Shown: one piece after another, positions 1 through 51,763 of the stretch
Position numbering within the stretch: the first letter of the stretch is position 1
Layout of the letters: the number at the start of each line of letters is the position of its first letter
NCBI RefSeq assembly: GCF_002287235.1
Contig: NZ_LMVP01000002.1
Span: 1-51,763 of the forward strand
Direction: 5' to 3'
DNA: 51,763 bases
Source of the DNA: Methanosarcina spelaei
GTDB lineage: Archaea; Halobacteriota; Methanosarcinia; Methanosarcinales; Methanosarcinaceae
Program-made: the position numbers and the translations under genes
Notes under the pieces: model-generated
Seen by the model: the letters and a program-made list of their open reading frames with translations, nothing else
What the model was told of the DNA's origin: nothing
Databases searched by the model: none

Positions 1-116
1 TTACTTTATCAGACATAATCAGCATTCGTTTACTTTATCAGACATAATCAGCATTTGTTTACTTTATCAGACATAATCAGCATTTGTTACTTTGTCAGAA
101 CAATAACAGCATCTGA
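1..116. repeat. 29-bp tandem repeat, three copies plus a degenerate fourth
   Basis: Three near-identical 29-bp units start at about 1, 30 and 59 and differ at one base (cattcg versus catttg). A fourth, diverged unit starts at 88 and lies inside the 3' end of the small minus-strand ORF at 67-270. The array probably continues to the left of the window. The unit is not a multiple of three, so each extra copy changes the reading frame. Confidence 0.9.
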
Positions 117-270
117 CTCTTTCTTCAAGCATTATTCTAATATAATAAGTGTGACATGTACATTCATGTCGGGGATCCAAAAACCTATATGGTAAATTGT
201 TAACCTGGATCTCTTTCATATCATGAATTATAATTATTATTGAAAGATTTATTTTTAATTCTAGGTTCAC
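67..270 (-). CDS. Possible small cysteine-rich protein (hypothetical)
   Basis: I do not recognise this 67-codon ORF. Its C-terminal half carries a cluster of potential metal ligands: HECTCH, then CCYC about 14 residues later, which would suit a small zinc-binding protein. A second methionine at residue 18 (start 219) would give a more ordinary 50-residue product. Neither start has a clear ribosome-binding site. The last ten codons come from the 29-bp tandem repeat, so the stop codon lies in repeat DNA. It could equally be a chance ORF in AT-rich sequence; the cysteine pattern is the only argument for it. Confidence 0.3.
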   Translation of the reverse strand: MNLELKINLSIIIIIHDMKEIQVNNLPYRFLDPRHECTCHTYYIRIMLEERVRCCYCSDKVTNADYV

Positions 271-477
271 ACTGTTTTATGCCTGATAGTTCATGGATAA
301 TAGTGTAGAATATTATTAGGTTTTCGGTGAATTGAAATATATTCTTTATATATTTCTAATTTACAATTATTTTTTTAAATTTATTATATCTGTTATTCTC
401 AGGTTAACCTGTCTCAAGCATACGTTTTTATTGCATAATAACCGTAAACAATCATCTCTCTAAAAATATGGGATACT

Positions 478-1449
478 TTAATATTTCTCCCTAGAGAAAT
501 CCTTTATTAACTCAATCATCGCCTTTCCATCTTTCAGATTATTAATCTTTTCCCTGATCTGCCGCGAGCCGCGCAACCCTTTTGTAAACCAGTGAGCATG
601 CATTCTTAGATTTGTAGACGTCTGGAGACCATATTTTTCAAGTAAGGCAATATAATTCTCAAAGTCCTCCAATTGCCGAACGTGTCTGTCAAGTTCCAGC
701 CTTTCTCCGGTTTCCAGATAATGCCTTATCCTTCTGAAGATAAAGGGATTTCCCATTGCTGCACGGCCGATCATAAGCCCGTCGCAGCCAGTAAAATCAA
801 GTGCAGCTTCGGCAGATTCCTCATCCCTTATATCTCCGTTTGCAATCACTGGAATGGAAAGTTCCTGTTTAACGGTTCTTATTGCTGTAAGGTCTGAATT
901 TCCGGAGTACATCTGCTCTGCTCTCCTGCCATGTACAGTTAGGGCCGAAGCCCCAGCCTCTTCGATCAGGCGTGCAATTTCGAGGGTTTTTTCCTCACTC
1001 CTCAGAATACGGATTTTTGCAGTTACAGGAGTCTTCAGCACACCGGTTAGCTCAGAGATAATTTCATATACAAGTTTCTGGGAGTTGAGAAGAGCCGAGC
1101 CGCATCCTGTCCCTATAATTCGCTTTGCAGGGCAGCCCATATTCACGTCGATGAGTTCAGGTCTGTACTCGTCTTCAATAAAAAGTGCAGCTTCCCTCAG
1201 TTTCTCAGGAGAACTTCCTACAAGCTGAACTCCAAAAGGTCGGTCTTCAGGGGACGACAGCCCTTTGAGAATAGATTTTCGATTTTCATTGAGCAAGGCA
1301 TCTGCGCTGATCATCTCAGTATATGTAAGGTCAGCTCCATTCTGCCTGCAGAGCAGCCTGAAAGCCAGATTTGTCACATCTGCCATAGGCGCAAGAAGAA
1401 GGTTTCCAGATGTTTCGGTTTTGCCGATTTTTAATTTATTAAGTTTCAT
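478..1449 (-). CDS. dus: tRNA-dihydrouridine synthase (Dus family)
   Basis: This 323-residue FMN-dependent TIM-barrel enzyme reduces uridines to dihydrouridine in tRNA. Family signatures are in order: LLAPMADVTN near the N-terminus (FMN binding), the VNMGCPA motif near residue 100 whose cysteine is the usual catalytic acid, KIRI, TVHGRRAEQ, VIANGDI, and GLMIGRAAMGNPF in the phosphate-binding region. Length is normal for the family. It is transcribed away from the repeat-rich left edge and has no partner gene within 600 bp, so it is probably monocistronic. Which tRNA position it modifies cannot be told from sequence. Confidence 0.93.
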   Translation of the reverse strand: MKLNKLKIGKTETSGNLLLAPMADVTNLAFRLLCRQNGADLTYTEMISADALLNENRKSILKGLSSPEDRPFGVQLVGSSPEKLREAALFIEDEYRPELIDVNMGCPAKRIIGTGCGSALLNSQKLVYEIISELTGVLKTPVTAKIRILRSEEKTLEIARLIEEAGASALTVHGRRAEQMYSGNSDLTAIRTVKQELSIPVIANGDIRDEESAEAALDFTGCDGLMIGRAAMGNPFIFRRIRHYLETGERLELDRHVRQLEDFENYIALLEKYGLQTSTNLRMHAHWFTKGLRGSRQIREKINNLKDGKAMIELIKDFSREKY

Positions 1450-2104
1450 TTTTCCAATGATTTCTGAATATTTGATTCTAGTGTTTCGATTCCAAAATAG
1501 ATTCTTTATTTCTTGGGAAAATTCATGATCTCAGGTTCTATTCAAAAGTCAAGTTTTATGAGCCTATTTCGGAATCGCAGTACTAGTTCGATTGTCTTCA
1601 ATTATCTTCGGTTTTGATTGTTTTTGATAGTACTTGATTGTTTTTGGTTGCCTTTTTCTTTTTTCTGATTTTTTCTTGTTTTTTGATCGTTTTTGACCTT
1701 TTTAACTGTTTTTTAGATTATTTTCCTGGTGTTTTTCTCATTCCTTTCCCTTATTTATCTGTTTTGGAATTGCTTCCTTAAAGATTGCTGCCTCTAGTCT
1801 CCTGTAACTGAGACCTTTTGTGATTTATTAATCTTCTTTTGATTTCCTGAAACTCTTTATCTTTATGTGAGTTCTCTCTAATACGCTGAAGCCCAAAACT
1901 TACGCAATCAGAAGTTTGTTCAATCAGGAATTTACGCAACTAGGAATTTACGTAACCAAGAATATAATAAGATAAAAATACAAACCAGATACTTGGAGAT
2001 GCAAGAAATAAAGAACAGAGTGCCTGAAACCAGTTAATAAAGAAAAACTGATTCAGGGGTTCAGAAAAATATGTTGAGAGTCATATATGAATCATGAATC
2101 CGAT
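1450..2104. other. Non-coding, T-rich intergenic region
   Basis: No convincing gene on either strand. Positions 1610-1745 are a T-rich tract built from degenerate gattgtttttgat-like units. Around 1900-1962 there are imperfect repeats of aggaatttacgcaact. A 7-bp stem with a 3-nt loop (CATGAAT ccg ATTCATG) lies at about 2092-2108, overlapping the stop codon of the signal peptidase gene, and could end that transcript. Confidence 0.6.
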
Positions 2105-2662
2105 TCATGAGAAGAGCAGTCTGACATATCCCAGATAAGGAATTCTGTACTGCGCAGTCCCTATAATCCATTCATCTTTTACAGGCATATTATAACTTAT
2201 CTGTCCTTCCTGGTCATAGTGACTATTGGTTATAACATTATCTCCCTTAGTAATATAACCGGAATAAGGAGCAGGTGGACCGTCTTTCCACATCGGCTCT
2301 CCAGCTTCCACTCTGTACATAGCCCTATGAATTATCGGAGTTGCTCCTTCCTCTCCATACGGGCGATAAAGAATCACATTTCCGTAATTTTCAAAGGACT
2401 TATAGTCTGTGTTTTTCCCTTCTTCGTTCGTGGTAATGTTCGTTTTATCGATACTTTTGATGAAAATAATATCTCCGATCTGCATATGCGGTTCCATACT
2501 CCCCGACTCCACCGCAACCATCGGAGTCCAGAGTCCGAATGCCAGCTTGGAAATAACCATAAAAATGATCACGACAGCTACAACAGACAGCAAGTCCTTT
2601 CCAAGGGAAACCCAGGTGTTTTCTTGTTCCTGGACACTTTTTTCCTTATTAATCTCGCTCAT
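2105..2662 (-). CDS. Signal peptidase I, archaeal/SEC11 type (S26B)
   Basis: This membrane-anchored protease removes signal peptides from proteins exported by the Sec pathway. The 185-residue protein has a charged cytosolic N-terminus, one membrane segment (about residues 23-45), then the catalytic serine in ESGSMEP (Ser55). His112 in PIIHRAMY replaces the bacterial lysine, as in the Ser-His-Asp ER/archaeal type. A KGDNV box (Asp141) and a second acidic site, HYDQ (Asp150), follow. This is a short, complete archaeal signal peptidase. It would process the S-layer and CARDB proteins encoded in this window. It appears to be a single-gene unit. Confidence 0.92.
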   Translation of the reverse strand: MSEINKEKSVQEQENTWVSLGKDLLSVVAVVIIFMVISKLAFGLWTPMVAVESGSMEPHMQIGDIIFIKSIDKTNITTNEEGKNTDYKSFENYGNVILYRPYGEEGATPIIHRAMYRVEAGEPMWKDGPPAPYSGYITKGDNVITNSHYDQEGQISYNMPVKDEWIIGTAQYRIPYLGYVRLLFS

Positions 2663-2983
2663 GTTAAGCCTTTATTCTTTTGATTTTATTCTTATAGATG
2701 CTAGGGTGCTGTGTTATATTCCATTCAATTTTGTCCTACTCGAAATCTTATCTGGCTAAATATTATTGCCCAGGGACTTATTACAATTTTCAGAGTATAA
2801 TGCAGCTGCAAAACTATTTTAGCCCTACATTCTATTTTTCTGACTTATATAAGTTAGTAAAAAATTGATTTATTGAGCTTTCTCAATGATACTGAAGACT
2901 TGTTTTTACTTTATATTAGTTTTCAATTGACGTTTTTCAACTAAGTCTGTCAATTGATTTATCTATTTTTTAATATTTTTTAT

Positions 2984-3181
2984 GACTCTGTTCCAAAATC
3001 TAGTGATTTTTGCATTTTTTGATTGAAAATCTGATTTCGCAAGAAGACTCCAGTTTTCGTCAAGATCAATATTCGATATCTAAAGACTTCAATCCCTCAG
3101 TTATATCACAAGAATTGTGACCAATTACAAAATCTAGTGATTTTGAATTTTACATTCATCACTAGATTTTGGTACTGAGTC
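2984..3181. mobile_element. MITE-like element with 24-bp terminal inverted repeats
   Basis: Left terminus 2984-3007 and right terminus 3158-3181 are inverted repeats matching at 22 of 24 positions. Both begin GACTC and contain CCAAAATCTAGTGAT at the inner side. They are flanked by a perfect 8-bp direct repeat TTTTTTAT (2976-2983 and 3182-3189), the expected footprint of transposition. There is no coding capacity in the 198 bp, so it must be mobilised in trans. An extra internal copy of AAAATCTAGTGATTTT sits at about 3129-3144. Confidence 0.8.
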
Positions 3182-3253
3182 TTTTTTATTGATTATTTAA
3201 AATTTTTGTTGTTTCTTATTGTTTTTTAATACACGATGAACAGAATTGTTCTA

Positions 3254-3357
3254 CATTACATAGGAATAATACTCATTCTTCATTACATAGGAATAATACT
3301 CATCCTTCATTACATAGGAACTAGTACTCTATTCTACAATAGATAGGAATTAATAAC
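3254..3357. repeat. 27-bp tandem repeat, three copies plus a degenerate fourth
   Basis: Units begin with cattacatagga at 3254, 3281 and 3308, with a decayed copy at about 3337. The array lies in the promoter-side region of the polymerase D small subunit gene. The rest of 2663-3572 is AT-rich and I see no gene in it. Confidence 0.85.
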
Positions 3358-3572
3358 TATAAGTAATCTATCGAGCGTACAAAGATTTTATAAATTCTTC
3401 TCTATGATAACAAACTAAATTTAGTACATTAGTTTCGTATCTTATTAGTTTTTATATTTTAAACAGGCTTTTGATTTAGTCTCTACAAGTCTTGAATGAG
3501 ATTGGTTATAGTACCAGATCGCATGAAAATTTAGAAGAACTCAAGTCAGTTTCGAAAGGTCAGGCTGGAATC

Positions 3573-5636
3573 ATGGACAGAAAGGATATTATAAGGGTTG
3601 TTATGGAAAAAGAGTATCAGATCAGCCCTGAGGCTGTAGAACTTATTTGTTCCAGTAATTCTCCCGAAGCCCTACTCAGATATGTCCTTTCAACTGTAAA
3701 TGACTCTGTTATTGTCATAGGGACCGAACATATAGATCTTGAAGACTTTGCTGCTTTTTCAGCAGGTGAGTCAATTTCAGATAAAGTACATGTTTTCCGT
3801 ACAGAAAAAAAGAAAATTTTTTCCAGTGCTTCCATACTTTCTTCCAGATCAGACAATCCATCTTCCAAACCTAACTCTCTTTTAGTGCCCGATTCCCTAT
3901 CAAAGCCTACTCTTTCTTTAAAGCCCGATATTGTTACTGCAGCTCCTGACCCAATTATAAAATCATCTAAGGACTCTGTTCTAGATTCTGTTCTAGATTC
4001 TGTTCTAGATTCTGTTCCAGATTCTGTTTCAGTTCAGGATATGCTTCAGGATATTGCTTATGAACCAGCTCTGGATACTCCAAACACTCTGGATACTCCA
4101 AACACTCTAGATACTCCAAACACTCTAGACACTAAATCAAGCGTAACTTCATCTGACCAAACTTCAGCCTCCTATCTTGCCTCAGACTCCCTTTCTTCGG
4201 TGAAGGCAGAGCCTCTGACTTTCTTATCTCGTTCCTCCCAGGTTATAAACAGATCAAATTCTCCCTTTTTCGGACAGGAAAACTCTCTTCCATTCTCTTC
4301 TTCAAATCGGATTTTCAGGGCAGAGCAATCTTCCTCCTCTTCTGAAAGAGGGATATTTTCGAGTTCCAGGGACGAGTACAAACATTACCCAGGTAAAAAT
4401 CCTGTGACCGTAGTCTCAGATATAACAGGCCACTCAACCTGTGTCGGGGAATATATGCAATTTGTACAATATTTCAGGGACAGATATAGCAGGCTTTCGG
4501 AGATTATTCGGGGGAGAATTAACGCACGCCCTATCGAAAGCTTGAAAAGAAGAAACTTCCGCAGAGGGGGAGATGCAGGTTCTGAGGAAATCTCGATTAT
4601 AGGTATGGTTTCGGATATCAGCAGCACAACAAATGGCCATAAAATTCTTTCTCTGGAGGACCCGACAGGTTCTTTTTCAGTCCTTATTCGAAATTCCGAT
4701 AAAGAGCTTTTTGAACTTGCATCAGGAATTCTCCTTGATGAGGTCATAGGGGTGGCCGGTTCGATAACCAATGACGGAAGCCTCATGTTGGCAACAAAGC
4801 TAATACAACCCGATGTCCCGAATAATATTCAGCGCAGAACCGGAAGCCACGGGAAAGCTGTACTTATTTCGGATGTGCACGTGGGCAGTTCCAAGTTTTT
4901 AGAAGATGCTTGGCTGGATTTCCTGGACTTTTTGAAGGGAGAATCGGATTCAGATGATATGCGGGAAATTGCAGCCAGTGTTCGTTATCTTGTTGTTGCA
5001 GGAGATATTGTTGATGGGATAGGGATCTATCCTGATCAGGAAATGGAACTTGACATTCTGGATGTCTACGAACAGTATAAGAAGGCTGCAGAATATTTCA
5101 GGGAAATTCCCGAGCACATTCGTGTTATAATAAGCCCAGGCAATCACGATGCTGTTCGCCAGGCAGAACCCCAGCCTGCCTTACCGGAAAATATTCAGGC
5201 ATATTTCCCTGAGAATATTGTTTTTGTTGGTAACCCTGCTTTTCTGGAGCTTGACGGTGTCCGTCTTCTTATTTACCACGGCAGATCAATTGACGATCTT
5301 GTGGCGAGTGTCCCCGGAGTCTCGTATCAGGAGCCTTCGGGAGCAGTCCTTGAGATGCTGAAACGCAGGCATCTTGCTCCGACCTATGGGAGTAGAGTTT
5401 CCATATCCCCTGAGAAAAAGGATTACTTTATAATTGACCCTGTACCTGATATTATTCATACGGGTCACGTCCATACCCTGGGAGTCCAGCGCTATAAAAA
5501 TGTCCTTCTGGTCAATTCCGGAACCTGGCAGGACCAGACAGAGTTTCAGAAACGTGTGAATCTAGTGCCTGTTCCTGCAAGGGTTCCGATTGTGGATCTA
5601 GAGAATTTCGATGTAAAGATTCTTGCTTTTGACTAA
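3573..5636 (+). CDS. polB: DNA polymerase II (PolD) small subunit DP1
   Basis: This is the exonuclease subunit of the euryarchaeal replicative polymerase D, acting with the large subunit DP2, which is not in this window. From the ATG at 3573 the protein has 687 residues. It has an N-terminal helical domain, a long low-complexity Ser/Pro/Asp linker, an OB fold (about 340-405), and a calcineurin-like 3'-5' exonuclease domain with LISDVHVGS (near 430), GDIVDG (near 476), GNHD (near 522) and HTGHVH (near 628). The metal ligands are all present. An in-frame TTG at 3492 would add 27 residues, but the family N-terminus resembles MDRKDIIRV, so I prefer 3573. The linker holds two in-frame repeat expansions. 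Confidence 0.95.
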   Translation: MDRKDIIRVVMEKEYQISPEAVELICSSNSPEALLRYVLSTVNDSVIVIGTEHIDLEDFAAFSAGESISDKVHVFRTEKKKIFSSASILSSRSDNPSSKPNSLLVPDSLSKPTLSLKPDIVTAAPDPIIKSSKDSVLDSVLDSVLDSVPDSVSVQDMLQDIAYEPALDTPNTLDTPNTLDTPNTLDTKSSVTSSDQTSASYLASDSLSSVKAEPLTFLSRSSQVINRSNSPFFGQENSLPFSSSNRIFRAEQSSSSSERGIFSSSRDEYKHYPGKNPVTVVSDITGHSTCVGEYMQFVQYFRDRYSRLSEIIRGRINARPIESLKRRNFRRGGDAGSEEISIIGMVSDISSTTNGHKILSLEDPTGSFSVLIRNSDKELFELASGILLDEVIGVAGSITNDGSLMLATKLIQPDVPNNIQRRTGSHGKAVLISDVHVGSSKFLEDAWLDFLDFLKGESDSDDMREIAASVRYLVVAGDIVDGIGIYPDQEMELDILDVYEQYKKAAEYFREIPEHIRVIISPGNHDAVRQAEPQPALPENIQAYFPENIVFVGNPAFLELDGVRLLIYHGRSIDDLVASVPGVSYQEPSGAVLEMLKRRHLAPTYGSRVSISPEKKDYFIIDPVPDIIHTGHVHTLGVQRYKNVLLVNSGTWQDQTEFQKRVNLVPVPARVPIVDLENFDVKILAFD
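3972..4132 (+). repeat. In-frame repeat expansions in the DP1 linker
   Basis: Two adjacent coding microsatellites lie here. One encodes LDSV four to five times (about 3976-4030). The other has an 18-bp unit encoding LDTPNT about three times (about 4073-4132). Units are nearly identical at DNA level, which suggests recent slippage. Both keep frame and lie in the disordered linker between the N-terminal domain and the OB fold. Confidence 0.85.
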
Positions 5637-5666
5637 TTTTTATAAACTTTTCCAAAGTTTATTCGA

Positions 5667-5742
5667 TTTTAACTGGGTTACTGTATTTTAACTGGATCAC
5701 TGCATTTTAACTGGATCACTGCATTTTAACTGGATCACTGAA
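5667..5742. repeat. 19-bp tandem repeat, four copies
   Basis: Units ttttaactggatcactgca start at 5667, 5686, 5705 and 5724; the first has two changes. The array fills most of the gap between the DP1 stop and the Taw1 promoter. Confidence 0.88.
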
Positions 5743-5769
5743 GCTTTCTCCAAAATTATTTTCCGATCC

Positions 5770-5780
5770 TTATATATACC
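5770..5780 (+). promoter_or_regulatory. TATA box of taw1
   Basis: TTATATATA lies about 20 bp upstream of the first ATG. Archaeal transcription usually starts some 25 bp downstream of the TATA centre, so the transcript would begin at or just inside the annotated start. That implies a leaderless message or use of the second ATG at 5803. Confidence 0.5.
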
Positions 5781-5793
5781 ACAAAGATTTAAT

Positions 5794-6828
5794 ATGAGGA
5801 AAATGCCGCTGGAAGAAAAAAAGGAAAATTATGTAGAAGATTTCTCGGGATTTCAGGAAGAAAACAGGAAGGAAGATACTGCTTTGCTTCCTTTTGACAT
5901 TCCTGATTTTAAAACTCTCCTGAAAAAGCAGGGCTATGCCCTGGCAGGCAGTCACTCAGCTGTTAAGACCTGCCTCTGGTTAAGGCACGCTATGAATGAC
6001 CAGGGCTTCTGCTATAAATCTAAGTTTTATGGAGTGCAGTCCCATCGCTGTCTTCAGATGACTCCAACGCTTATGTGCAATCAACGTTGCCTTTTCTGCT
6101 GGCGTCCGACTGAAGTTCCTGTTCCTGCACCTGAGGAATGGGATTCACCTGAGAGGATAGTGGAAGAAAGTATTGTCTGCCAGCGTAAGTTAATCACCGG
6201 CTTTGGAGGTTCTCCGAACGCACTTAAGGAACGCTGGCTTGAGGGTAATGAGCCTAACAATGTTGCAATCTCCCTGTCAGGAGAGCCAACTTTTTACCCT
6301 TATCTCCCGGAACTTATCGAGGAGTATGAAAAAAGAGGTTTTACGACCTTTCTTGTCACAAACGGCACAATTCCCGAGATGCTTGCAAAGGTTTCCCCTT
6401 CCCAGTTATACATGAGTCTCGATGCGCCGGACCTTGAGACTTACCTGAGAGTCTGCCAGCCAAGGTCGCCTGTCCTCTGGGAAAAGATCAATGAATCTTT
6501 GTCCCTGATGAAGCAGAAAAAATCAAGGACAGTTATCCGAACCACCCTTGTGAAAGGTGAAAACCTGTTCAAACCTGAGGCTTATGCCAGGCTAATGGAA
6601 AAAGCCTCCCCTGACTTTGTGGAAATAAAAGCGTATATGCATCTGGGCTTCTCACGACTCAGGCTTGATCGCTCTGCAATGCCTACTCATGAAGAGGTTA
6701 TCGAGTTCTCACAGGAACTTGCAAAACATCTTGGGTATAAAGTCGCAGATGAATCTGAAATCAGCAGGGTAGTCCTGTTATCAAAGGACGGGAAAAAGTC
6801 TCCTGTCAAAAAAGGTTCACTACCTTGA
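5794..6828 (+). CDS. taw1: tRNA 4-demethylwyosine synthase Taw1 (TYW1), radical SAM
   Basis: Taw1 builds the tricyclic wyosine core on guanosine 37 of tRNA-Phe from N1-methylguanosine and pyruvate. The 344-residue protein has the radical-SAM cluster motif C-x3-C-x2-C at Cys95, Cys99 and Cys102 (LMCNQRCLFCW). Three more cysteines, Cys60, Cys73 and Cys86, are spaced 13 and 13 residues apart, exactly like the second 4Fe-4S cluster described in Pyrococcus Taw1. GFGGSP and SLSGEPTFYPYLPELI are family signatures. The start at 5794 sits very close to a TATA box, so the true start may be the ATG at 5803. No other wybutosine gene is nearby. Confidence 0.95.
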   Translation: MRKMPLEEKKENYVEDFSGFQEENRKEDTALLPFDIPDFKTLLKKQGYALAGSHSAVKTCLWLRHAMNDQGFCYKSKFYGVQSHRCLQMTPTLMCNQRCLFCWRPTEVPVPAPEEWDSPERIVEESIVCQRKLITGFGGSPNALKERWLEGNEPNNVAISLSGEPTFYPYLPELIEEYEKRGFTTFLVTNGTIPEMLAKVSPSQLYMSLDAPDLETYLRVCQPRSPVLWEKINESLSLMKQKKSRTVIRTTLVKGENLFKPEAYARLMEKASPDFVEIKAYMHLGFSRLRLDRSAMPTHEEVIEFSQELAKHLGYKVADESEISRVVLLSKDGKKSPVKKGSLP

Positions 6829-7562
6829 TCAAATTCGCGTTTTTATCTTTAGTACCAGTAGTGTAAACCAATTGGATGCACAGAAAGACTTTTATATGTT
6901 TGTGAATATATAAAACAAGTCAATGTGATAGAAACAAATATAAACTCAGGTTTCATTTAGGGTATAACTCCATCATGAATTTATTCAGTTTTATATTCAT
7001 ATACAGTTTGAGTAAAATTATGTCTCACATCTAGTGATATCAATAGAGCACGAAACAGGACAAGTTTACGCAGCAAAGGAGCTAGCTTTTTTCCGGGATT
7101 TCCGAATATTTTTCCCGGAGTTTTATAGTGTCATTTTTCCTGGCGGCGTATTCTTACTCTAAGTTTTTTGTGTTCAGAGCGATTTTTACATTCAGCTTTC
7201 GGTGAGATAGGACTCGCTGTATGATTTGTCGTTATCAAATCCTCTGTCACCCTTGTTAAACGAACCGTTAAGCTAAACGAACGTTGGACTAAATAATAAA
7301 AATTACAAAGATACCGCGCTTAAATATAAAAGTTGAAATTCTTATCTATGTTTTCAAATTTGATAGAAAGTTTCAAAAATGCTAACCAGTCCAATTTAAA
7401 ACCTCGATAGACTCAGCAGTTCAAACTTATTCAGTAGCCCAAGTTAATTCATCTTAAATTTATCAATCTAAATCAAAAAGGTAATTCAAAATTCAATAAC
7501 GAATTCATCTCAAGTTTACAAGAAATATCAGAATTTTGCTATCTTCATGGGGAATATTTAAA
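6829..7562. other. Long intergenic region upstream of aRF1
   Basis: 734 bp without a supported gene. TATA-like elements occur at about 6890-6912 (ttttatatg, atatataaaa) and 7318-7331 (cttaaatataaaag); the second would give aRF1 a leader of about 200 nt. A stretch of higher GC with short inverted repeats (ccggga...tcccgg, 7093-7118) lies at 7060-7260 and could hold a small RNA, but I cannot assign one. Confidence 0.45.
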
Positions 7563-8810
7563 ATGACTGAACAATCTGCACACGAAAAGTACGAATTTAA
7601 AAAGAAGCTTGAAAGCCTGAGGGATAAAAAAGGAAGAAGTACCGAGCTTATCTCTATTTATATCCCTCCTGACAAGCAAATTTTTGACGTTACAAACCAG
7701 TTGAAAGACGAACATGGGCAGGCTGCAAATATCAAGTCCAAACTTACCAGGACTAATGTACAGGGGGCCATTGAATCTCTCCTTTCAAGGCTCAGATACC
7801 TGGACAAGGTTCCTGAAAACGGAATCGTATATTTCACAGGGGCCGTGGATATTGGAGCCAACAAGACGAGCATGGAGAGCGAAGTAATTATTCCTCCTGA
7901 ACCCATTACTGTTTATAAATATCACTGCGACTCCGCTTTCTATCTTGAGCCTCTGGAGGATATGCTCAAGGATAAGGGCACGTTTGGACTTCTGGTGCTT
8001 GACCGCAGAGAAGCCACGGTAGGGCTTCTGGTCGGAAAGCGGATCCAGGCCTTCCGCAACCTGACCTCAACAGTTCCGGGGAAGCAGAGAAAGGGCGGTC
8101 AGAGCGCTCATCGTTTTCAGCAGCTCAGGCTCATTGCTATCCATGATTTCTATAAGAGGATAGGAGATGCCGCAAGTGACATTTTCCTTGCCGTTGAACC
8201 TAAAGATCTCAAAGGTATCCTGATAGGAGGGCCTTCTCCTACAAAAGAAGAGTTCTATGCCGGGGAGTTTCTGCATCACGAGCTTAGGAAAAAGATCCTT
8301 GGGCTCTTTGATACGGCTTATACTGATGAATCCGGGCTTTCGGAACTTGTGAATGCTGCCGGAGATAAGTTACAGGACCTTGAGCTCATGGGGGAGAAGA
8401 ACGCTGTCAGGGCCTTCTTCAAAGAACTTATCTCCGACTCAGGCAAAGTAGCCTATGGAGAAACACAGGTTAGGGCAAACCTTGAAATCAATGCTGTGGA
8501 CATGCTTCTGCTTTCCGAAGATCTGCGGGCTGAAAGGGTAACCACTAATTGCAGTGTTTGCGGATATGAAAATAAGTGGACACGACGATGGAAACCTGGA
8601 GAATCTGCTCCTACAGCGGGTAACTGTCCAAACTGCGGATCTTCCCTTGAAGTTACGGATGTTACTGACATTGTTGACGAGCTTTCAGCCCTTGCTGACA
8701 AAAGCAACGCAAAAGTTGTTTTCGTATCTACTGATTTTGACGAAGGGTCACAACTTATGAACGCTTTTGGAGGCATTGCTGCAGTTCTCAGGTACAGTAC
8801 TGGAGTCTGA
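7563..8810 (+). CDS. prf1: Peptide chain release factor aRF1
   Basis: aRF1 recognises stop codons in the ribosomal A site and triggers peptide release. From ATG 7563 it has 415 residues, the usual archaeal length. The decoding domain contains the NIKS loop (near residue 55) and a Y-x-C-D-x3-F motif (YHCDSAF) for stop-codon reading. Domain 2 has the catalytic GGQ (near 178-180, in RKGGQSAHRF). Domain 3 carries a zinc-ribbon-like CSVC...CPNC pair. An upstream in-frame TTG at 7536 is less likely: a GGGG run about 10 nt before ATG 7563 serves as ribosome-binding site. In Methanosarcina UAG can encode pyrrolysine, so this factor's reading of UAG is of special interest; nothing in the motifs shows loss of UAG recognition. 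Confidence 0.96.
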   Translation: MTEQSAHEKYEFKKKLESLRDKKGRSTELISIYIPPDKQIFDVTNQLKDEHGQAANIKSKLTRTNVQGAIESLLSRLRYLDKVPENGIVYFTGAVDIGANKTSMESEVIIPPEPITVYKYHCDSAFYLEPLEDMLKDKGTFGLLVLDRREATVGLLVGKRIQAFRNLTSTVPGKQRKGGQSAHRFQQLRLIAIHDFYKRIGDAASDIFLAVEPKDLKGILIGGPSPTKEEFYAGEFLHHELRKKILGLFDTAYTDESGLSELVNAAGDKLQDLELMGEKNAVRAFFKELISDSGKVAYGETQVRANLEINAVDMLLLSEDLRAERVTTNCSVCGYENKWTRRWKPGESAPTAGNCPNCGSSLEVTDVTDIVDELSALADKSNAKVVFVSTDFDEGSQLMNAFGGIAAVLRYSTGV

Positions 8811-8954
8811 TTTCATCCAGACTCCTAGCAAATACTTCTCCCAACATTTTTCAACCAATAATTTCATCCAATACTTTTTTAATTAAACCGTCATTAGATC
8901 ACTGGATTAAAATTGGTAAATTAAAATAACTTAATCAAAAAACAAACTAATACA

Positions 8955-9132
8955 GTTGAATTAATTTAGTGAATTAAGTTTAGTGAATTAAAATTGCTCA
9001 ATTAAACTTAGTGAATTAAGTTTAGTGAATTAAGTTTAGTGAATTAAAATTGCTCAATTAAATTTATTAAGTCAAACTTTAGAAATTAAATTTATTAAGT
9101 CAAACTTTAGAAATTAAACTTAGTAAATTAAA
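8955..9132. repeat. AT-rich array of 14-bp and longer units
   Basis: Copies of aattaagtttagtg are interleaved with ttgctcaattaa blocks and with a duplicated 24-bp block (aattaaatttattaagtcaa plus ctttag). The same kind of sequence continues at 9263-9315 on the other side of the inserted MITE, so the MITE appears to have landed inside an existing array. Confidence 0.8.
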
Positions 9133-9262
9133 CTTAGGAGTCGTCACAGAACAAACTATGTATAAGTTTCGATTGGATGCCTTGATTTTCAAGATCATTA
9201 TCACCAATTAAAAATTAACTTTATGAAAAGTTTGCCTAATCTGTTTTGTGACAGTTACTTAG
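9133..9262 (+). mobile_element. 130-bp MITE-like element, copy A
   Basis: Bounded by CTTAG on both sides, with inverted termini gtcacagaaca and tgttttgtgac. A second copy with no mismatch in 130 bp lies at 40720-40849 in the opposite orientation. There is no coding capacity. The ends are uncertain by a few bases because CTTAG/CTAAG can be read either as terminal sequence or as target duplication. Confidence 0.85.
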
Positions 9263-9353
9263 TAAATTAAACTTAGTAAATTAAAGCTAGTGAATTAAAC
9301 TCAGTAATTTAAGGTTATTCCGTTGTTTTCGTAGTTTTCATAGGTGATTTATC

Positions 9354-11063
9354 TTGTTCCTGGAATTAAAAGCTCAGGCTACATCAATCTTAAAAGGCGC
9401 TATCCAAAAGGCCGGACTTGAAATTGAAGATTCCGAACTTTATTTCGAAACCTCTTCTTACGCTGACCTCGCAAGCAGGGCTGCTTTCAGACTGGCAGGT
9501 CTGTACAAGCAAAACCCGAAAGAACTTGCAACTCGTATCGTTTCCGCAGTCGAAATTCCTGATGGTTCGTGCATAGGAAACGTAAGTGCTTCTGGCCCTT
9601 ACATTAACTTCCATGCAAGCAGGCTCTATCTGGACAGAACGGTTACTACAGTTCTTGAAGAAAAGGAGAAATTTGGCTGTGGAGTCCCAAAGGATAAAAT
9701 TTTGCTTGAGCACACCTCAGCAAATCCTAATGGCCCCCTGCATGTAGGGCACATCCGAAATTCTATTATCGGAGATACTCTTGCCCGTATTCTCAGGCGT
9801 GCAGGATACAGTGTGGAGGTACAGTATTATGTCAATGATATGGGACGTCAGATTGCAGTAGTTTCCTGGGCATGTGAACGTTTTGAGCTTGACCTTTCAA
9901 AAAAACCCGATTCTGCCATTGCTGATGTGTATATCAAAGCCAATGCCGAACTGGATAAAAATCCGGAGTATGTAAAGGAAATCGATGCCCTTATGGAAAA
10001 GGTAGAAGCTGGGGATGTCAGGACAATTGACAGTTTCAATAACGCAGTTTCCCTGGCGATTTCCGGAATCAAAGAGACCCTGCTTCGTTTAAATGTTGTC
10101 CATGATAAATTTGTCAATGAATCCACTTTCCTTAAATCCGGCGCAGTACATGATATCGTCGAGCGGATCAAGGCAACCGGAAGGACTAAAACAGACAAAG
10201 GAGCTCTTGTAGTAGACCTTTCTGACTACGGGTTTAAAAAAACCCTTGTTATCCAGCGTTCAAATGGCACTTCTCTTTACACAACCAGAGATCTTGCTTA
10301 CCATGAATGGAAAGCTGGACAGGCAGATCGCATAATCGATGTTTTCGGAGCTGACCACAAGCTGATCTCAGGCCAGCTCAGGGCTACACTGAACGCAATT
10401 GGGATCAAAGAACCTGAGGTCGTCATCTTCGAGTTCGTCTCCCTTCCTGAAGGTTCAATGAGCACTCGCCGTGGGCAGTTCATAAGTGCGGATGATCTCT
10501 TTGACAGGGTTACGGAAGCTGCCCTTGAACAGGTAGAAACCCGCCGTCCAGAGACTTCTTGCGAGTTCAAGAAACAGGTTGCTGAAATGGTGGGAATTGG
10601 TGCGGTAAGGTACGATATAGTAAGAGTCTCTCCGGAAAAATCCACGGTTTTCAACTGGAAAGAAGCTCTGGACTTTGAGAAGCAGGGCGCTCCCTATATT
10701 CAGTACTCCCATGCCCGTGCCTGCAGTATTCTTGAGAAGGCAAAAGAAGAAGCTGCCTGGGACCCCTCTGCAAAAATCGAGCCTTTTCTACTTGTTGAGG
10801 ATACCGAAATCGATCTCATCAAGAAGATAGCATTGTTTGACAGTATAATCGACCTTGCAGCCCGTGAACTCAAACCTCATGTACTTGCAATCTACGCCCG
10901 CGAACTAGCCGATGCTTTTAACCAGTTCTACCGCTTTGTCCCTGTAATTGCTGCTGAGGACGAAAAAGTCAGGGCTGCAAGACTGGCTCTCGTGAACTGC
11001 GCAAGGATTGTGCTTGCAAACTCGCTTGACACGCTTGGAATTGCAGCTCCGGAATCCATGTAA
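9354..11063 (+). CDS. argS: Arginyl-tRNA synthetase
   Basis: This class I synthetase charges tRNA-Arg with arginine. The 569-residue protein has an N-terminal Add-1-type domain that recognises the tRNA D-loop and the HIGH motif as HVGHIRN (near residue 128). The KMSKS loop is degenerate, MSTRRG (near 368), as is common in archaeal ArgRS. A C-terminal DALR anticodon-binding domain follows. The start is the TTG at 9354: the ribosome-binding site AGGTGAT lies 5 nt upstream and matches the 16S tail. Upstream DNA is repeat-filled, so the promoter must lie in or across the repeat/MITE region or in the roughly 90 bp after it. Confidence 0.96.
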   Translation: MFLELKAQATSILKGAIQKAGLEIEDSELYFETSSYADLASRAAFRLAGLYKQNPKELATRIVSAVEIPDGSCIGNVSASGPYINFHASRLYLDRTVTTVLEEKEKFGCGVPKDKILLEHTSANPNGPLHVGHIRNSIIGDTLARILRRAGYSVEVQYYVNDMGRQIAVVSWACERFELDLSKKPDSAIADVYIKANAELDKNPEYVKEIDALMEKVEAGDVRTIDSFNNAVSLAISGIKETLLRLNVVHDKFVNESTFLKSGAVHDIVERIKATGRTKTDKGALVVDLSDYGFKKTLVIQRSNGTSLYTTRDLAYHEWKAGQADRIIDVFGADHKLISGQLRATLNAIGIKEPEVVIFEFVSLPEGSMSTRRGQFISADDLFDRVTEAALEQVETRRPETSCEFKKQVAEMVGIGAVRYDIVRVSPEKSTVFNWKEALDFEKQGAPYIQYSHARACSILEKAKEEAAWDPSAKIEPFLLVEDTEIDLIKKIALFDSIIDLAARELKPHVLAIYARELADAFNQFYRFVPVIAAEDEKVRAARLALVNCARIVLANSLDTLGIAAPESM

Positions 11064-11155
11064 ATAAAGGCTAAATCTATAAAAATATAAAAAGAAAGTT
11101 AATGAACAAAGATAGAAAACAAACATGATATTCCTTGAATAACATGCACAACTAT

Positions 11156-11187
11156 ATGAAAATGCATGCTGATGGCAGCATTTTCAT
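11156..11187. terminator. Hairpin between argS and the convergent helicase gene
   Basis: ATGAAAATGC and GCATTTTCAT form a perfect 10-bp stem around a 12-nt loop. It sits about 90 bp past the argS stop in the space between convergent genes. There is no T-run directly behind it, so it may instead protect the 3' end. Otherwise 11064-11353 appears empty. Confidence 0.45.
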
Positions 11188-11353
11188 GCTAAATAATCGG
11201 TATTAGAATTAAGAAAAACGAAACATGAATGTGGGAAATTTTTTTCTTCCCTTCTCTTTCTCCTATGAAGGGCTTCCTCATTTGGATCAGATAAAGGAGC
11301 TTCGGAAGGTGTGGATAAGTGCTACAATGATAAAATTTAAAGAGGAGAAAAGA

Positions 11354-13489
11354 TTAAAATAATTTTGAATACTTTCTTTTCTTTTTATCCATTAATTTCT
11401 CCGCTTCTTTTTTCGGTCTTTTAATTTTTTGAGTTAGCAATTTTGCGACTTCTGGCTTATCTTTCAGGTTATCGAGCTTTTTGATTTCCCATGTTGGGCA
11501 CAGATATCTAGTATAGAGATCCATGATATTTCTATTCAGGCGTATGAATCCTGGCATTCGGTTATCAAGACAGAAAGTTATAGCATGGTCTTTCTCAGAT
11601 CGAACCGATCTTCCAATCGACTGAATCAGCGTTACAGCAGTTTCATAGTAATATCCTTCTGTATCCTTTGCCATCCTCGCCTTTACCCTCTCATCTGACA
11701 TATCAGGGAACGGGATTTTTATCAAAATCTGGAATCTCGACAAATCATCCTTTAGATCCACTCCTTCGGTCATACTTGGAGAAACTAAAACTGATCCCTT
11801 TTTCTCTTTATGTTCTTCGAGTTTTTCTGTTCGGTCCTCCTTTCCGTGAAAAGTGAGTCTCCAATTAGCGTGCTTCGAATATTTCATAAAATATTCAGCA
11901 ATCGGGTAAGAAGTTGCATGAATGATTCCCCTCTCATCTGGGAAAAGGTCAATTATTATATCAATCCTCTCGATAACTCTCCGGTAAAAGTCCTCTAATT
12001 CTTCTTCTGTCTCTGTTGTCTCTGTTGTCTCATTTTTGCACTGCCCAAAATCTGCCCAATTGAGGTTGAAAATTTTATGGTTTTCTACCGGAAAATTAGG
12101 TTCTATTTCTATATACTCAGTAACGTTAGGATTAGGATCAAGCCCTAACCGGGTACAGAATCGTACAGGATCAAGAATAGTAGCTGACTGTAAAATATTA
12201 ACTATTCCCAGACGGAAGTACAGACCTTTAGCGTACTGGGATATCTCAATTGGCTGGAACTCAATGCGTTTTATTCCAAATAACTTATCCTCTTCTACCT
12301 TGACCACCCAGTTTTCAAGATGAACTGCAATATCCTTCAGGTAAAAATTTATCTGCCTTTTCATTAGCTTATCAATCTTGTTCTGAATATCAAAGAGATC
12401 TTCAAGTCTCATCTCTTTTGCCTCTAACCTCTCTGCTAGGTCACGTTTTTCTTCTTCCGGCCATTTTTCCTTCTTTTTTACGCATTCAGCTAACTTTGTT
12501 TGAAGTTCCTCTCTTTCATCCATTGCTTTCATTGCTTCGGCTTTAATCCTGTCCTGAACAACTGGAATTTTATTGCTTAAATCCGTGACCCATGCAGCAT
12601 AAAGTCGCATCTTAGTGAAATTTGGCATATCCTTGTCTGTCTTGACGAATCGGACTTTCTGATCAGCGTCAAGAAATTTATTGATAACATCGAGATGGTC
12701 TAACGTGATTGGAATTTTGATAAAATCAATAATTTTCGACTCTATATTATGTGCTTCATCACCAATTAGCACAAGTCGAGTAGTAAATTCACGGGCATGA
12801 TTCGCCTCTGCCAAAATATAGGAGTAATTATGCACCACAGCGAAGTTATTCAGGGCAGTAGCTTTCGATTCCCAGTATGGACATACTCTAGTTTTTTTGG
12901 GATCAATTTGCCAATACTTTTGTTTGTGATCTTTTACTGAGAAATACGCCTTCCAAGGAGTTTTTTTAAATGTTGGTTTTAGCGGGCAGGATTCCTTGAG
13001 TACTTGACAAGCTCCATGTTCACAGTTATAGGGTTTTTTGGTTTTTGGGTTGATTCCTCGTCTAAGGCATGTAAAATTTGCTCGTCCATATGCTCTTACA
13101 AGATCGGAATAATCACCAAGAATCTGCTCCTGCAAAGCCTTTGTGGAACTGCACACATATCCATACTCGGAAAATACTAGAACTGTATAACTTATAGCAC
13201 TCTTCCCAACTCCGGTTGGAGCCTGAATAAGAATTGTCATCTTACCGTTATAGAGTGCTTTTATTGTCCTCTTCAATATCTCTAGTTGTGCACATCGTAT
13301 ATTGTATTTGAGGGAAGGGAAACATTCGATGATATGGGCATACTCTTTGCTATTCCATTGCTTCAGCAGTTTCTCAGGAGTCTCGATCGACTCCCGACTA
13401 GCAACTTCCTCCTCATCCACGCCTTCGTCATCTGAATAATAGTAATTATCTTCGTCATCCGATGGATACAAAAAATCGTCATCGTCCAT
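11354..13489 (-). CDS. DinG/XPD-family superfamily 2 DNA helicase with probable FeS domain
   Basis: This is a 711-residue ATP-dependent helicase of the Rad3/XPD/DinG group, which unwinds DNA 5'-3' in repair. Walker A is APTGVGKS (residues 90-97), the Walker B box is DEAH (244-247), and motif VI is QSIGRSVRSEKD. Between motifs I and II lie Cys141, Cys156, Cys161, Cys168 and Cys203, in the position of the XPD/DinG 4Fe-4S domain, although the spacing is unlike textbook XPD and there is one cysteine more than four. The first 30 residues are extremely acidic. A coiled, Lys/Glu-rich segment occupies about 330-390 and a basic tail ends the protein. A TATA-like gagatatatactt lies about 65 bp upstream. 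It is probably an accessory gene rather than the core archaeal XPD. Confidence 0.85.
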   Translation of the reverse strand: MDDDDFLYPSDDEDNYYYSDDEGVDEEEVASRESIETPEKLLKQWNSKEYAHIIECFPSLKYNIRCAQLEILKRTIKALYNGKMTILIQAPTGVGKSAISYTVLVFSEYGYVCSSTKALQEQILGDYSDLVRAYGRANFTCLRRGINPKTKKPYNCEHGACQVLKESCPLKPTFKKTPWKAYFSVKDHKQKYWQIDPKKTRVCPYWESKATALNNFAVVHNYSYILAEANHAREFTTRLVLIGDEAHNIESKIIDFIKIPITLDHLDVINKFLDADQKVRFVKTDKDMPNFTKMRLYAAWVTDLSNKIPVVQDRIKAEAMKAMDEREELQTKLAECVKKKEKWPEEEKRDLAERLEAKEMRLEDLFDIQNKIDKLMKRQINFYLKDIAVHLENWVVKVEEDKLFGIKRIEFQPIEISQYAKGLYFRLGIVNILQSATILDPVRFCTRLGLDPNPNVTEYIEIEPNFPVENHKIFNLNWADFGQCKNETTETTETEEELEDFYRRVIERIDIIIDLFPDERGIIHATSYPIAEYFMKYSKHANWRLTFHGKEDRTEKLEEHKEKKGSVLVSPSMTEGVDLKDDLSRFQILIKIPFPDMSDERVKARMAKDTEGYYYETAVTLIQSIGRSVRSEKDHAITFCLDNRMPGFIRLNRNIMDLYTRYLCPTWEIKKLDNLKDKPEVAKLLTQKIKRPKKEAEKLMDKKKRKYSKLF

Positions 13490-13950
13490 TTTAATACGCC
13501 ACCTTAACTTTTCCCCTGATTAACCAGCCCAATCCTGTCCCCACTTGGAAAGTATATATCTCCCATGACCTTTTAGCCTCTAAAGTGTCTACTCAAACTT
13601 CCAGATAGGGACTTTTGTTCGTTCCTGAAGATTCGGAATTGTAAGAAGGATACCAGTTTCTTTCATTTACTTGAAGTTCGAATAAGATCTGCTAGTCATC
13701 GTCTGGTTTTCGATAAGAGTCTTCTTTAACTCTCTTTGATCCCATTATTGTCCGTCTTGTCTGCCTCATCAACATACTCTCTCAATCTTTCTTTTTTACT
13801 TTTCTGTTTTGAAGTGGGTTTGAGGCTGTCTGTGAGCCTCCTGGAGATACTGGCTATTGATAAACATATACTCCTGTGCAAACAGCTTTGAGAAAAATAT
13901 AAAATCTTTTGCAGCAAAAAAGATAATTACAACTACTGCTGCAGGATATT
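13490..13950. other. Intergenic region between helicase and paralogue cluster
   Basis: Holds the minus-strand helicase promoter (TATA-like sequence near 13548-13556) and a plus-strand TATA box (aaaatataaaatc, about 13892-13904) for the next gene. A 63-codon minus-strand ORF at 13726-13917 ends in a plausible hydrophilic segment (KQKSKKERLREYVDEADKTD) and could be the tail of a decayed gene, but its first half looks random. Confidence 0.4.
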
Positions 13951-14361
13951 ATGACCACGATAAATGAAGCTTTTCGGATGTTCTTGAATGAACAGGAAGC
14001 CAGCTTGAAACCGGATGCTTTCCTGGATCTTGAAGATGTGATCCTTCTTTATGAGGAATTCCTTGAATTCAGCGCAGAAGATTCTTTTTCTGAAGAAGAT
14101 AGGGAACTTTATAATGCCCGGCACGAACACGAGAACAAGAGATACTGCGATATTTTCGGCCCTGAGCATCTCATTCCGTCAGGAATTAAGGAATTCCTCG
14201 ATGATTATGTAGTTGAGGTAGGAGGAGGCAAAAAATTCACGGGTACAGCTGCAAAAGTCCTTGAAAAATTCTTTGAATGGGCTCAGGAAAAGGGTTACAT
14301 TGACGAGAAAGCTTTTGAAGTAAACAGCGAGGTTCTCAGGAAGTATAAAAAAAGGTACTGA
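13951..14361 (+). CDS. Hypothetical protein, recombinase core-binding (SAM-like) domain, paralogue 1
   Basis: A 136-residue acidic, helical protein. Residues 1-35 (MTTINEAFRMFLNEQEASLK) resemble the start of phage-integrase SAM-like N-terminal domains, and the end (AKVLEKFFEWAQEKGYID) resembles the closing helices of that domain. No tyrosine-recombinase catalytic domain (R...HxxR...Y) follows. It is clearly homologous to the next gene over its whole length but stops where that protein has an extra C-terminal domain of about 90 residues. A TATA box lies about 50 bp upstream and a GGAT-type ribosome-binding site just before the ATG. Function unknown; DNA binding is inferred from the fold resemblance only. 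Confidence 0.72.
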   Translation: MTTINEAFRMFLNEQEASLKPDAFLDLEDVILLYEEFLEFSAEDSFSEEDRELYNARHEHENKRYCDIFGPEHLIPSGIKEFLDDYVVEVGGGKKFTGTAAKVLEKFFEWAQEKGYIDEKAFEVNSEVLRKYKKRY

Positions 14362-14701
14362 TGCCGCATTATCAATAAAAATGTCGTGTAAAATCAGTTG
14401 CAATTATTCAGACTCATTGAATCTTTGAGGATTGAGAGATACCAGAAAATGTTTTGAAGAGAGATATGTATTAGAAGAACCTTTTTCTGGAATAGAGGCC
14501 TGAGAAGCTTGTTTTCAGGCAATCCTTTTCCTTTTTTTGCTTATTCTGTTAATCCCGTTAGTTCTGCTGATTTCATTTATTTTGTTTATTTATCAAACCT
14601 TTAGAGGTTCTTTCTTCTGTGAAAGTGGTGTAGGCCGGAAACTCTCAAAAGCAGGGCAAAATCTTGAAAAATTGGAAAAACAATCATCTTTTAGAACTAC
14701 C

Positions 14702-15415
14702 ATGAAGACGATAGATGAAGCTTTTCTGGAATTTTTAGAAGAGCAAAAAAGAGAGCTGAGTCCCAGGACTTATCAGGAATATGAAAATTTAATCTCTCTT
14801 TTTGAGGAGTATCTTGACGTTTGTGCTTTTGATGACCTTTATGAAGAGGATCAGGAGCTCTATAAAGAGAAGCAGAAAAACGAGCATAAAGAATACTGCC
14901 AGGTTTTTGACCTTGCGTATATTGCGCCTTTATATATTGAATATTTCCTTGAGGATTATCTGATTAATGATTTTGGAGGGAGTGCAGCTTTCGTTGAAAC
15001 TTCGCGGCGTTTTTTCCGCAAATTCCTGTCCTGGGCTTATGAAAAAGAGTACCTTGATCCAGAGCATTATAGTGAATTTGCTGAGATTGTCGGGAATATA
15101 AGAAAAAAGGGGAAAAAGACTGCTTCTCAGGTTCAGAAATTTGGCAGTTTGCTCTGCGATTATGTAGATGCACATCAGGCTGAAGAGAGTTCAGAGTGGA
15201 AAGGGGGAGATTTTGAGATAAAGAGGGTCGAACCCGGAAAGTTATGGGTAGAGGATTATCTGGATCCTTACAGAGAAATCGGGCCTGTTAAGGTTTCGGA
15301 AGAGGTGAGTTCGCTGGCAAAGGTAGGCTGGTACCTTAATTTCGGAATAGTAAAAGTCGGGGACTTCTGGCAGATAGTATATGTAGAGGGAGTTTCTTCC
15401 CGCTGTCCTTATTGA
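14702..15415 (+). CDS. Hypothetical protein, recombinase core-binding-like domain plus C-terminal domain, paralogue 2
   Basis: This 237-residue protein is homologous to its neighbour upstream: MKTIDEAFLEFLEEQKRELS, then PRTYQEYENLISLFEEYLD, then ETSRRFFRKFLSWAYEKEYLD at the end of the helical domain (about residue 120). A C-terminal beta-rich part (about 140-237) contains the segment VEPGKLWVEDYL and ends CPY. An in-frame TTG at 14537 would add 55 residues beginning with a hydrophobic stretch, but the conserved start is the ATG at 14702. No catalytic recombinase residues are present. The gap of 340 bp from paralogue 1 contains no recognisable remnant of the missing domain. Confidence 0.75.
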   Translation: MKTIDEAFLEFLEEQKRELSPRTYQEYENLISLFEEYLDVCAFDDLYEEDQELYKEKQKNEHKEYCQVFDLAYIAPLYIEYFLEDYLINDFGGSAAFVETSRRFFRKFLSWAYEKEYLDPEHYSEFAEIVGNIRKKGKKTASQVQKFGSLLCDYVDAHQAEESSEWKGGDFEIKRVEPGKLWVEDYLDPYREIGPVKVSEEVSSLAKVGWYLNFGIVKVGDFWQIVYVEGVSSRCPY

Positions 15416-15505
15416 AAATCTCAGCACTTTCCGGAATTATTGAATATTTCCGGGGATTTTTTAACGAAATCGAATATCAAAGAAAAGAGCTGTAAGGTCG
15501 ATAAA

Positions 15506-15790
15506 ATGAAAACAACAGTCAATAGATCAATTCGTGGAATTCTGAAGGAGTTCCTGTCTGAACAGCAAGCCCGCCTGAGTTCTAAAACCTATTCGGGGTA
15601 TGAAGAAGCGATTTATTATTTTGAAGAATATCTCAACGGTTGGGCTCATCCTGTTAAAGATTATTCTGAAATTCTGAATAATTTCTTTATTATTACCGGG
15701 ATTAAACCCGGAAAACTCTGTTTGAGAGTTTTTCGGGCGGAAGACACATCGGACCTGGGCCTGTTCTATGCTTTCTATGGAATTCGATGA
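15506..15790 (+). CDS. Hypothetical protein, internally deleted paralogue 3
   Basis: A 94-residue third member of the cluster. Its first 45 residues (GILKEFLSEQQARLS, then a SKTYSGYEEAIYYFEEYL segment) match the N-terminal helices of paralogues 1 and 2. The next part (FIITGIKPGKLCLRVF) matches the C-terminal FEIKRVEPGKLWVEDYL segment of paralogue 2. The central region, including the second half of the helical domain, is absent. The start at 15506 has an AAGGT ribosome-binding site. It may be a decayed copy that stayed in frame, or a compact functional variant. Confidence 0.6.
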   Translation: MKTTVNRSIRGILKEFLSEQQARLSSKTYSGYEEAIYYFEEYLNGWAHPVKDYSEILNNFFIITGIKPGKLCLRVFRAEDTSDLGLFYAFYGIR

Positions 15791-15859
15791 GAACTGAATT
15801 TTCTTTTGGGTTTTGAAAAACTGTAAAGTATATCTATAATTATATCTAGAAGATAAACT

Positions 15860-16378
15860 ATGAGCGACCGCGAACTTGTGCAACAAAAGAAAGACACTCT
15901 TATCCAGATGACAGACGGATTTGCAGATAGCTACCTTGATGAAGACTATAAAATGCTGTGTCAAAAACTAATCAATAAAATGAGCCGGAAAAGGCAGGTA
16001 CCTTTTCTTTCAGGAAGGTTAGAAATTTGGGCTGCTGCAGTGGTTTATGCGCTTGGGCAGATCAACTTTCTTTTTGATAGAAGTTTCGAGCCCTACGTAA
16101 GTGCTACTGATCTCTGTGATTATTTTGGGGCAAGCCAGAGCACAGTCTCCCAGAAAGCAAAGAAAATACGCGATATGTTCAAAATGAGATATTTTAATGA
16201 GGAGTTCTCCACAGAAAGGGTGCAAAAGGATAATCCTTTTAATGAGCTCGTAATGATCAATGGGTTAATTGTCCCTGTTTCTGCTGTTTTGAAAGTCTTA
16301 GAGAAAAAAGAATCTAAGTTGCAGACAGAACTTGAATTGGAAGATGAAGATGAAGATCTTGAAACTGAAGAAAAATGA
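15860..16378 (+). CDS. DUF6398-like helix-turn-helix domain protein
   Basis: 172 residues. The central segment (RLEIWAAAVVYALGQINFLFD, about residues 53-73), followed by a YVSATDLCDYFGASQSTVSQKAKKIRDMF segment with a helix-turn-helix look, resembles the family I know as DUF6398, found in bacteria and archaea. Its helices suggest DNA binding. The C-terminus is a highly acidic tail (ELEDEDEDLETEEK). It starts 69 bp after paralogue 3 and has its own TATA-like region (tatctataattatatc) directly upstream. The four genes 13951-16378 lie on one strand. Regulation of the paralogue cluster is possible but not shown. Confidence 0.7.
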   Translation: MSDRELVQQKKDTLIQMTDGFADSYLDEDYKMLCQKLINKMSRKRQVPFLSGRLEIWAAAVVYALGQINFLFDRSFEPYVSATDLCDYFGASQSTVSQKAKKIRDMFKMRYFNEEFSTERVQKDNPFNELVMINGLIVPVSAVLKVLEKKESKLQTELELEDEDEDLETEEK

Positions 16379-16488
16379 GTCAAGATTTCATTTCCAATTT
16401 CGTTAACTCAATTTCGTTAACTGTACTTGAGAATCTTCAGTATTTTATTATCCACTCTAATCGATTTATATTTATGTCAATTTCTCGC

Positions 16489-16522
16489 TATAGTTTGTTA
16501 TAACTGATTATAACAAACTATA
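16489..16522. promoter_or_regulatory. Perfect 15-bp inverted repeat, probable toxin-antitoxin operator
   Basis: TATAGTTTGTTATAA at 16489-16503 and its exact complement at 16508-16522 are separated by CTGA. The centre lies about 45 bp upstream of the antitoxin ATG and contains the TATA-like TTATAA, so a protein bound here would block transcription initiation. This is the position expected for autorepression by the antitoxin/toxin complex. Confidence 0.75.
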
Positions 16523-16549
16523 AGTAAATCTCTCTGTATAAAGTAAAAC

Positions 16550-16774
16550 ATGGCTGAGACAACAACCATTCAAGTGAAACAGAGCACTAAAGAAGCTCTT
16601 GAAAAAATGAAGATCTATAAGCGGGAAACTTACAACGAGGTACTTGAGCGGTTACTGGAAGAAGTCCAGGAACTAAATGAGGAAACGAAAAAAGAAATCG
16701 AACTTGCCCGAAAAGCTGTTAAGGAAGGCAGGTACATAACACATGAAGATTTAAAAAAAGAGATAGGTTTCTAA
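16550..16774 (+). CDS. Antitoxin of a RelE-type toxin-antitoxin pair (ribbon-helix-helix-like)
   Basis: 74 residues. The N-terminus TTTIQVKQSTKEALEKMKIY is a ribbon-helix-helix-like strand and helix for DNA binding. The segment YNEVLERLLEEV and the following charged helix, ending THEDLKKEIGF, form the toxin-wrapping tail typical of archaeal antitoxins placed before RelE genes. It begins 27 bp past a perfect palindrome and ends 27 bp before the toxin start, consistent with a two-gene operon. It should neutralise the toxin and repress the promoter. Confidence 0.85.
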   Translation: MAETTTIQVKQSTKEALEKMKIYKRETYNEVLERLLEEVQELNEETKKEIELARKAVKEGRYITHEDLKKEIGF

Positions 16775-16801
16775 GAAGCTGGTTCTAAGAGCGAGATTTT
16801 G

Positions 16802-17053
16802 ATGCACTACCAAATCATCTGGTCTGAACCTGCGGTCAATCAGCTCAGAAAACTCGATCATCAGCTGGCAAAACGCATTTTTCATAAGGTCTCTGAGCTG
16901 AAAGAGGATCCGTTTCGCTATGTAACAAAATTAGTCGGGTCTCCAAATTACCGTTTGAGGGTCGGTGATTATAGAGTAATCCTGGAGATTCAGGGCAGCT
17001 GCTTGAAAATACTCGTGCTTAAAATTGGGCACCGACGGGATATCTATAAATAA
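16802..17053 (+). CDS. relE: RelE/ParE-family toxin
   Basis: 83 residues with the RelE fold pattern: YQIIWSEPAVNQLRKLD, helical LAKRIFHKVSELKEDPF, then YRLRVGDYRVILEI, KILVLKIGHRRDIYK at the C-terminus. RelE proteins cleave mRNA on the ribosome; the conserved basic residues (Arg in YRLRVGDYR, HRRDIYK) fit this group. ATG 16802 is preferred over the overlapping TTG at 16799. It is the second gene of the toxin-antitoxin operon, directly after the antitoxin. Confidence 0.88.
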   Translation: MHYQIIWSEPAVNQLRKLDHQLAKRIFHKVSELKEDPFRYVTKLVGSPNYRLRVGDYRVILEIQGSCLKILVLKIGHRRDIYK

Positions 17054-17167
17054 AATCGGCTTTTCTCCTTTACTTTTACTTCTTTACTTTGAATTCTTTA
17101 TTTTAAACTTTTTAACTCAAATCAATTCCAATACTTATAATACTTGATACTGTCTTACATAACAGGC

Positions 17168-18214
17168 ATGCAGGACATTACTTTTATTGATGGAGGCAGC
17201 CTTCCTATGCCTGAAGGTATTACAAGGGAATGGGTAGAAACTGCGGCTGAAAACCGGGATGAAGACGAGAAACTTTTTTCTATGGTAAGGAATGCTTTCC
17301 AGAGGAAAATCGATGTGGGAGTACATGTACCCACTTATCCTCAGTTCAGGGATATGATAGGACAATTTCTGGACATTATTAAAGATGAAAAGAACTGTTA
17401 TGAGCCTTATGTACTGAAAGAGGAAAATGCAAAGATCCTTGAGCTGGAGATAATTGACGAGGTTGCAAAACAGTACAGGGAAGAGACAGGAAAAACGCTT
17501 GAAGTCAGGGTTTGTATTGCAGGCCCAATAGACCTCTACCTCCAGGCCTTCGGGGCAACGGGTTATGTGGACGCTTATCATATCCTTGCACTGGATATTG
17601 AAGATTTTATAAAACAGGCATTTGTAGCTGCGAAAAATTTCAAAATAAAGGTCATAGCTCTGGATGAGCCAAGCCTCGGGATAAATGACAGAATCCAGTT
17701 TTCTGACGCCAATATAATCTCTGCTCTCACAGTCGCTTCTACCTACGCCCGTAAACAGGGAGCTGATGTGGAAATTCATCTGCATTCACCGTTAAAATAC
17801 AAACTTGTCTGCGAGACCCCAATTAATGTCATCGGTTTTGAGTATGCGGCAACTCCTTCTTACCTTAACCTTCTGGATAAAAAAGTGCTTGAAGATTCAA
17901 ATACTTATGTCAGGCTCGGAGTTTCGAGAACCGATATTTCCAGTCTTGTAGGTATTATCAACGAAAATTATGGGGTCAATGTCTGGAAGGAAAAGGAGTA
18001 CATGCAAAAAATCGTTACTGACCTGGAAACTCCCGATGTAGTTAAAAAGAGGCTTGAAACAGCTTATTCTATCCTTGGAGACCGGATAAAGTATGCAAGT
18101 CCGGACTGTGGGCTGGCTTTCTGGCCGGATCAGGAACTTGCCTTCAAACTTCTTGAGAATACCGCAAAAGGCATTAACAAGTTTAATGCAGAGAAGGAAA
18201 AACGAGAAGAGTAA
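17168..18214 (+). CDS. MetE-like (cobalamin-independent methionine synthase C-terminal) methyltransferase, paralogue A
   Basis: This 348-residue protein resembles the catalytic (beta/alpha)8 half of MetE, without the N-terminal half. Candidate zinc ligands are the HLH of EIHLHSP (about 207-209, where MetE has H-x-C), a glutamate in VIGFEYAA (MetE Glu665 position) and the cysteine of SPDCGL (MetE Cys726 position). Such core-MetE proteins in methanogens move methyl groups from a corrinoid protein or other donor to homocysteine or another thiol; the substrate here is not known. ATG 17168 is chosen over TTG 17144 because homology with the next gene begins there. A TATA box (acttataatac) lies just upstream, so the leader is short. 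It is followed by a paralogue. Confidence 0.82.
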   Translation: MQDITFIDGGSLPMPEGITREWVETAAENRDEDEKLFSMVRNAFQRKIDVGVHVPTYPQFRDMIGQFLDIIKDEKNCYEPYVLKEENAKILELEIIDEVAKQYREETGKTLEVRVCIAGPIDLYLQAFGATGYVDAYHILALDIEDFIKQAFVAAKNFKIKVIALDEPSLGINDRIQFSDANIISALTVASTYARKQGADVEIHLHSPLKYKLVCETPINVIGFEYAATPSYLNLLDKKVLEDSNTYVRLGVSRTDISSLVGIINENYGVNVWKEKEYMQKIVTDLETPDVVKKRLETAYSILGDRIKYASPDCGLAFWPDQELAFKLLENTAKGINKFNAEKEKREE

Positions 18215-18338
18215 ACCCTTCTAATTTTCAAGTGATCGAATAACCGGACGAAATTTAAATTTTCCCAAAAGGTCTCTTTTTTTATATTTATTCTGTCTTT
18301 CCAATAACGCTAAATCCTTACAGGTCTACTAAGAGGAT

Positions 18339-19373
18339 ATGGAAGAAATCATCTTTGACGATATTGGGAGTTATCCCCTTCCTGAAGGAATCAGTAAGGA
18401 ATGGGTCCAAAATGCCTTTAAAACGAGAACCGAAGATGAGAAACTCTTTACGGTAATCAATGACGCCTTTCAGCAAAAAGTAGATGCAGGTGTTGATATT
18501 CCTACCTATCCTCAGTATCAGGATATGAATGAGCAGTTCCTGAGGGTTATTCGAGACTCTAGTTGCTGTGACAGCCCATTTGAGGTAAAACTTGAGTGCT
18601 CCAGGATTGAGGAGCTTGAGGCTATAGAGAAGGTTGCAAAAGCCTATAAGGAAAGAGTCGGAGAGACACTCAAGGTTCGGGTCTGTGTTACAGGTCCAAC
18701 TGAACTTTATCTGAAGGAATTCGGAGGTACACGGTATACGGATATCTATTCTCTTTTTGCAAAAAGCGTGAATAATTTTGTAAGAAATTCCATGAGATCT
18801 GCAAAAAATTTCAAAATTGCAACAGTTTCTATTGATGAACCAAGTATAGGGCTGAACCCTGAGCTTGCTTTTGATGAGAACGATATTATTTCTGCTCTTA
18901 CCAGCGCTTCAAAAGCTGCCAGCAAGTGGGGAGCCGATGTACAGATTCACCTTCATTCTCCTCTCTACTATAACCTTGCCTGTCAAGTCCCCACAATAAA
19001 CGTCATAGGAGTAGAATCCGCAGGCACGCCCTCTTATCTGGAATTGATAGACAAGAAAACTCTGGAGGATACGGACTCTTTCCTGAGGCTTGGGATTGCA
19101 AGAACTGACATCTACACACTGGCAGGAATCATTAGTGAAAAGTACTGTACTAATGTCTGGAAAGATCAACAATATCTTCCAGAAATTGTTAGCGGGCTTG
19201 AGACCCCAGCTACTATAACTAAAAGGCTGAAGGTGTACTACAGGCGTTTTGGCAACCTGATAAAGTATGTAGGTCCTGATTGCGGGCTAGGCTCCTGGCC
19301 TAACCAGAAAATAGCTTTCATCTTGCTTTCCAATGTAGCTCAGGGTATAAAAGATTTCAGGGAATCTCTCTGA
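18339..19373 (+). CDS. MetE-like methyltransferase, paralogue B
   Basis: 344 residues, colinear with the preceding gene throughout (shared features include LPEGI.KEWV, VPTYPQ-like, VRVC..GP, DEPS.G.N, HLHSPL.Y, NVWK, PDCGL..WP). Zinc-ligand positions are again H-L-H, Glu (VIGVESAG) and Cys (GPDCGLGSWP). A ribosome-binding site GAGGAT precedes ATG 18339. The 124-bp gap contains T-rich sequence and a TATA-like tttatatttat, so it may have its own promoter. The pair is an old tandem duplication: the proteins are clearly similar but far from identical, which suggests different substrates or partners. A strong hairpin terminator follows. Confidence 0.82.
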   Translation: MEEIIFDDIGSYPLPEGISKEWVQNAFKTRTEDEKLFTVINDAFQQKVDAGVDIPTYPQYQDMNEQFLRVIRDSSCCDSPFEVKLECSRIEELEAIEKVAKAYKERVGETLKVRVCVTGPTELYLKEFGGTRYTDIYSLFAKSVNNFVRNSMRSAKNFKIATVSIDEPSIGLNPELAFDENDIISALTSASKAASKWGADVQIHLHSPLYYNLACQVPTINVIGVESAGTPSYLELIDKKTLEDTDSFLRLGIARTDIYTLAGIISEKYCTNVWKDQQYLPEIVSGLETPATITKRLKVYYRRFGNLIKYVGPDCGLGSWPNQKIAFILLSNVAQGIKDFRESL

Positions 19374-19437
19374 TCCTTATCTTTTTATTAGCTTCTATAT
19401 GAAATTTGTTTTAAAAATTCATGTCCTAAAAGGCCAT

Positions 19438-19463
19438 AGCCTGAGAGCTCAGGCTTCGTTTTT
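19438..19463 (+). terminator. Rho-independent-like terminator after the MetE-like pair
   Basis: AGCCTGAG and CTCAGGCT form a perfect 8-bp stem (19438-19455), followed by tcgttttt. It lies 65 bp beyond the stop of paralogue B. Confidence 0.65.
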
Positions 19464-19722
19464 CCTTCCAGTAGAAGCTATCCAATAAACCTGGATTTCT
19501 TAAAAAATAGTCGACAGATATCAAAGCACAGTGGAAATAAAGGGGTACTTTTATAATGTTTTTATTTTTTCTTTTATTTTTATTCTTTTAATTTAATTTA
19601 ATTAGTTTTTGATCACTTTTCTGACTACTTTTCCGCTTGCTTTTTTAATTGATTTTTTAATTGATTTTATGATTGATTTTTTAATTGGTTTTCACAATCA
19701 ACTTCCGTTTCCAAATTTTTAA

Positions 19723-19893
19723 TTACTTTTCGAGTCTCCCATGCCTTCTATCGATCTCGTCCATCATATCTAGCATTTTTCTAATAGCGGTTCGGATAGC
19801 ATCAGATTGACTGACAAATTTTTTATTATCTCCTACATGCTTGTTGAGGTCATCCAGAAGTTCTTGAGGAATTTCAACGCTTACTTTTGGCAT
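19723..19893 (-). CDS. Small ribbon-helix-helix (CopG-family) transcriptional regulator
   Basis: A 56-residue protein: a short basic-amphipathic strand (PKVSVEIPQELLDDLNKHV), a serine-initiated helix (FVSQSDAIRTAIRKMLDMM) and a charged tail. This is the complete beta-helix-helix fold of CopG/Arc repressors, with DAIR..IR typical of helix B entry. A ribosome-binding site (GGTG in ataggtgcagctctaATG) lies 9 nt upstream and a TATA-like aaatatataaaat about 20 bp further. There is no toxin gene beside it, so it is likely a stand-alone regulator rather than an antitoxin. Target unknown. Confidence 0.85.
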   Translation of the reverse strand: MPKVSVEIPQELLDDLNKHVGDNKKFVSQSDAIRTAIRKMLDMMDEIDRRHGRLEK

Positions 19894-20260
19894 TAGAGCT
19901 GCACCTATGAGATATTTTATATATTTAAGGTTTATTTAGCAGTTTTCAACTACTGATTTTTAGCAATTAATCGTTTTAAATATATAACTGATATTTTAAT
20001 AAGGAACTTATCCCAAAACTAATTTTACTTTCAAATTAATAAAATTTTAAAATTATTTTTGTGGTTAGAAGATTTATTGGTTATTGCGGATCTTGTACTT
20101 AGAGAAGCAATTTTGAGTTTTAGGATCAGCTTATAACCAAATTACTAAGAGTATGCCTAAAATTAGTTAAATAATACCAAAATCAATAAAAGAATTTCTA
20201 AAATAAGTAAAATAATACTCAAAATCAGTGGAAAAAATTATCAAAAGTAAATTACGGTAG
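19894..20260. other. Intergenic region between RHH gene and tRNA-Lys
   Basis: AT-rich; promoter of the minus-strand RHH gene at its left end. From about 20140 to 20245 there are degenerate repeats of aaaatcagtaaaataat-type units downstream of the tRNA 3' end. No coding sequence seen. Confidence 0.5.
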
Positions 20261-20334
20261 CGGGCCCGAAGGGATTTGAACCCCCGGCCTATGGATTAAG
20301 AGTCCATCGCTCTGCCTGACTAAGCTACGGGCCC
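20261..20334 (-). tRNA. tRNA-Lys (anticodon CTT)
   Basis: On the minus strand a 74-nt cloverleaf folds fully: acceptor GGGCCCG/CGGGCCC, a D-arm with GTAGCTTAGTC, anticodon stem ATGGA/TCCAT around the loop CTCTTAA giving anticodon CTT, and a T-arm with GGGTTCAAATCCC. The discriminator base is G. CCA is not encoded. No intron. Confidence 0.96.
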
Positions 20335-20880
20335 ACACATTGTTATCCTTATTGAGCGAACGATTCTCACAATGGAGTTTTAATTATTTATAGGTTTCGG
20401 TATAATCCATTATCCTTCTAATCTTTTCGAAATTGAACCCTAACTTATAAAGTTTACTCGGGCTTTCTTTGAAAAAACTCTTCCTCAGAAATCTTTACAT
20501 TTAATAGAGAAATATTTTTTTATTCAGAGTAATTTTATTTTTTTAATGAATTGTCCTTATTTGCGTATCTTTGAAATTAGAAATCAGAAGTTTTATAACT
20601 AGGGATTGAACGTTTTTTAAACTTCATTATTTTTCTTTTTTCACAGACAAGAAAGCAAAACGTTATATACAAGCGAATATGAGTATGACCAATTAATTGA
20701 CTTATCCGAAGCTCTGTTGGGGATCAGTTAATCAAATAGATTAAGTAGAAAATAGATTAAGTAGAATGTGTACTTCCTGAATTTGGGTTTTCAAGTTTGG
20801 TTTGTTAAGTACTGCTTTTACTCTTTTCTGTCGATAGAGCTTTCTTAAGCTAATTAATAGAAGTTAAAGGAATGAATGTA
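20335..20880. other. Leader and promoter region of the TRAM cluster
   Basis: A BRE/TATA element AAAACGTTATATAC at about 20657-20670 would start transcription near 20692, leaving a leader of about 190 nt. Two 16-bp direct repeats (atagattaagtagaat type) lie at about 20736-20767. The same 11-mer AAACGTTATAT also forms the radB promoter at 36908. No gene is seen between the tRNA and 20880. Confidence 0.5.
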
Positions 20881-21087
20881 ATGTTTAAAGATGAACGTGC
20901 TCCTGTGCCCATTGAAGAGGGCGAAACCTACGATGTCACTATTCAGGATATTGCTCGCCAGGGAGACGGCATTGCCCGTATCGAAGGTTTTGTGGTTTTT
21001 GTCCCGAATACGAGTGTTGGCGATGAAGTCCAGATTAAGATCGAAAGAGTACTTCCCAAATTTGCATTTGCAAGCATTGTCGAGTAA
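20881..21087 (+). CDS. TRAM-domain RNA-binding protein 1
   Basis: A 68-residue stand-alone TRAM domain (EGETYDVTIQDIARQGDGIA, then RIEGFVVFVP, then GDEVQIKIERVLPKFAFA). TRAM is a small beta-barrel that binds RNA; single-domain TRAM proteins of methanogenic archaea have been described as cold-responsive RNA chaperones. Two start codons lie nine bases apart in all four copies. The second (20881) is preferred because the ribosome-binding sequence AAAGGA abuts the first ATG, leaving no room. This copy is the most diverged at its N-terminus (FKDERAPVPIE) and in PNTSVGDEVQIK. Confidence 0.92.
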   Translation: MFKDERAPVPIEEGETYDVTIQDIARQGDGIARIEGFVVFVPNTSVGDEVQIKIERVLPKFAFASIVE

Positions 21088-21137
21088 ATGTGGGAAATAA
21101 AGAATCACGTTGAAAGTAAATTAAAGGAATGGTTTTA

Positions 21138-21344
21138 ATGTTTAGAGAAGAAAGTCGCTCAGTCCCTGTCGAAGAGGGCGAAGTTTACGATGTAACAATT
21201 CAGGACATTGCTCGTCAGGGAGACGGCATCGCTCGCATTGAGGGTTTTGTAGTCTTTGTCCCGGGCACCAAAGTTGGTGACGAGGTTCGGATTAAAGTCG
21301 AGAGAGTACTTCCCAAGTTTGCATTTGCAAGCGTTGTCGAGTAA
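21138..21344 (+). CDS. TRAM-domain RNA-binding protein 2
   Basis: 68 residues, MFREESRSVPVEEGEVYDVT followed by the conserved TRAM barrel. It differs from copy 3 by a single residue (Val for Ile in GFVVFVP). The start at 21138 is preceded by AAAGGA nine bases upstream. It lies 50 bp after copy 1 on the same strand, with no terminator between them, so all four are probably co-transcribed from the promoter near 20660. Confidence 0.92.
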   Translation: MFREESRSVPVEEGEVYDVTIQDIARQGDGIARIEGFVVFVPGTKVGDEVRIKVERVLPKFAFASVVE

Positions 21345-21399
21345 ATGCAGGAAAATAAAGTTACCACGTTAAATTCAGTAAGTTAAAGGAATGGTTTTC

Positions 21400-21606
21400 A
21401 TGTTCAGAGAAGAAAGTCGCTCAGTCCCTGTCGAAGAGGGCGAAGTTTACGATGTAACAATTCAGGACATTGCTCGTCAGGGAGACGGCATCGCACGTAT
21501 TGAAGGTTTTGTTATCTTTGTCCCGGGCACCAAAGTTGGAGACGAAGTCCGGATTAAAGTCGAAAGAGTTCTTCCCAAGTTTGCATTTGCAAGCGTTGTC
21601 GAGTAA
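21400..21606 (+). CDS. TRAM-domain RNA-binding protein 3
   Basis: 68 residues, almost the same protein as copy 2. At DNA level the first 90 coding bases of copies 2 and 3 differ at about one position, whereas the second half has about ten mostly synonymous changes. This points to a recent duplication or gene conversion in the 5' half. The start and ribosome-binding arrangement is as in copy 2. Confidence 0.92.
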   Translation: MFREESRSVPVEEGEVYDVTIQDIARQGDGIARIEGFVIFVPGTKVGDEVRIKVERVLPKFAFASVVE

Positions 21607-21659
21607 ATACAGGAAATAAATCATATCAACTTCAATTTAAGTCATTAGGAATGGTTTTC

Positions 21660-21866
21660 ATGTTCAGAGACGAAAGTAGCTCTGTTCCTGTTGAAGAAGG
21701 CGAAGTTTACGATGTGACTATCCAGGACATCGCTCGTCAGGGAGATGGCATTGCTCGTATTGAAGGTTTTGTTATCTTTGTCCCAGGCACTAAAGTTGAC
21801 GATAACGTCCGGATTAAAATCGAAAGGGTTCTTCCCAAATACGGTTTCGCCAGCCTCGTTGAATAA
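21660..21866 (+). CDS. TRAM-domain RNA-binding protein 4
   Basis: 68 residues; differs from copies 2/3 at FRDESSSVPV near the N-terminus and at the C-terminus (KVDDNVRIKIERVLPKYGFASLVE), where Gly-Asp-Glu becomes Asp-Asp-Asn. It is the last gene of the array and is followed 28 bp later by a strong hairpin terminator. Its upstream box is AGGA rather than AAAGGA. Confidence 0.91.
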   Translation: MFRDESSSVPVEEGEVYDVTIQDIARQGDGIARIEGFVIFVPGTKVDDNVRIKIERVLPKYGFASLVE

Positions 21867-21893
21867 GCAGGATCATTTCAAACGAGAAAAACC

Positions 21894-21937
21894 GAGACTG
21901 AAAAATGATATCTATATCTAATTCTTCAGTCTCTTTT
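21894..21937 (+). terminator. Terminator of the TRAM gene array
   Basis: GAGACTGAA (21894-21902) pairs perfectly with TTCAGTCTC (21925-21933) around a 22-nt loop and is followed by TTTT. It is 28 bp past the last TRAM stop. The remaining 355 bp up to the next gene is T-rich and appears empty apart from a TATA-like ttactttatatc near 22248-22259. Confidence 0.65.
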
Positions 21938-22292
21938 CCATTCACATACATTAATTACTCTCCGGATACTTTATTACCGGAATTATTTTTCTTATAATTC
22001 GCATTTTACTTTTATCGGTACTTTTATCCTGTTATTTCCTTTTCAGCTTATTTTTGATGTGGTTATGTTTCTCAGTTTACTTTGATAGGATTTATTTTTC
22101 GCTTATTTTTTAGCATGTAGTTTATGCTTTAGTTACTTGTTCATGGCGTCTGATAGTGAACATTCGATGCTGTTAAATAATAGATATTCAATCATACTTT
22201 GAAAATTCAATTAACAAATTTTTGTAAATGCCTTGCAGAATAAGTGTTTACTTTATATCTATAACCGGGAGAGTAGCCCGGAGTGATTTCCA

Positions 22293-22721
22293 ATGATTAG
22301 TTTTATCAAGTACCACCCCAGGTCCAATACTTACGTTATTGAAAAACAAGCTTTTCTTGATGAGGATCTTACTCTGGATGGCAATGTAATTGTCGGGCAA
22401 GAAGTGAAGTTTTGGAAGAACCTCACAGTAACTGGCAGGCTTGAACTCGGAAAAGGTTCGGTTGTTAGAGGCAATGTAAAAGCCAGAAGTGCTCTTGTCT
22501 GTTCAAAGGCAAAAATTCTGGGTAACATAGAAACAATTTCTGAGCTTGTCCTTCTCGATAAAGCCAAAATAAGCGCCGCAGCCTGCCATGGGGATATCCG
22601 CGTCAGGCCGGGGTGCGTTATTGACTCCGTAAAAGCAGATGGTACGCTTGAAATTGTTGGAAAAGCTCTTGTCAGGAAAGTAGAGCCGTTAACGAAAGTG
22701 ATTATTCGGGCTGAAGAATAA
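22293..22721 (+). CDS. Bactofilin-like polymer-forming protein
   Basis: 142 residues with the repeating hydrophobic pattern of a right-handed beta-helix: LTLDGNVIVGQEVKFWKNLT, VTGRLELGKGSVVRGNVKAR, SALVCSKAKILGNIETISEL, LVLLDKAKISAAACHGDIRV. This is the bactofilin / polymer-forming cytoskeletal domain, which self-assembles into filaments and scaffolds envelope processes. The C-terminus VGKALVRKVEPLTKVIIRAEE is short. The start at ATG 22293 follows a GGAGTGAT ribosome-binding site by 6 nt. Monocistronic. An acyltransferase-type beta-helix is the alternative, but no active-site histidine motif is visible. Confidence 0.75.
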   Translation: MISFIKYHPRSNTYVIEKQAFLDEDLTLDGNVIVGQEVKFWKNLTVTGRLELGKGSVVRGNVKARSALVCSKAKILGNIETISELVLLDKAKISAAACHGDIRVRPGCVIDSVKADGTLEIVGKALVRKVEPLTKVIIRAEE

Positions 22722-22821
22722 TCGGGTTTTTCCAACAAGTATTTAACTTTTATTCTCTTTCTTATTCTCTTTTTCTCAGTTCTTTCTCTTTCTTATTCTT
22801 TTTTCTCAGTTTTTTCCCCTT

Positions 22822-23030
22822 TTATTTCAGTCGAATACCCCGCTAGCTTGCTGCGGGGATGGAAACTTCCCCGGTAACCGTTGATGACTATATAATTTAT
22901 CAATTTCATTTTCGGTTGTTAACTTCTGATCAAACCAAACAGTTTGGGGTTATTACTTCCTTTAACGGAATTTTGAGCGGTGGCGCGAACATACCCCGTT
23001 GCTTGCAGCGGGGTGCGCCAGCGCAGCTTT
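22822..23030. mobile_element. IS200/IS605-like hairpin element, non-coding remnant
   Basis: Starts with a hairpin at about 22837-22858 (ACCCCGC...GCGGGG) inside a 54-bp block that recurs at the right edge of the window (51710-51763). It ends with a compound hairpin at 22981-23020, where TGGCGC/GCGCCA flank ACCCCG/CGGGGT. Subterminal hairpins at both ends without inverted termini are the hallmark of IS200/IS605-type single-strand transposition. No transposase or TnpB reading frame lies between the hairpins, so this would be a deleted derivative (PATE-like). The family assignment is inference. Confidence 0.55.
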
Positions 23031-23125
23031 GATTCTCTCTTCATATCTTTTTTCTCTTTCTTATTCTCTGCCTTTAGCACTGTAGATTTACTTAGTTTTT
23101 TCAAAATAGTACTTTACCTGGTACT

Positions 23126-23890
23126 TTACCTGTGGAACCTTTCTTCTTCCAGAAGTTTCAAGACACGATCCCTCAAAAGGTTAACCTCGTGACTTGTCCT
23201 GGAGCGTGGGCGAGGAAGGTCTACTTTTACAATCTCTTTTATTCTTCCCGGTCTTGCGGTCATGACCACTATCTTATCCGAGAGAACAACTGCTTCATCC
23301 ACACTATGAGTTACGAAAAGGAATGTCACATGTTTTTGTTCCCATATCTTCAGGAGTTCATCCTGGAGGATATTTCTAGTTTGGGCATCCAGGGCTCCAA
23401 AAGGCTCGTCCATAAGAAGGACTTCGGGTTCATTGGCAAGGGCTCGTGCAATGGCTGCACGCTGTTGCATACCTCCGGAAAGCTCATATGGGTAACTGCT
23501 TTTGAACTGCTCCAGGCCCACAAGGTCTATATATTTCTCCACCTGCTTCCTGGCTTCAGTCTTACTGATTCCCTGCATTTCAAGCCCAAAAGTAATATTA
23601 TCGATAACTGTTCTCCAGGGAAATAATGAATATTGCTGAAACACCATTCCTCTTTTAGGGTCCGGGCCCGTTATAGGAACTCCATTGAGTGTAATTTCTC
23701 CTGAAGTCTGGGTTTCAAGCCCTGCAATTATACGGAGCAGAGTGGTTTTTCCACAGCCAGAGGGCCCCAGAAGGCAGATAAACTCCCCATCTTCAACATC
23801 AAAGCTCACTTGGTGTAGAGCTTCCATACTACCATTATCTTCTTTTTTAGTAAAGATACGTGAAACATTTTTTACATTTACTCTGCCCAT
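23126..23890 (-). CDS. ssuB: ABC transporter ATP-binding protein, nitrate/sulfonate/taurine type
   Basis: The 254-residue ATPase of an SsuB/TauB/NrtD-type importer. Walker A GPSGCGKTT, Q-loop VFQQYSLFPW, signature LSGGMQQRAAIARAL, Walker B VLLMDEPFGALD and the switch histidine in FVTHSVDEAV are all intact. It drives uptake through the adjacent permease with the substrate bound by the lipoprotein. It begins 1 bp after the permease stop, so the two are translationally coupled. Sulfonate, taurine, nitrate or a pyrimidine precursor are all possible substrates for this family; sequence alone does not decide. Confidence 0.93.
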   Translation of the reverse strand: MGRVNVKNVSRIFTKKEDNGSMEALHQVSFDVEDGEFICLLGPSGCGKTTLLRIIAGLETQTSGEITLNGVPITGPDPKRGMVFQQYSLFPWRTVIDNITFGLEMQGISKTEARKQVEKYIDLVGLEQFKSSYPYELSGGMQQRAAIARALANEPEVLLMDEPFGALDAQTRNILQDELLKIWEQKHVTFLFVTHSVDEAVVLSDKIVVMTARPGRIKEIVKVDLPRPRSRTSHEVNLLRDRVLKLLEEERFHR

Positions 23891-23891
23891 C

Positions 23892-24680
23892 TTATACCAC
23901 AGTTCCTGATGTCCATCTCAGTAGTTTTGCGTCTACATAATACCTGAAGAAACGGTCAATTAATAGACCCATGAACCCCAATATGAGCATGTAAACGAGT
24001 ACAACATCCATTCTGTGCAGGTAATAATAGTGCCAGATCTGGTATCCAAGTCCCCTATCGCTGACTCCGAACATCTCTGCAGCAACAAGACACATCCAGC
24101 CTACACCCATGGCAACTCTTATTCCTGAAACAATTGAAGGCATAGCTGAGGGGATCGCAATAAAACGTATGAGATCTATATTTCGGGTACAACCAAGAAC
24201 CTTTGCCGCTTCGACGTAAACTTTCGGCACACTTTTGAAACCTGTATACGTATTGATAATAATAGGAAAGATCATTCCTATAAATATGACAAAACCTGCA
24301 GCCTGATGTGTAAGCCCAAACCACACGATTGCAAATGGGATCCAGGCAAGAGGAGGAATAGGACGCAATATCTCAATTATAGGGTCAATTGCCTGATTTG
24401 CTTTTTTGAACCATCCCATAGATATTCCAAGAGGAATTCCAATTATAAACGCAGCAACAATGCCAATTGAAAAGTGAAGTAAACTTGTCAATATATCCGT
24501 AAAAATTAGTCCACTTTTCACTATGGTAAAGAAAGCTCTCATTACATCATAAAAACTTGGCAGAAGAAACGTGTCATGCACGACCTTATCTGCCACAATC
24601 TGCCATATCGCGACTGCGGTTATGAGAGAGAGTACCTCAATACCTTTTTCTTCTATTGTTTTTATGAAATTCATTTTCAT
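23892..24680 (-). CDS. ssuC: ABC transporter permease, SsuC/TauC type
   Basis: 262 residues with about six membrane segments and the BPD_transp_1 coupling loop (EAAKVLGCTRNIDLIRFIAIP, then SAMPSIVSGIRVAMGVGWM, about residues 157-197). It forms the membrane channel of the importer with the ATPase downstream (1-bp gap) and the binding lipoprotein upstream (134-bp gap). The N-terminus KTIEEKGIEVLSLITAVAIWQIV is typical of SsuC/TauC. Confidence 0.93.
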   Translation of the reverse strand: MKMNFIKTIEEKGIEVLSLITAVAIWQIVADKVVHDTFLLPSFYDVMRAFFTIVKSGLIFTDILTSLLHFSIGIVAAFIIGIPLGISMGWFKKANQAIDPIIEILRPIPPLAWIPFAIVWFGLTHQAAGFVIFIGMIFPIIINTYTGFKSVPKVYVEAAKVLGCTRNIDLIRFIAIPSAMPSIVSGIRVAMGVGWMCLVAAEMFGVSDRGLGYQIWHYYYLHRMDVVLVYMLILGFMGLLIDRFFRYYVDAKLLRWTSGTVV

Positions 24681-24814
24681 GTCTCTAATAAAAGAATCTT
24701 TACTTTTTTATCCTTCCGGCAGTTTTATTTCCATAAAAAATAAGGGTTCAAATTGCCTTTTTGAAATAGAGGCAGTTAAACACCTTTCTAATTTATGTTT
24801 TTGTTTATCCTTTC

Positions 24815-25822
24815 TTATTTTCCACTGACAGCTTTATCATAGAAGCTAGTGTCAAAGATATCATCCTTTGTCAGAGTTTTTGAGATGTATCCAAGATCAT
24901 ACTGAGTTTTCGAATAATTAACAGTTGAGTCTTCAACGAGTGATGGATCTGTAATCCAGGCTCCGTCCCATTCTTTTAAGGATGTCTTTACAGTTTCAAG
25001 ATCAACTGAAGTCTTATTCGAGAAAATCTGGGCGGCTTCATCCATATGCGCATTATTATACTCTGTTGCGTTAATATGCGTCTTTATAATTTGTTCCACA
25101 ATATCTGGATGCTCCTTTATGAGTTTTCCACTAACTACGAGTACACAGCAGGCATGGTTTGGATCCATCTGTCCGGATTTCACAACAGTACGTCCAGCGC
25201 CCTGTTTTTCGATAACTGTAGGGGATGGTTCAGGTAGGAAGGCAGCGTCAACAGCCGGTTTGCCTGAGGTATTGGCTGAGATAGCGGTAATGGCATCTCC
25301 AGCAGTCATTGGACGAATTGACACATCTTTATCAGGGTCAAGCCCATTTTTCTTGAGCCATTCTCTGAGTACTGTATCCTGAATTGTTCCTGGTGGGTAG
25401 GTAGCAATGGTACGTCCCTTTAGGTCTTTAGGACTTTCATATTTGTATTCAGACCTGAGTACAAGACTTGAGCCGTTTATCTGCACAGGTGCAACAATCT
25501 TTGCATCAACGCCTTGACTGATGGCTGTAATAACAGGAGCTGCTCCAACATAGGCTACATCTATATCTCCAGTCTTCAGAGCTACCATTTCAGGATCTCC
25601 TGTAGGGAAAGATTTCTCTGTAATATCTTTAACTCCATAAGATGCAAGATCTTGTTTCCACCATCCTTTTTCAGCTGCTGTCATATATGCGATCTGATGG
25701 GTGCTTGGTTGATAGCCAAATTTCAGTTCGGTGACATTGCTCTTATCATTAGATGCGCATCCAGATACGAAAATTGATGCGACTAGCAGTAAAACAAGTA
25801 CAATTATGCTTAATTTCTTCAA
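24815..25822 (-). CDS. ssuA: ABC transporter substrate-binding lipoprotein, SsuA/TauA type
   Basis: 335 residues. Signal peptide with a hydrophobic core and lipobox VSGC (Cys22), which anchors the mature protein by lipid at the outer face of the membrane. The rest is an NMT1/SsuA-type type-2 periplasmic-binding fold (KFGYQPSTHQIAYMTAAEKG, DPEMVALKTGDIDVAYVGAAP, DLKGRTIATYPPGTIQDTVL, KPAVDAAFLPEPSPTVIE). It is the first gene of the ssuA-ssuC-ssuB operon. The divergent HTH regulator at 26482 is a plausible controller. The substrate is probably a small anion such as a sulfonate. Confidence 0.92.
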   Translation of the reverse strand: MKKLSIIVLVLLLVASIFVSGCASNDKSNVTELKFGYQPSTHQIAYMTAAEKGWWKQDLASYGVKDITEKSFPTGDPEMVALKTGDIDVAYVGAAPVITAISQGVDAKIVAPVQINGSSLVLRSEYKYESPKDLKGRTIATYPPGTIQDTVLREWLKKNGLDPDKDVSIRPMTAGDAITAISANTSGKPAVDAAFLPEPSPTVIEKQGAGRTVVKSGQMDPNHACCVLVVSGKLIKEHPDIVEQIIKTHINATEYNNAHMDEAAQIFSNKTSVDLETVKTSLKEWDGAWITDPSLVEDSTVNYSKTQYDLGYISKTLTKDDIFDTSFYDKAVSGK

Positions 25823-25960
25823 AGTTTCACCTCGATACTCTTAGAACTGGTAATAATCTTATTGATAATTATTCATGTACTGATAATTACTTATATTACT
25901 GACAATTATTCCTATATTAACAATAGTCCATATACTGATATTGATCCATATAATGGTAAC

Positions 25961-26119
25961 CTAAGTTCCGCATTTTTAGGCGCATAAGTGTCTCCTGATA
26001 TCGGAGTATGCGCTTAAGTTTAAGCACATAATATTTGTAGCAGAATTTCAAAATCGTGGTCTTCTGACCTCGCAGATTCTCATTACTACATATATGCGCT
26101 TAAATTTTGGGAACTAAGG
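25961..26119. mobile_element. MITE-like element in the transporter/regulator divergent region
   Basis: Termini CTAAGTTCC...GGCGCATA and its inverted counterpart (TATGCGC...GGAACTAAG) match at about 20 of 26 positions. The direct repeat TGGTAAC occurs on both sides (25954-25960 and 26120-26126), which looks like a 7-bp target duplication. An internal third motif (tatgcgcttaagtttaagc) repeats part of the terminus. No coding capacity. It sits between the transporter promoter and the regulator promoter. Confidence 0.65.
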
Positions 26120-26330
26120 TGGTAACTTTCATAACTTAAAATGGCATCTTAAAATGTCGTTTTTTGGAAGCGTGTCCTCCTATTAAAAAATCAACAAGTT
26201 TCTAGTTTTTTTGTCAGCTTTCCATAAACTATCCATAAACTCTTTTACAATAAAGTTTATTTTTCTTCAGATAAGAATCCTGGTAAAAATAAAAAATAAA
26301 TACCTAACGGTGTATTAATATTTTTACACT

Positions 26331-26346
26331 CCCTATATATAATCTC
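26331..26346 (+). promoter_or_regulatory. TATA box upstream of the HTH regulator
   Basis: CCCTATATATAATCTC lies about 140 bp upstream of the regulator ATG and would give a leader of about 110 nt. The remaining parts of 25823-26481 outside the MITE-like element contain AT-rich repeats (ttatt/actgata units at 25850-25950) and no gene. Confidence 0.45.
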
Positions 26347-26481
26347 TCAAAGAAGCCTTGATTATATCCCAAATGTATTAATATATCTGGATATATTTTC
26401 TCATTAAGGACTAATTTCCTGTGAAATGTAGATTATTTTCCGTTGTAAAAATTCTTTACGGAATTTAAAAGGTCGAATTTT

Positions 26482-27003
26482 ATGAATGTTGCAGACAAAG
26501 TTATCAAATCCGCATTCGAGTCAGATGAGGTTTTTCAAAAAACGCTTTCCACTGTAATAAAGGAGGATCTTAATCTTACTGCAGTGGATTTCGCCAAAAA
26601 AGCAAATATCCCTCCGAGTACCCTTTACAAAATCCTGTCAGGGAACCGGGATCCCAATATTAAAACTCTCCGTCAGATCGTGAAAACCATCCGTGATATT
26701 AAAGAAACAGATAGTGGAGATTTTATAGCTGTGATTGCAACTCGCTCAGTGCTTGATAACATCGTAGAAACAAAGAAAAAGATAGCTGGTAGGCTAGTCA
26801 CAATCAGGGAATACTCGGCAACCTCAATGGAAGAAGCCATAATAGCAGCCGTTAACGCTGAAAGGGATGGAGCAAAAGCCCTTGTTTGCGCTCCTATAGT
26901 GAGCCCTACAGTGGAAAAAATCCTCAATATTCCAGTAACAACCATTATCCCGAAGAACAGCCTTATAGATGCCATTGAGCTTGCGCTCAAAAAGATGGAG
27001 TAA
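26482..27003 (+). CDS. HTH (XRE-type) transcriptional regulator with C-terminal sensor-like domain
   Basis: 173 residues. An N-terminal helix-turn-helix (TAVDFAKKANIPPSTLYKIL, then SGNRDPNIKTLRQIVK, about residues 33-68) binds DNA. The C-terminal alpha/beta domain (FIAVIATRSVLDNI, then EYSATSMEEAIIAAVNAERDG, AKALVCAPIVSPTVE, IPVTTIIPK) resembles the sensor part of a widespread archaeal regulator family and may bind a small ligand. It is divergently oriented to the ssuABC importer, with about 660 bp between them that include a MITE-like element, so control of the importer is an inference from position. A hairpin terminator follows at 27150. Confidence 0.82.
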   Translation: MNVADKVIKSAFESDEVFQKTLSTVIKEDLNLTAVDFAKKANIPPSTLYKILSGNRDPNIKTLRQIVKTIRDIKETDSGDFIAVIATRSVLDNIVETKKKIAGRLVTIREYSATSMEEAIIAAVNAERDGAKALVCAPIVSPTVEKILNIPVTTIIPKNSLIDAIELALKKME

Positions 27004-27149
27004 AACTACATCTAGCGCTAGAAATAAATGCTGCTTCGTGTGGAACAAAAAATTTCTTAAAGTTAAAAACACAGAATATCTGTCAGCAAAACTCTGAAAG
27101 ACTGCTGAACTTAAACCAAGTTTGAATAGTTTTTAAAAATAGGAAAAAT

Positions 27150-27171
27150 CCGCGTTTTGAGGTTAACGCGG
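27150..27171. terminator. Hairpin terminator between convergent genes
   Basis: CCGCGTT and AACGCGG form a 7-bp stem around an 8-nt loop, 147 bp after the HTH gene stop and 97 bp before the S-layer gene stop. It could serve both convergent transcripts. Confidence 0.55.
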
Positions 27172-27200
27172 GAATTCTAAGTCTTATTCTTTTATTTCTG

Positions 27201-27256
27201 AATTTTTTATCTCTGAGTTTTTTATCTCTGAGTTTTTTATCTCTGAGTTTTTTATT
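27201..27256. repeat. 15-bp tandem repeat, about four copies
   Basis: Units atctctgagtttttt are repeated almost perfectly just past the 3' end of the S-layer gene. Confidence 0.8.
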
Positions 27257-27267
27257 TTCCTACCGCT

Positions 27268-30200
27268 TTATTTTTTGGATTTTATCGAGTTAGTAAGCTC
27301 CTTTATCTGCTCAGATAGTTTTTCCATGTTTCCGCCACCCTTTGTAAAATAATAAGCAGCTCCACCAATTATTAACAGGGCAATGAGTCCAAGAGCGTAG
27401 AACAGTAAGGAAGACTTTTCTTTTACATTGTAGGTTGCGGTTTCTCCTCCAATTTCTACCGTGTAATTTCCTGGTACTTCTTCTACGTGCTCAAAGGTTA
27501 CAGTAGTATTGTTCCCAATGCCCAGGGAAACATCTTTTGAGTCGCTTACGTTTCCGTTAATAAGCAACTTTACACTTTCGTTTCCTGCAGCATTGCCTGT
27601 GTTTCCTAGGTTAACTGAGATTGTTGCGTTCTTTCCTGCACTTACCTCTAAAGGATTGATTACCAGGTTTGAGTATTTGAAGGTAGCTTCAAGGTCTTTT
27701 ACTTTTACGTTTACTTCCTGGTCCTCAAATCCTTCCTTTGTTACATCCAATTCAAAATTGCCACTTTTATCTGTCTTGTAGGTGATTTTTCCGCTGGAAT
27801 CTGTTTTACCAATGACGGTTCCATCAATCGATACGTCTGCACCCTCAATTGGGTCACCACCGATCGCTTTGACAATCTCAATGTTCAGGGTATCTCCAAC
27901 ATAAACTGTCTCAGGTGAAACGGTAATTACCATTTCTCCTTTCGGAGCACTGACGTTAATATTTTTGTTTGCAGTTTTATAGTCGTCCTTTTCTGCAGTT
28001 ATTTTGAAGGTACCGACATCTTTGGCTGTATATTCAACGACTCCACCATCATCGGTTTCGCCTATACTACTGTCGTTAACCGAAACATTAGCGCCTGCTA
28101 TAGACTTATTGCCAGCAGTTACTTCGATATTAAACGTATCTCCGGCATAGATCTTATCAGGCACATCTATTTTCAGTGAGTTGTTGTCATTTCCATTACC
28201 TCCAGTTTCAACACTCACGAAGGGGTAGAATCTGAGAGTATTGTCATCAGCAGTCTTGAAACTGATATTGCCCATTATTTCAGTAGTCTCATCCTTGTCA
28301 AGCCCGATATCATCATCGTTTTTCATTGTAATGCCGCTTTCAGAGACACCGGTGACTTCCATCTCTCCAAAAGTATCTCCATTATTGATTTCGGTGTACT
28401 GGTCCGAAATTTGGAAAAGACCCTGTATGAATACGGCAGAATTTTCATTTCCTTGAAAAACCGAACCGATATGAGCAATGATTATGGGCACATCTTCTGC
28501 TTTTCCAAGATCAGTCTTATAGACATAGTCATCGCCCGATTGGAGGAATGCCTCATCTACTACATCACCATCTTTTTCAAGCTGGACCCTGACAGATTTT
28601 CCATTGATATCTACTTCCACGATATTCAAAGAATAACCATCTTCAAGGGTAAGGGCAGAACCCGAATCCATAGACTTTTTGTCGTCGTTGTCGGTAAGGA
28701 CTTTACAGAGAATATTGTTCGAAAGAAGGCTCACATCATCAACAGACCCATTAACAGAGTCATCAGTGTATCCGGCAAAGTACTTGTCTGCCATGAAACC
28801 AATAACTGTGAAATTGCCCCATTTTTTGTGATCAAAATCAACAGCCTGAGGTGTGGACTTGTAAACTAGTTTATCTGAAGGTATATTCCTGTCTTTAAGC
28901 TCTTCCACTGTAAGGTTTTCAGTCCCGATTCCTTCGTCTATGTTGTAATAGAAACCTTCAAAGTTAAGGGGTGTCCAGCTAGGGGGTGAGTTACCATTAA
29001 TGTCCCTGTCATAGACAGTCCCACGCAGCTCGTATTCACCAGCTTCCGAGGTGTCAAGAGTCGGGGCAAAGCGCAGTGTGTTATCATCAGCTACCTGAAG
29101 CTGTATTTTACCCATAAGGTCTACAGTATCTCCCTTATCAAGTCCGACGCTATCATCATTCTCCATCTTTATTTCACTGCTACTTACGGAAGTTACTTTC
29201 ATTTCCCCAAAGGTATCTCCATTACTGACTTCGGTGTACTGGTCCGAAATTTGGAAGAGACCCTGTATGAATACGGCAGAATTTTCATTTCCTTGAAAAA
29301 CCGAACCGATATGAGCAATGATTATGGGCACATCTTCTGCTTTTCCAAGATCAGTTTTATAGACATAGTTCTCGCCTGATTGGAGGAATGCCTCGTCTAC
29401 TACATCGCCATCTTTTTCAAGCTGGACCCTGACAGATTTTCCATTGATATCCACTTCCACGATATTCAGGGAATATCCTTCTTCGAGAACAAGTGAATCT
29501 CCTGCATTTGCTGATTTTTTATCGTCACTGTCTATGAGAATCTTGGAAAGAATACCTTCGGAAATGGGACTAATGTCATCGTCTATAACCGTGGAATTTT
29601 CAGTATACCCTGCGAAGTATTTCTCTGCCATGAAGCCGATTATCTGGTACGAACCCCATGCATTGTACTCAAAATCAGTTTTGGTAGGTTTTGTGGAGTA
29701 CTCAATGTTTTCTGATTTTATGCTTCTATCTATATCCTTAATGGTCATCTCTTCTGAGGATACTCCGGAATCAAGGTCATAATAGAAGCCTGAGTAACTC
29801 TGGGCAGTCCATGTGTAAGTTTCTGGCATTCCCTCTTCCCATATTCTGTTCCCAGTTGAATTGTCTGTAGATCCGACGGTCACAGTCCATGTTTTTGTCG
29901 ATGAATTATAAGCGCCGTTGGGATCACTGATCACTGCTTTGAGGGTATAATTTCCTGCACTGTCTTCTTCAAAGTCATATGAAGAAGAGGTTACACTTCC
30001 ATCCTTTTTCTTTGATTCGTCACCAACAAGCCACTCAACATTAACATTCTGGTTATCCGTGCTGGAATTGACTTTGAAAGTTTTAGACACTCCTTTATCG
30101 ACTGAAACAGTTCCTTCGGAGGGGTCAAGATTAACAGATAATCCTCCGGTAGTTGGCATTTTCCATGTCCAGGATTTTGATTCTGCACTGCCATTTTCAT

Positions 30201-30753
30201 TTTCTGCATTCACTTTAATTGTATGCGTACCCTGTGTTGCAGAAGTGTTGGTATATGATGCCTCAGTGACAGACTCATTTTTCTGAACCTGGACATCATC
30301 AACATACCATGTCACGTTTGATGTAGGGCTAACAGTTGCAGTAAACTTTCTTGATTCTCCTATGTTATTGTTAACCGTTGGTGATGAAGGAGTAGATAAT
30401 GTGATCACCGGTACGTTTGATCCTCCGGTTACACTCCAGGTTCTATTATCTCCAGTTGACTGAACAGTCGCTTTAACATTGTATGTACCTTGATTAACGG
30501 TGTGATTGAGGGTAGAGGTATTTGTTGCACTATCATACGATGTTTGGGAAACAGTGCTTCCGTCAACCTGCCAGTCAATAGTTGCTGACTCGTTTGTTTG
30601 AATGCTAAAATCTTGAGTCTCGCCGACTATCTTATTGACAGTCGCATTCTCTCCAGGCACTGCTGCTATTATGCTCGGGGCTGCAGCTGCAGTTCCGCAA
30701 AATAGACCTAGCACCAGAATTGCTGTAAATATCTGTAAACTAGTTTTTTTCAT
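27268..30753 (-). CDS. Mosaic S-layer protein with two S-layer domains and Ig-like arms
   Basis: A 1161-residue cell-surface protein. Signal peptide 1-24 (ending GTAAAA). Three Ig/PKD-like domains (about 27-300; each has the W.V/TW-type pattern such as TWYVDDVQV). Two tandem Methanosarcina S-layer domains (about 301-570 and 575-850; hallmarks FEGFYYNID / YSGFYYDLD, W..Y.I/VIGFMA.KYFAGYT, LTLEDGYSLNIVEVDINGKS). Then two PEGA/carboxypeptidase-regulatory-like domains (about 860-1020), a CARDB/NEW3-like domain (about 1020-1112), one membrane helix (about 1115-1137, ALGLIALLIIGGAAYYF) and a short basic cytosolic tail. The known major S-layer protein of this genus has the two S-layer domains and a C-terminal anchor but not the long arms, so this may be a minor or stalk-like coat protein. 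Central parts of the two S-layer domains are nearly identical in DNA. Confidence 0.9.
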   Translation of the reverse strand: MKKTSLQIFTAILVLGLFCGTAAAAPSIIAAVPGENATVNKIVGETQDFSIQTNESATIDWQVDGSTVSQTSYDSATNTSTLNHTVNQGTYNVKATVQSTGDNRTWSVTGGSNVPVITLSTPSSPTVNNNIGESRKFTATVSPTSNVTWYVDDVQVQKNESVTEASYTNTSATQGTHTIKVNAENENGSAESKSWTWKMPTTGGLSVNLDPSEGTVSVDKGVSKTFKVNSSTDNQNVNVEWLVGDESKKKDGSVTSSSYDFEEDSAGNYTLKAVISDPNGAYNSSTKTWTVTVGSTDNSTGNRIWEEGMPETYTWTAQSYSGFYYDLDSGVSSEEMTIKDIDRSIKSENIEYSTKPTKTDFEYNAWGSYQIIGFMAEKYFAGYTENSTVIDDDISPISEGILSKILIDSDDKKSANAGDSLVLEEGYSLNIVEVDINGKSVRVQLEKDGDVVDEAFLQSGENYVYKTDLGKAEDVPIIIAHIGSVFQGNENSAVFIQGLFQISDQYTEVSNGDTFGEMKVTSVSSSEIKMENDDSVGLDKGDTVDLMGKIQLQVADDNTLRFAPTLDTSEAGEYELRGTVYDRDINGNSPPSWTPLNFEGFYYNIDEGIGTENLTVEELKDRNIPSDKLVYKSTPQAVDFDHKKWGNFTVIGFMADKYFAGYTDDSVNGSVDDVSLLSNNILCKVLTDNDDKKSMDSGSALTLEDGYSLNIVEVDINGKSVRVQLEKDGDVVDEAFLQSGDDYVYKTDLGKAEDVPIIIAHIGSVFQGNENSAVFIQGLFQISDQYTEINNGDTFGEMEVTGVSESGITMKNDDDIGLDKDETTEIMGNISFKTADDNTLRFYPFVSVETGGNGNDNNSLKIDVPDKIYAGDTFNIEVTAGNKSIAGANVSVNDSSIGETDDGGVVEYTAKDVGTFKITAEKDDYKTANKNINVSAPKGEMVITVSPETVYVGDTLNIEIVKAIGGDPIEGADVSIDGTVIGKTDSSGKITYKTDKSGNFELDVTKEGFEDQEVNVKVKDLEATFKYSNLVINPLEVSAGKNATISVNLGNTGNAAGNESVKLLINGNVSDSKDVSLGIGNNTTVTFEHVEEVPGNYTVEIGGETATYNVKEKSSLLFYALGLIALLIIGGAAYYFTKGGGNMEKLSEQIKELTNSIKSKK
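28390..29468 (-). repeat. Near-identical 239-bp direct repeat within the S-layer gene
   Basis: Positions 28390-28628 and 29230-29468, exactly 840 bp apart, differ at only about a dozen to fifteen positions and encode almost the same 80 residues of both S-layer domains. Sequences on either side of these blocks are clearly diverged between the two domains. Confidence 0.9.
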
Positions 30754-30908
30754 GTTCTATCCTTCTGAACCTTGTGCATAAATTATTATGAGTTTAGTCA
30801 GTTTATTCTGACATTTGATCTATTTTTGTAAACTTTCGGGCTTAAACCAAGAGTTCTTTATTTTCATCTTTCTAATCCAGGCTTCTGTTTCACGGGGGTA
30901 ATTTACCT

Positions 30909-31934
30909 TTAATCAGTGGATCTATCAACAGCTTTAGCTTTTAACTGCTGGTATCCTCTTTGCTCTATAGTTATAAGCTTGCATTCCGGGGATTCGAGTA
31001 CAATGCCTGCTTCATACTTTGTACATTCTCCTATAACGACTAAGTTACATATATTTTGTACTTTTTTGATCTTTTGCGGGTTAACTGTAATAAGAAGTTC
31101 AAAGTCTCCACCTGTGTAAAGAGCAAACTCCCTCAGTTTATCCGGGTTTAAAGCAAATTCACGGACCTCCTTGAGGATAGGAAGGGCACTTTCTCTGATC
31201 CTGAAGCCTACATGACTCTGCCTGGAGAGATCATAAAGGGACATCGCAAGGCCGTCACTTGTATCCATCATGGATGTGACTGCTCCTGACTCTGCAAGTA
31301 TCCTTGCTTCTTTCGTGCGCGGGACAGGCTCAAAAAGTGCTTTTAGAATGTTTTCACTTACTTGTTTTCTTGACTGAAGGGCTTCCAGAGCTACTCCGGC
31401 CGATCCTGTATATCCAGTGACACAGACAAGATCACCTAGTCTTGCTCCGCGCCGAAGAAGGAGCTGGCTTTTTTTTACCCTGCCAAGTGCCGTTCCTGTA
31501 ATTGTCAGTTCTGCATGTGTATCAAGATCGCCTCCGATTATCGCAGTTCCGCAGAATTCGGCGCATGCCTGCATACCTTTTGCAAGGGATACAACAAAAG
31601 CAGTTTCGGTATCAACTGGCATTCCAATTGCCATAACAAGTCCTGTGGGCTCTGCACCCATGGCTGCGATGTCACTGAAGTTTACGGCTGCTGACATCCA
31701 GCCTATTTGCCAGGGTGTCATCTCTTCCGGGAAATCAGTAGTCCTGTGCAGCATATCGGTAGTAACAACCAGGCAGTCTTCACCTTTCAGGTCAATGACG
31801 GCGCAGTCATCCGAACCTGCGCCTATAAGGATTCCTTCCTGTTCTTTCTCCCTGCCATCAGATGTTTTGAAAATCTCCGATAAAATGGAGATTAGAGCGC
31901 GCTCTCCAACTGAAGATACTCTTGTGTTTTTCAT
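30909..31934 (-). CDS. thiL: Thiamine-monophosphate kinase
   Basis: ThiL phosphorylates thiamine monophosphate to the active cofactor thiamine diphosphate. The 341-residue protein has the ATP-grasp-like PurM/ThiL fold: GSDDCAVIDL (metal and phosphate binding), VVTTDMLHRTTDF, NFSDIAAMGAEPTGLVMAIGMP, IIGGDLDTH, VTGYTGSAGVALEAL, and the C-terminal DTSDGLAMSL / GGDFELLITV. All acidic Mg ligands appear present. It stands alone between the S-layer gene and the ribonucleotide reductase operon. Confidence 0.94.
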   Translation of the reverse strand: MKNTRVSSVGERALISILSEIFKTSDGREKEQEGILIGAGSDDCAVIDLKGEDCLVVTTDMLHRTTDFPEEMTPWQIGWMSAAVNFSDIAAMGAEPTGLVMAIGMPVDTETAFVVSLAKGMQACAEFCGTAIIGGDLDTHAELTITGTALGRVKKSQLLLRRGARLGDLVCVTGYTGSAGVALEALQSRKQVSENILKALFEPVPRTKEARILAESGAVTSMMDTSDGLAMSLYDLSRQSHVGFRIRESALPILKEVREFALNPDKLREFALYTGGDFELLITVNPQKIKKVQNICNLVVIGECTKYEAGIVLESPECKLITIEQRGYQQLKAKAVDRSTD

Positions 31935-32329
31935 GGTCTTTTTTGAAAATGTTAATTCTTGTTTTCTTTTCTATAAATAAATGCATTATGTGAGCCAAAA
32001 AACACTGAGTTCCTCTCCTTTATTTAATTTGTGTAACATGTAAAGTTACACAAAAATTACAACAGTCTTCTCAGAATCATTTTCAGCATTGGATGATATA
32101 TTTTTCTAAAAATTCTACTTCTTTCCACTAGCATTGAATTAACAAATTTTCTTAAATAAATTTCTTAAAGGCTTCACATTTTCATTTTATCTCTAGGAAT
32201 GTATAAGACTTTTGTAAACTTCAAATTCATTTGAACTTAAAGCATTGTTTTCTGTAGGACTCTAAAAGAGAATATTTTACACTTTATTCGCGTTTCGGAC
32301 AAAAAAAGAAAAGTACAAGAAGAAAAAAC
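31935..32329. other. Intergenic region upstream of thiL
   Basis: AT-rich; contains the thiL promoter region. A short inverted motif tgtaac atg taaagttaca is seen at about 32033-32052. No gene seen. Confidence 0.45.
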
Positions 32330-32491
32330 AATCTCATATCAATACAGTCTCATATCAATACAGTCTCATATCAATACAGTCTCATATCAATACAATCTCA
32401 TATCAATACAATCTCATATCAATAATACAATCTCATATCAATACAGTCTCATATCAATACAGTCTCATATCAATACAGTCTCATATCAATA
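32330..32491. repeat. 16-bp tandem array, ten copies
   Basis: Ten copies of ctcatatcaatacagt (with variants acaat) run from 32333 at 16-bp spacing, with one 19-bp step at 32413-32432. There are no variable spacers, so this is not a CRISPR array. It ends about 50 bp beyond the nrdG stop. Confidence 0.92.
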
Positions 32492-32541
32492 AACATCAGA
32501 TAAGATTAGACAAACCAGACTCTGGATTCTGTCAGGTTCGG

Positions 32542-33324
32542 TCATACAGAGCTAGAGATTATTTCTTCTCCGCTTTCTTTTGTTCTTATCCTCACATTTT
32601 TCAGAAACCTTTTTGCAATTTTACCGAGTTCATATAGTTCTTCCCTTTCCAGAACCCGCAGCTCTCTTAAATTTTCCTGCAAACTATGTTCCGGAATCCC
32701 CTGCTGCAGTACATAGGTAAGTTCCTCGTTCTTCATATGTTTCGAGATCCAGGCAGCTATGCTGGTAATTTCTTCCTTGCTTCCTATAAAATCTCTAATT
32801 AATGTCGTCCGAAGCTCCAGTTCCAAGTCACAGGAGTCTGCAATTTCAAGCGTTTTTATTATAGATGCAGTAACTTGTTCAGGCTTTTTTTTCACTGATT
32901 CATATTCTTCGAAGCCCGTAATTTTACCATAAAGTTCGGGATCATCCGGAGGAGCTTTTATATCGATAAAAAATTTATCAACCAGCTTTCGTTTAACCAT
33001 TTCGCTTGCTGTTTCAGGATAGTAGCCGTTTGTATGAACCCCAATTGAAAGCCCCATTTCTCTTGCAAACTCCGCAAGAGGCACAATTGCTTTCTGCATC
33101 AAAGGTTCCCCTCCTGAAAATACAACTGCACTCACAAAGGGTTTTGATTCTTTAATCTGCTCTTGTACGAATTCCAATTTTACAAGGTTAAGTCCCTGGA
33201 GGTAGGGATGGTTCTGGCAGTAGGGGCAGCGAAGGGGGCATCCCCTAAAAAAGATAGTAACTGCAGCCCTCCCTCTCCAGTCCACGGTCGAAAGAGGGAC
33301 AGTACCTGCGTAGTTTACTTTCAT
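32542..33324 (-). CDS. nrdG: Anaerobic ribonucleotide reductase activating protein (radical SAM)
   Basis: NrdG uses S-adenosylmethionine and a 4Fe-4S cluster to create the glycyl radical on NrdD. At 260 residues it is longer than enterobacterial NrdG and belongs to the larger form that goes with NrdD2-type reductases. The cluster motif is C-x3-C-x2-C in RGCPLRCPYCQNHPY (about residues 29-36). VVFSGGEPLMQ and the GVHTNGYYPE segment are the SAM-binding signatures. It starts 49 bp after nrdD and is the last gene of nrdH-nrdD-nrdG. Confidence 0.94.
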   Translation of the reverse strand: MKVNYAGTVPLSTVDWRGRAAVTIFFRGCPLRCPYCQNHPYLQGLNLVKLEFVQEQIKESKPFVSAVVFSGGEPLMQKAIVPLAEFAREMGLSIGVHTNGYYPETASEMVKRKLVDKFFIDIKAPPDDPELYGKITGFEEYESVKKKPEQVTASIIKTLEIADSCDLELELRTTLIRDFIGSKEEITSIAAWISKHMKNEELTYVLQQGIPEHSLQENLRELRVLEREELYELGKIAKRFLKNVRIRTKESGEEIISSSV

Positions 33325-33373
33325 GGCCTACCGTTCTCACGCCTTTACGTATAATAAAAGGGTTAAGGGACCC

Positions 33374-35758
33374 TTACCTGAGTTCCCTTGTGCTGTATCG
33401 CTTTCTGTCCAGAAGTTCCTGACGTTTGCCTTTGTTCCAGCCTTCGACCGACTGAAGGTATCCTGTAATCCTTGAGAGGTGCTGCACATTTTCGGACTTA
33501 CACTTCGGGCATCTATCCAGCAGCCCATCGGCTACGTATCCTTCATCGGTGCATACGGTCATATCCTTGGTAAAGGCAAAGTAACCTGTCTGGGTGTTCT
33601 TTGCTATATGCATGGCAAGCTCCTGAAGGCCGTCAGGATCGGGCTGTCCTTCTCCAAGCCAGACATGCATGATATTTCCGCCGTCCACAATCGGGAAGAA
33701 AGTATGTTCATACTTTATCCTTTCAGGCAGAGATATATCTGCATTAACTGGAACATGAGTCCCGTTAGTATAGTAGATTGGCAGGTCATGCGTCTGGTTC
33801 AACTCACTCTTTGCGGCCTCTAAATTCCCTTTAATTGTAAATTCGGCCTTGTCGGCATACTCTTTATGCAGGAGGTCCGAGACTGCAAAGCGCTGGGCTG
33901 TCGTTTCTGCAGGCGTTCTTGCAAGAGCAATCTCCATACCATTTTCATTTGAAAGCTTTTGAGCGTGCATTTTCATTTCAAACATAGTTCTGATAGCAAG
34001 CTTATAAGCAGCAGGAGACTCGTGGATCTGATAGCCTGTATGGTACTGGACCATTTCATTGATTCCTACTACTCCGATAGTATAGACAAGGCTTTCGAAG
34101 TCCACAGCTATAGCCCCTTTTTCCTCTGTCCCAGGATCTTTGGGACACTGGGCTGCAAAGGGAATTCTGTTCTTCTTGATCAGACTATTCATCCATCTAC
34201 GTTTGATCTTGAAAACTTCCACTCCCTGATTCATCAGGGTCTTTAGCTCATTGAAAAGTTTTTCATCATTATGTTCAGCTCTGTATGCGACCCTTGGGCA
34301 GTTTAAAGATAGGACCATCCATGAGCCCATTGAAAAGTGTTTTCCGTCCTTGAAATGAAGTTTATCATCGAACTCTTTATCATCAGTAGGATTTGCAGAA
34401 AACTGATACGCACAACATTGATAACACGAAATCCCTTCTCCTGCTCCTCTGTACTCAGGAAGCTGGTTATCAAAGTAAGGAGTCCCGAATTTAGCAGCCA
34501 GCTCAAAGGTCATCCTGTACAGCTCTTTATAAGTCGGAAGCTCAGGGTGAGCTCTATTGAATTCTTTGTCTTCTTCCATAAAGTCAGGTTCAATGGAGAT
34601 TTCGGGTTTTGGGAAGCTGAAAGGCTTGCCCCAGGCATCTCCTTCAAGCATAACATCCATAAGAGCCTTGAACCCGAGACGGACTTCTTTTTCAAATTCT
34701 CCATAAGTTCTGAGAGGAGCCTTCTTTCCGTCCCAAACTTTACCCATAGCGACAATAGGAATGTTTCTCCAGAGCTTCGGAATCCCGGGAGAAAGCTGAA
34801 CAGATGAAAAGACAGTCTGTCCGCCTCTTGCACACATCATCTGCATCATCTCATAGACGAACATCTGCATAAGTTGTTTTATCTCGGTTTCAGACTTGCC
34901 TTCAAGATAGGGAGCCATAAAAGTCAGAAAATTGTAAAAACCCTGCCCGCCTGCAAAATTTGTCTGAGCTGAACCCATAGCTTTTACAGCATGAAGGAAA
35001 GCTACTTCAGCATTCTTTGCAGGTTTTGCCACGCTTGATTGAGTTCCTACTCCGTCAGGCATGAGCCCATAGTAAAAAAAGTAACGTAGATCCCAGTCCT
35101 GGCAAAATGGTCTTGTACCCATATATTCAAGATCATGGATATGAAAATCTCCATTAAGGTGAAGGTCGGCAAGTTCTTTTGGCATCAGAAGGAGATTTTG
35201 CTCTTTGGACATTTTGTCGGCTTTTCTTTTATGTGAGGTCTCGGCGTTATTCAGCTGGTTTGCGTTATCATTTGCTTCAAAGCCGTAACCAGTATCGATT
35301 TCATAGGCGTCGTAGACCGAGGCTCCGACTCTGGTCATTATGTTTCTCCATTCAACATGCCCTCTGTCAAGCAGAATATTGTTTACTATTTCCCGGATAA
35401 GAGGACCTGAGAGAAACTTAAGATTCATCTTTTTAATGATCTTTTCTGCATCCTTCGCAATCTCAATAGCTTCTTCTTTTGTGATTGAGGGTTTATTATA
35501 GAAAACTTCGCTTAATTTTGTTTCTTTCAGAAGCTGGTTTACAATGATGTTTCTATCCCAGTTAAGAATGAAACCATCTGTCGTCCTTACCTTTGGAAGA
35601 GGGGAAACAGACAGCCCGTCAAGGGTTTTTTGCACTGGCTGGTTATCAGATAACTGGTCGTTTTTGGGGAGAGGAGAGACGGACAATTCTTCAAGCGTCT
35701 TTTGGGCTGATTGGTTGTCAGATAACTGGTAATCTGGTAAGAGAATCTCGCTTGTCAT
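33374..35758 (-). CDS. nrdD: Anaerobic (class III) ribonucleoside-triphosphate reductase
   Basis: NrdD reduces ribonucleoside triphosphates to deoxyribonucleotides in the absence of oxygen. The 794-residue protein has an ATP-cone (about residues 60-150, VRTTDGFILNWDRN), the glycyl-radical-enzyme barrel (HIHDLEYMGTRPFCQDWDLR, CYQCCAYQFS), and the C-terminal glycyl radical loop RITGYLQ after a CPKC metal site. The first 55 residues contain a direct duplication of about 26 residues (QLSDNQ..QKTL..LSVSPLPK twice), outside the conserved domains. Its neighbours are a glutaredoxin-like NrdH upstream and NrdG downstream. This matches the NrdH-dependent class III enzyme described in Methanosarcina, in which a redoxin rather than formate supplies the electrons. 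Confidence 0.96.
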   Translation of the reverse strand: MTSEILLPDYQLSDNQSAQKTLEELSVSPLPKNDQLSDNQPVQKTLDGLSVSPLPKVRTTDGFILNWDRNIIVNQLLKETKLSEVFYNKPSITKEEAIEIAKDAEKIIKKMNLKFLSGPLIREIVNNILLDRGHVEWRNIMTRVGASVYDAYEIDTGYGFEANDNANQLNNAETSHKRKADKMSKEQNLLLMPKELADLHLNGDFHIHDLEYMGTRPFCQDWDLRYFFYYGLMPDGVGTQSSVAKPAKNAEVAFLHAVKAMGSAQTNFAGGQGFYNFLTFMAPYLEGKSETEIKQLMQMFVYEMMQMMCARGGQTVFSSVQLSPGIPKLWRNIPIVAMGKVWDGKKAPLRTYGEFEKEVRLGFKALMDVMLEGDAWGKPFSFPKPEISIEPDFMEEDKEFNRAHPELPTYKELYRMTFELAAKFGTPYFDNQLPEYRGAGEGISCYQCCAYQFSANPTDDKEFDDKLHFKDGKHFSMGSWMVLSLNCPRVAYRAEHNDEKLFNELKTLMNQGVEVFKIKRRWMNSLIKKNRIPFAAQCPKDPGTEEKGAIAVDFESLVYTIGVVGINEMVQYHTGYQIHESPAAYKLAIRTMFEMKMHAQKLSNENGMEIALARTPAETTAQRFAVSDLLHKEYADKAEFTIKGNLEAAKSELNQTHDLPIYYTNGTHVPVNADISLPERIKYEHTFFPIVDGGNIMHVWLGEGQPDPDGLQELAMHIAKNTQTGYFAFTKDMTVCTDEGYVADGLLDRCPKCKSENVQHLSRITGYLQSVEGWNKGKRQELLDRKRYSTRELR

Positions 35759-35768
35759 TTTCTCATCT

Positions 35769-35808
35769 TCAGTGATTGTCTTAATTTTTCAGTGATTGTC
35801 TTAATAAT
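35769..35808. repeat. 17-bp direct repeat between nrdH and nrdD
   Basis: tcagtgattgtcttaat occurs twice back to back in the 123-bp gap between nrdH and nrdD, shortly upstream of the nrdD start. Confidence 0.75.
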
Positions 35809-35881
35809 AGAGTTTAATAATGAATTTGAAGAAATATTCATTTATTTTTAATTTCAGACCTTTATTATCACAGGATTTTCT

Positions 35882-36136
35882 TCATCGCAGGATTTCCTGG
35901 ATTTTTTCAGGGTTTACTTCTCCCCCACTGAAGATTTCCTCGTGCGTAAGGAATGTATCATTGATCTGTAAAACAGGCGCTGTCACTGTGAAGACTCCGT
36001 TGAAACGCAGTTCCGTTAGAGCTTCGGGGGTAGACATGTCGGCTACCTCAAAAGCGACTGAGTGTGCCTCCAGGAAAGTTTTTAATTTATTGCATTTCGG
36101 ACAGCGTTCCGTTGTGTATATGATTATTTTTGCCAT
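35882..36136 (-). CDS. nrdH: NrdH-type glutaredoxin-like protein
   Basis: An 84-residue thioredoxin-fold protein with the redox motif CPKC at residues 12-15 (YTTERCPKCNKLKTFL) and the cis-proline region TVTAPVLQIND. It is the first gene of the nrdH-nrdD-nrdG operon and is expected to be the direct dithiol donor for NrdD. The end DTFLTHEEIFSGGEVNPEKIQEIL is typical of these short redoxins. The start at 36136 is the only ATG fitting the fold. Confidence 0.93.
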   Translation of the reverse strand: MAKIIIYTTERCPKCNKLKTFLEAHSVAFEVADMSTPEALTELRFNGVFTVTAPVLQINDTFLTHEEIFSGGEVNPEKIQEILR

Positions 36137-36904
36137 GCTTTACGTCCCTCTGATTTTACTCTAATTTTTAATCTGATTTTTAGCTACCTTTTCTTGCATA
36201 GGGCTTGCTTCGTTCTTACACTCGTCCATACATCTCATATTTATTTCTATTGTATTCGGGGTGAGCGCGCAGGTACAGAGCGCACTACAGCATAAAACAA
36301 AGCCCCACATGGGTTACCATTCCTCAGCTAACCCTTATAGTCCCTACAAATGTGCCTTTTCAAATATCAGTCAGCAATATCGGAAAGGGGTACGGCTTCT
36401 AAAAAGTTCCCCTTTATATTGTTTTTTTCATTCTATTAAATGAAAATGACCTTTATTTTGAGGTAAATATTCTAAATGCTATTTCACTTAATAATCGTTT
36501 TTCAACTCAGCTCTGAATACAATAATCCTTTTGTCTGGATACAATAACACCCTTTTTTTGTATACAAAGACTCTCTCTTTGTTACCAAATCTGGTAATAA
36601 ATTTAAGGACTCCTGCTTTTGCAAAACTGCCATCTTTGGTTAAATCATTTCACGCACGGACGGCTTTAAGGAATATCCGCAGATGATTTGCCGGGTACAG
36701 GTACGGCTAACATGTATAAGGAATTATTCCTCGAAACTTTACAAAATATTACCAAAATATCCTTTTCATTTTCACTACTCTTATGAAATCTTTTAATTCT
36801 TAGCAAGGTTGAGGACCTATACCCGAGCATTTCTTTTATATCCCCTTATCTTTTCTATTCCTCTTAGAAAATCTTTAATTTTCCTGGAACGGTTGAAAAC
36901 CATA
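36137..36904. other. Long non-coding region between nrdH and radB
   Basis: About 770 bp between divergent genes. A 7-bp stem (AAAGGGG ... CCCCTTT) lies at about 36383-36415 at the end of a region of higher GC (36250-36420). Another GC-richer patch (36655-36715) stands out against the AT background and could be a small RNA. A 60-codon ORF at 36261-36443 has no recognisable features. The promoter of nrdH should be at the left end. Confidence 0.45.
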
Positions 36905-36955
36905 AAAAAACGTTATATCATGGGTCAGTTATATTGATCAAGTACAAAAGAGGTG
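36905..36955 (+). promoter_or_regulatory. radB promoter and ribosome-binding site
   Basis: A BRE/TATA element AAAAAACGTTATATCA at 36905-36920 puts the transcription start near 36940-36945. The Shine-Dalgarno AGGTG at 36951-36955 (within gaggtgtcatttc) is 7 nt ahead of the ATA codon at 36963. Together they place the start of translation at 36963 and not at the internal GTG (37035), which has no such site. Confidence 0.7.
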
Positions 36956-36962
36956 TCATTTC

Positions 36963-37631
36963 ATAGAGAAATTATTATCTTCCGGCTGCAAGCCCCTTGA
37001 CGAACTTCTGGAAGGAGGCTTCGAGAAAGGGATTGTGACTCAAATCTTCGGACCTGCAGGAACCGGGAAAACAAATATCTGCATTCAGCTTGCAGTGGAA
37101 TGCGTAAAACAAGGGCAGAGAGTCATCTTCATAGATACCGAAGGGCTTTCTCCTGTCCGTTTCAAACAAATTGCAGGGGAAAACGCAAAAGAAATAGCCA
37201 GAAGCATAATTATCTATGAACCCCTGAATTTTGAGGAACAATATGCGGCCGTAAGAGAGGTGGAGAAAATAGCTAGTGAGAATATCGGTCTGGTGATCCT
37301 GGATTCTGCAACCTCATACTACAGGTTCGAGCTTGAAGACGATGAGACAGGCATGAAAAGCCGCAGAGAACTTGCTAGCCAGATAGGATTTTTGCATGCT
37401 CTTGCCCGCAAATACGGTTTTGTTGCAGTCATAACTAATCAGGTGTATTCCGATATTACCTCAGGAGGGGTGCGCCCGCTTGGTGGTAGTTCTCTGGAAC
37501 ACATTTCAAAGACGATTATCCAGCTTGAAAAAACTGGCGAAGGAACCAGACGTGCCATTCTGTATAAACATCGGTCCTGCCCGGAAGGTTCGAGTGCAGA
37601 ATTTAGAATTACAGCCGAAGGTATTCGCTAA
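36963..37631 (+). CDS. radB: DNA repair and recombination protein RadB, apparent AUA start
   Basis: RadB is a RecA/Rad51-family ATPase of euryarchaea that assists RadA in recombination. From 36963 it has 222 residues, the normal length: EKLLSSGCKPLDELLEGGFE, Walker A GPAGTGKT (about 32-39), IFIDTEG, Walker B LVILDSATS, and the conserved LGGSSLEHISKT. There is no ATG, GTG or TTG in frame between the Shine-Dalgarno site and the conserved N-terminus; the codon at the expected start is ATA. The internal GTG at 37035 would remove the conserved SGCKPLDELLEGG segment. Either AUA is used for initiation or the base is a mutation or sequencing error. Confidence 0.9.
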   Translation: MEKLLSSGCKPLDELLEGGFEKGIVTQIFGPAGTGKTNICIQLAVECVKQGQRVIFIDTEGLSPVRFKQIAGENAKEIARSIIIYEPLNFEEQYAAVREVEKIASENIGLVILDSATSYYRFELEDDETGMKSRRELASQIGFLHALARKYGFVAVITNQVYSDITSGGVRPLGGSSLEHISKTIIQLEKTGEGTRRAILYKHRSCPEGSSAEFRITAEGIR

Positions 37632-37730
37632 ACTGAGAAAATTCGTTAAGTCGAAGAAATTCGTTAAGTCGAAGGAATTTGCTAAGTTGAGTAAATTCGC
37701 TGAGCTAAAGAGATTCGATAAACCGAATTA
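37623..37730. repeat. 18-bp tandem repeat seeded in the radB stop region
   Basis: Six 18-bp units of the type attcgttaagtcgaagaa start at 37623. The first contains the last two sense codons and the stop codon of radB (ATTCGCTAA...). Successive copies diverge progressively. Confidence 0.88.
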
Positions 37731-37800
37731 ATAAATCGGGAAATATTCTTAGAAGAGCTTTTTAATATCACTCTTTTGATAACTCTGGACAGAAAAACTT

Positions 37801-37826
37801 AAAACTCCCGGTATTCCGGGGGTTTT
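37801..37826. terminator. Bidirectional terminator between radB and ino1
   Basis: AAAACTCCCGG and CCGGGGGTTTT form an 11-bp stem with one G-T wobble around a TATT loop. T-runs occur on both strands, as expected between convergent genes. Confidence 0.8.
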
Positions 37827-37861
37827 AGAATTCCTTTTTACAGGAACCTCTAACCAGAATT

Positions 37862-38962
37862 TTAACGTTCTCTGGTTCCAGATATAAATTCTTCAGTCCG
37901 CCTGTAAGCTTCGTCGTCAGGGTACTGAATTGCCGGATGTTTCATAAAGTAGGAAGCAGGAGAATACAACACACCTCCGATTCCACGGTCAAGAGCTAGC
38001 TTGCAGCATCGGATTGCATCGATTACCACACCGCCGGAATTCGGAGAGTCTTCTACGGAAAGCCGTAGTTCAAGGTTCATAGGCACATCTCCAAAAAGCT
38101 TTCCTTCCATTCTCAGGAAGCAAACCTTGTTGTCTTTCTGCCAGGGAACGTAATCGCTTGGCCCAATGTGAATATTGTCGTCCTCAAGCTTCCTGGAAAG
38201 CACGGACTGCACAGCTTCGGTCTTTGATTCCCTTTTGGAAGCAAGCCTGTTCCTGTTGAGCATGTTAAGAAAGTCCGTGTTTCCTCCGGTATTGAGCTGG
38301 TATGTTCTCTCGAGTTTTACGCCTCGCTTTTCGAAAAGGTCTGCAAGAATCCTGTGCGTAATAGTAGCTCCAAGCTGGGCTTTGACATCATCACCAATAA
38401 TTGGGATATTTTTCTCCTCAAATTTTTTTGCCCATTCAGGATTGCTTGCGATAAAAACAGGCATATTATTTATGAAAGCCACACCTGCTTCAAGGGCACA
38501 CTCGGCATAAAAACGGACTGCTTCTTCAGAACCTACAGGCAGGTAATTGAGAAGCATATCGGCACCCGAGTTTTTAATTTCGTTCACTATATCGACTTTT
38601 GTGGCTTCCTGTTCCTCGCTGACAACAAAAGTTTGACTTTCCTTATAGTTCTTCATATGGTCAGAGACCCCGTCGAGAACCCTGCCCATTTTAACCTTCA
38701 CACCTGTAGACGGAACATCAGGACAAAAAACCGCTGTGCAGTTCGGGGGAGCAAAGATGGCCTCAGAAACATCTTTTCCTACCTTTCTGGCATCAATGTC
38801 AAAGGCAGCAACAACTTTAATATCTTCAGGTTTATACCCTCCAATTTCCCTGTGCATCAGTCCTATGGGTTCTTTATCCTCGGCTTTATAGTACTCAATG
38901 CCCTGTATCAAAGAGCTTGCACAGTTCCCGATTCCTGCAATTGCTATTTTTATTTTTGTCAT
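37862..38962 (-). CDS. ino1: Inositol-3-phosphate synthase
   Basis: This NAD-dependent enzyme converts glucose 6-phosphate to 1L-myo-inositol 1-phosphate, the precursor of the inositol head group of archaeal ether lipids. The 366-residue protein begins with an NAD-binding Rossmann motif ([15 protein letters not shown], about residues 8-22). It also contains [51 protein letters not shown] (active-site lysine region) and [13 protein letters not shown], all hallmarks of the actinobacterial/archaeal Ino1 group. It is convergent with radB and separated from it by a strong terminator. Confidence 0.94.
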
Positions 38963-39515
38963 AAGCGCTTACTCTCCGATGAATACCCAGATTCTCATAA
39001 ACCGCATTAATGAAATGACAGATCTCTTATGATTTTTAAATCTATAGATTCAAGGATTTACGGATTCAAGGTCCATGAAGTTTAATGATTTATATCTCTG
39101 AAAATTACGACTTCTTGTATTTTAACTATGGATTTTAAGTCTTGTCTTATTGCTCTGTTACTCTATAAATCTATTATATGTAAGTTTGCTATATGGAAAA
39201 AGGGTTTGGTTTATTTATATTTCACGTGTTACTTATTCTCTAAACAAAGTTTTTATTATGGATGCCGGCTGCCAGAAGCTTGGCTTGCCGCATTTTTCTA
39301 TTTATTTGGAGTTTAAGGATCATCTTTAATGTTGTTTTTTAAGTTTCTCAGAACACTTGGATAGTGAAACAAGAGAGTAGCTGGATAACGATAACGATAA
39401 CGAGAAGAGAGTAACGAGCCGTGTCAGTTGAATAGGTTTTTATCTTATGTGGAGCTTGAAAGAAAAGCGGAAACTTTTCCGGCAGAATCTTACGCTTATA
39501 TCGGAAAGTGATTTA
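38963..39515. other. Intergenic region upstream of the MtnA-type gene
   Basis: Divergent promoter region of ino1 and mtnA. Contains short duplications (attcaaggatttacgg attcaaggt at about 39048-39073; cgataacgataacgag at about 39385-39401). A 62-codon ORF at 39128-39316 has no support. An in-frame upstream TTG- or ATG-like extension of mtnA to 39447 is possible but not favoured. Confidence 0.45.
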
Positions 39516-40535
39516 ATGAGGACAATTGACTGGAAGGAAGAGTCCAACTCTGTGGTGCTGGTAGATCAGACCCTTCTCCCTAAAGAGTACAGGATAATAG
39601 AATGCAAAACCCTTAGTTCTCTCTGTGAGGCTATAAAATCTCTCAGGATAAGAGGCGCGCCTGCTCTAGGTGTAGCAGGAGGTTTCGGGATTGCCCTTGC
39701 AGCTTTCCTGAGTGGGGCTAGAGATTTCGAAACAATAATAAGAGACCTTAAAATTGCGGGAAAAACCCTTAAGTCAACTCGCCCTACAGCAGTAAACCTT
39801 AGCTGGGGTGTGGACAGGGTTCTGAAAGCGGTTTCGGATGCCTTTGATGTTCAAGGTGTCCGGGAAATTGCCCTTCGGGAAGCCAGGGACATTGCAGAAG
39901 AAGACGTAGTCACCAACAAGTCGATAGGTGAATCCGGAGCAGAACTCCTGAAGGACGGAGATACTGTACTTACACACTGCAATGCAGGCAGGTTAGCCTG
40001 CGTGGATTGGGGTACAGCCCTTGGGGTTGTGCGTTCGGCAATTGCTGAAGGCAAAAAGATCAAGGTTATTGCCTGTGAAACAAGACCATTGAATCAGGGA
40101 AGCAGGATCACTGCATGGGAGCTGATGCAGGATAAGATTCCAGTAACCCTTATTTCGGATTCTATGGCTGGATGGGTAATGCAGCAGGGACTTGTAGACA
40201 GTGTGCTTGTAGGAGCTGACAGGATTACCCAGGATGTCGTTTTCAACAAAATAGGTACCTATTCTCTTTCAATTCTTGCAAAAGAGCATGGTATTCCCTT
40301 TTACGTAGCAGCCCCCACCTCTACTTTCGATTTCAATGGCTGGGAAGGCAGTGTAAAGATAGAGATTCGAGACCCGGATGAGTTGCGCTTTTTCGGATCT
40401 GAACAGCTTGCTCCAAAAGACGTGGAAGTTTTCAATCCTGCTTTTGACGCAACTCCCATGGAAAATATAACTGCTATAATTACTGAGAAAGGAGTGTTTT
40501 ATCCACCTTTTCTGCTGGACGAAGTACTTGTCTGA
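39516..40535 (+). CDS. mtnA: S-methyl-5-thioribose-1-phosphate isomerase (MtnA / eIF2B-like)
   Basis: Aldose-ketose isomerase of the eIF2B-alpha fold that converts 5-methylthioribose 1-phosphate to methylthioribulose 1-phosphate in the methionine salvage pathway. From ATG 39516 it has 339 residues, the standard length. RGAPALGVAGGFG, the catalytic cysteine in THCNAGRLACVDWGTALG, ETRPLNQGSRITAWEL and the catalytic aspartate in VGADRI are all present. Upstream in-frame codons reach 39447, but the family starts at MRTIDW and a GTGAT box lies just before ATG 39516. A ribose-1,5-bisphosphate isomerase is the nearest alternative; the CNAG and GADRI contexts favour MtnA. Confidence 0.9.
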   Translation: MRTIDWKEESNSVVLVDQTLLPKEYRIIECKTLSSLCEAIKSLRIRGAPALGVAGGFGIALAAFLSGARDFETIIRDLKIAGKTLKSTRPTAVNLSWGVDRVLKAVSDAFDVQGVREIALREARDIAEEDVVTNKSIGESGAELLKDGDTVLTHCNAGRLACVDWGTALGVVRSAIAEGKKIKVIACETRPLNQGSRITAWELMQDKIPVTLISDSMAGWVMQQGLVDSVLVGADRITQDVVFNKIGTYSLSILAKEHGIPFYVAAPTSTFDFNGWEGSVKIEIRDPDELRFFGSEQLAPKDVEVFNPAFDATPMENITAIITEKGVFYPPFLLDEVLV

Positions 40536-40719
40536 AAATTGCCTGTTTCAAGAGAGTGACAAATTCCCTTCAAGTTCTTTGAGTCCTGGCTATCAAGAAG
40601 TTTCTCTGCTGGATTTATATATCAGAACTGTAAATTAGTGATCATTACCAAATTTAAGAGGAGATTTAACAGTTATTCAATGTTAATTGCAATTTGATAA
40701 TTAATTAGCAAATTTAATA

Positions 40720-40849
40720 CTAAGTAACTGTCACAAAACAGATTAGGCAAACTTTTCATAAAGTTAATTTTTAATTGGTGATAATGATCTTGAAAATCAA
40801 GGCATCCAATCGAAACTTATACATAGTTTGTTCTGTGACGACTCCTAAG
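40720..40849 (-). mobile_element. 130-bp MITE-like element, copy B
   Basis: Reverse-complement match to 9133-9262 over all 130 bp without a mismatch, bounded by CTAAG on both sides. It also lies inside an AT-rich repeat tract. Inverted termini tgtcacaaaaca / tgttctgtgac. No coding capacity. Confidence 0.88.
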
Positions 40850-40990
40850 TAGCAAATTTAATAATTAATAAGTTCAATGGTTAGTTAGTAAATTTAATAA
40901 TTAATAAGCTCAATAGTTAGTTAGTAAATTTAATGGTTAATTATCAAACTCAATAATTAATTATCAAACATCATAATTAATTAGCAGCTA
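40850..40990. repeat. AT-rich array of about 38-bp units beside the MITE
   Basis: Units like agtaaatttaataattaata agttcaatggttagtt are repeated about three times with drift, then shorten to tcaataattaattatcaaac-type units. Similar sequence occurs left of the element at 40670-40719. It ends before the Sec61-beta promoter (aaattatatcc near 41077). Confidence 0.75.
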
Positions 40991-41116
40991 TGCTAATTCT
41001 AGTTCTTAACTGTTAACTTCCACATAGTCTTTAATTATCAGCCAGAAAACCTATTACAGGCAAGTAAAGGCAGTGAAATTATATCCCAATCAATGCGCTC
41101 ACACAGGTGTTAACAC

Positions 41117-41284
41117 ATGGCTAAAAAATCAGGTTCGGGGCTCCAGTCTTCTGCAGGGCTCATGCGCTATTATGAAGCAGATAAAAATGCAGTTCAAATC
41201 CAGCCCAAGATAGTGCTTATTGTCGGTGCTATTGCTGGCATTGCAGTACTATTCTTAAGTGCTGTAAATGGTTTCTGGCCGTAA
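41117..41284 (+). CDS. secG: Preprotein translocase subunit Sec61-beta (SecG)
   Basis: The 55-residue beta subunit of the archaeal SecYE-beta translocon: a conserved cytosolic N-terminus (MAKKSGSGLQSSAGLMRYYE, then ADKNAVQIQPKIVL) and one C-terminal membrane helix (about 32-51, IVLIVGAIAGIAVLFLSAV). It has a ribosome-binding site (AGGTG) 9 nt upstream and a TATA-like aaattatatcc about 40 bp before the start. The downstream hydrolase gene overlaps its last 17 bases if read from 41268, which suggests co-transcription. Confidence 0.95.
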   Translation: MAKKSGSGLQSSAGLMRYYEADKNAVQIQPKIVLIVGAIAGIAVLFLSAVNGFWP

Positions 41285-42281
41285 TTGCAATTTTTTCGGC
41301 AGGGTTTCCTTGAGCAGGCAGAATTCAGGAAAAAAAGAAACTAAACGCAGGGCTTCTTCAGGGACTAGAATCTCCAAGCCCACAATTTTTCTTCTGGGTT
41401 TTCTTCTCATACTTGTGGGTATTTTTGGAGTCCTGTATAATCCTTCCAACTCTACAAGCTCTACGGCTCCCTGGAAGGTTTCGGATGCAGGCATTCTATC
41501 TTTTCCAGAGCGAGAAAAGCCAGTATTTACATCTCAGGAAATCGAAGATGTATATGCTCCTGAAAGCTCGGATACTTTAAAACTTCTGTCTTTTGAAAGT
41601 AAAGGAGAAAAAATCAAGGCTCTTTTAAGAGTTCCTGCAAATTCCTTTTCTTCTTCTGGCCTGGTTCTGCTGCCTGGGGCAGGTGTTAGCAAAGAAGCCG
41701 AGCAAGGTCTGGCTGCTGAACTTTCTAAAATGGGATATGCAACTCTCACTCTTGACCAGCGCAACCTGGGCGGCATAAATACGGAAAGAGACCTTGAACT
41801 TTTCAAAACCAGCCTTGAGCCCGTGGAATATACCATGGTTTATGATGCTCTTAAAGCTTCAGATGTGCTTGCGGCCCAGCCTGAAATTAATCCGAAAAAG
41901 CTTGCAATCATGGGGGAAAGCAATGGTGGAAGATTTGCAATTCTTGCCTGTGCTCTTAACCCTTCCCTTAAAGGAGTTATTGGAATCAGCACCTCAGGGT
42001 ACGGCACTGAAGAAATTGATTCTTCCCTTGCAGATGATACTGAAGCTTACCGCTTTTATCGTTCAATTGACCCGGATACTTATCTCTCTACTCTTCCGCC
42101 TGCGAAATTCGTGCTGATTCATTCTTTTAATGATCCGGTAATCTCCCACGATCTGGCGCTCAGGACTTATTCCCTTGCAAAAGAGCCAAAAGCAATGTAT
42201 AACGTTACTGAAGGAACACACGGATATACAACCTCAATGCGTCCCTATCTTGAAAAAGAACTTGCCTTTCTTTTGAAGTAA
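41268..42281 (+). CDS. Membrane-anchored alpha/beta hydrolase
   Basis: 337 residues. A basic cytosolic segment, one membrane helix (about 40-58, TIFLLGFLLILVGIFGVLY) and a linker precede an alpha/beta-hydrolase domain of the dienelactone-hydrolase/peptidase S9 sort. The nucleophile motif is GESNGG (about residues 221-226), the acid is probably in HSFNDPVIS, and the histidine is in EGTHGY. The domain is outside the membrane if the helix acts as a signal anchor. The start is uncertain: ATG 41268 overlaps secG by 17 bp, and TTG 41310 with an upstream AGGG is an alternative. Substrate unknown. Carries over from secG as a likely operon. Confidence 0.82.
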   Translation: MVSGRNCNFFGRVSLSRQNSGKKETKRRASSGTRISKPTIFLLGFLLILVGIFGVLYNPSNSTSSTAPWKVSDAGILSFPEREKPVFTSQEIEDVYAPESSDTLKLLSFESKGEKIKALLRVPANSFSSSGLVLLPGAGVSKEAEQGLAAELSKMGYATLTLDQRNLGGINTERDLELFKTSLEPVEYTMVYDALKASDVLAAQPEINPKKLAIMGESNGGRFAILACALNPSLKGVIGISTSGYGTEEIDSSLADDTEAYRFYRSIDPDTYLSTLPPAKFVLIHSFNDPVISHDLALRTYSLAKEPKAMYNVTEGTHGYTTSMRPYLEKELAFLLK

Positions 42282-42334
42282 ATAATACGGGCTTAATGCC
42301 CAGCTGAACTTATTGAAACAAGAGTATCTTGCAT

Positions 42335-44497
42335 ATGAAAAGTATTTTGGGTATGAAAACTTCTCATCCGCTCTCAAGCCTGCGGGAAATTCATGGAATA
42401 GGTGAACGGGTAGCCGATAGGCTGACTGGGCATTTTGGAACTGAGGAAGCTGCTCTTCAGGCTATTTGCGAGGGTGATATAGCTTCGCTTTCTGAGGTCA
42501 ACGGGATTAGCCGCAATTTTGCTCTTTCCCTTGCCAGGTATGCCAGATCCGTGGATGAGGGATGCTCAATTTCCGACTTTCTCAGGACAAAAGAAGCTCT
42601 GGATCTTTATTCTCGCCTGCTTGAGCTAATAAAAAGTTTTGCCCATACGACGCATGCCAGGGACAAACTAAACCTTTTTTATCCATTACCTGCTTCACGC
42701 ATGGATCTTATCCGGGAGAGACAGGCTTTCATAAGAGAGTATCTTGAACTGGGAAATGCCTTCCCTGAGAATTCCGAATTTCTAAAATTGCTTACGAGAG
42801 TCAGTGAACTCAGGCCAGTTCCAGGGAACCTCAGAGTCAGGGACCGGATAATTCTGTGCGGAAATTCAAAAATTCTTAAAGCAGCTAGAGAAAAGTTCCA
42901 GGACTTTTTGCCTGTCCAGGCCGTAGAAAATTTATCGGAATTTGTGGACCTTGCAAGGGGTTACTCCAGTGTAATCGTTTTTGATGATACTTATCTTGGC
43001 TTTGATCTACCCGAAGGCATTGAACCCGAATACTTCCAGGACCTTTCCAGAGCTGAATTCTGGCAGGTTTTGCCTGAAAAAGAACTGGCGTTTTTTGCGC
43101 GTAATCTGGATTGCATCCGTTCCTGCCTGAGTATTGTATCGTCTCTCCGTTCAGGGAACTTTGAGCTTTTTGAGGAGCTTTCAAAAGAGAAGCTTGATAC
43201 ACTTGAGGCTGCTCTCTTAAAGCTCAGTGAGGATGGAAAACCTGTTGAAGGTTTTGATCCTGAACTTGACAGGCTCGGAGCAGCCCTTCAAAACCTGGAC
43301 CCTGCATTGACTTTGGTTCTGAATGAGGCTAACCAGCGCATGAACCGAACCCTTGAGGCAAGTTCCCTTACTCTTAGAGGGCAGGAACTCGTCAGGCTTG
43401 TAAGCGGAGGAATGGAGATTAAAGACCTGCTTACAAAGGAACTTAATAAAATCTATAAAACTGAGACTGAAGCAATCAAAGAAGAACTTGCTGAAAAACT
43501 AGGGCTTCAAAAGCAAGAAAAACTAATGCTTGACTCACTCTTTCCTGATGAAATTTCCTACCCTCTCTACGCAAATCAACTTCAGTTGCAGTTTCTCAGG
43601 CAAAAGTTGAACAATAGCCTTGAGAAAACACGGCTTGCCCGAAAAAGGGAACTGGCAAAAATGCTTTCAGGTTTTCACCAGCCTGTAGAAAAACTTGTCA
43701 GGAAAGTCCTGGATTTTGACCTGGGTTTTTCAATTGCCTGTTTCTCGACAAAATTCCGGCTTAATTTGCCCACACTTATTCCTGAAACTGGAATAGGTTT
43801 TATAGGTGGAGAAAATCTTTTTTTAAAAGCCCGATATGGAGAAATCGATCCTGTCAGTTATTCCATCGGAAAAACTAGATTTTCCCCGGCAGGCATGGAA
43901 AACAGAGTTGTACTTTTGAGTGGAGTAAACTCAGGAGGTAAGACTTCCCTACTTGAACTCCTTGCCCAATGCGTAATTCTTGGGTATATGGGTTTTCCAG
44001 TTCCTGCAAAAAAACTTGAACTCGGGCCTGTAGAAGAATTCTACTACTTCGGAAAATCAAAAGGAACTCTCGATGCAGGAGCTTTTGAGACTACACTCAA
44101 GCAATTCTCAGTGCTCTCCGAAGCCTCAGAAAAACTGGTACTTGCGGACGAACTGGAATCCATCACTGAGCCTGGAGCTTCTGCACGAATTATAGCAGGA
44201 ATTCTTGAATATCTATCCAAAAATGAACAGAGTCTTGGGGTTTTTGTTTCCCATCTTTCAGAACTCATCCTTGAAAATACCGGAACTGAAGTAAGAGTTG
44301 ATGGGATTGAGGCAGATGGGCTCGATTCCCATCTGGAACTAATTGTAAACCGGAACCCTGTATACAACCGTATTGCTCGAAGCACTCCAGAGCTGATTGT
44401 GGAACGGCTGTTCAGAAAGACCACTGGAAAAGAGCAGGAGTTTTACTCTCATTTAAAAGATAAATTTAAAACCAGCTCAAAAGCAACTTTTAAATAA
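42335..44497 (+). CDS. MutS-family ATPase with N-terminal helix-hairpin-helix domain
   Basis: About 720 residues. The N-terminus has helix-hairpin-helix motifs (LREIHGIGERVADRLTGHFG; DIASLSEVNGISRNFALSLA). The middle is helical (lever/clamp region). The C-terminal MutS ATPase has Walker A SGVNSGGKTSLLELL (about 528-542), LDAGAFETTLKQF, Walker B LVLADELES (about 600) and GVFVSHLSE. It lacks the MutS1 mismatch-recognition domain and the MutS2 Smr nuclease, and matches the archaeal HhH-MutS group. It may act on branched DNA rather than mismatches. TTG 42329 and ATG 42353 are alternative starts. It follows the hydrolase by 53 bp. Confidence 0.88.
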   Translation: MKSILGMKTSHPLSSLREIHGIGERVADRLTGHFGTEEAALQAICEGDIASLSEVNGISRNFALSLARYARSVDEGCSISDFLRTKEALDLYSRLLELIKSFAHTTHARDKLNLFYPLPASRMDLIRERQAFIREYLELGNAFPENSEFLKLLTRVSELRPVPGNLRVRDRIILCGNSKILKAAREKFQDFLPVQAVENLSEFVDLARGYSSVIVFDDTYLGFDLPEGIEPEYFQDLSRAEFWQVLPEKELAFFARNLDCIRSCLSIVSSLRSGNFELFEELSKEKLDTLEAALLKLSEDGKPVEGFDPELDRLGAALQNLDPALTLVLNEANQRMNRTLEASSLTLRGQELVRLVSGGMEIKDLLTKELNKIYKTETEAIKEELAEKLGLQKQEKLMLDSLFPDEISYPLYANQLQLQFLRQKLNNSLEKTRLARKRELAKMLSGFHQPVEKLVRKVLDFDLGFSIACFSTKFRLNLPTLIPETGIGFIGGENLFLKARYGEIDPVSYSIGKTRFSPAGMENRVVLLSGVNSGGKTSLLELLAQCVILGYMGFPVPAKKLELGPVEEFYYFGKSKGTLDAGAFETTLKQFSVLSEASEKLVLADELESITEPGASARIIAGILEYLSKNEQSLGVFVSHLSELILENTGTEVRVDGIEADGLDSHLELIVNRNPVYNRIARSTPELIVERLFRKTTGKEQEFYSHLKDKFKTSSKATFK

Positions 44498-45074
44498 ACT
44501 TTAGTACACTATTTAAAAAATATTAATAAAGAATTTACTTAGAAGTTTCTGACCTTTTCTGGCAATCTTCCATTACTTTTTTTCTTTTTTATCTGGGGCA
44601 TCTTTTTTTTGTTTTTGTCAGTAATTGGTTTGAAGAGATAATATTATAAATCTTTAGTTCTATATACTAATAAATAGTAATGAGTCAGCAGAGATTCCTT
44701 AGATCCCTGAAATCCGGCCGATACAAAAGTTTATATATATTTTGGTGTCAATGCATGTCCGATAACTTAATAAGGAGATTGTGCTCCCCCTCTGCAAAAG
44801 GACTCAAAACTCTAATCGGTTAACAGGGTTGATGTTATCAAGGAAAAATTTCTTAAGGCTAACTATACTATCTTAAGGCTAACTGTACTAAGTTGTTTGA
44901 GTGAACCCGGGGGATATCTTCTTTTCAACCCAGTAAAACCGGGTGCCAATCAGGTAATGAAATTGAACATGAGATCTACAGAGATCCTATTTACAGAGAT
45001 CCTATCTTCAGATCTTTTATTATTTTTAAAGATTAGTTTGAATAAGTGCAAAACCCAGGTCACGCGTGATAGCA
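44498..45074. other. Leader/promoter region of ppk1
   Basis: A TATA element (agtttatatatatttt, about 44728-44743) would give ppk a leader of some 300 nt. A 47-codon ORF at 44680-44823 is AT-poor but has no recognisable feature. An inverted pair ACCCGG...CCGGGT (about 44905-44943) and duplicated tacagagatcctat (about 44977-45005) lie in the leader and could fold. Confidence 0.45.
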
Positions 45075-47261
45075 ATGGAGCGGAACTTCCCCATTCAGTG
45101 TGCAGATTTTGATAGGCTGATTATGGATAATGTTAAAGGAACTCGGGTAGAAGTTTCCGGTATGCCTGACCTCAGCGATCCATGTTTATACACGGACCGC
45201 GAGTATAGCTGGCTTCAGTTCAATGACAGGGTACTCGAAGAGGCTTTTGACGATCGCAATCCTCTACTTGAAAGAGTTAAGTTTCTTTCTATCTTCGGAA
45301 GTAACCTTGATGAATTTTTCATGGTCCGGGTTTCAGGCATCCAGAAGAGAATAATGGAAGCTGCAAAAGATGACCGGACAGATGAGCTTGCACAGGAACA
45401 GCTTCGCATCATCCGGGAAGAGCTTCTCAGGCAGCTTCCTCTCAATGACAGTTGCTGGAACAAAATGCTTGAGCCTGCTCTCAGGGAAAAAGGAATTAAA
45501 GTCCTTAATTACTTTGAGCTTTCTAAAAAAGAAAGAGAAAAATTGAGAGATTATTTCGAGAGAAATATTTTCCCTTTACTTACTCCTCTCGGTTTTGATT
45601 CAGGACATCCTTTCCCTCATATTTCCAACCTCAGCCTTAACCTTGCAGTATTAATTGATGATCCAGATTTTGGGGAACGTTTTGCCAGGGTCAAGATCCC
45701 TCCGATGTTTATGCGACTAATAGTTGTTCCTGAAGGTGACCAGGAGAGAATAACTTCCAGTCTGGAAGAGCTAAAAAACGGTCATTTCGTCTGGCTTGAA
45801 CAACTTATCGCTGCAAACCTTGATCTTCTGTTTCCCGGGCAGCGAATCCTGGGAGCTTATCCTTTCAGGATCACACGCGATGCAGACCTTGGGTTTGATG
45901 AGGATGGAGACAAAGACCTTCTGACCGCTGTAAAACAGAGAGTCGGCAGGAACTACTTCGGGTCTGTTGTCAGACTTGAGACCGATTATACTATGCCAAT
46001 AAAAGTCTCGGATATCCTCCTTAAAAACCTGGAACTTTCCCCTTCCCTTATGTTCAGGTCTGCGGCTCCTCTGGGACTATCAAATCTCATCAAACTTGCA
46101 CAGATCAACCGTCCTGAACTTAAGTATGAGCACTTCGAGCCTAAAAAGCATTCTCAGTTAGCGAACAGAGAGCAAATTTTTGCAACTCTGAAAAAAAGAG
46201 ATGTTTTTCTCTATCATCCCTATGACAGTTTCGAATCCGTAATCGATTTCGTGGAAGAGTCTGCTGACGATCCTGATGTTTTGGCAATCAAAATGACCCT
46301 GTACAGGGTGGATGACAATTCCAGAATAATTCAGGCCCTTATGAAGGCTGCTGACCGGAGAAAGCAAGTAGCGGTTCTGGTGGAACTTAAAGCCCGTTTC
46401 GATGAGGAGAACAATATAGGCTGGGCAAAAGAACTTGAGCGCAAAGGAGTTCATGTAGCTTATGGCTTCCCAGGACGTAAGACTCATGCCAAGATGTGCC
46501 TGGTTGTCAGGGCCGAAAAAGAAGGTATCAGGTATTATGTGCACATGAGCACAGGAAATTATAACGCAGTCACAGGAAAGCTATATACCGATATGGGCTA
46601 CCTGACAAGTGACCCATGCATAGGCAAGGATGTCTCTGACCTTTTTAATGCCCTTACCGGATATTCGCGAAAGGACCATTATATCAAACTCCTTGTAGCT
46701 CCCCAGACTCTAAGGCACCAGATTTTAGAGCGCATCAGGCGTGAAATTGATCTGCATGAGAAGTATGGAAATGGGCACCTGATCTTTAAAATGAATTCTC
46801 TTGTGGACTACCAGTGTATCCGGGAACTTTATAGAGCTTCTCAGGCCGGAGTGAAAATTGACCTCCTTGTTCGGGGAATCTGCTGCCTCAGGCCAGGTAT
46901 TATTGGGCTCAGTGAAAATATCAGAGTTACCTCGATAGTCGGTCGTTTTCTTGAACATTCCAGGATATATTATTTCAGGAACGGAGGAAAAGAAGAGATC
47001 CTTATGGGAAGCGCAGATCTTATGCCGCGCAACCTGGACAACAGGGTAGAAGTTCTCTTTCCGATATCTGCCGAGTATATTCCTGTCGTGAGGGACGTAA
47101 TCCTTGGCACTCATCTTAAAGATAACGTAAAAGCCCGCTTGCTGCTCCCTAACGGCAAGACTGAAAGGATCTACCCGCAACCTGAAGAAGAAGAACTGGA
47201 TTCTCAATCATGGATGCTTGAGAATAGCAGAAGCTGGGATTTAAGCTCTAAGAAAGGTTAA
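45075..47261 (+). CDS. ppk1: Polyphosphate kinase 1
   Basis: PPK1 reversibly transfers the gamma phosphate of ATP to polyphosphate. The 728-residue protein has the N domain (YSWLQFNDRVLEEAFDDRNP, LERVKFLSIFGSNLDEFFMV), the head domain and two HKD-like catalytic domains. The phosphorylated-histidine site is in GRKTHAKMCLV, with the second essential histidine in YVHMSTGNYNAVTGKLYTD. Start choice: GTG 45066, ATG 45075 (GTGAT just upstream) and ATG 45123 are all possible; conservation begins after the third. With the exopolyphosphatase 2.7 kb downstream it forms a polyphosphate synthesis/degradation locus. Confidence 0.95.
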   Translation: MERNFPIQCADFDRLIMDNVKGTRVEVSGMPDLSDPCLYTDREYSWLQFNDRVLEEAFDDRNPLLERVKFLSIFGSNLDEFFMVRVSGIQKRIMEAAKDDRTDELAQEQLRIIREELLRQLPLNDSCWNKMLEPALREKGIKVLNYFELSKKEREKLRDYFERNIFPLLTPLGFDSGHPFPHISNLSLNLAVLIDDPDFGERFARVKIPPMFMRLIVVPEGDQERITSSLEELKNGHFVWLEQLIAANLDLLFPGQRILGAYPFRITRDADLGFDEDGDKDLLTAVKQRVGRNYFGSVVRLETDYTMPIKVSDILLKNLELSPSLMFRSAAPLGLSNLIKLAQINRPELKYEHFEPKKHSQLANREQIFATLKKRDVFLYHPYDSFESVIDFVEESADDPDVLAIKMTLYRVDDNSRIIQALMKAADRRKQVAVLVELKARFDEENNIGWAKELERKGVHVAYGFPGRKTHAKMCLVVRAEKEGIRYYVHMSTGNYNAVTGKLYTDMGYLTSDPCIGKDVSDLFNALTGYSRKDHYIKLLVAPQTLRHQILERIRREIDLHEKYGNGHLIFKMNSLVDYQCIRELYRASQAGVKIDLLVRGICCLRPGIIGLSENIRVTSIVGRFLEHSRIYYFRNGGKEEILMGSADLMPRNLDNRVEVLFPISAEYIPVVRDVILGTHLKDNVKARLLLPNGKTERIYPQPEEEELDSQSWMLENSRSWDLSSKKG

Positions 47262-47458
47262 AAAGACAATCTCTTCTTAGAATCTCTTCTTTTTGTTCCT
47301 TTATTACTCTTTGTCTGTTCGTTTCTGTGAGTTATTGATCAGTTCCAAAAAAGAAAACATATCCTCGACACTTGATTCAATTATAAAATTAGTCTGTTGT
47401 TTATAGGTTTCAATAATCCACGCATAATTTCAAATTAAAATTATAAAGAAAGAGATTT

Positions 47459-49366
47459 TCAAATCTTTTTCTTCATTACAAAGTACTCTACAAGAATCAA
47501 GAAAAGGGGCAGAGAAATTGCCAGAATTATTTTGGCTTTCCCCAGAGGATTTTTGGTTTTGTCATCCGTTTTTGCACTTCCGTTGACGGCACTCTTGTTT
47601 GTTTCACCATTCCAGTTTCTCAACACTCCCTCTTCTGCTAATCCATTGCCTTCCAATATATTTTTTCCCTCTGCAGAATAACTGGTTATTGCAAAGCAGG
47701 AAAATCCAGGTGTTTTCGATTTAAAATATACGTAACTCGTATCTTCTTTAACTTTTTCTGTAGCTAGGGTCTCCCAGCCTTTATTATACCATTGAAGAGT
47801 TATCTGTGACTGGCTAATATTATTTTCTTCAAGCCATGACTTTTCAACTTTGAATTCTATAAATCCATTTTCAAAATAATTGGCGACTCCTGCTCCATAA
47901 TTTCCTACCCAGATATTCACATATTTATATACTTTCCCAGGAGAGACTTCTGAGACAAAAGTAGATTTATCTTTGAGCATTTCTACAGTTGTGGTTGTCC
48001 TCTTTAATGTTTTTATTGGGTCGAACTCGATATATGTAATGCATGTGACGCCTTCCGGAAAATCGAACTTGACATGATAACCACTTTGAACGTTTCCGGT
48101 GGCAAGCTCCTTTGCTTCTACATTGCTTACTGGCTCTTTAGAAAGAATGGCGCCTCCTGAACTGCTGCTGGAGGATCCTGAACTCTTACTTCCGGAGTCA
48201 CTACTTGAAGATCCTGAACTCTCATTTCCTGAATCGTTTCCTGAGTCGCTTGAAACTGTTTTCTTATATACGGTTGCGGTTTTTGTGAACTCATTATTGG
48301 TTTCATCACTTTCGGATATGATGTTTTCTACATCTACGGTTGCTTTCACTTCGATTTGCCCTTCGTTTTCAGGAGTCCAGAAAAAAGTGCCTGTTCCGGT
48401 TTCGCCTGCTGCAAGTGCTGGTATCGATGTAACTCCAGTGTAACTTTCATTGTTTCCTTTGATATCGTAATTAATTTGGCTGTTTTCAGCAGCTGCAGAC
48501 CCATTATTCTTTACTGTTACAGTAAAGGTTATGTTTTCTTCAGGATGAGGGTTTTCAGGGCTTAGAGAAATAGATTCTATTTTCAGGTCAGGAAGTTCGC
48601 GTTTCATACTTATGGTTTTTGACATTCTATTATTATCCTCATTACTTTCACTAACGATATTCCCAGAATCTGCGACTACTGTTACACTGATGTTTTCTTC
48701 GTTTCCAGGGGTATAAGAAAACTCTGCATTTGTATTTGTCCCTGCTGAAAGTTCAGGGATAGAAATCTCTCCTTCTGAAGTTCCGTTAAAACTATATTTT
48801 GCAGTACTACTGCTGGCAGTTTCCTCTCCAATATTTTTTATTTTCAAGGTAAAATTCAAAGTTTTTCCGGCTTCGGGTTGTGTTGATGATTCTGGATACA
48901 GGTCTTCAACTATCAGATCCGGAAGTGTTTCCTGTACTACCTTCACAGAAATTTCTTTCTCACTATTCTCTACGTTTTCTAAAGAGGCTTTTATTGACAC
49001 TGTTCCTTCTTCGTCAGGAGTTATCCATGTGTGGGAAATTAATGTTTCCGATCCAGCCTCTATTGCAGGGACTTCTTCTTTGTCCTCGGTTTCGCCAATT
49101 TTATATATTATATTCGTAGGCTCTGAGGCTTCAGTTCCTGTGTTCTTAACTAGTGAATTAATAGCGACCTTACTGTCGGGCTTTGGATAGTCAGGGTCAG
49201 TGGAGAGTTTTTCTAAAATGAGATTGGAGTTTAGTGTACTATTTGTCGAGTTTCCACCGTCTGCAAATTGTCCATCTGCAGCAGATACTATGCTGGGTAT
49301 TAATCCCGGAATTATTACTATTATCAATAACGCCGAAACTAAAGAATTTAAAAATTTAGTTTTCAT
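47459..49366 (-). CDS. CARDB-repeat cell-surface protein with PGF-pre-PGF domain
   Basis: About 635 residues from ATG 49366, which has a GGAGG site 8 nt upstream (ATG 49372 and a longer form to 49420 are less likely). Signal peptide (NSLVSALLIIVIIPGLIPSIVSAA), then three CARDB domains (starts near LILEKLSTDPDYPKP, LPDLIVEDLYPES and LPDLKIESISLSP). A Ser/Gly-rich linker (SGSSSSDSGSKSSGSSSSSSG) follows, then the archaeal PGF-pre-PGF domain (FDFPEGVTCITYIEFDP, then YVNIWVGNYGAG, KTPGFSCFAITSY). It ends with one membrane helix and a basic KKK tail instead of PGF-CTERM. Probably an exported adhesin or matrix protein. It is transcribed opposite to the ppk and ppx genes on its two sides. Confidence 0.86.
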   Translation of the reverse strand: MKTKFLNSLVSALLIIVIIPGLIPSIVSAADGQFADGGNSTNSTLNSNLILEKLSTDPDYPKPDSKVAINSLVKNTGTEASEPTNIIYKIGETEDKEEVPAIEAGSETLISHTWITPDEEGTVSIKASLENVENSEKEISVKVVQETLPDLIVEDLYPESSTQPEAGKTLNFTLKIKNIGEETASSSTAKYSFNGTSEGEISIPELSAGTNTNAEFSYTPGNEENISVTVVADSGNIVSESNEDNNRMSKTISMKRELPDLKIESISLSPENPHPEENITFTVTVKNNGSAAAENSQINYDIKGNNESYTGVTSIPALAAGETGTGTFFWTPENEGQIEVKATVDVENIISESDETNNEFTKTATVYKKTVSSDSGNDSGNESSGSSSSDSGSKSSGSSSSSSGGAILSKEPVSNVEAKELATGNVQSGYHVKFDFPEGVTCITYIEFDPIKTLKRTTTTVEMLKDKSTFVSEVSPGKVYKYVNIWVGNYGAGVANYFENGFIEFKVEKSWLEENNISQSQITLQWYNKGWETLATEKVKEDTSYVYFKSKTPGFSCFAITSYSAEGKNILEGNGLAEEGVLRNWNGETNKSAVNGSAKTDDKTKNPLGKAKIILAISLPLFLILVEYFVMKKKI

Positions 49367-49974
49367 TTTCATTGCCTCCTCCCTTGACAGTGCCGTGAAT
49401 TTGCTATAAATTAAAGTCATTTCTTGTACGATGGGAAAATTGAGCTTCTGATATGGAATTGATACATTCTAACTTTTTGAGATTTATGGTTATATGAAAA
49501 ACTGACACACTGCCCAAAAACAACAAAATGACAAATTAAAAAACTAAATTTTTTGCAACTTCAATGTGTCTATAAACTTAAATTGTCTCTGGTTTATATG
49601 AATACTGGGGTTCCTGCACTCTACCTCGACATGAAGCACAAAAAGTATTTTAAATCCCTACAGATACATGTTTTTCAATGACAAATGGCTTGATCTCCAT
49701 ATAACGAATATCCAAAAAGCCGGAAAAACATCTTTCTTAATACTCTTTTTTTAAAAACATCTTTCTTAATACTCTTTTTTTATAATGTATATAAATAATC
49801 AACTATTTCAACATATAGAAAGAGGTTGTGTGAAAATAACAACGATTACAAACTTTCGGTACACTACTAAATAATCTCAAATAGAATAAAAATATGAACT
49901 AGTATTGTGAAGCTTATTTTGAGTTTCTCGACTCCTTCGAGAGAAAAGAAAAACAGGGCTTTCAGGTGGTAACA
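49367..49974. other. Intergenic region between the CARDB gene and ppx
   Basis: Holds the divergent promoters. A 28-bp direct repeat (acatctttcttaatactctt followed by a T-run) occurs at about 49728-49755 and 49757-49784. A TATA-like tataatgtatataaat lies at about 49782-49798. No gene seen. Confidence 0.5.
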
Positions 49975-51624
49975 ATGGAACCCGAGAGAATTTCCGAAGG
50001 CAGAGTTGTTGCGTTTATCGATATAGGCACTAACTCCATCCGACTTCTTCTGGTCCGGATAAATCCCAATGGGTCTTACTTTCCCCTGACCAAGCAGAAG
50101 GAAACAGTCCGGCTCGGGGATGGAGAATTCATAGACAGGATTTTGCAACCGAAAGCGATAGAACGCGCAGTTGTTGTCTGTAAAAAGTTTGTGGAACTTG
50201 CCAGAGCCTACAGGGCAGAAGAGATCATAGCTGTGGCGACTTCGGCAACGCGAGATGCGAGCAATAAGGTTCAGCTTCTCGAAATGTTGAAAGAGGAGGC
50301 AAACCTGGAAGTCTGTACGATTTCCGGAACCGAAGAAGCTCGCCTCATTTACCTTGGGGTTTCAAGCGGGCTTCGGCTTGGAAACTTAAAAGCTCTGTTC
50401 ATAGATATCGGAGGCGGGAGTACCGAAGTATCGGTAGGGGATCAGACCCAGTGTTATTATCTTTATTCTTTTAACCTTGGAGCTGTCAGGCTGACAAATA
50501 TGTTTTTGCCGGAAGAAGCCGGGCCTGTTTCCGAGGAACAGTACGAGCAGATTAAAAATCACATTCGACATAAGATTACAGATGTAACAAAAGACCTTTC
50601 CGAGTACGATATAAATTGTTCAATTGGAAGCTCTGGAACAATTGAAAACCTTGCAAGAATCGCTTTTATCTACCTGCATAAAACAGCCAGTGAGAGTTTT
50701 GAGAAACTGGAGTATGAAGACCTGAAGAAAATAGTCAGGGCAATGAGCGCCATACCCCTCGAAGAGAGGCGCAGGTTTCCGGGAATTAACGCGCAAAGAG
50801 CTGATATCATTATCGCGGGGGCTGCAATTATTGAAACTTTTATGGAAGAGATGGGGCTTTCCGAAATCAGGATAAGTAAACGCGGGCTTCGAGAGGGGCT
50901 GCTTGTAGATTATATCTCAAAGAGTGAATTCTCCTACATGATTACGCAGATGTCGGTAAGAAAGCGCAGCATCATGCAGCTTGGGCTTACCTGCAATTTC
51001 GATGAAGAACATGCTCATACCGTTACCAGACTTGCCCTTGAGCTCTTTGACAGTATCCAGGCGCTTGGAATTTATAAGTTCAGGGAAGGAGAAAGGGAAC
51101 TTCTTGAATACGGTTCCACCCTGCACGACATAGGGACATTTCTATCGTATGATACCCACCAGGCTCACGCCTACCACCTGATAAGGGAGAGCAATCTTCC
51201 AGGTTTCCATCCTGAAGAAATTGAAATAATAGCAAATCTTGCCTATTTCCACAGTAAAAACACGCCTAAGAAGAAACATCCTAATCTTGTTGGGCTCAAT
51301 AAAGATATCGTAAAAAGTATAAAAGTTCTCAGTGCCCTGCTCCGCATTGCTGAAGGGTTGGACCGTTCTCACAATGGAGTTATTTCACACGTCCGATTTT
51401 ACATAGCTTCTACCGACAGCCTGGTGCTTGAAACACACGCCCGTCATGAGTGCCAGCTTGAAATCTGGGAAGTAGAGAAGCAGAAAAAGCATTTTAAGAA
51501 AATATTCGGATATAATCTTCAGTCCAAGGTCATTATAAAGCAGGATGCTGGGGTTCCTTTAGTCCTTGAAGGAGGCGCTGAAATTGAAGAACTTCCAGAT
51601 ATTGAAATGTCCTCGAAAAGTTAA
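49975..51624 (+). CDS. ppx: Exopolyphosphatase (Ppx/GppA family) with HD domain
   Basis: Removes phosphate from polyphosphate ends (or hydrolyses pppGpp in bacterial homologues). The 549-residue protein has the ASKHA-type N-domain: FIDIGTNSIRLLLVRI, TSATRDASN, DIGGGSTEVS, GSSGTIENLA. A C-terminal HD-type metal-dependent domain (EEHAHTVTRLALELFD, EYGSTLHDIGTFLS, YFHSKN) gives the full-length class. ATG 49975 is preferred over GTG 49966, because AGGTGG lies 6 nt upstream of it. Partner of ppk1 in the same neighbourhood; the CARDB gene lies between them in the other direction, so they are not an operon. Confidence 0.93.
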   Translation: MEPERISEGRVVAFIDIGTNSIRLLLVRINPNGSYFPLTKQKETVRLGDGEFIDRILQPKAIERAVVVCKKFVELARAYRAEEIIAVATSATRDASNKVQLLEMLKEEANLEVCTISGTEEARLIYLGVSSGLRLGNLKALFIDIGGGSTEVSVGDQTQCYYLYSFNLGAVRLTNMFLPEEAGPVSEEQYEQIKNHIRHKITDVTKDLSEYDINCSIGSSGTIENLARIAFIYLHKTASESFEKLEYEDLKKIVRAMSAIPLEERRRFPGINAQRADIIIAGAAIIETFMEEMGLSEIRISKRGLREGLLVDYISKSEFSYMITQMSVRKRSIMQLGLTCNFDEEHAHTVTRLALELFDSIQALGIYKFREGERELLEYGSTLHDIGTFLSYDTHQAHAYHLIRESNLPGFHPEEIEIIANLAYFHSKNTPKKKHPNLVGLNKDIVKSIKVLSALLRIAEGLDRSHNGVISHVRFYIASTDSLVLETHARHECQLEIWEVEKQKKHFKKIFGYNLQSKVIIKQDAGVPLVLEGGAEIEELPDIEMSSKS

Positions 51625-51709
51625 GTTAACAATTTACTTATTATGAAATGGATTTACAATAAATCGAAAGTAAACTCACTTATAAACTTTATTTTAACCC
51701 ATTGAAACT

Positions 51710-51763
51710 TATTTCAGTCGAATACCCCGCTAGCTTGCTGCGGGGATGGAAAACTTCCCCGGT
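51710..51763. mobile_element. Second copy of the hairpin element end, cut by the window edge
   Basis: Repeats 22822-22875 almost perfectly, with one extra A (ggaaaactt versus ggaaactt). It contains the same ACCCCGC...GCGGGG hairpin. Only the first end is seen; the rest of the element lies outside the window. Confidence 0.8.

Follow-up and report, generated by a model that had tools for sequence, protein, structure and literature searches.

The closest described relative of the proteins analyzed here is the core-binding (CB) domain of tyrosine recombinases, a SAM-like domain represented in Pfam by Phage_int_SAM_1, Phage_int_SAM_3, Phage_int_SAM_4 and Phage_int_SAM_5. The proteins have in common with it the fold and an LS.RTY..Y signature, and differ from it in that they lack a catalytic domain, that their CB domain is acidic rather than basic, and that the full-length form carries a small barrel at its C-terminus. 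The MRG domain of MRG15/Eaf3 gives a comparable structural match to one of the proteins (6ine, 8ifg, 8i3f; for this likeness we cite the MRG domain structure paper of Bowman et al.), although it belongs to a eukaryotic chromatin protein and the sequence hints pointing to it are weak. OB/cold-shock-like small barrels share the strand order of the C-terminal barrel and its helix between strands 3 and 4, with cold-shock domains matching at probability 0.96, whereas the barrel described here matches no Pfam family and has a motif of its own (EPGKLW..., GPV, GW, W).

The proteins are encoded within a 51,763-nucleotide stretch of the Methanosarcina spelaei genome, the whole of which we call the window. 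Gene A (positions 13951–14361, + strand, 136 aa), gene B (14702–15415, + strand, 237 aa), and gene C (15506–15790, + strand, 94 aa) follow one another, and an ORF check of the window found them, together with a DUF6398, an antitoxin, and a toxin gene, at the positions given in the original prediction. The proposal that A, B, and C are three consecutive same-strand paralogues is borne out by sequence comparison: A and B are 38% identical (E 8e-26), with 132 columns aligned in a profile–profile comparison (E 6e-33), and C matches B over the N-terminus (E 1.3e-4). They had also been described as a size series, which stands for the lengths but not for three separate designs: A is a stable paralogue consisting of the CB-fold domain only, B is the full form, and C is a decayed copy. 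For the full form, which spans ~230 aa, we coin the family name CB-OB.

The suggested likeness to the N-terminal domain of recombinases has been upheld by both profile and model. B scores above the curated Phage_int_SAM_5 cut-off (E 7.9e-6), and its relatives match Phage_int_SAM_3 in 23 of 37 cases and Phage_int_SAM_5 in 10 of 37 (Pfam, E up to 0.1). As modeled by AF2 (pLDDT 92.6, pTM 0.86), A is helical throughout, and Foldseek ranks first among PDB structures the N-domain of an integrase from a Haloarcula phage (3nrw; probability 1.00, TM 0.77 by target). Next come the CB domains of Tn1549 Int and lambda Int, together with Cre and MRG15/Eaf3 structures, though the E-values are weak, none being below 0.001 and all being >0.1 for A against the PDB. 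A search for solved structures by sequence returned none that was convincing. The models support a CB fold in A and B. In the AF2 model of B (pLDDT 88.4), seven helices precede a five-strand barrel with a helix between strands 3 and 4, which resembles OB, cold-shock, S1, eIF5A, and ligase OB barrels in Foldseek comparisons; against a viral fold library the matches were mostly to the barrel only, as in single-strand-binding and S1-like proteins. The extra β-rich domain that had been noted in B is therefore present and can be described more exactly as a predicted OB/cold-shock-like barrel. As also predicted, the catalytic R-H-R-Y domain is missing: Phage_integrase (PF00589) matches none of A, B, and C, and elsewhere in the same genome it matches only on other contigs, C71 and C64. 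Pfam MRG gives no hit above its curated score for A or B and is matched weakly by four members of the B family (best E 0.0023).

CB-OB proteins extend far beyond this locus. A search of GTDB genomes with the B profile found 41 loci in bacteria and archaea, so that the suspicion of an unnamed family is supported. By the taxon names on the records, many of which are MAGs, the archaeal loci belong to Methanosarcinaceae, Methanosarcinales, Methanothrix, and Freyarchaeota, and the bacterial ones to Planctomycetota, Nitrospirota, Calditrichota, Holophagae, Actinomycetota, Melainabacteria, Armatimonadetes, Halanaerobium, and Clostridia; besides Methanosarcinaceae and Methanothrix, the family is spread over some ten other phyla. 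The two-domain architecture and the barrel are conserved across many of these phyla in the 37-member family alignment. Outside Methanosarcinaceae the neighborhoods that we read hold mostly lone CB-OB genes with no partner in common, and a search of phage, plasmid, and viral contig records found no relatives. On this evidence CB-OB is a chromosomal family, in whose examined members the catalytic domain is never present. Locus-tag and domain-term queries of the literature gave nothing useful, and neither a name nor a paper for the family was found. In one Clostridia MAG with three CB-OB matches, a CB-OB protein is fused to PRiA4_ORF3 (plasmid pRiA4b ORF-3-like; L092:4428–5666), which is a separate domain and is not present at the window locus.

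Within Methanosarcinaceae, full copies fall into groups I (B together with the first copies of a sister genus), II, and III, the order of which is shared by two genera, and A is sister to group I with support 100/99, in a tree some of whose deeper forks are weak and which carries a warning of long branches meeting. The tree and gene order indicate that I-II-III is an old ordered paralogue set that has decayed repeatedly, and many of the other copies in Methanosarcina are broken. Compared with an intact copy in genome G013, C has lost 329 bp internally, between CTCA repeats; in the window, one further base that both G002 and G013 keep is missing from it, with a 1-base frameshift as the result. 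C is, by this alignment, a pseudogene remnant, and the deletion and frameshift led us to reject it as a third functional design. The presence of the barrel in the remaining family members suggests that A lost a barrel, rather than that B gained one. OB remnants found 3′ of A in G004 and G006 were considered as A's own lost barrel and rejected; we read them as remnants of other copies.

Gene A itself is close to genus-wide. Of 31 Methanosarcina genomes, 24 have a single-copy orthologue, in every case 3′ of argS (identity confirmed by Pfam) and on the same strand. Its dN/dS is 0.035–0.10 in comparisons with the window copy and up to 0.20 between other A pairs, and for B the values are 0.13–0.27; on these ratios A is under strong purifying selection. 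Residues K94 and K95 are invariant in the orthologue alignment. The leader (13890–13950, + strand) contains a BRE/TATA-like element, GAGAAAAATATAAAATC, that aligns in 23 of the 24 orthologous leaders, and an imperfect inverted repeat, TTTTGCAGCA...TGCTGCAGGA, precedes the ATG. The repeat, at best a putative operator, is broken in more distant orthologues. An RNA hairpin at this position, plausible in the one window sequence (z −2.57), was rejected: covariation was not above that of shuffles, no consensus fold emerged, and no Rfam family matched in the region.

The genes that follow the paralogues were correctly recognized from the outset, as a DUF6398 protein (15860–16378, + strand, 172 aa; PF19935, E 1.6e-42) next to the paralogues and, 3′ of it, a RelE toxin–antitoxin pair, comprising an antitoxin-like protein (16550–16774, + strand, 74 aa; DUF7557, E 1.8e-6) and a RelE/ParE-type toxin (16802–17053, + strand, 83 aa; ParE_toxin, E 1.1e-11). 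The idea that the paralogues and DUF6398 form a linked four-gene module did not hold. DUF6398 occurs in nine of the 31 Methanosarcina genomes (in G003 only as fragments), and six of these have it at this locus or close by; across the phylum it is found in 37 of 393 genomes, mostly without CB-OB. Among 19 CB-OB genomes reached from other loci it occurs in 2, both times on other contigs. From these counts DUF6398 is an occasional, facultative resident here, independent of CB-OB elsewhere and no obligate partner. The RelE pair is, by its distribution, a steadier neighbor of the paralogue set than DUF6398: arrays of the sister genus (L059 and L060) have it in the same position, the antitoxin having an 89% identical counterpart in L059, and close (>70%) homologues of the toxin were found only at this locus among the relatives searched. 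The pair is absent from the locus in G019, G028, and G013, and the G014 copy is broken.

Helical proteins associated with DUF6398, one of them with SEC-C, were rejected as CB relatives at profile comparison probabilities of 10% and 5%, and no paper naming DUF6398 was found in our literature search. In L122:754–2647 a PRiA4_ORF3 gene lies directly 5′ of a DUF6398 gene and a SEC-C protein comes next, so these domains may be associated. In L120:772–1851 and L135:346–1887 DUF6398 is fused either to tetratricopeptide-like repeats or to an extended helical region at the N-terminus that has no Pfam match. In the window, 3′ of the RelE pair, two paralogous genes for proteins of ~350 aa (17144–19373) appear MetE-like by eye and match no Pfam family at E up to 1e-5. 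A DinG-like helicase gene (11354–13489, − strand; best PADLOC match typeIV_DinG, E 3.7e-66) stands between argS and A in the window genome only, with a 48% relative elsewhere in G008. Other genomes carry asparagine-synthase-like genes as cargo at the locus, and type I restriction genes occur there in two lineages, G028 and L059; with the restriction insertions L038:1573–7726 and L059:3–3943, the argS locus looks like an insertion hotspot.

These CB domains differ from those of integrases in charge. Each of the 21 aligned orthologues of A has a net charge between −11 and −16, and A averages −14.2 per 100 residues (range −16 to −12). Most CB domains in the family are acidic as well (mean −4.9 per 100 residues). 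Integrase CB domains from the same order average +3.0 per 100 residues (range −2.7 to +13.1) and do not overlap with A, in a comparison whose rows are related rather than independent cases, so that test values overstate significance. This control consists of integrase CB domains of relatives found with PF13495. It is limited to the 16 matches with an open reading frame through the matched region on the + strand of the locus, five matches on the opposite strand being left out, and its regions span only 55–84 aa, against ~125 aa for A and the family. By charge count the barrel is not basic either. The strong acidity of the A and B CB domains makes plain DNA grasping, as originally envisaged, unlikely, and leaves that part of the proposal doubtful and unsupported. 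Net charge is not surface charge, and some basic positions are conserved in the family, such as 107 and 134; the net acidity argues against plain DNA clamping, but a local basic DNA-binding face would be compatible with it.

We consider it most probable, at roughly 0.4, that CB-OB proteins are recombinase-derived, non-catalytic adaptors or regulators whose CB fold binds a partner other than plain duplex DNA. The structural matches of A to 3nrw, Tn1549, lambda Int, and MRG, the MRG hints in the family, the barrel matches, the charge, the constraint, the spread, the non-mobility, and the ordered groups are all consistent with such a role. The invariant K94 and K95 and the basic positions of the family count against it, so a local DNA-binding face is possible. 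The same residues, with the CB fold itself and the inverted repeat conserved in the A leader, favor the main rival, in which CB-OB proteins are DNA-binding regulators whose CB domain clamps DNA and whose barrel adds contacts, for example in the transcriptional control of nearby genes or of their own. We regard this as unlikely, given that the CB domains are strongly acidic where those of same-order integrases are mostly basic, that the barrel is not basic, and that the leader repeat is broken in the more distant A orthologues. Extreme negative charge on a CB fold might instead point to a DNA mimic or dominant-negative partner that competes with or caps real tyrosine recombinases; A is fixed beside argS, not beside recombinases, and such a function seems very unlikely.

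The remaining alternatives concern the locus more than the fold. As a defense or counter-defense locus in a variable region, the paralogues, DUF6398, and the RelE pair would form an anti-virus or plasmid-control module, a role that the earlier proposal had also raised. PADLOC matches none of A, B, C, and DUF6398; A, unlike typical defense genes, is conserved and occurs in nearly the whole genus; and in other phyla most relatives stand alone. The uptake of type I restriction systems in two lineages and the DinG-like helicase in the window could be cited in its favor, as could the restriction of close RelE homologues to this locus and the repeated decay of copies, but the restriction genes may be no more than the usual cargo of such an insertion site, and we consider this explanation improbable. 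That the genes are functionless, decaying integrase leftovers that lost their catalytic domain is hardly credible as a general account: C and several other copies are indeed broken, and for C the description remains true, yet it is contradicted for A and B, in which dN/dS is low, and a two-domain architecture with a conserved barrel over many phyla is unlike independent integrase decay.

In Methanosarcinaceae, an old ordered set of paralogues I, II, and III, often followed by the RelE pair, lies 3′ of argS. A group I relative without a barrel gave rise to gene A, which has its own promoter and is maintained by strong selection; the other paralogues come and go, C being a relic. Under the favored adaptor or regulator model, the CB fold would have been recruited to bind a partner, which is most likely a protein, much as the MRG domain of MRG15/Eaf3 does, and the barrel would provide a second binding surface, the proteins acting as adaptors or regulators. 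The similarity to MRG may be one of shared fold only. A more far-reaching version, to which we assign a low probability, sees in CB-OB proteins a new class of regulators that derive from recombinases and are present in both bacteria and archaea. Their integrase clamp would have turned into an acidic domain that binds proteins (or mimics DNA), the prokaryotic equivalent of MRG, and in Methanosarcinaceae they would act jointly with a RelE pair.

The most valuable result of this analysis is the widespread CB-OB family together with its conserved CB-only paralogue, gene A. Half a recombinase joined to a barrel of its own over many phyla, for which we found neither name nor literature, is open ground, and the genus-wide, strongly conserved gene A makes the question of function testable in genetically tractable Methanosarcina. 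If it is true that the CB fold became a protein-binding module in prokaryotes, the MRG domain in the chromatin proteins of eukaryotes would be a parallel case.

Follow-up and report, generated by a model that had tools for sequence, protein, structure and literature searches.

Among bacterial genes, infC and pcnB have conserved AUU start codons, which are explained by the control of the level of their protein products. In Archaea, starts other than AUG, GUG and UUG are treated as near-forbidden and are usually passed over by gene finders. At the level of initiation factors, bacterial start triplets without a 3' G are reported to be subject to discrimination by IF3 (PMC4611024), and a discrimination against non-canonical starts is described for aIF1 in Sulfolobus (PMC8211752). 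Small ORFs with the non-ATG starts TTG, GTG and CTG are reported in Methanosarcina mazei by a ribosome-profiling paper whose main text mentions neither AUA nor RadB (PMC11456600). Furthermore, in the open PMC literature searched, no report was found of an AUA start of radB or of conserved starts at AUA, AUU or AUC (hereafter AUH) in Methanosarcina.

Here, we describe the radB gene of Methanosarcina spelaei, which very probably starts at an AUA codon, as judged from the sequence and its comparison among relatives. Like infC and pcnB, it is a housekeeping gene with a conserved AUH start that is non-canonical, and it differs from them in being an archaeal recombination gene, in the codon, which is AUA, and in the factor concerned, aIF1 rather than IF3; moreover, infC controls its own initiation factor, whereas radB encodes none. 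With the small ORFs of M. mazei (PMC11456600) it shares the genus and a non-ATG start, but the codon is AUA instead of TTG, GTG or CTG. The window, that is, the whole stretch of 51,763 nucleotides analysed, is contig C2 of a draft genome of 5.09 Mb in 559 contigs, and the features of the locus are the following:

36913 to 36919, plus strand: TATA-box-like element TTATATC, about 50 nt 5' of the AUA, from the window sequence
36950 to 36955, plus strand: Shine-Dalgarno site GAGGTG, with a gap of 7 nt between GGTG and ATA, from the window sequence
36963 to 36965, plus strand: putative AUA start codon (107 family genomes, 101 with ATA and 6 with ATC; one third-base parsimony step)
36963 to 37631, plus strand: radB coding sequence, 222 amino acids and stop, from profile and structure matches
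37035 to 37037, plus strand: GTG at codon 25, the nearest canonical codon 3' of the ATA, rejected as a start (GTG in 38 of 107 genomes; codons 9-24 of coding type)

An open frame of 241 codons extends on the plus strand from 36906 to the stop at 37629-37631, and ATG, GTG and TTG are absent both from its in-frame codons 36906-36962 and from the ATA up to codon 25. The initial annotation, which had proposed an AUA start with an AGGTG Shine-Dalgarno site spaced by 7 nt, a TATA box and no in-frame canonical codon before the conserved region, is thus borne out for all of these elements, the last of them from the upstream stop to codon 25; its next canonical candidate, the GTG at 37035, is indeed the first one downstream and is rejected as a start on the evidence given below. 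A sigma-70 promoter scan of the leader was set aside as unsuited to archaea. The product passes the cut-off of the profile TIGR02237 (recomb_radB; 263.8 bits against 172.4) and scores 238.2 with a second RadB model, NF006861, under its cut-off of 278, and RadA models match the 222 residues only from model residues 78-83 onward. By sequence, the protein belongs to the same family as the archaeal RadB of Thermococcus kodakarensis (structure chain 2cvf) and Haloferax volcanii. Elsewhere in the window, three adjacent short ORFs of similar sequence (MVLMFREESRSVPVEEGEVYDVTIQD and alike) at 21120-21866 form a small tandem gene family.

The start region was read across the family Methanosarcinaceae (f1), in which 111 genomes were searched for RadB and 108 matched at an E value of 1e-40 or better; RadB at this cut-off is missing in G057, G077 and G102, whose completeness is 65-72%, and setting aside one partial match (G056) left 107 readable genomes of 13 genera, Methanosarcina, Methanolobus, Methanococcoides and Methanohalophilus among them. 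Of the 107 genomes, 101 start radB with ATA and 6 with ATC, and ATG, GTG or TTG occurs at this position in none of them; two genomes (G062 and G067), in which the alignment put the start one codon too late, were placed by eye and counted at the earlier codon. The six ATC genomes are all six members of a single genus (g6), which we guess to be Methanimicrococcus. Genus g8 has ATA at the radB start on its named copy, L092 (Methanofrustulum, the counterpart of G056); the RadB of this copy (L092:2001-2969) seems about 100 residues longer than its relatives, judged from the match length. All 30 genomes of the genus of the window have radB, and all 30 start it with ATA, which settles the comparison among related Methanosarcina that the initial annotation had proposed. 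An assembly or sequencing error at 36963 could be imagined, the window being part of a draft of 559 contigs, but the 30 ATA starts, in single-contig assemblies as well, refute it and leave it a negligible probability; the earlier doubt about the reads at 36963-36965 is likewise answered by 107 assemblies with ATA or ATC, several of them single-contig. Read from the sequences, the AUA is a trait of the whole family and not a local oddity, and other genes of the genus do likewise.

The surroundings of the codon are also conserved. GGTG is found 5-7 nt 5' of the start codon in 104 of the 107 genomes, the other three (G076, G043 and G044) having variant purine-rich strings instead, and a TATA-like string occurs at most 75 nt upstream in 103, its distance from the start being 49-53 nt in 76. 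As a rule, archaeal transcription starts about 25 nt 3' of the TATA element. Since this element sits about 49-53 nt upstream, the ATG or TTG that some species carry at -45 is probably outside the transcript. In 57 of the 107 genomes, the window included, an in-frame stop lies 5' of the start codon with no canonical codon in between, and in 41 this stop is at most 30 nt away. The combination regarded as typical of infC and pcnB, namely a start other than AUG, GUG or UUG that no canonical codon precedes in frame, is found in the radB of these 57 genomes.

These data bear on the alternative that RadB starts upstream, most likely at the GTG within GAGGTG, the AUA being an internal isoleucine codon. 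A spacing of 6 nt puts this GTG in frame 9 nt upstream, where it is open in 28 of the 107 family genomes and in several genomes of a related family (f5), so that a GTG start at -9 could be used in those 28; in all 30 Methanosarcina, however, a spacing of 7 nt takes it out of frame, and the 57 genomes just mentioned offer no canonical codon between the in-frame stop and the AUH. For the radB of the window itself an upstream start is refuted, no in-frame canonical codon being present 5' of the ATA. Moreover, an internal isoleucine would be expected to show all three of its codons, and elsewhere in radB isoleucine is in fact encoded by ATA (38%), ATC (35%) and ATT (27%), with all three mixed at conserved isoleucine columns. 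As a general account, the upstream start is very unlikely.

The evolution of the codon was followed by parsimony on a radB tree built without codon 1 from 104 sequences of at least 200 codons. A single third-base step suffices at codon 1, against 12-27 steps at the nine other columns with at least 90% isoleucine; over 84 conserved radB columns of the same tree, the median number of third-base steps is 20 and the lowest is 2. With AUH in 107 of 107 genomes and one step against 12-27, the conservation of this start across species is beyond expectation, a feature looked for in genes of the infC and pcnB type. Divergence within the genus marks the beginning of the coding sequence: just 5' of the ATA the per-site differences at the first, second and third codon positions are 0.16, 0.11 and 0.16, with no codon periodicity seen from -15 to -1, at codon 1 there are 0 differences per site, and in codons 9-24 the values are 0.04, 0.05 and 0.39. 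This third-position pattern indicates that coding starts at or shortly after the AUA and before the GTG at codon 25. An internal start at that GTG (37035), with the conservation upstream of it incidental, could still leave a protein able to bind ATP, because the Walker A motif (GPAGTGKT) follows codon 25. Such a start is nevertheless highly improbable, given that codons 9-24 evolve as coding sequence, that the valine of this column is encoded by GTG in just 38 of the 107 genomes, that the first canonical codon 3' of the start falls anywhere between codons 3 and 157 in the family, and that 2cvf aligns with the protein of the window from residue 4.

Outside the family, the homologous codon was read in 22 of the 34 genomes of f5 and is ATA in 16 (15 and G151, whose ATA is by eye one codon off the counted register), ATT in 4 and ATG in 2. 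Six of the f5 genomes with ATA or ATT (G164, G170, G180, G169, G161 and G172) have no canonical codon between the upstream stop and the start. The two ATG genomes, G160 and G167, carry it at precisely this codon, which confirms the start site by natural variation. In family f2 the codon is ATT in G111 and G113 and ATG in G115 and G116, and in family f4 it is ATG in 9 of the 14 genomes read, both placed by eye; five genomes of an f4 genus, g24 (L191, L193, L194, L196 and L202), are without ATG and have an in-frame GTG and, further on, ATC. In family f3 (L215-L225, L262-L266) the N-terminus of RadB is longer, with CTG, TTG or ATG as possible starts. The radB start in f3 and in genus g24 may therefore be non-AUG too, with CTG, TTG or ATC as possible codons. 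In f6 and f7, 52 genomes were searched and 46 had a RadB match; the 30 read of f7, an outgroup family of the same class, all have ATG. In contrast with the AUA and AUC of Methanosarcinaceae, six loci of Halobacteria have GTG at the aligned start of RadB. The AUH start of radB thus characterises f1, most of f5 and a part of f2, and may have had one or several origins. Taken with its persistence across 13 genera, the upstream in-frame stops, the near-constant spacing of the Shine-Dalgarno site and the coding-type divergence that begins only after the codon, the ATG of the two f5 genomes further supports the AUA start first proposed from the window.

Other genes with AUH starts were sought with a screen for AUH behind a Shine-Dalgarno site in 400 kb from each of three Methanosarcina genomes, the codon being required in both of two genomes. 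Of 407 pairs, 12 matched, against 1-8 matches with the eleven control codon sets, and antisense frames or chance account for several of the 12; with controls so close it proves little by itself and was used as a source of leads only. A simpler screen, for proteins conserved 5' of their first canonical codon, was discarded, being swamped by antisense ORFs and missing radB when set more strictly, as canonical codons occur by chance upstream of it in G006. Two of the leads were pursued further:

L281:6748-7128 (G006): DUF2111 gene, loci L354-L383, putative ATT start in 28 of 28 located
L293:7956-9083 (G006), minus strand: bactofilin-like gene, loci L384-L412, putative ATT or ATC start in 29 of 29

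In the DUF2111 gene (PF09884), a GGTGA-type site followed by ATT occurs in all 28 located of the 30 Methanosarcina loci fetched. Ten genomes have no canonical codon upstream, and TAA directly precedes the ATT in G014 and G015; in G018 ATG directly precedes it. A longer DUF2111 paralogue (B_455/C_1307) shares the ATT. In 29 Methanosarcina genomes, the bactofilin-like gene (PF04519, above cut-off) has ATT (19) or ATC (10) at the putative start, with no upstream canonical codon at all in 13 genomes and the next one 3' at codon 46-49 in most. The conserved ATT and ATC of these two genes indicate that AUH starts extend beyond radB. Two further cases were noted: a DnaD_N-like gene (C_1340 of G008, A_1484 of G006, B_81 of G004) begins with ATG-ATA in two of the genomes and with ATA-ATA in the remaining one, possibly a change from ATG to ATA in a single species, and a DUF5817 protein (A_1014 of G006, B_481 of G004) has no canonical codon before frame residue 82 in G006 and perhaps starts at CTG.

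We consider it probable that radB is started at the AUA by the normal initiator tRNA with the help of a strong Shine-Dalgarno site and that the start is kept weak to hold RadB low; in this reading, comparison shows the codon and how well it is conserved, as well as the Shine-Dalgarno site and the normal tRNA, and the weakness in vivo and the low-dose purpose are inferred. A short leader would set the GAGGTG at the right distance from the AUA, and the ordinary initiator Met-tRNA, with anticodon CAU, would be placed on the AUA in spite of the third-base mismatch, held there by the Shine-Dalgarno site. Because of this mismatch, and in line with the discrimination described for aIF1 and IF3, initiation at the AUA would be possible but weak. 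In the six genomes searched, the initiator-type tRNA genes carry CAU, and no UAU initiator tRNA was found, two TAT and one GAT pattern matches being not tRNAs according to ARAGORN. A conversion of the AUA to a normal start after transcription, or its reading by a special initiator tRNA, is scarcely plausible in the light of these tRNAs and of the AUC and AUU that related genomes carry at this position.

A single transition would turn AUA into AUG, yet the latter occurs in none of the 107 family genomes. This speaks for selection against AUG, and we regard it as rather likely that the AUA is kept by selection for weak initiation. The reason proposed is that RadB, as a mediator, should be kept scarce in comparison with RadA. 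On genetic evidence in Haloferax, RadB has been proposed to be a recombination mediator aiding the polymerisation of RadA on DNA, and in Pyrococcus furiosus, of another order of archaea than Methanosarcina, it is reported to be about 200 times rarer than RadA (PMC5480776). Some observations run counter to this dosage proposal, namely the ATG at the homologous codon in 2 of the 22 f5 genomes, the use of ATG in f7, in the majority of f4 and in some of f2, and the other AUH-start genes of Methanosarcina, for which a dosage reason is not obvious. The AUA could instead be the start and persist by tolerance, if a strong Shine-Dalgarno site made AUH about as good as AUG and the codon were held by inertia or by a constraint on the DNA or mRNA. 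The several AUH-start genes of the genus and the two f5 relatives with ATG would agree with this; it is rather doubtful, since AUG is so near and never taken in the family, whereas comparable codons of this tree show 12-27 third-base changes.

AUA, AUU and AUC may possibly, and we propose this tentatively, form a distinct and conserved class of start codons in Methanosarcina and its relatives, serving a set of genes such as radB (AUA), the DUF2111 gene (AUU) and the bactofilin-like gene (AUU/AUC), with translational control through the strength of the start and an archaeal factor such as aIF1. If this is true, the class would have been unseen so far because gene finders mainly seek ATG, GTG and TTG. 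The start of radB also implies that some N-termini in these genomes may be misannotated. A start held throughout the family at AUA or AUC, one transition from AUG, would be natural evidence that weak initiation can be selected, and the AUA of radB allows the choice of start codons by the archaeal initiation machinery to be put to the test, and provides a handle on the dosage of RadB in recombination.
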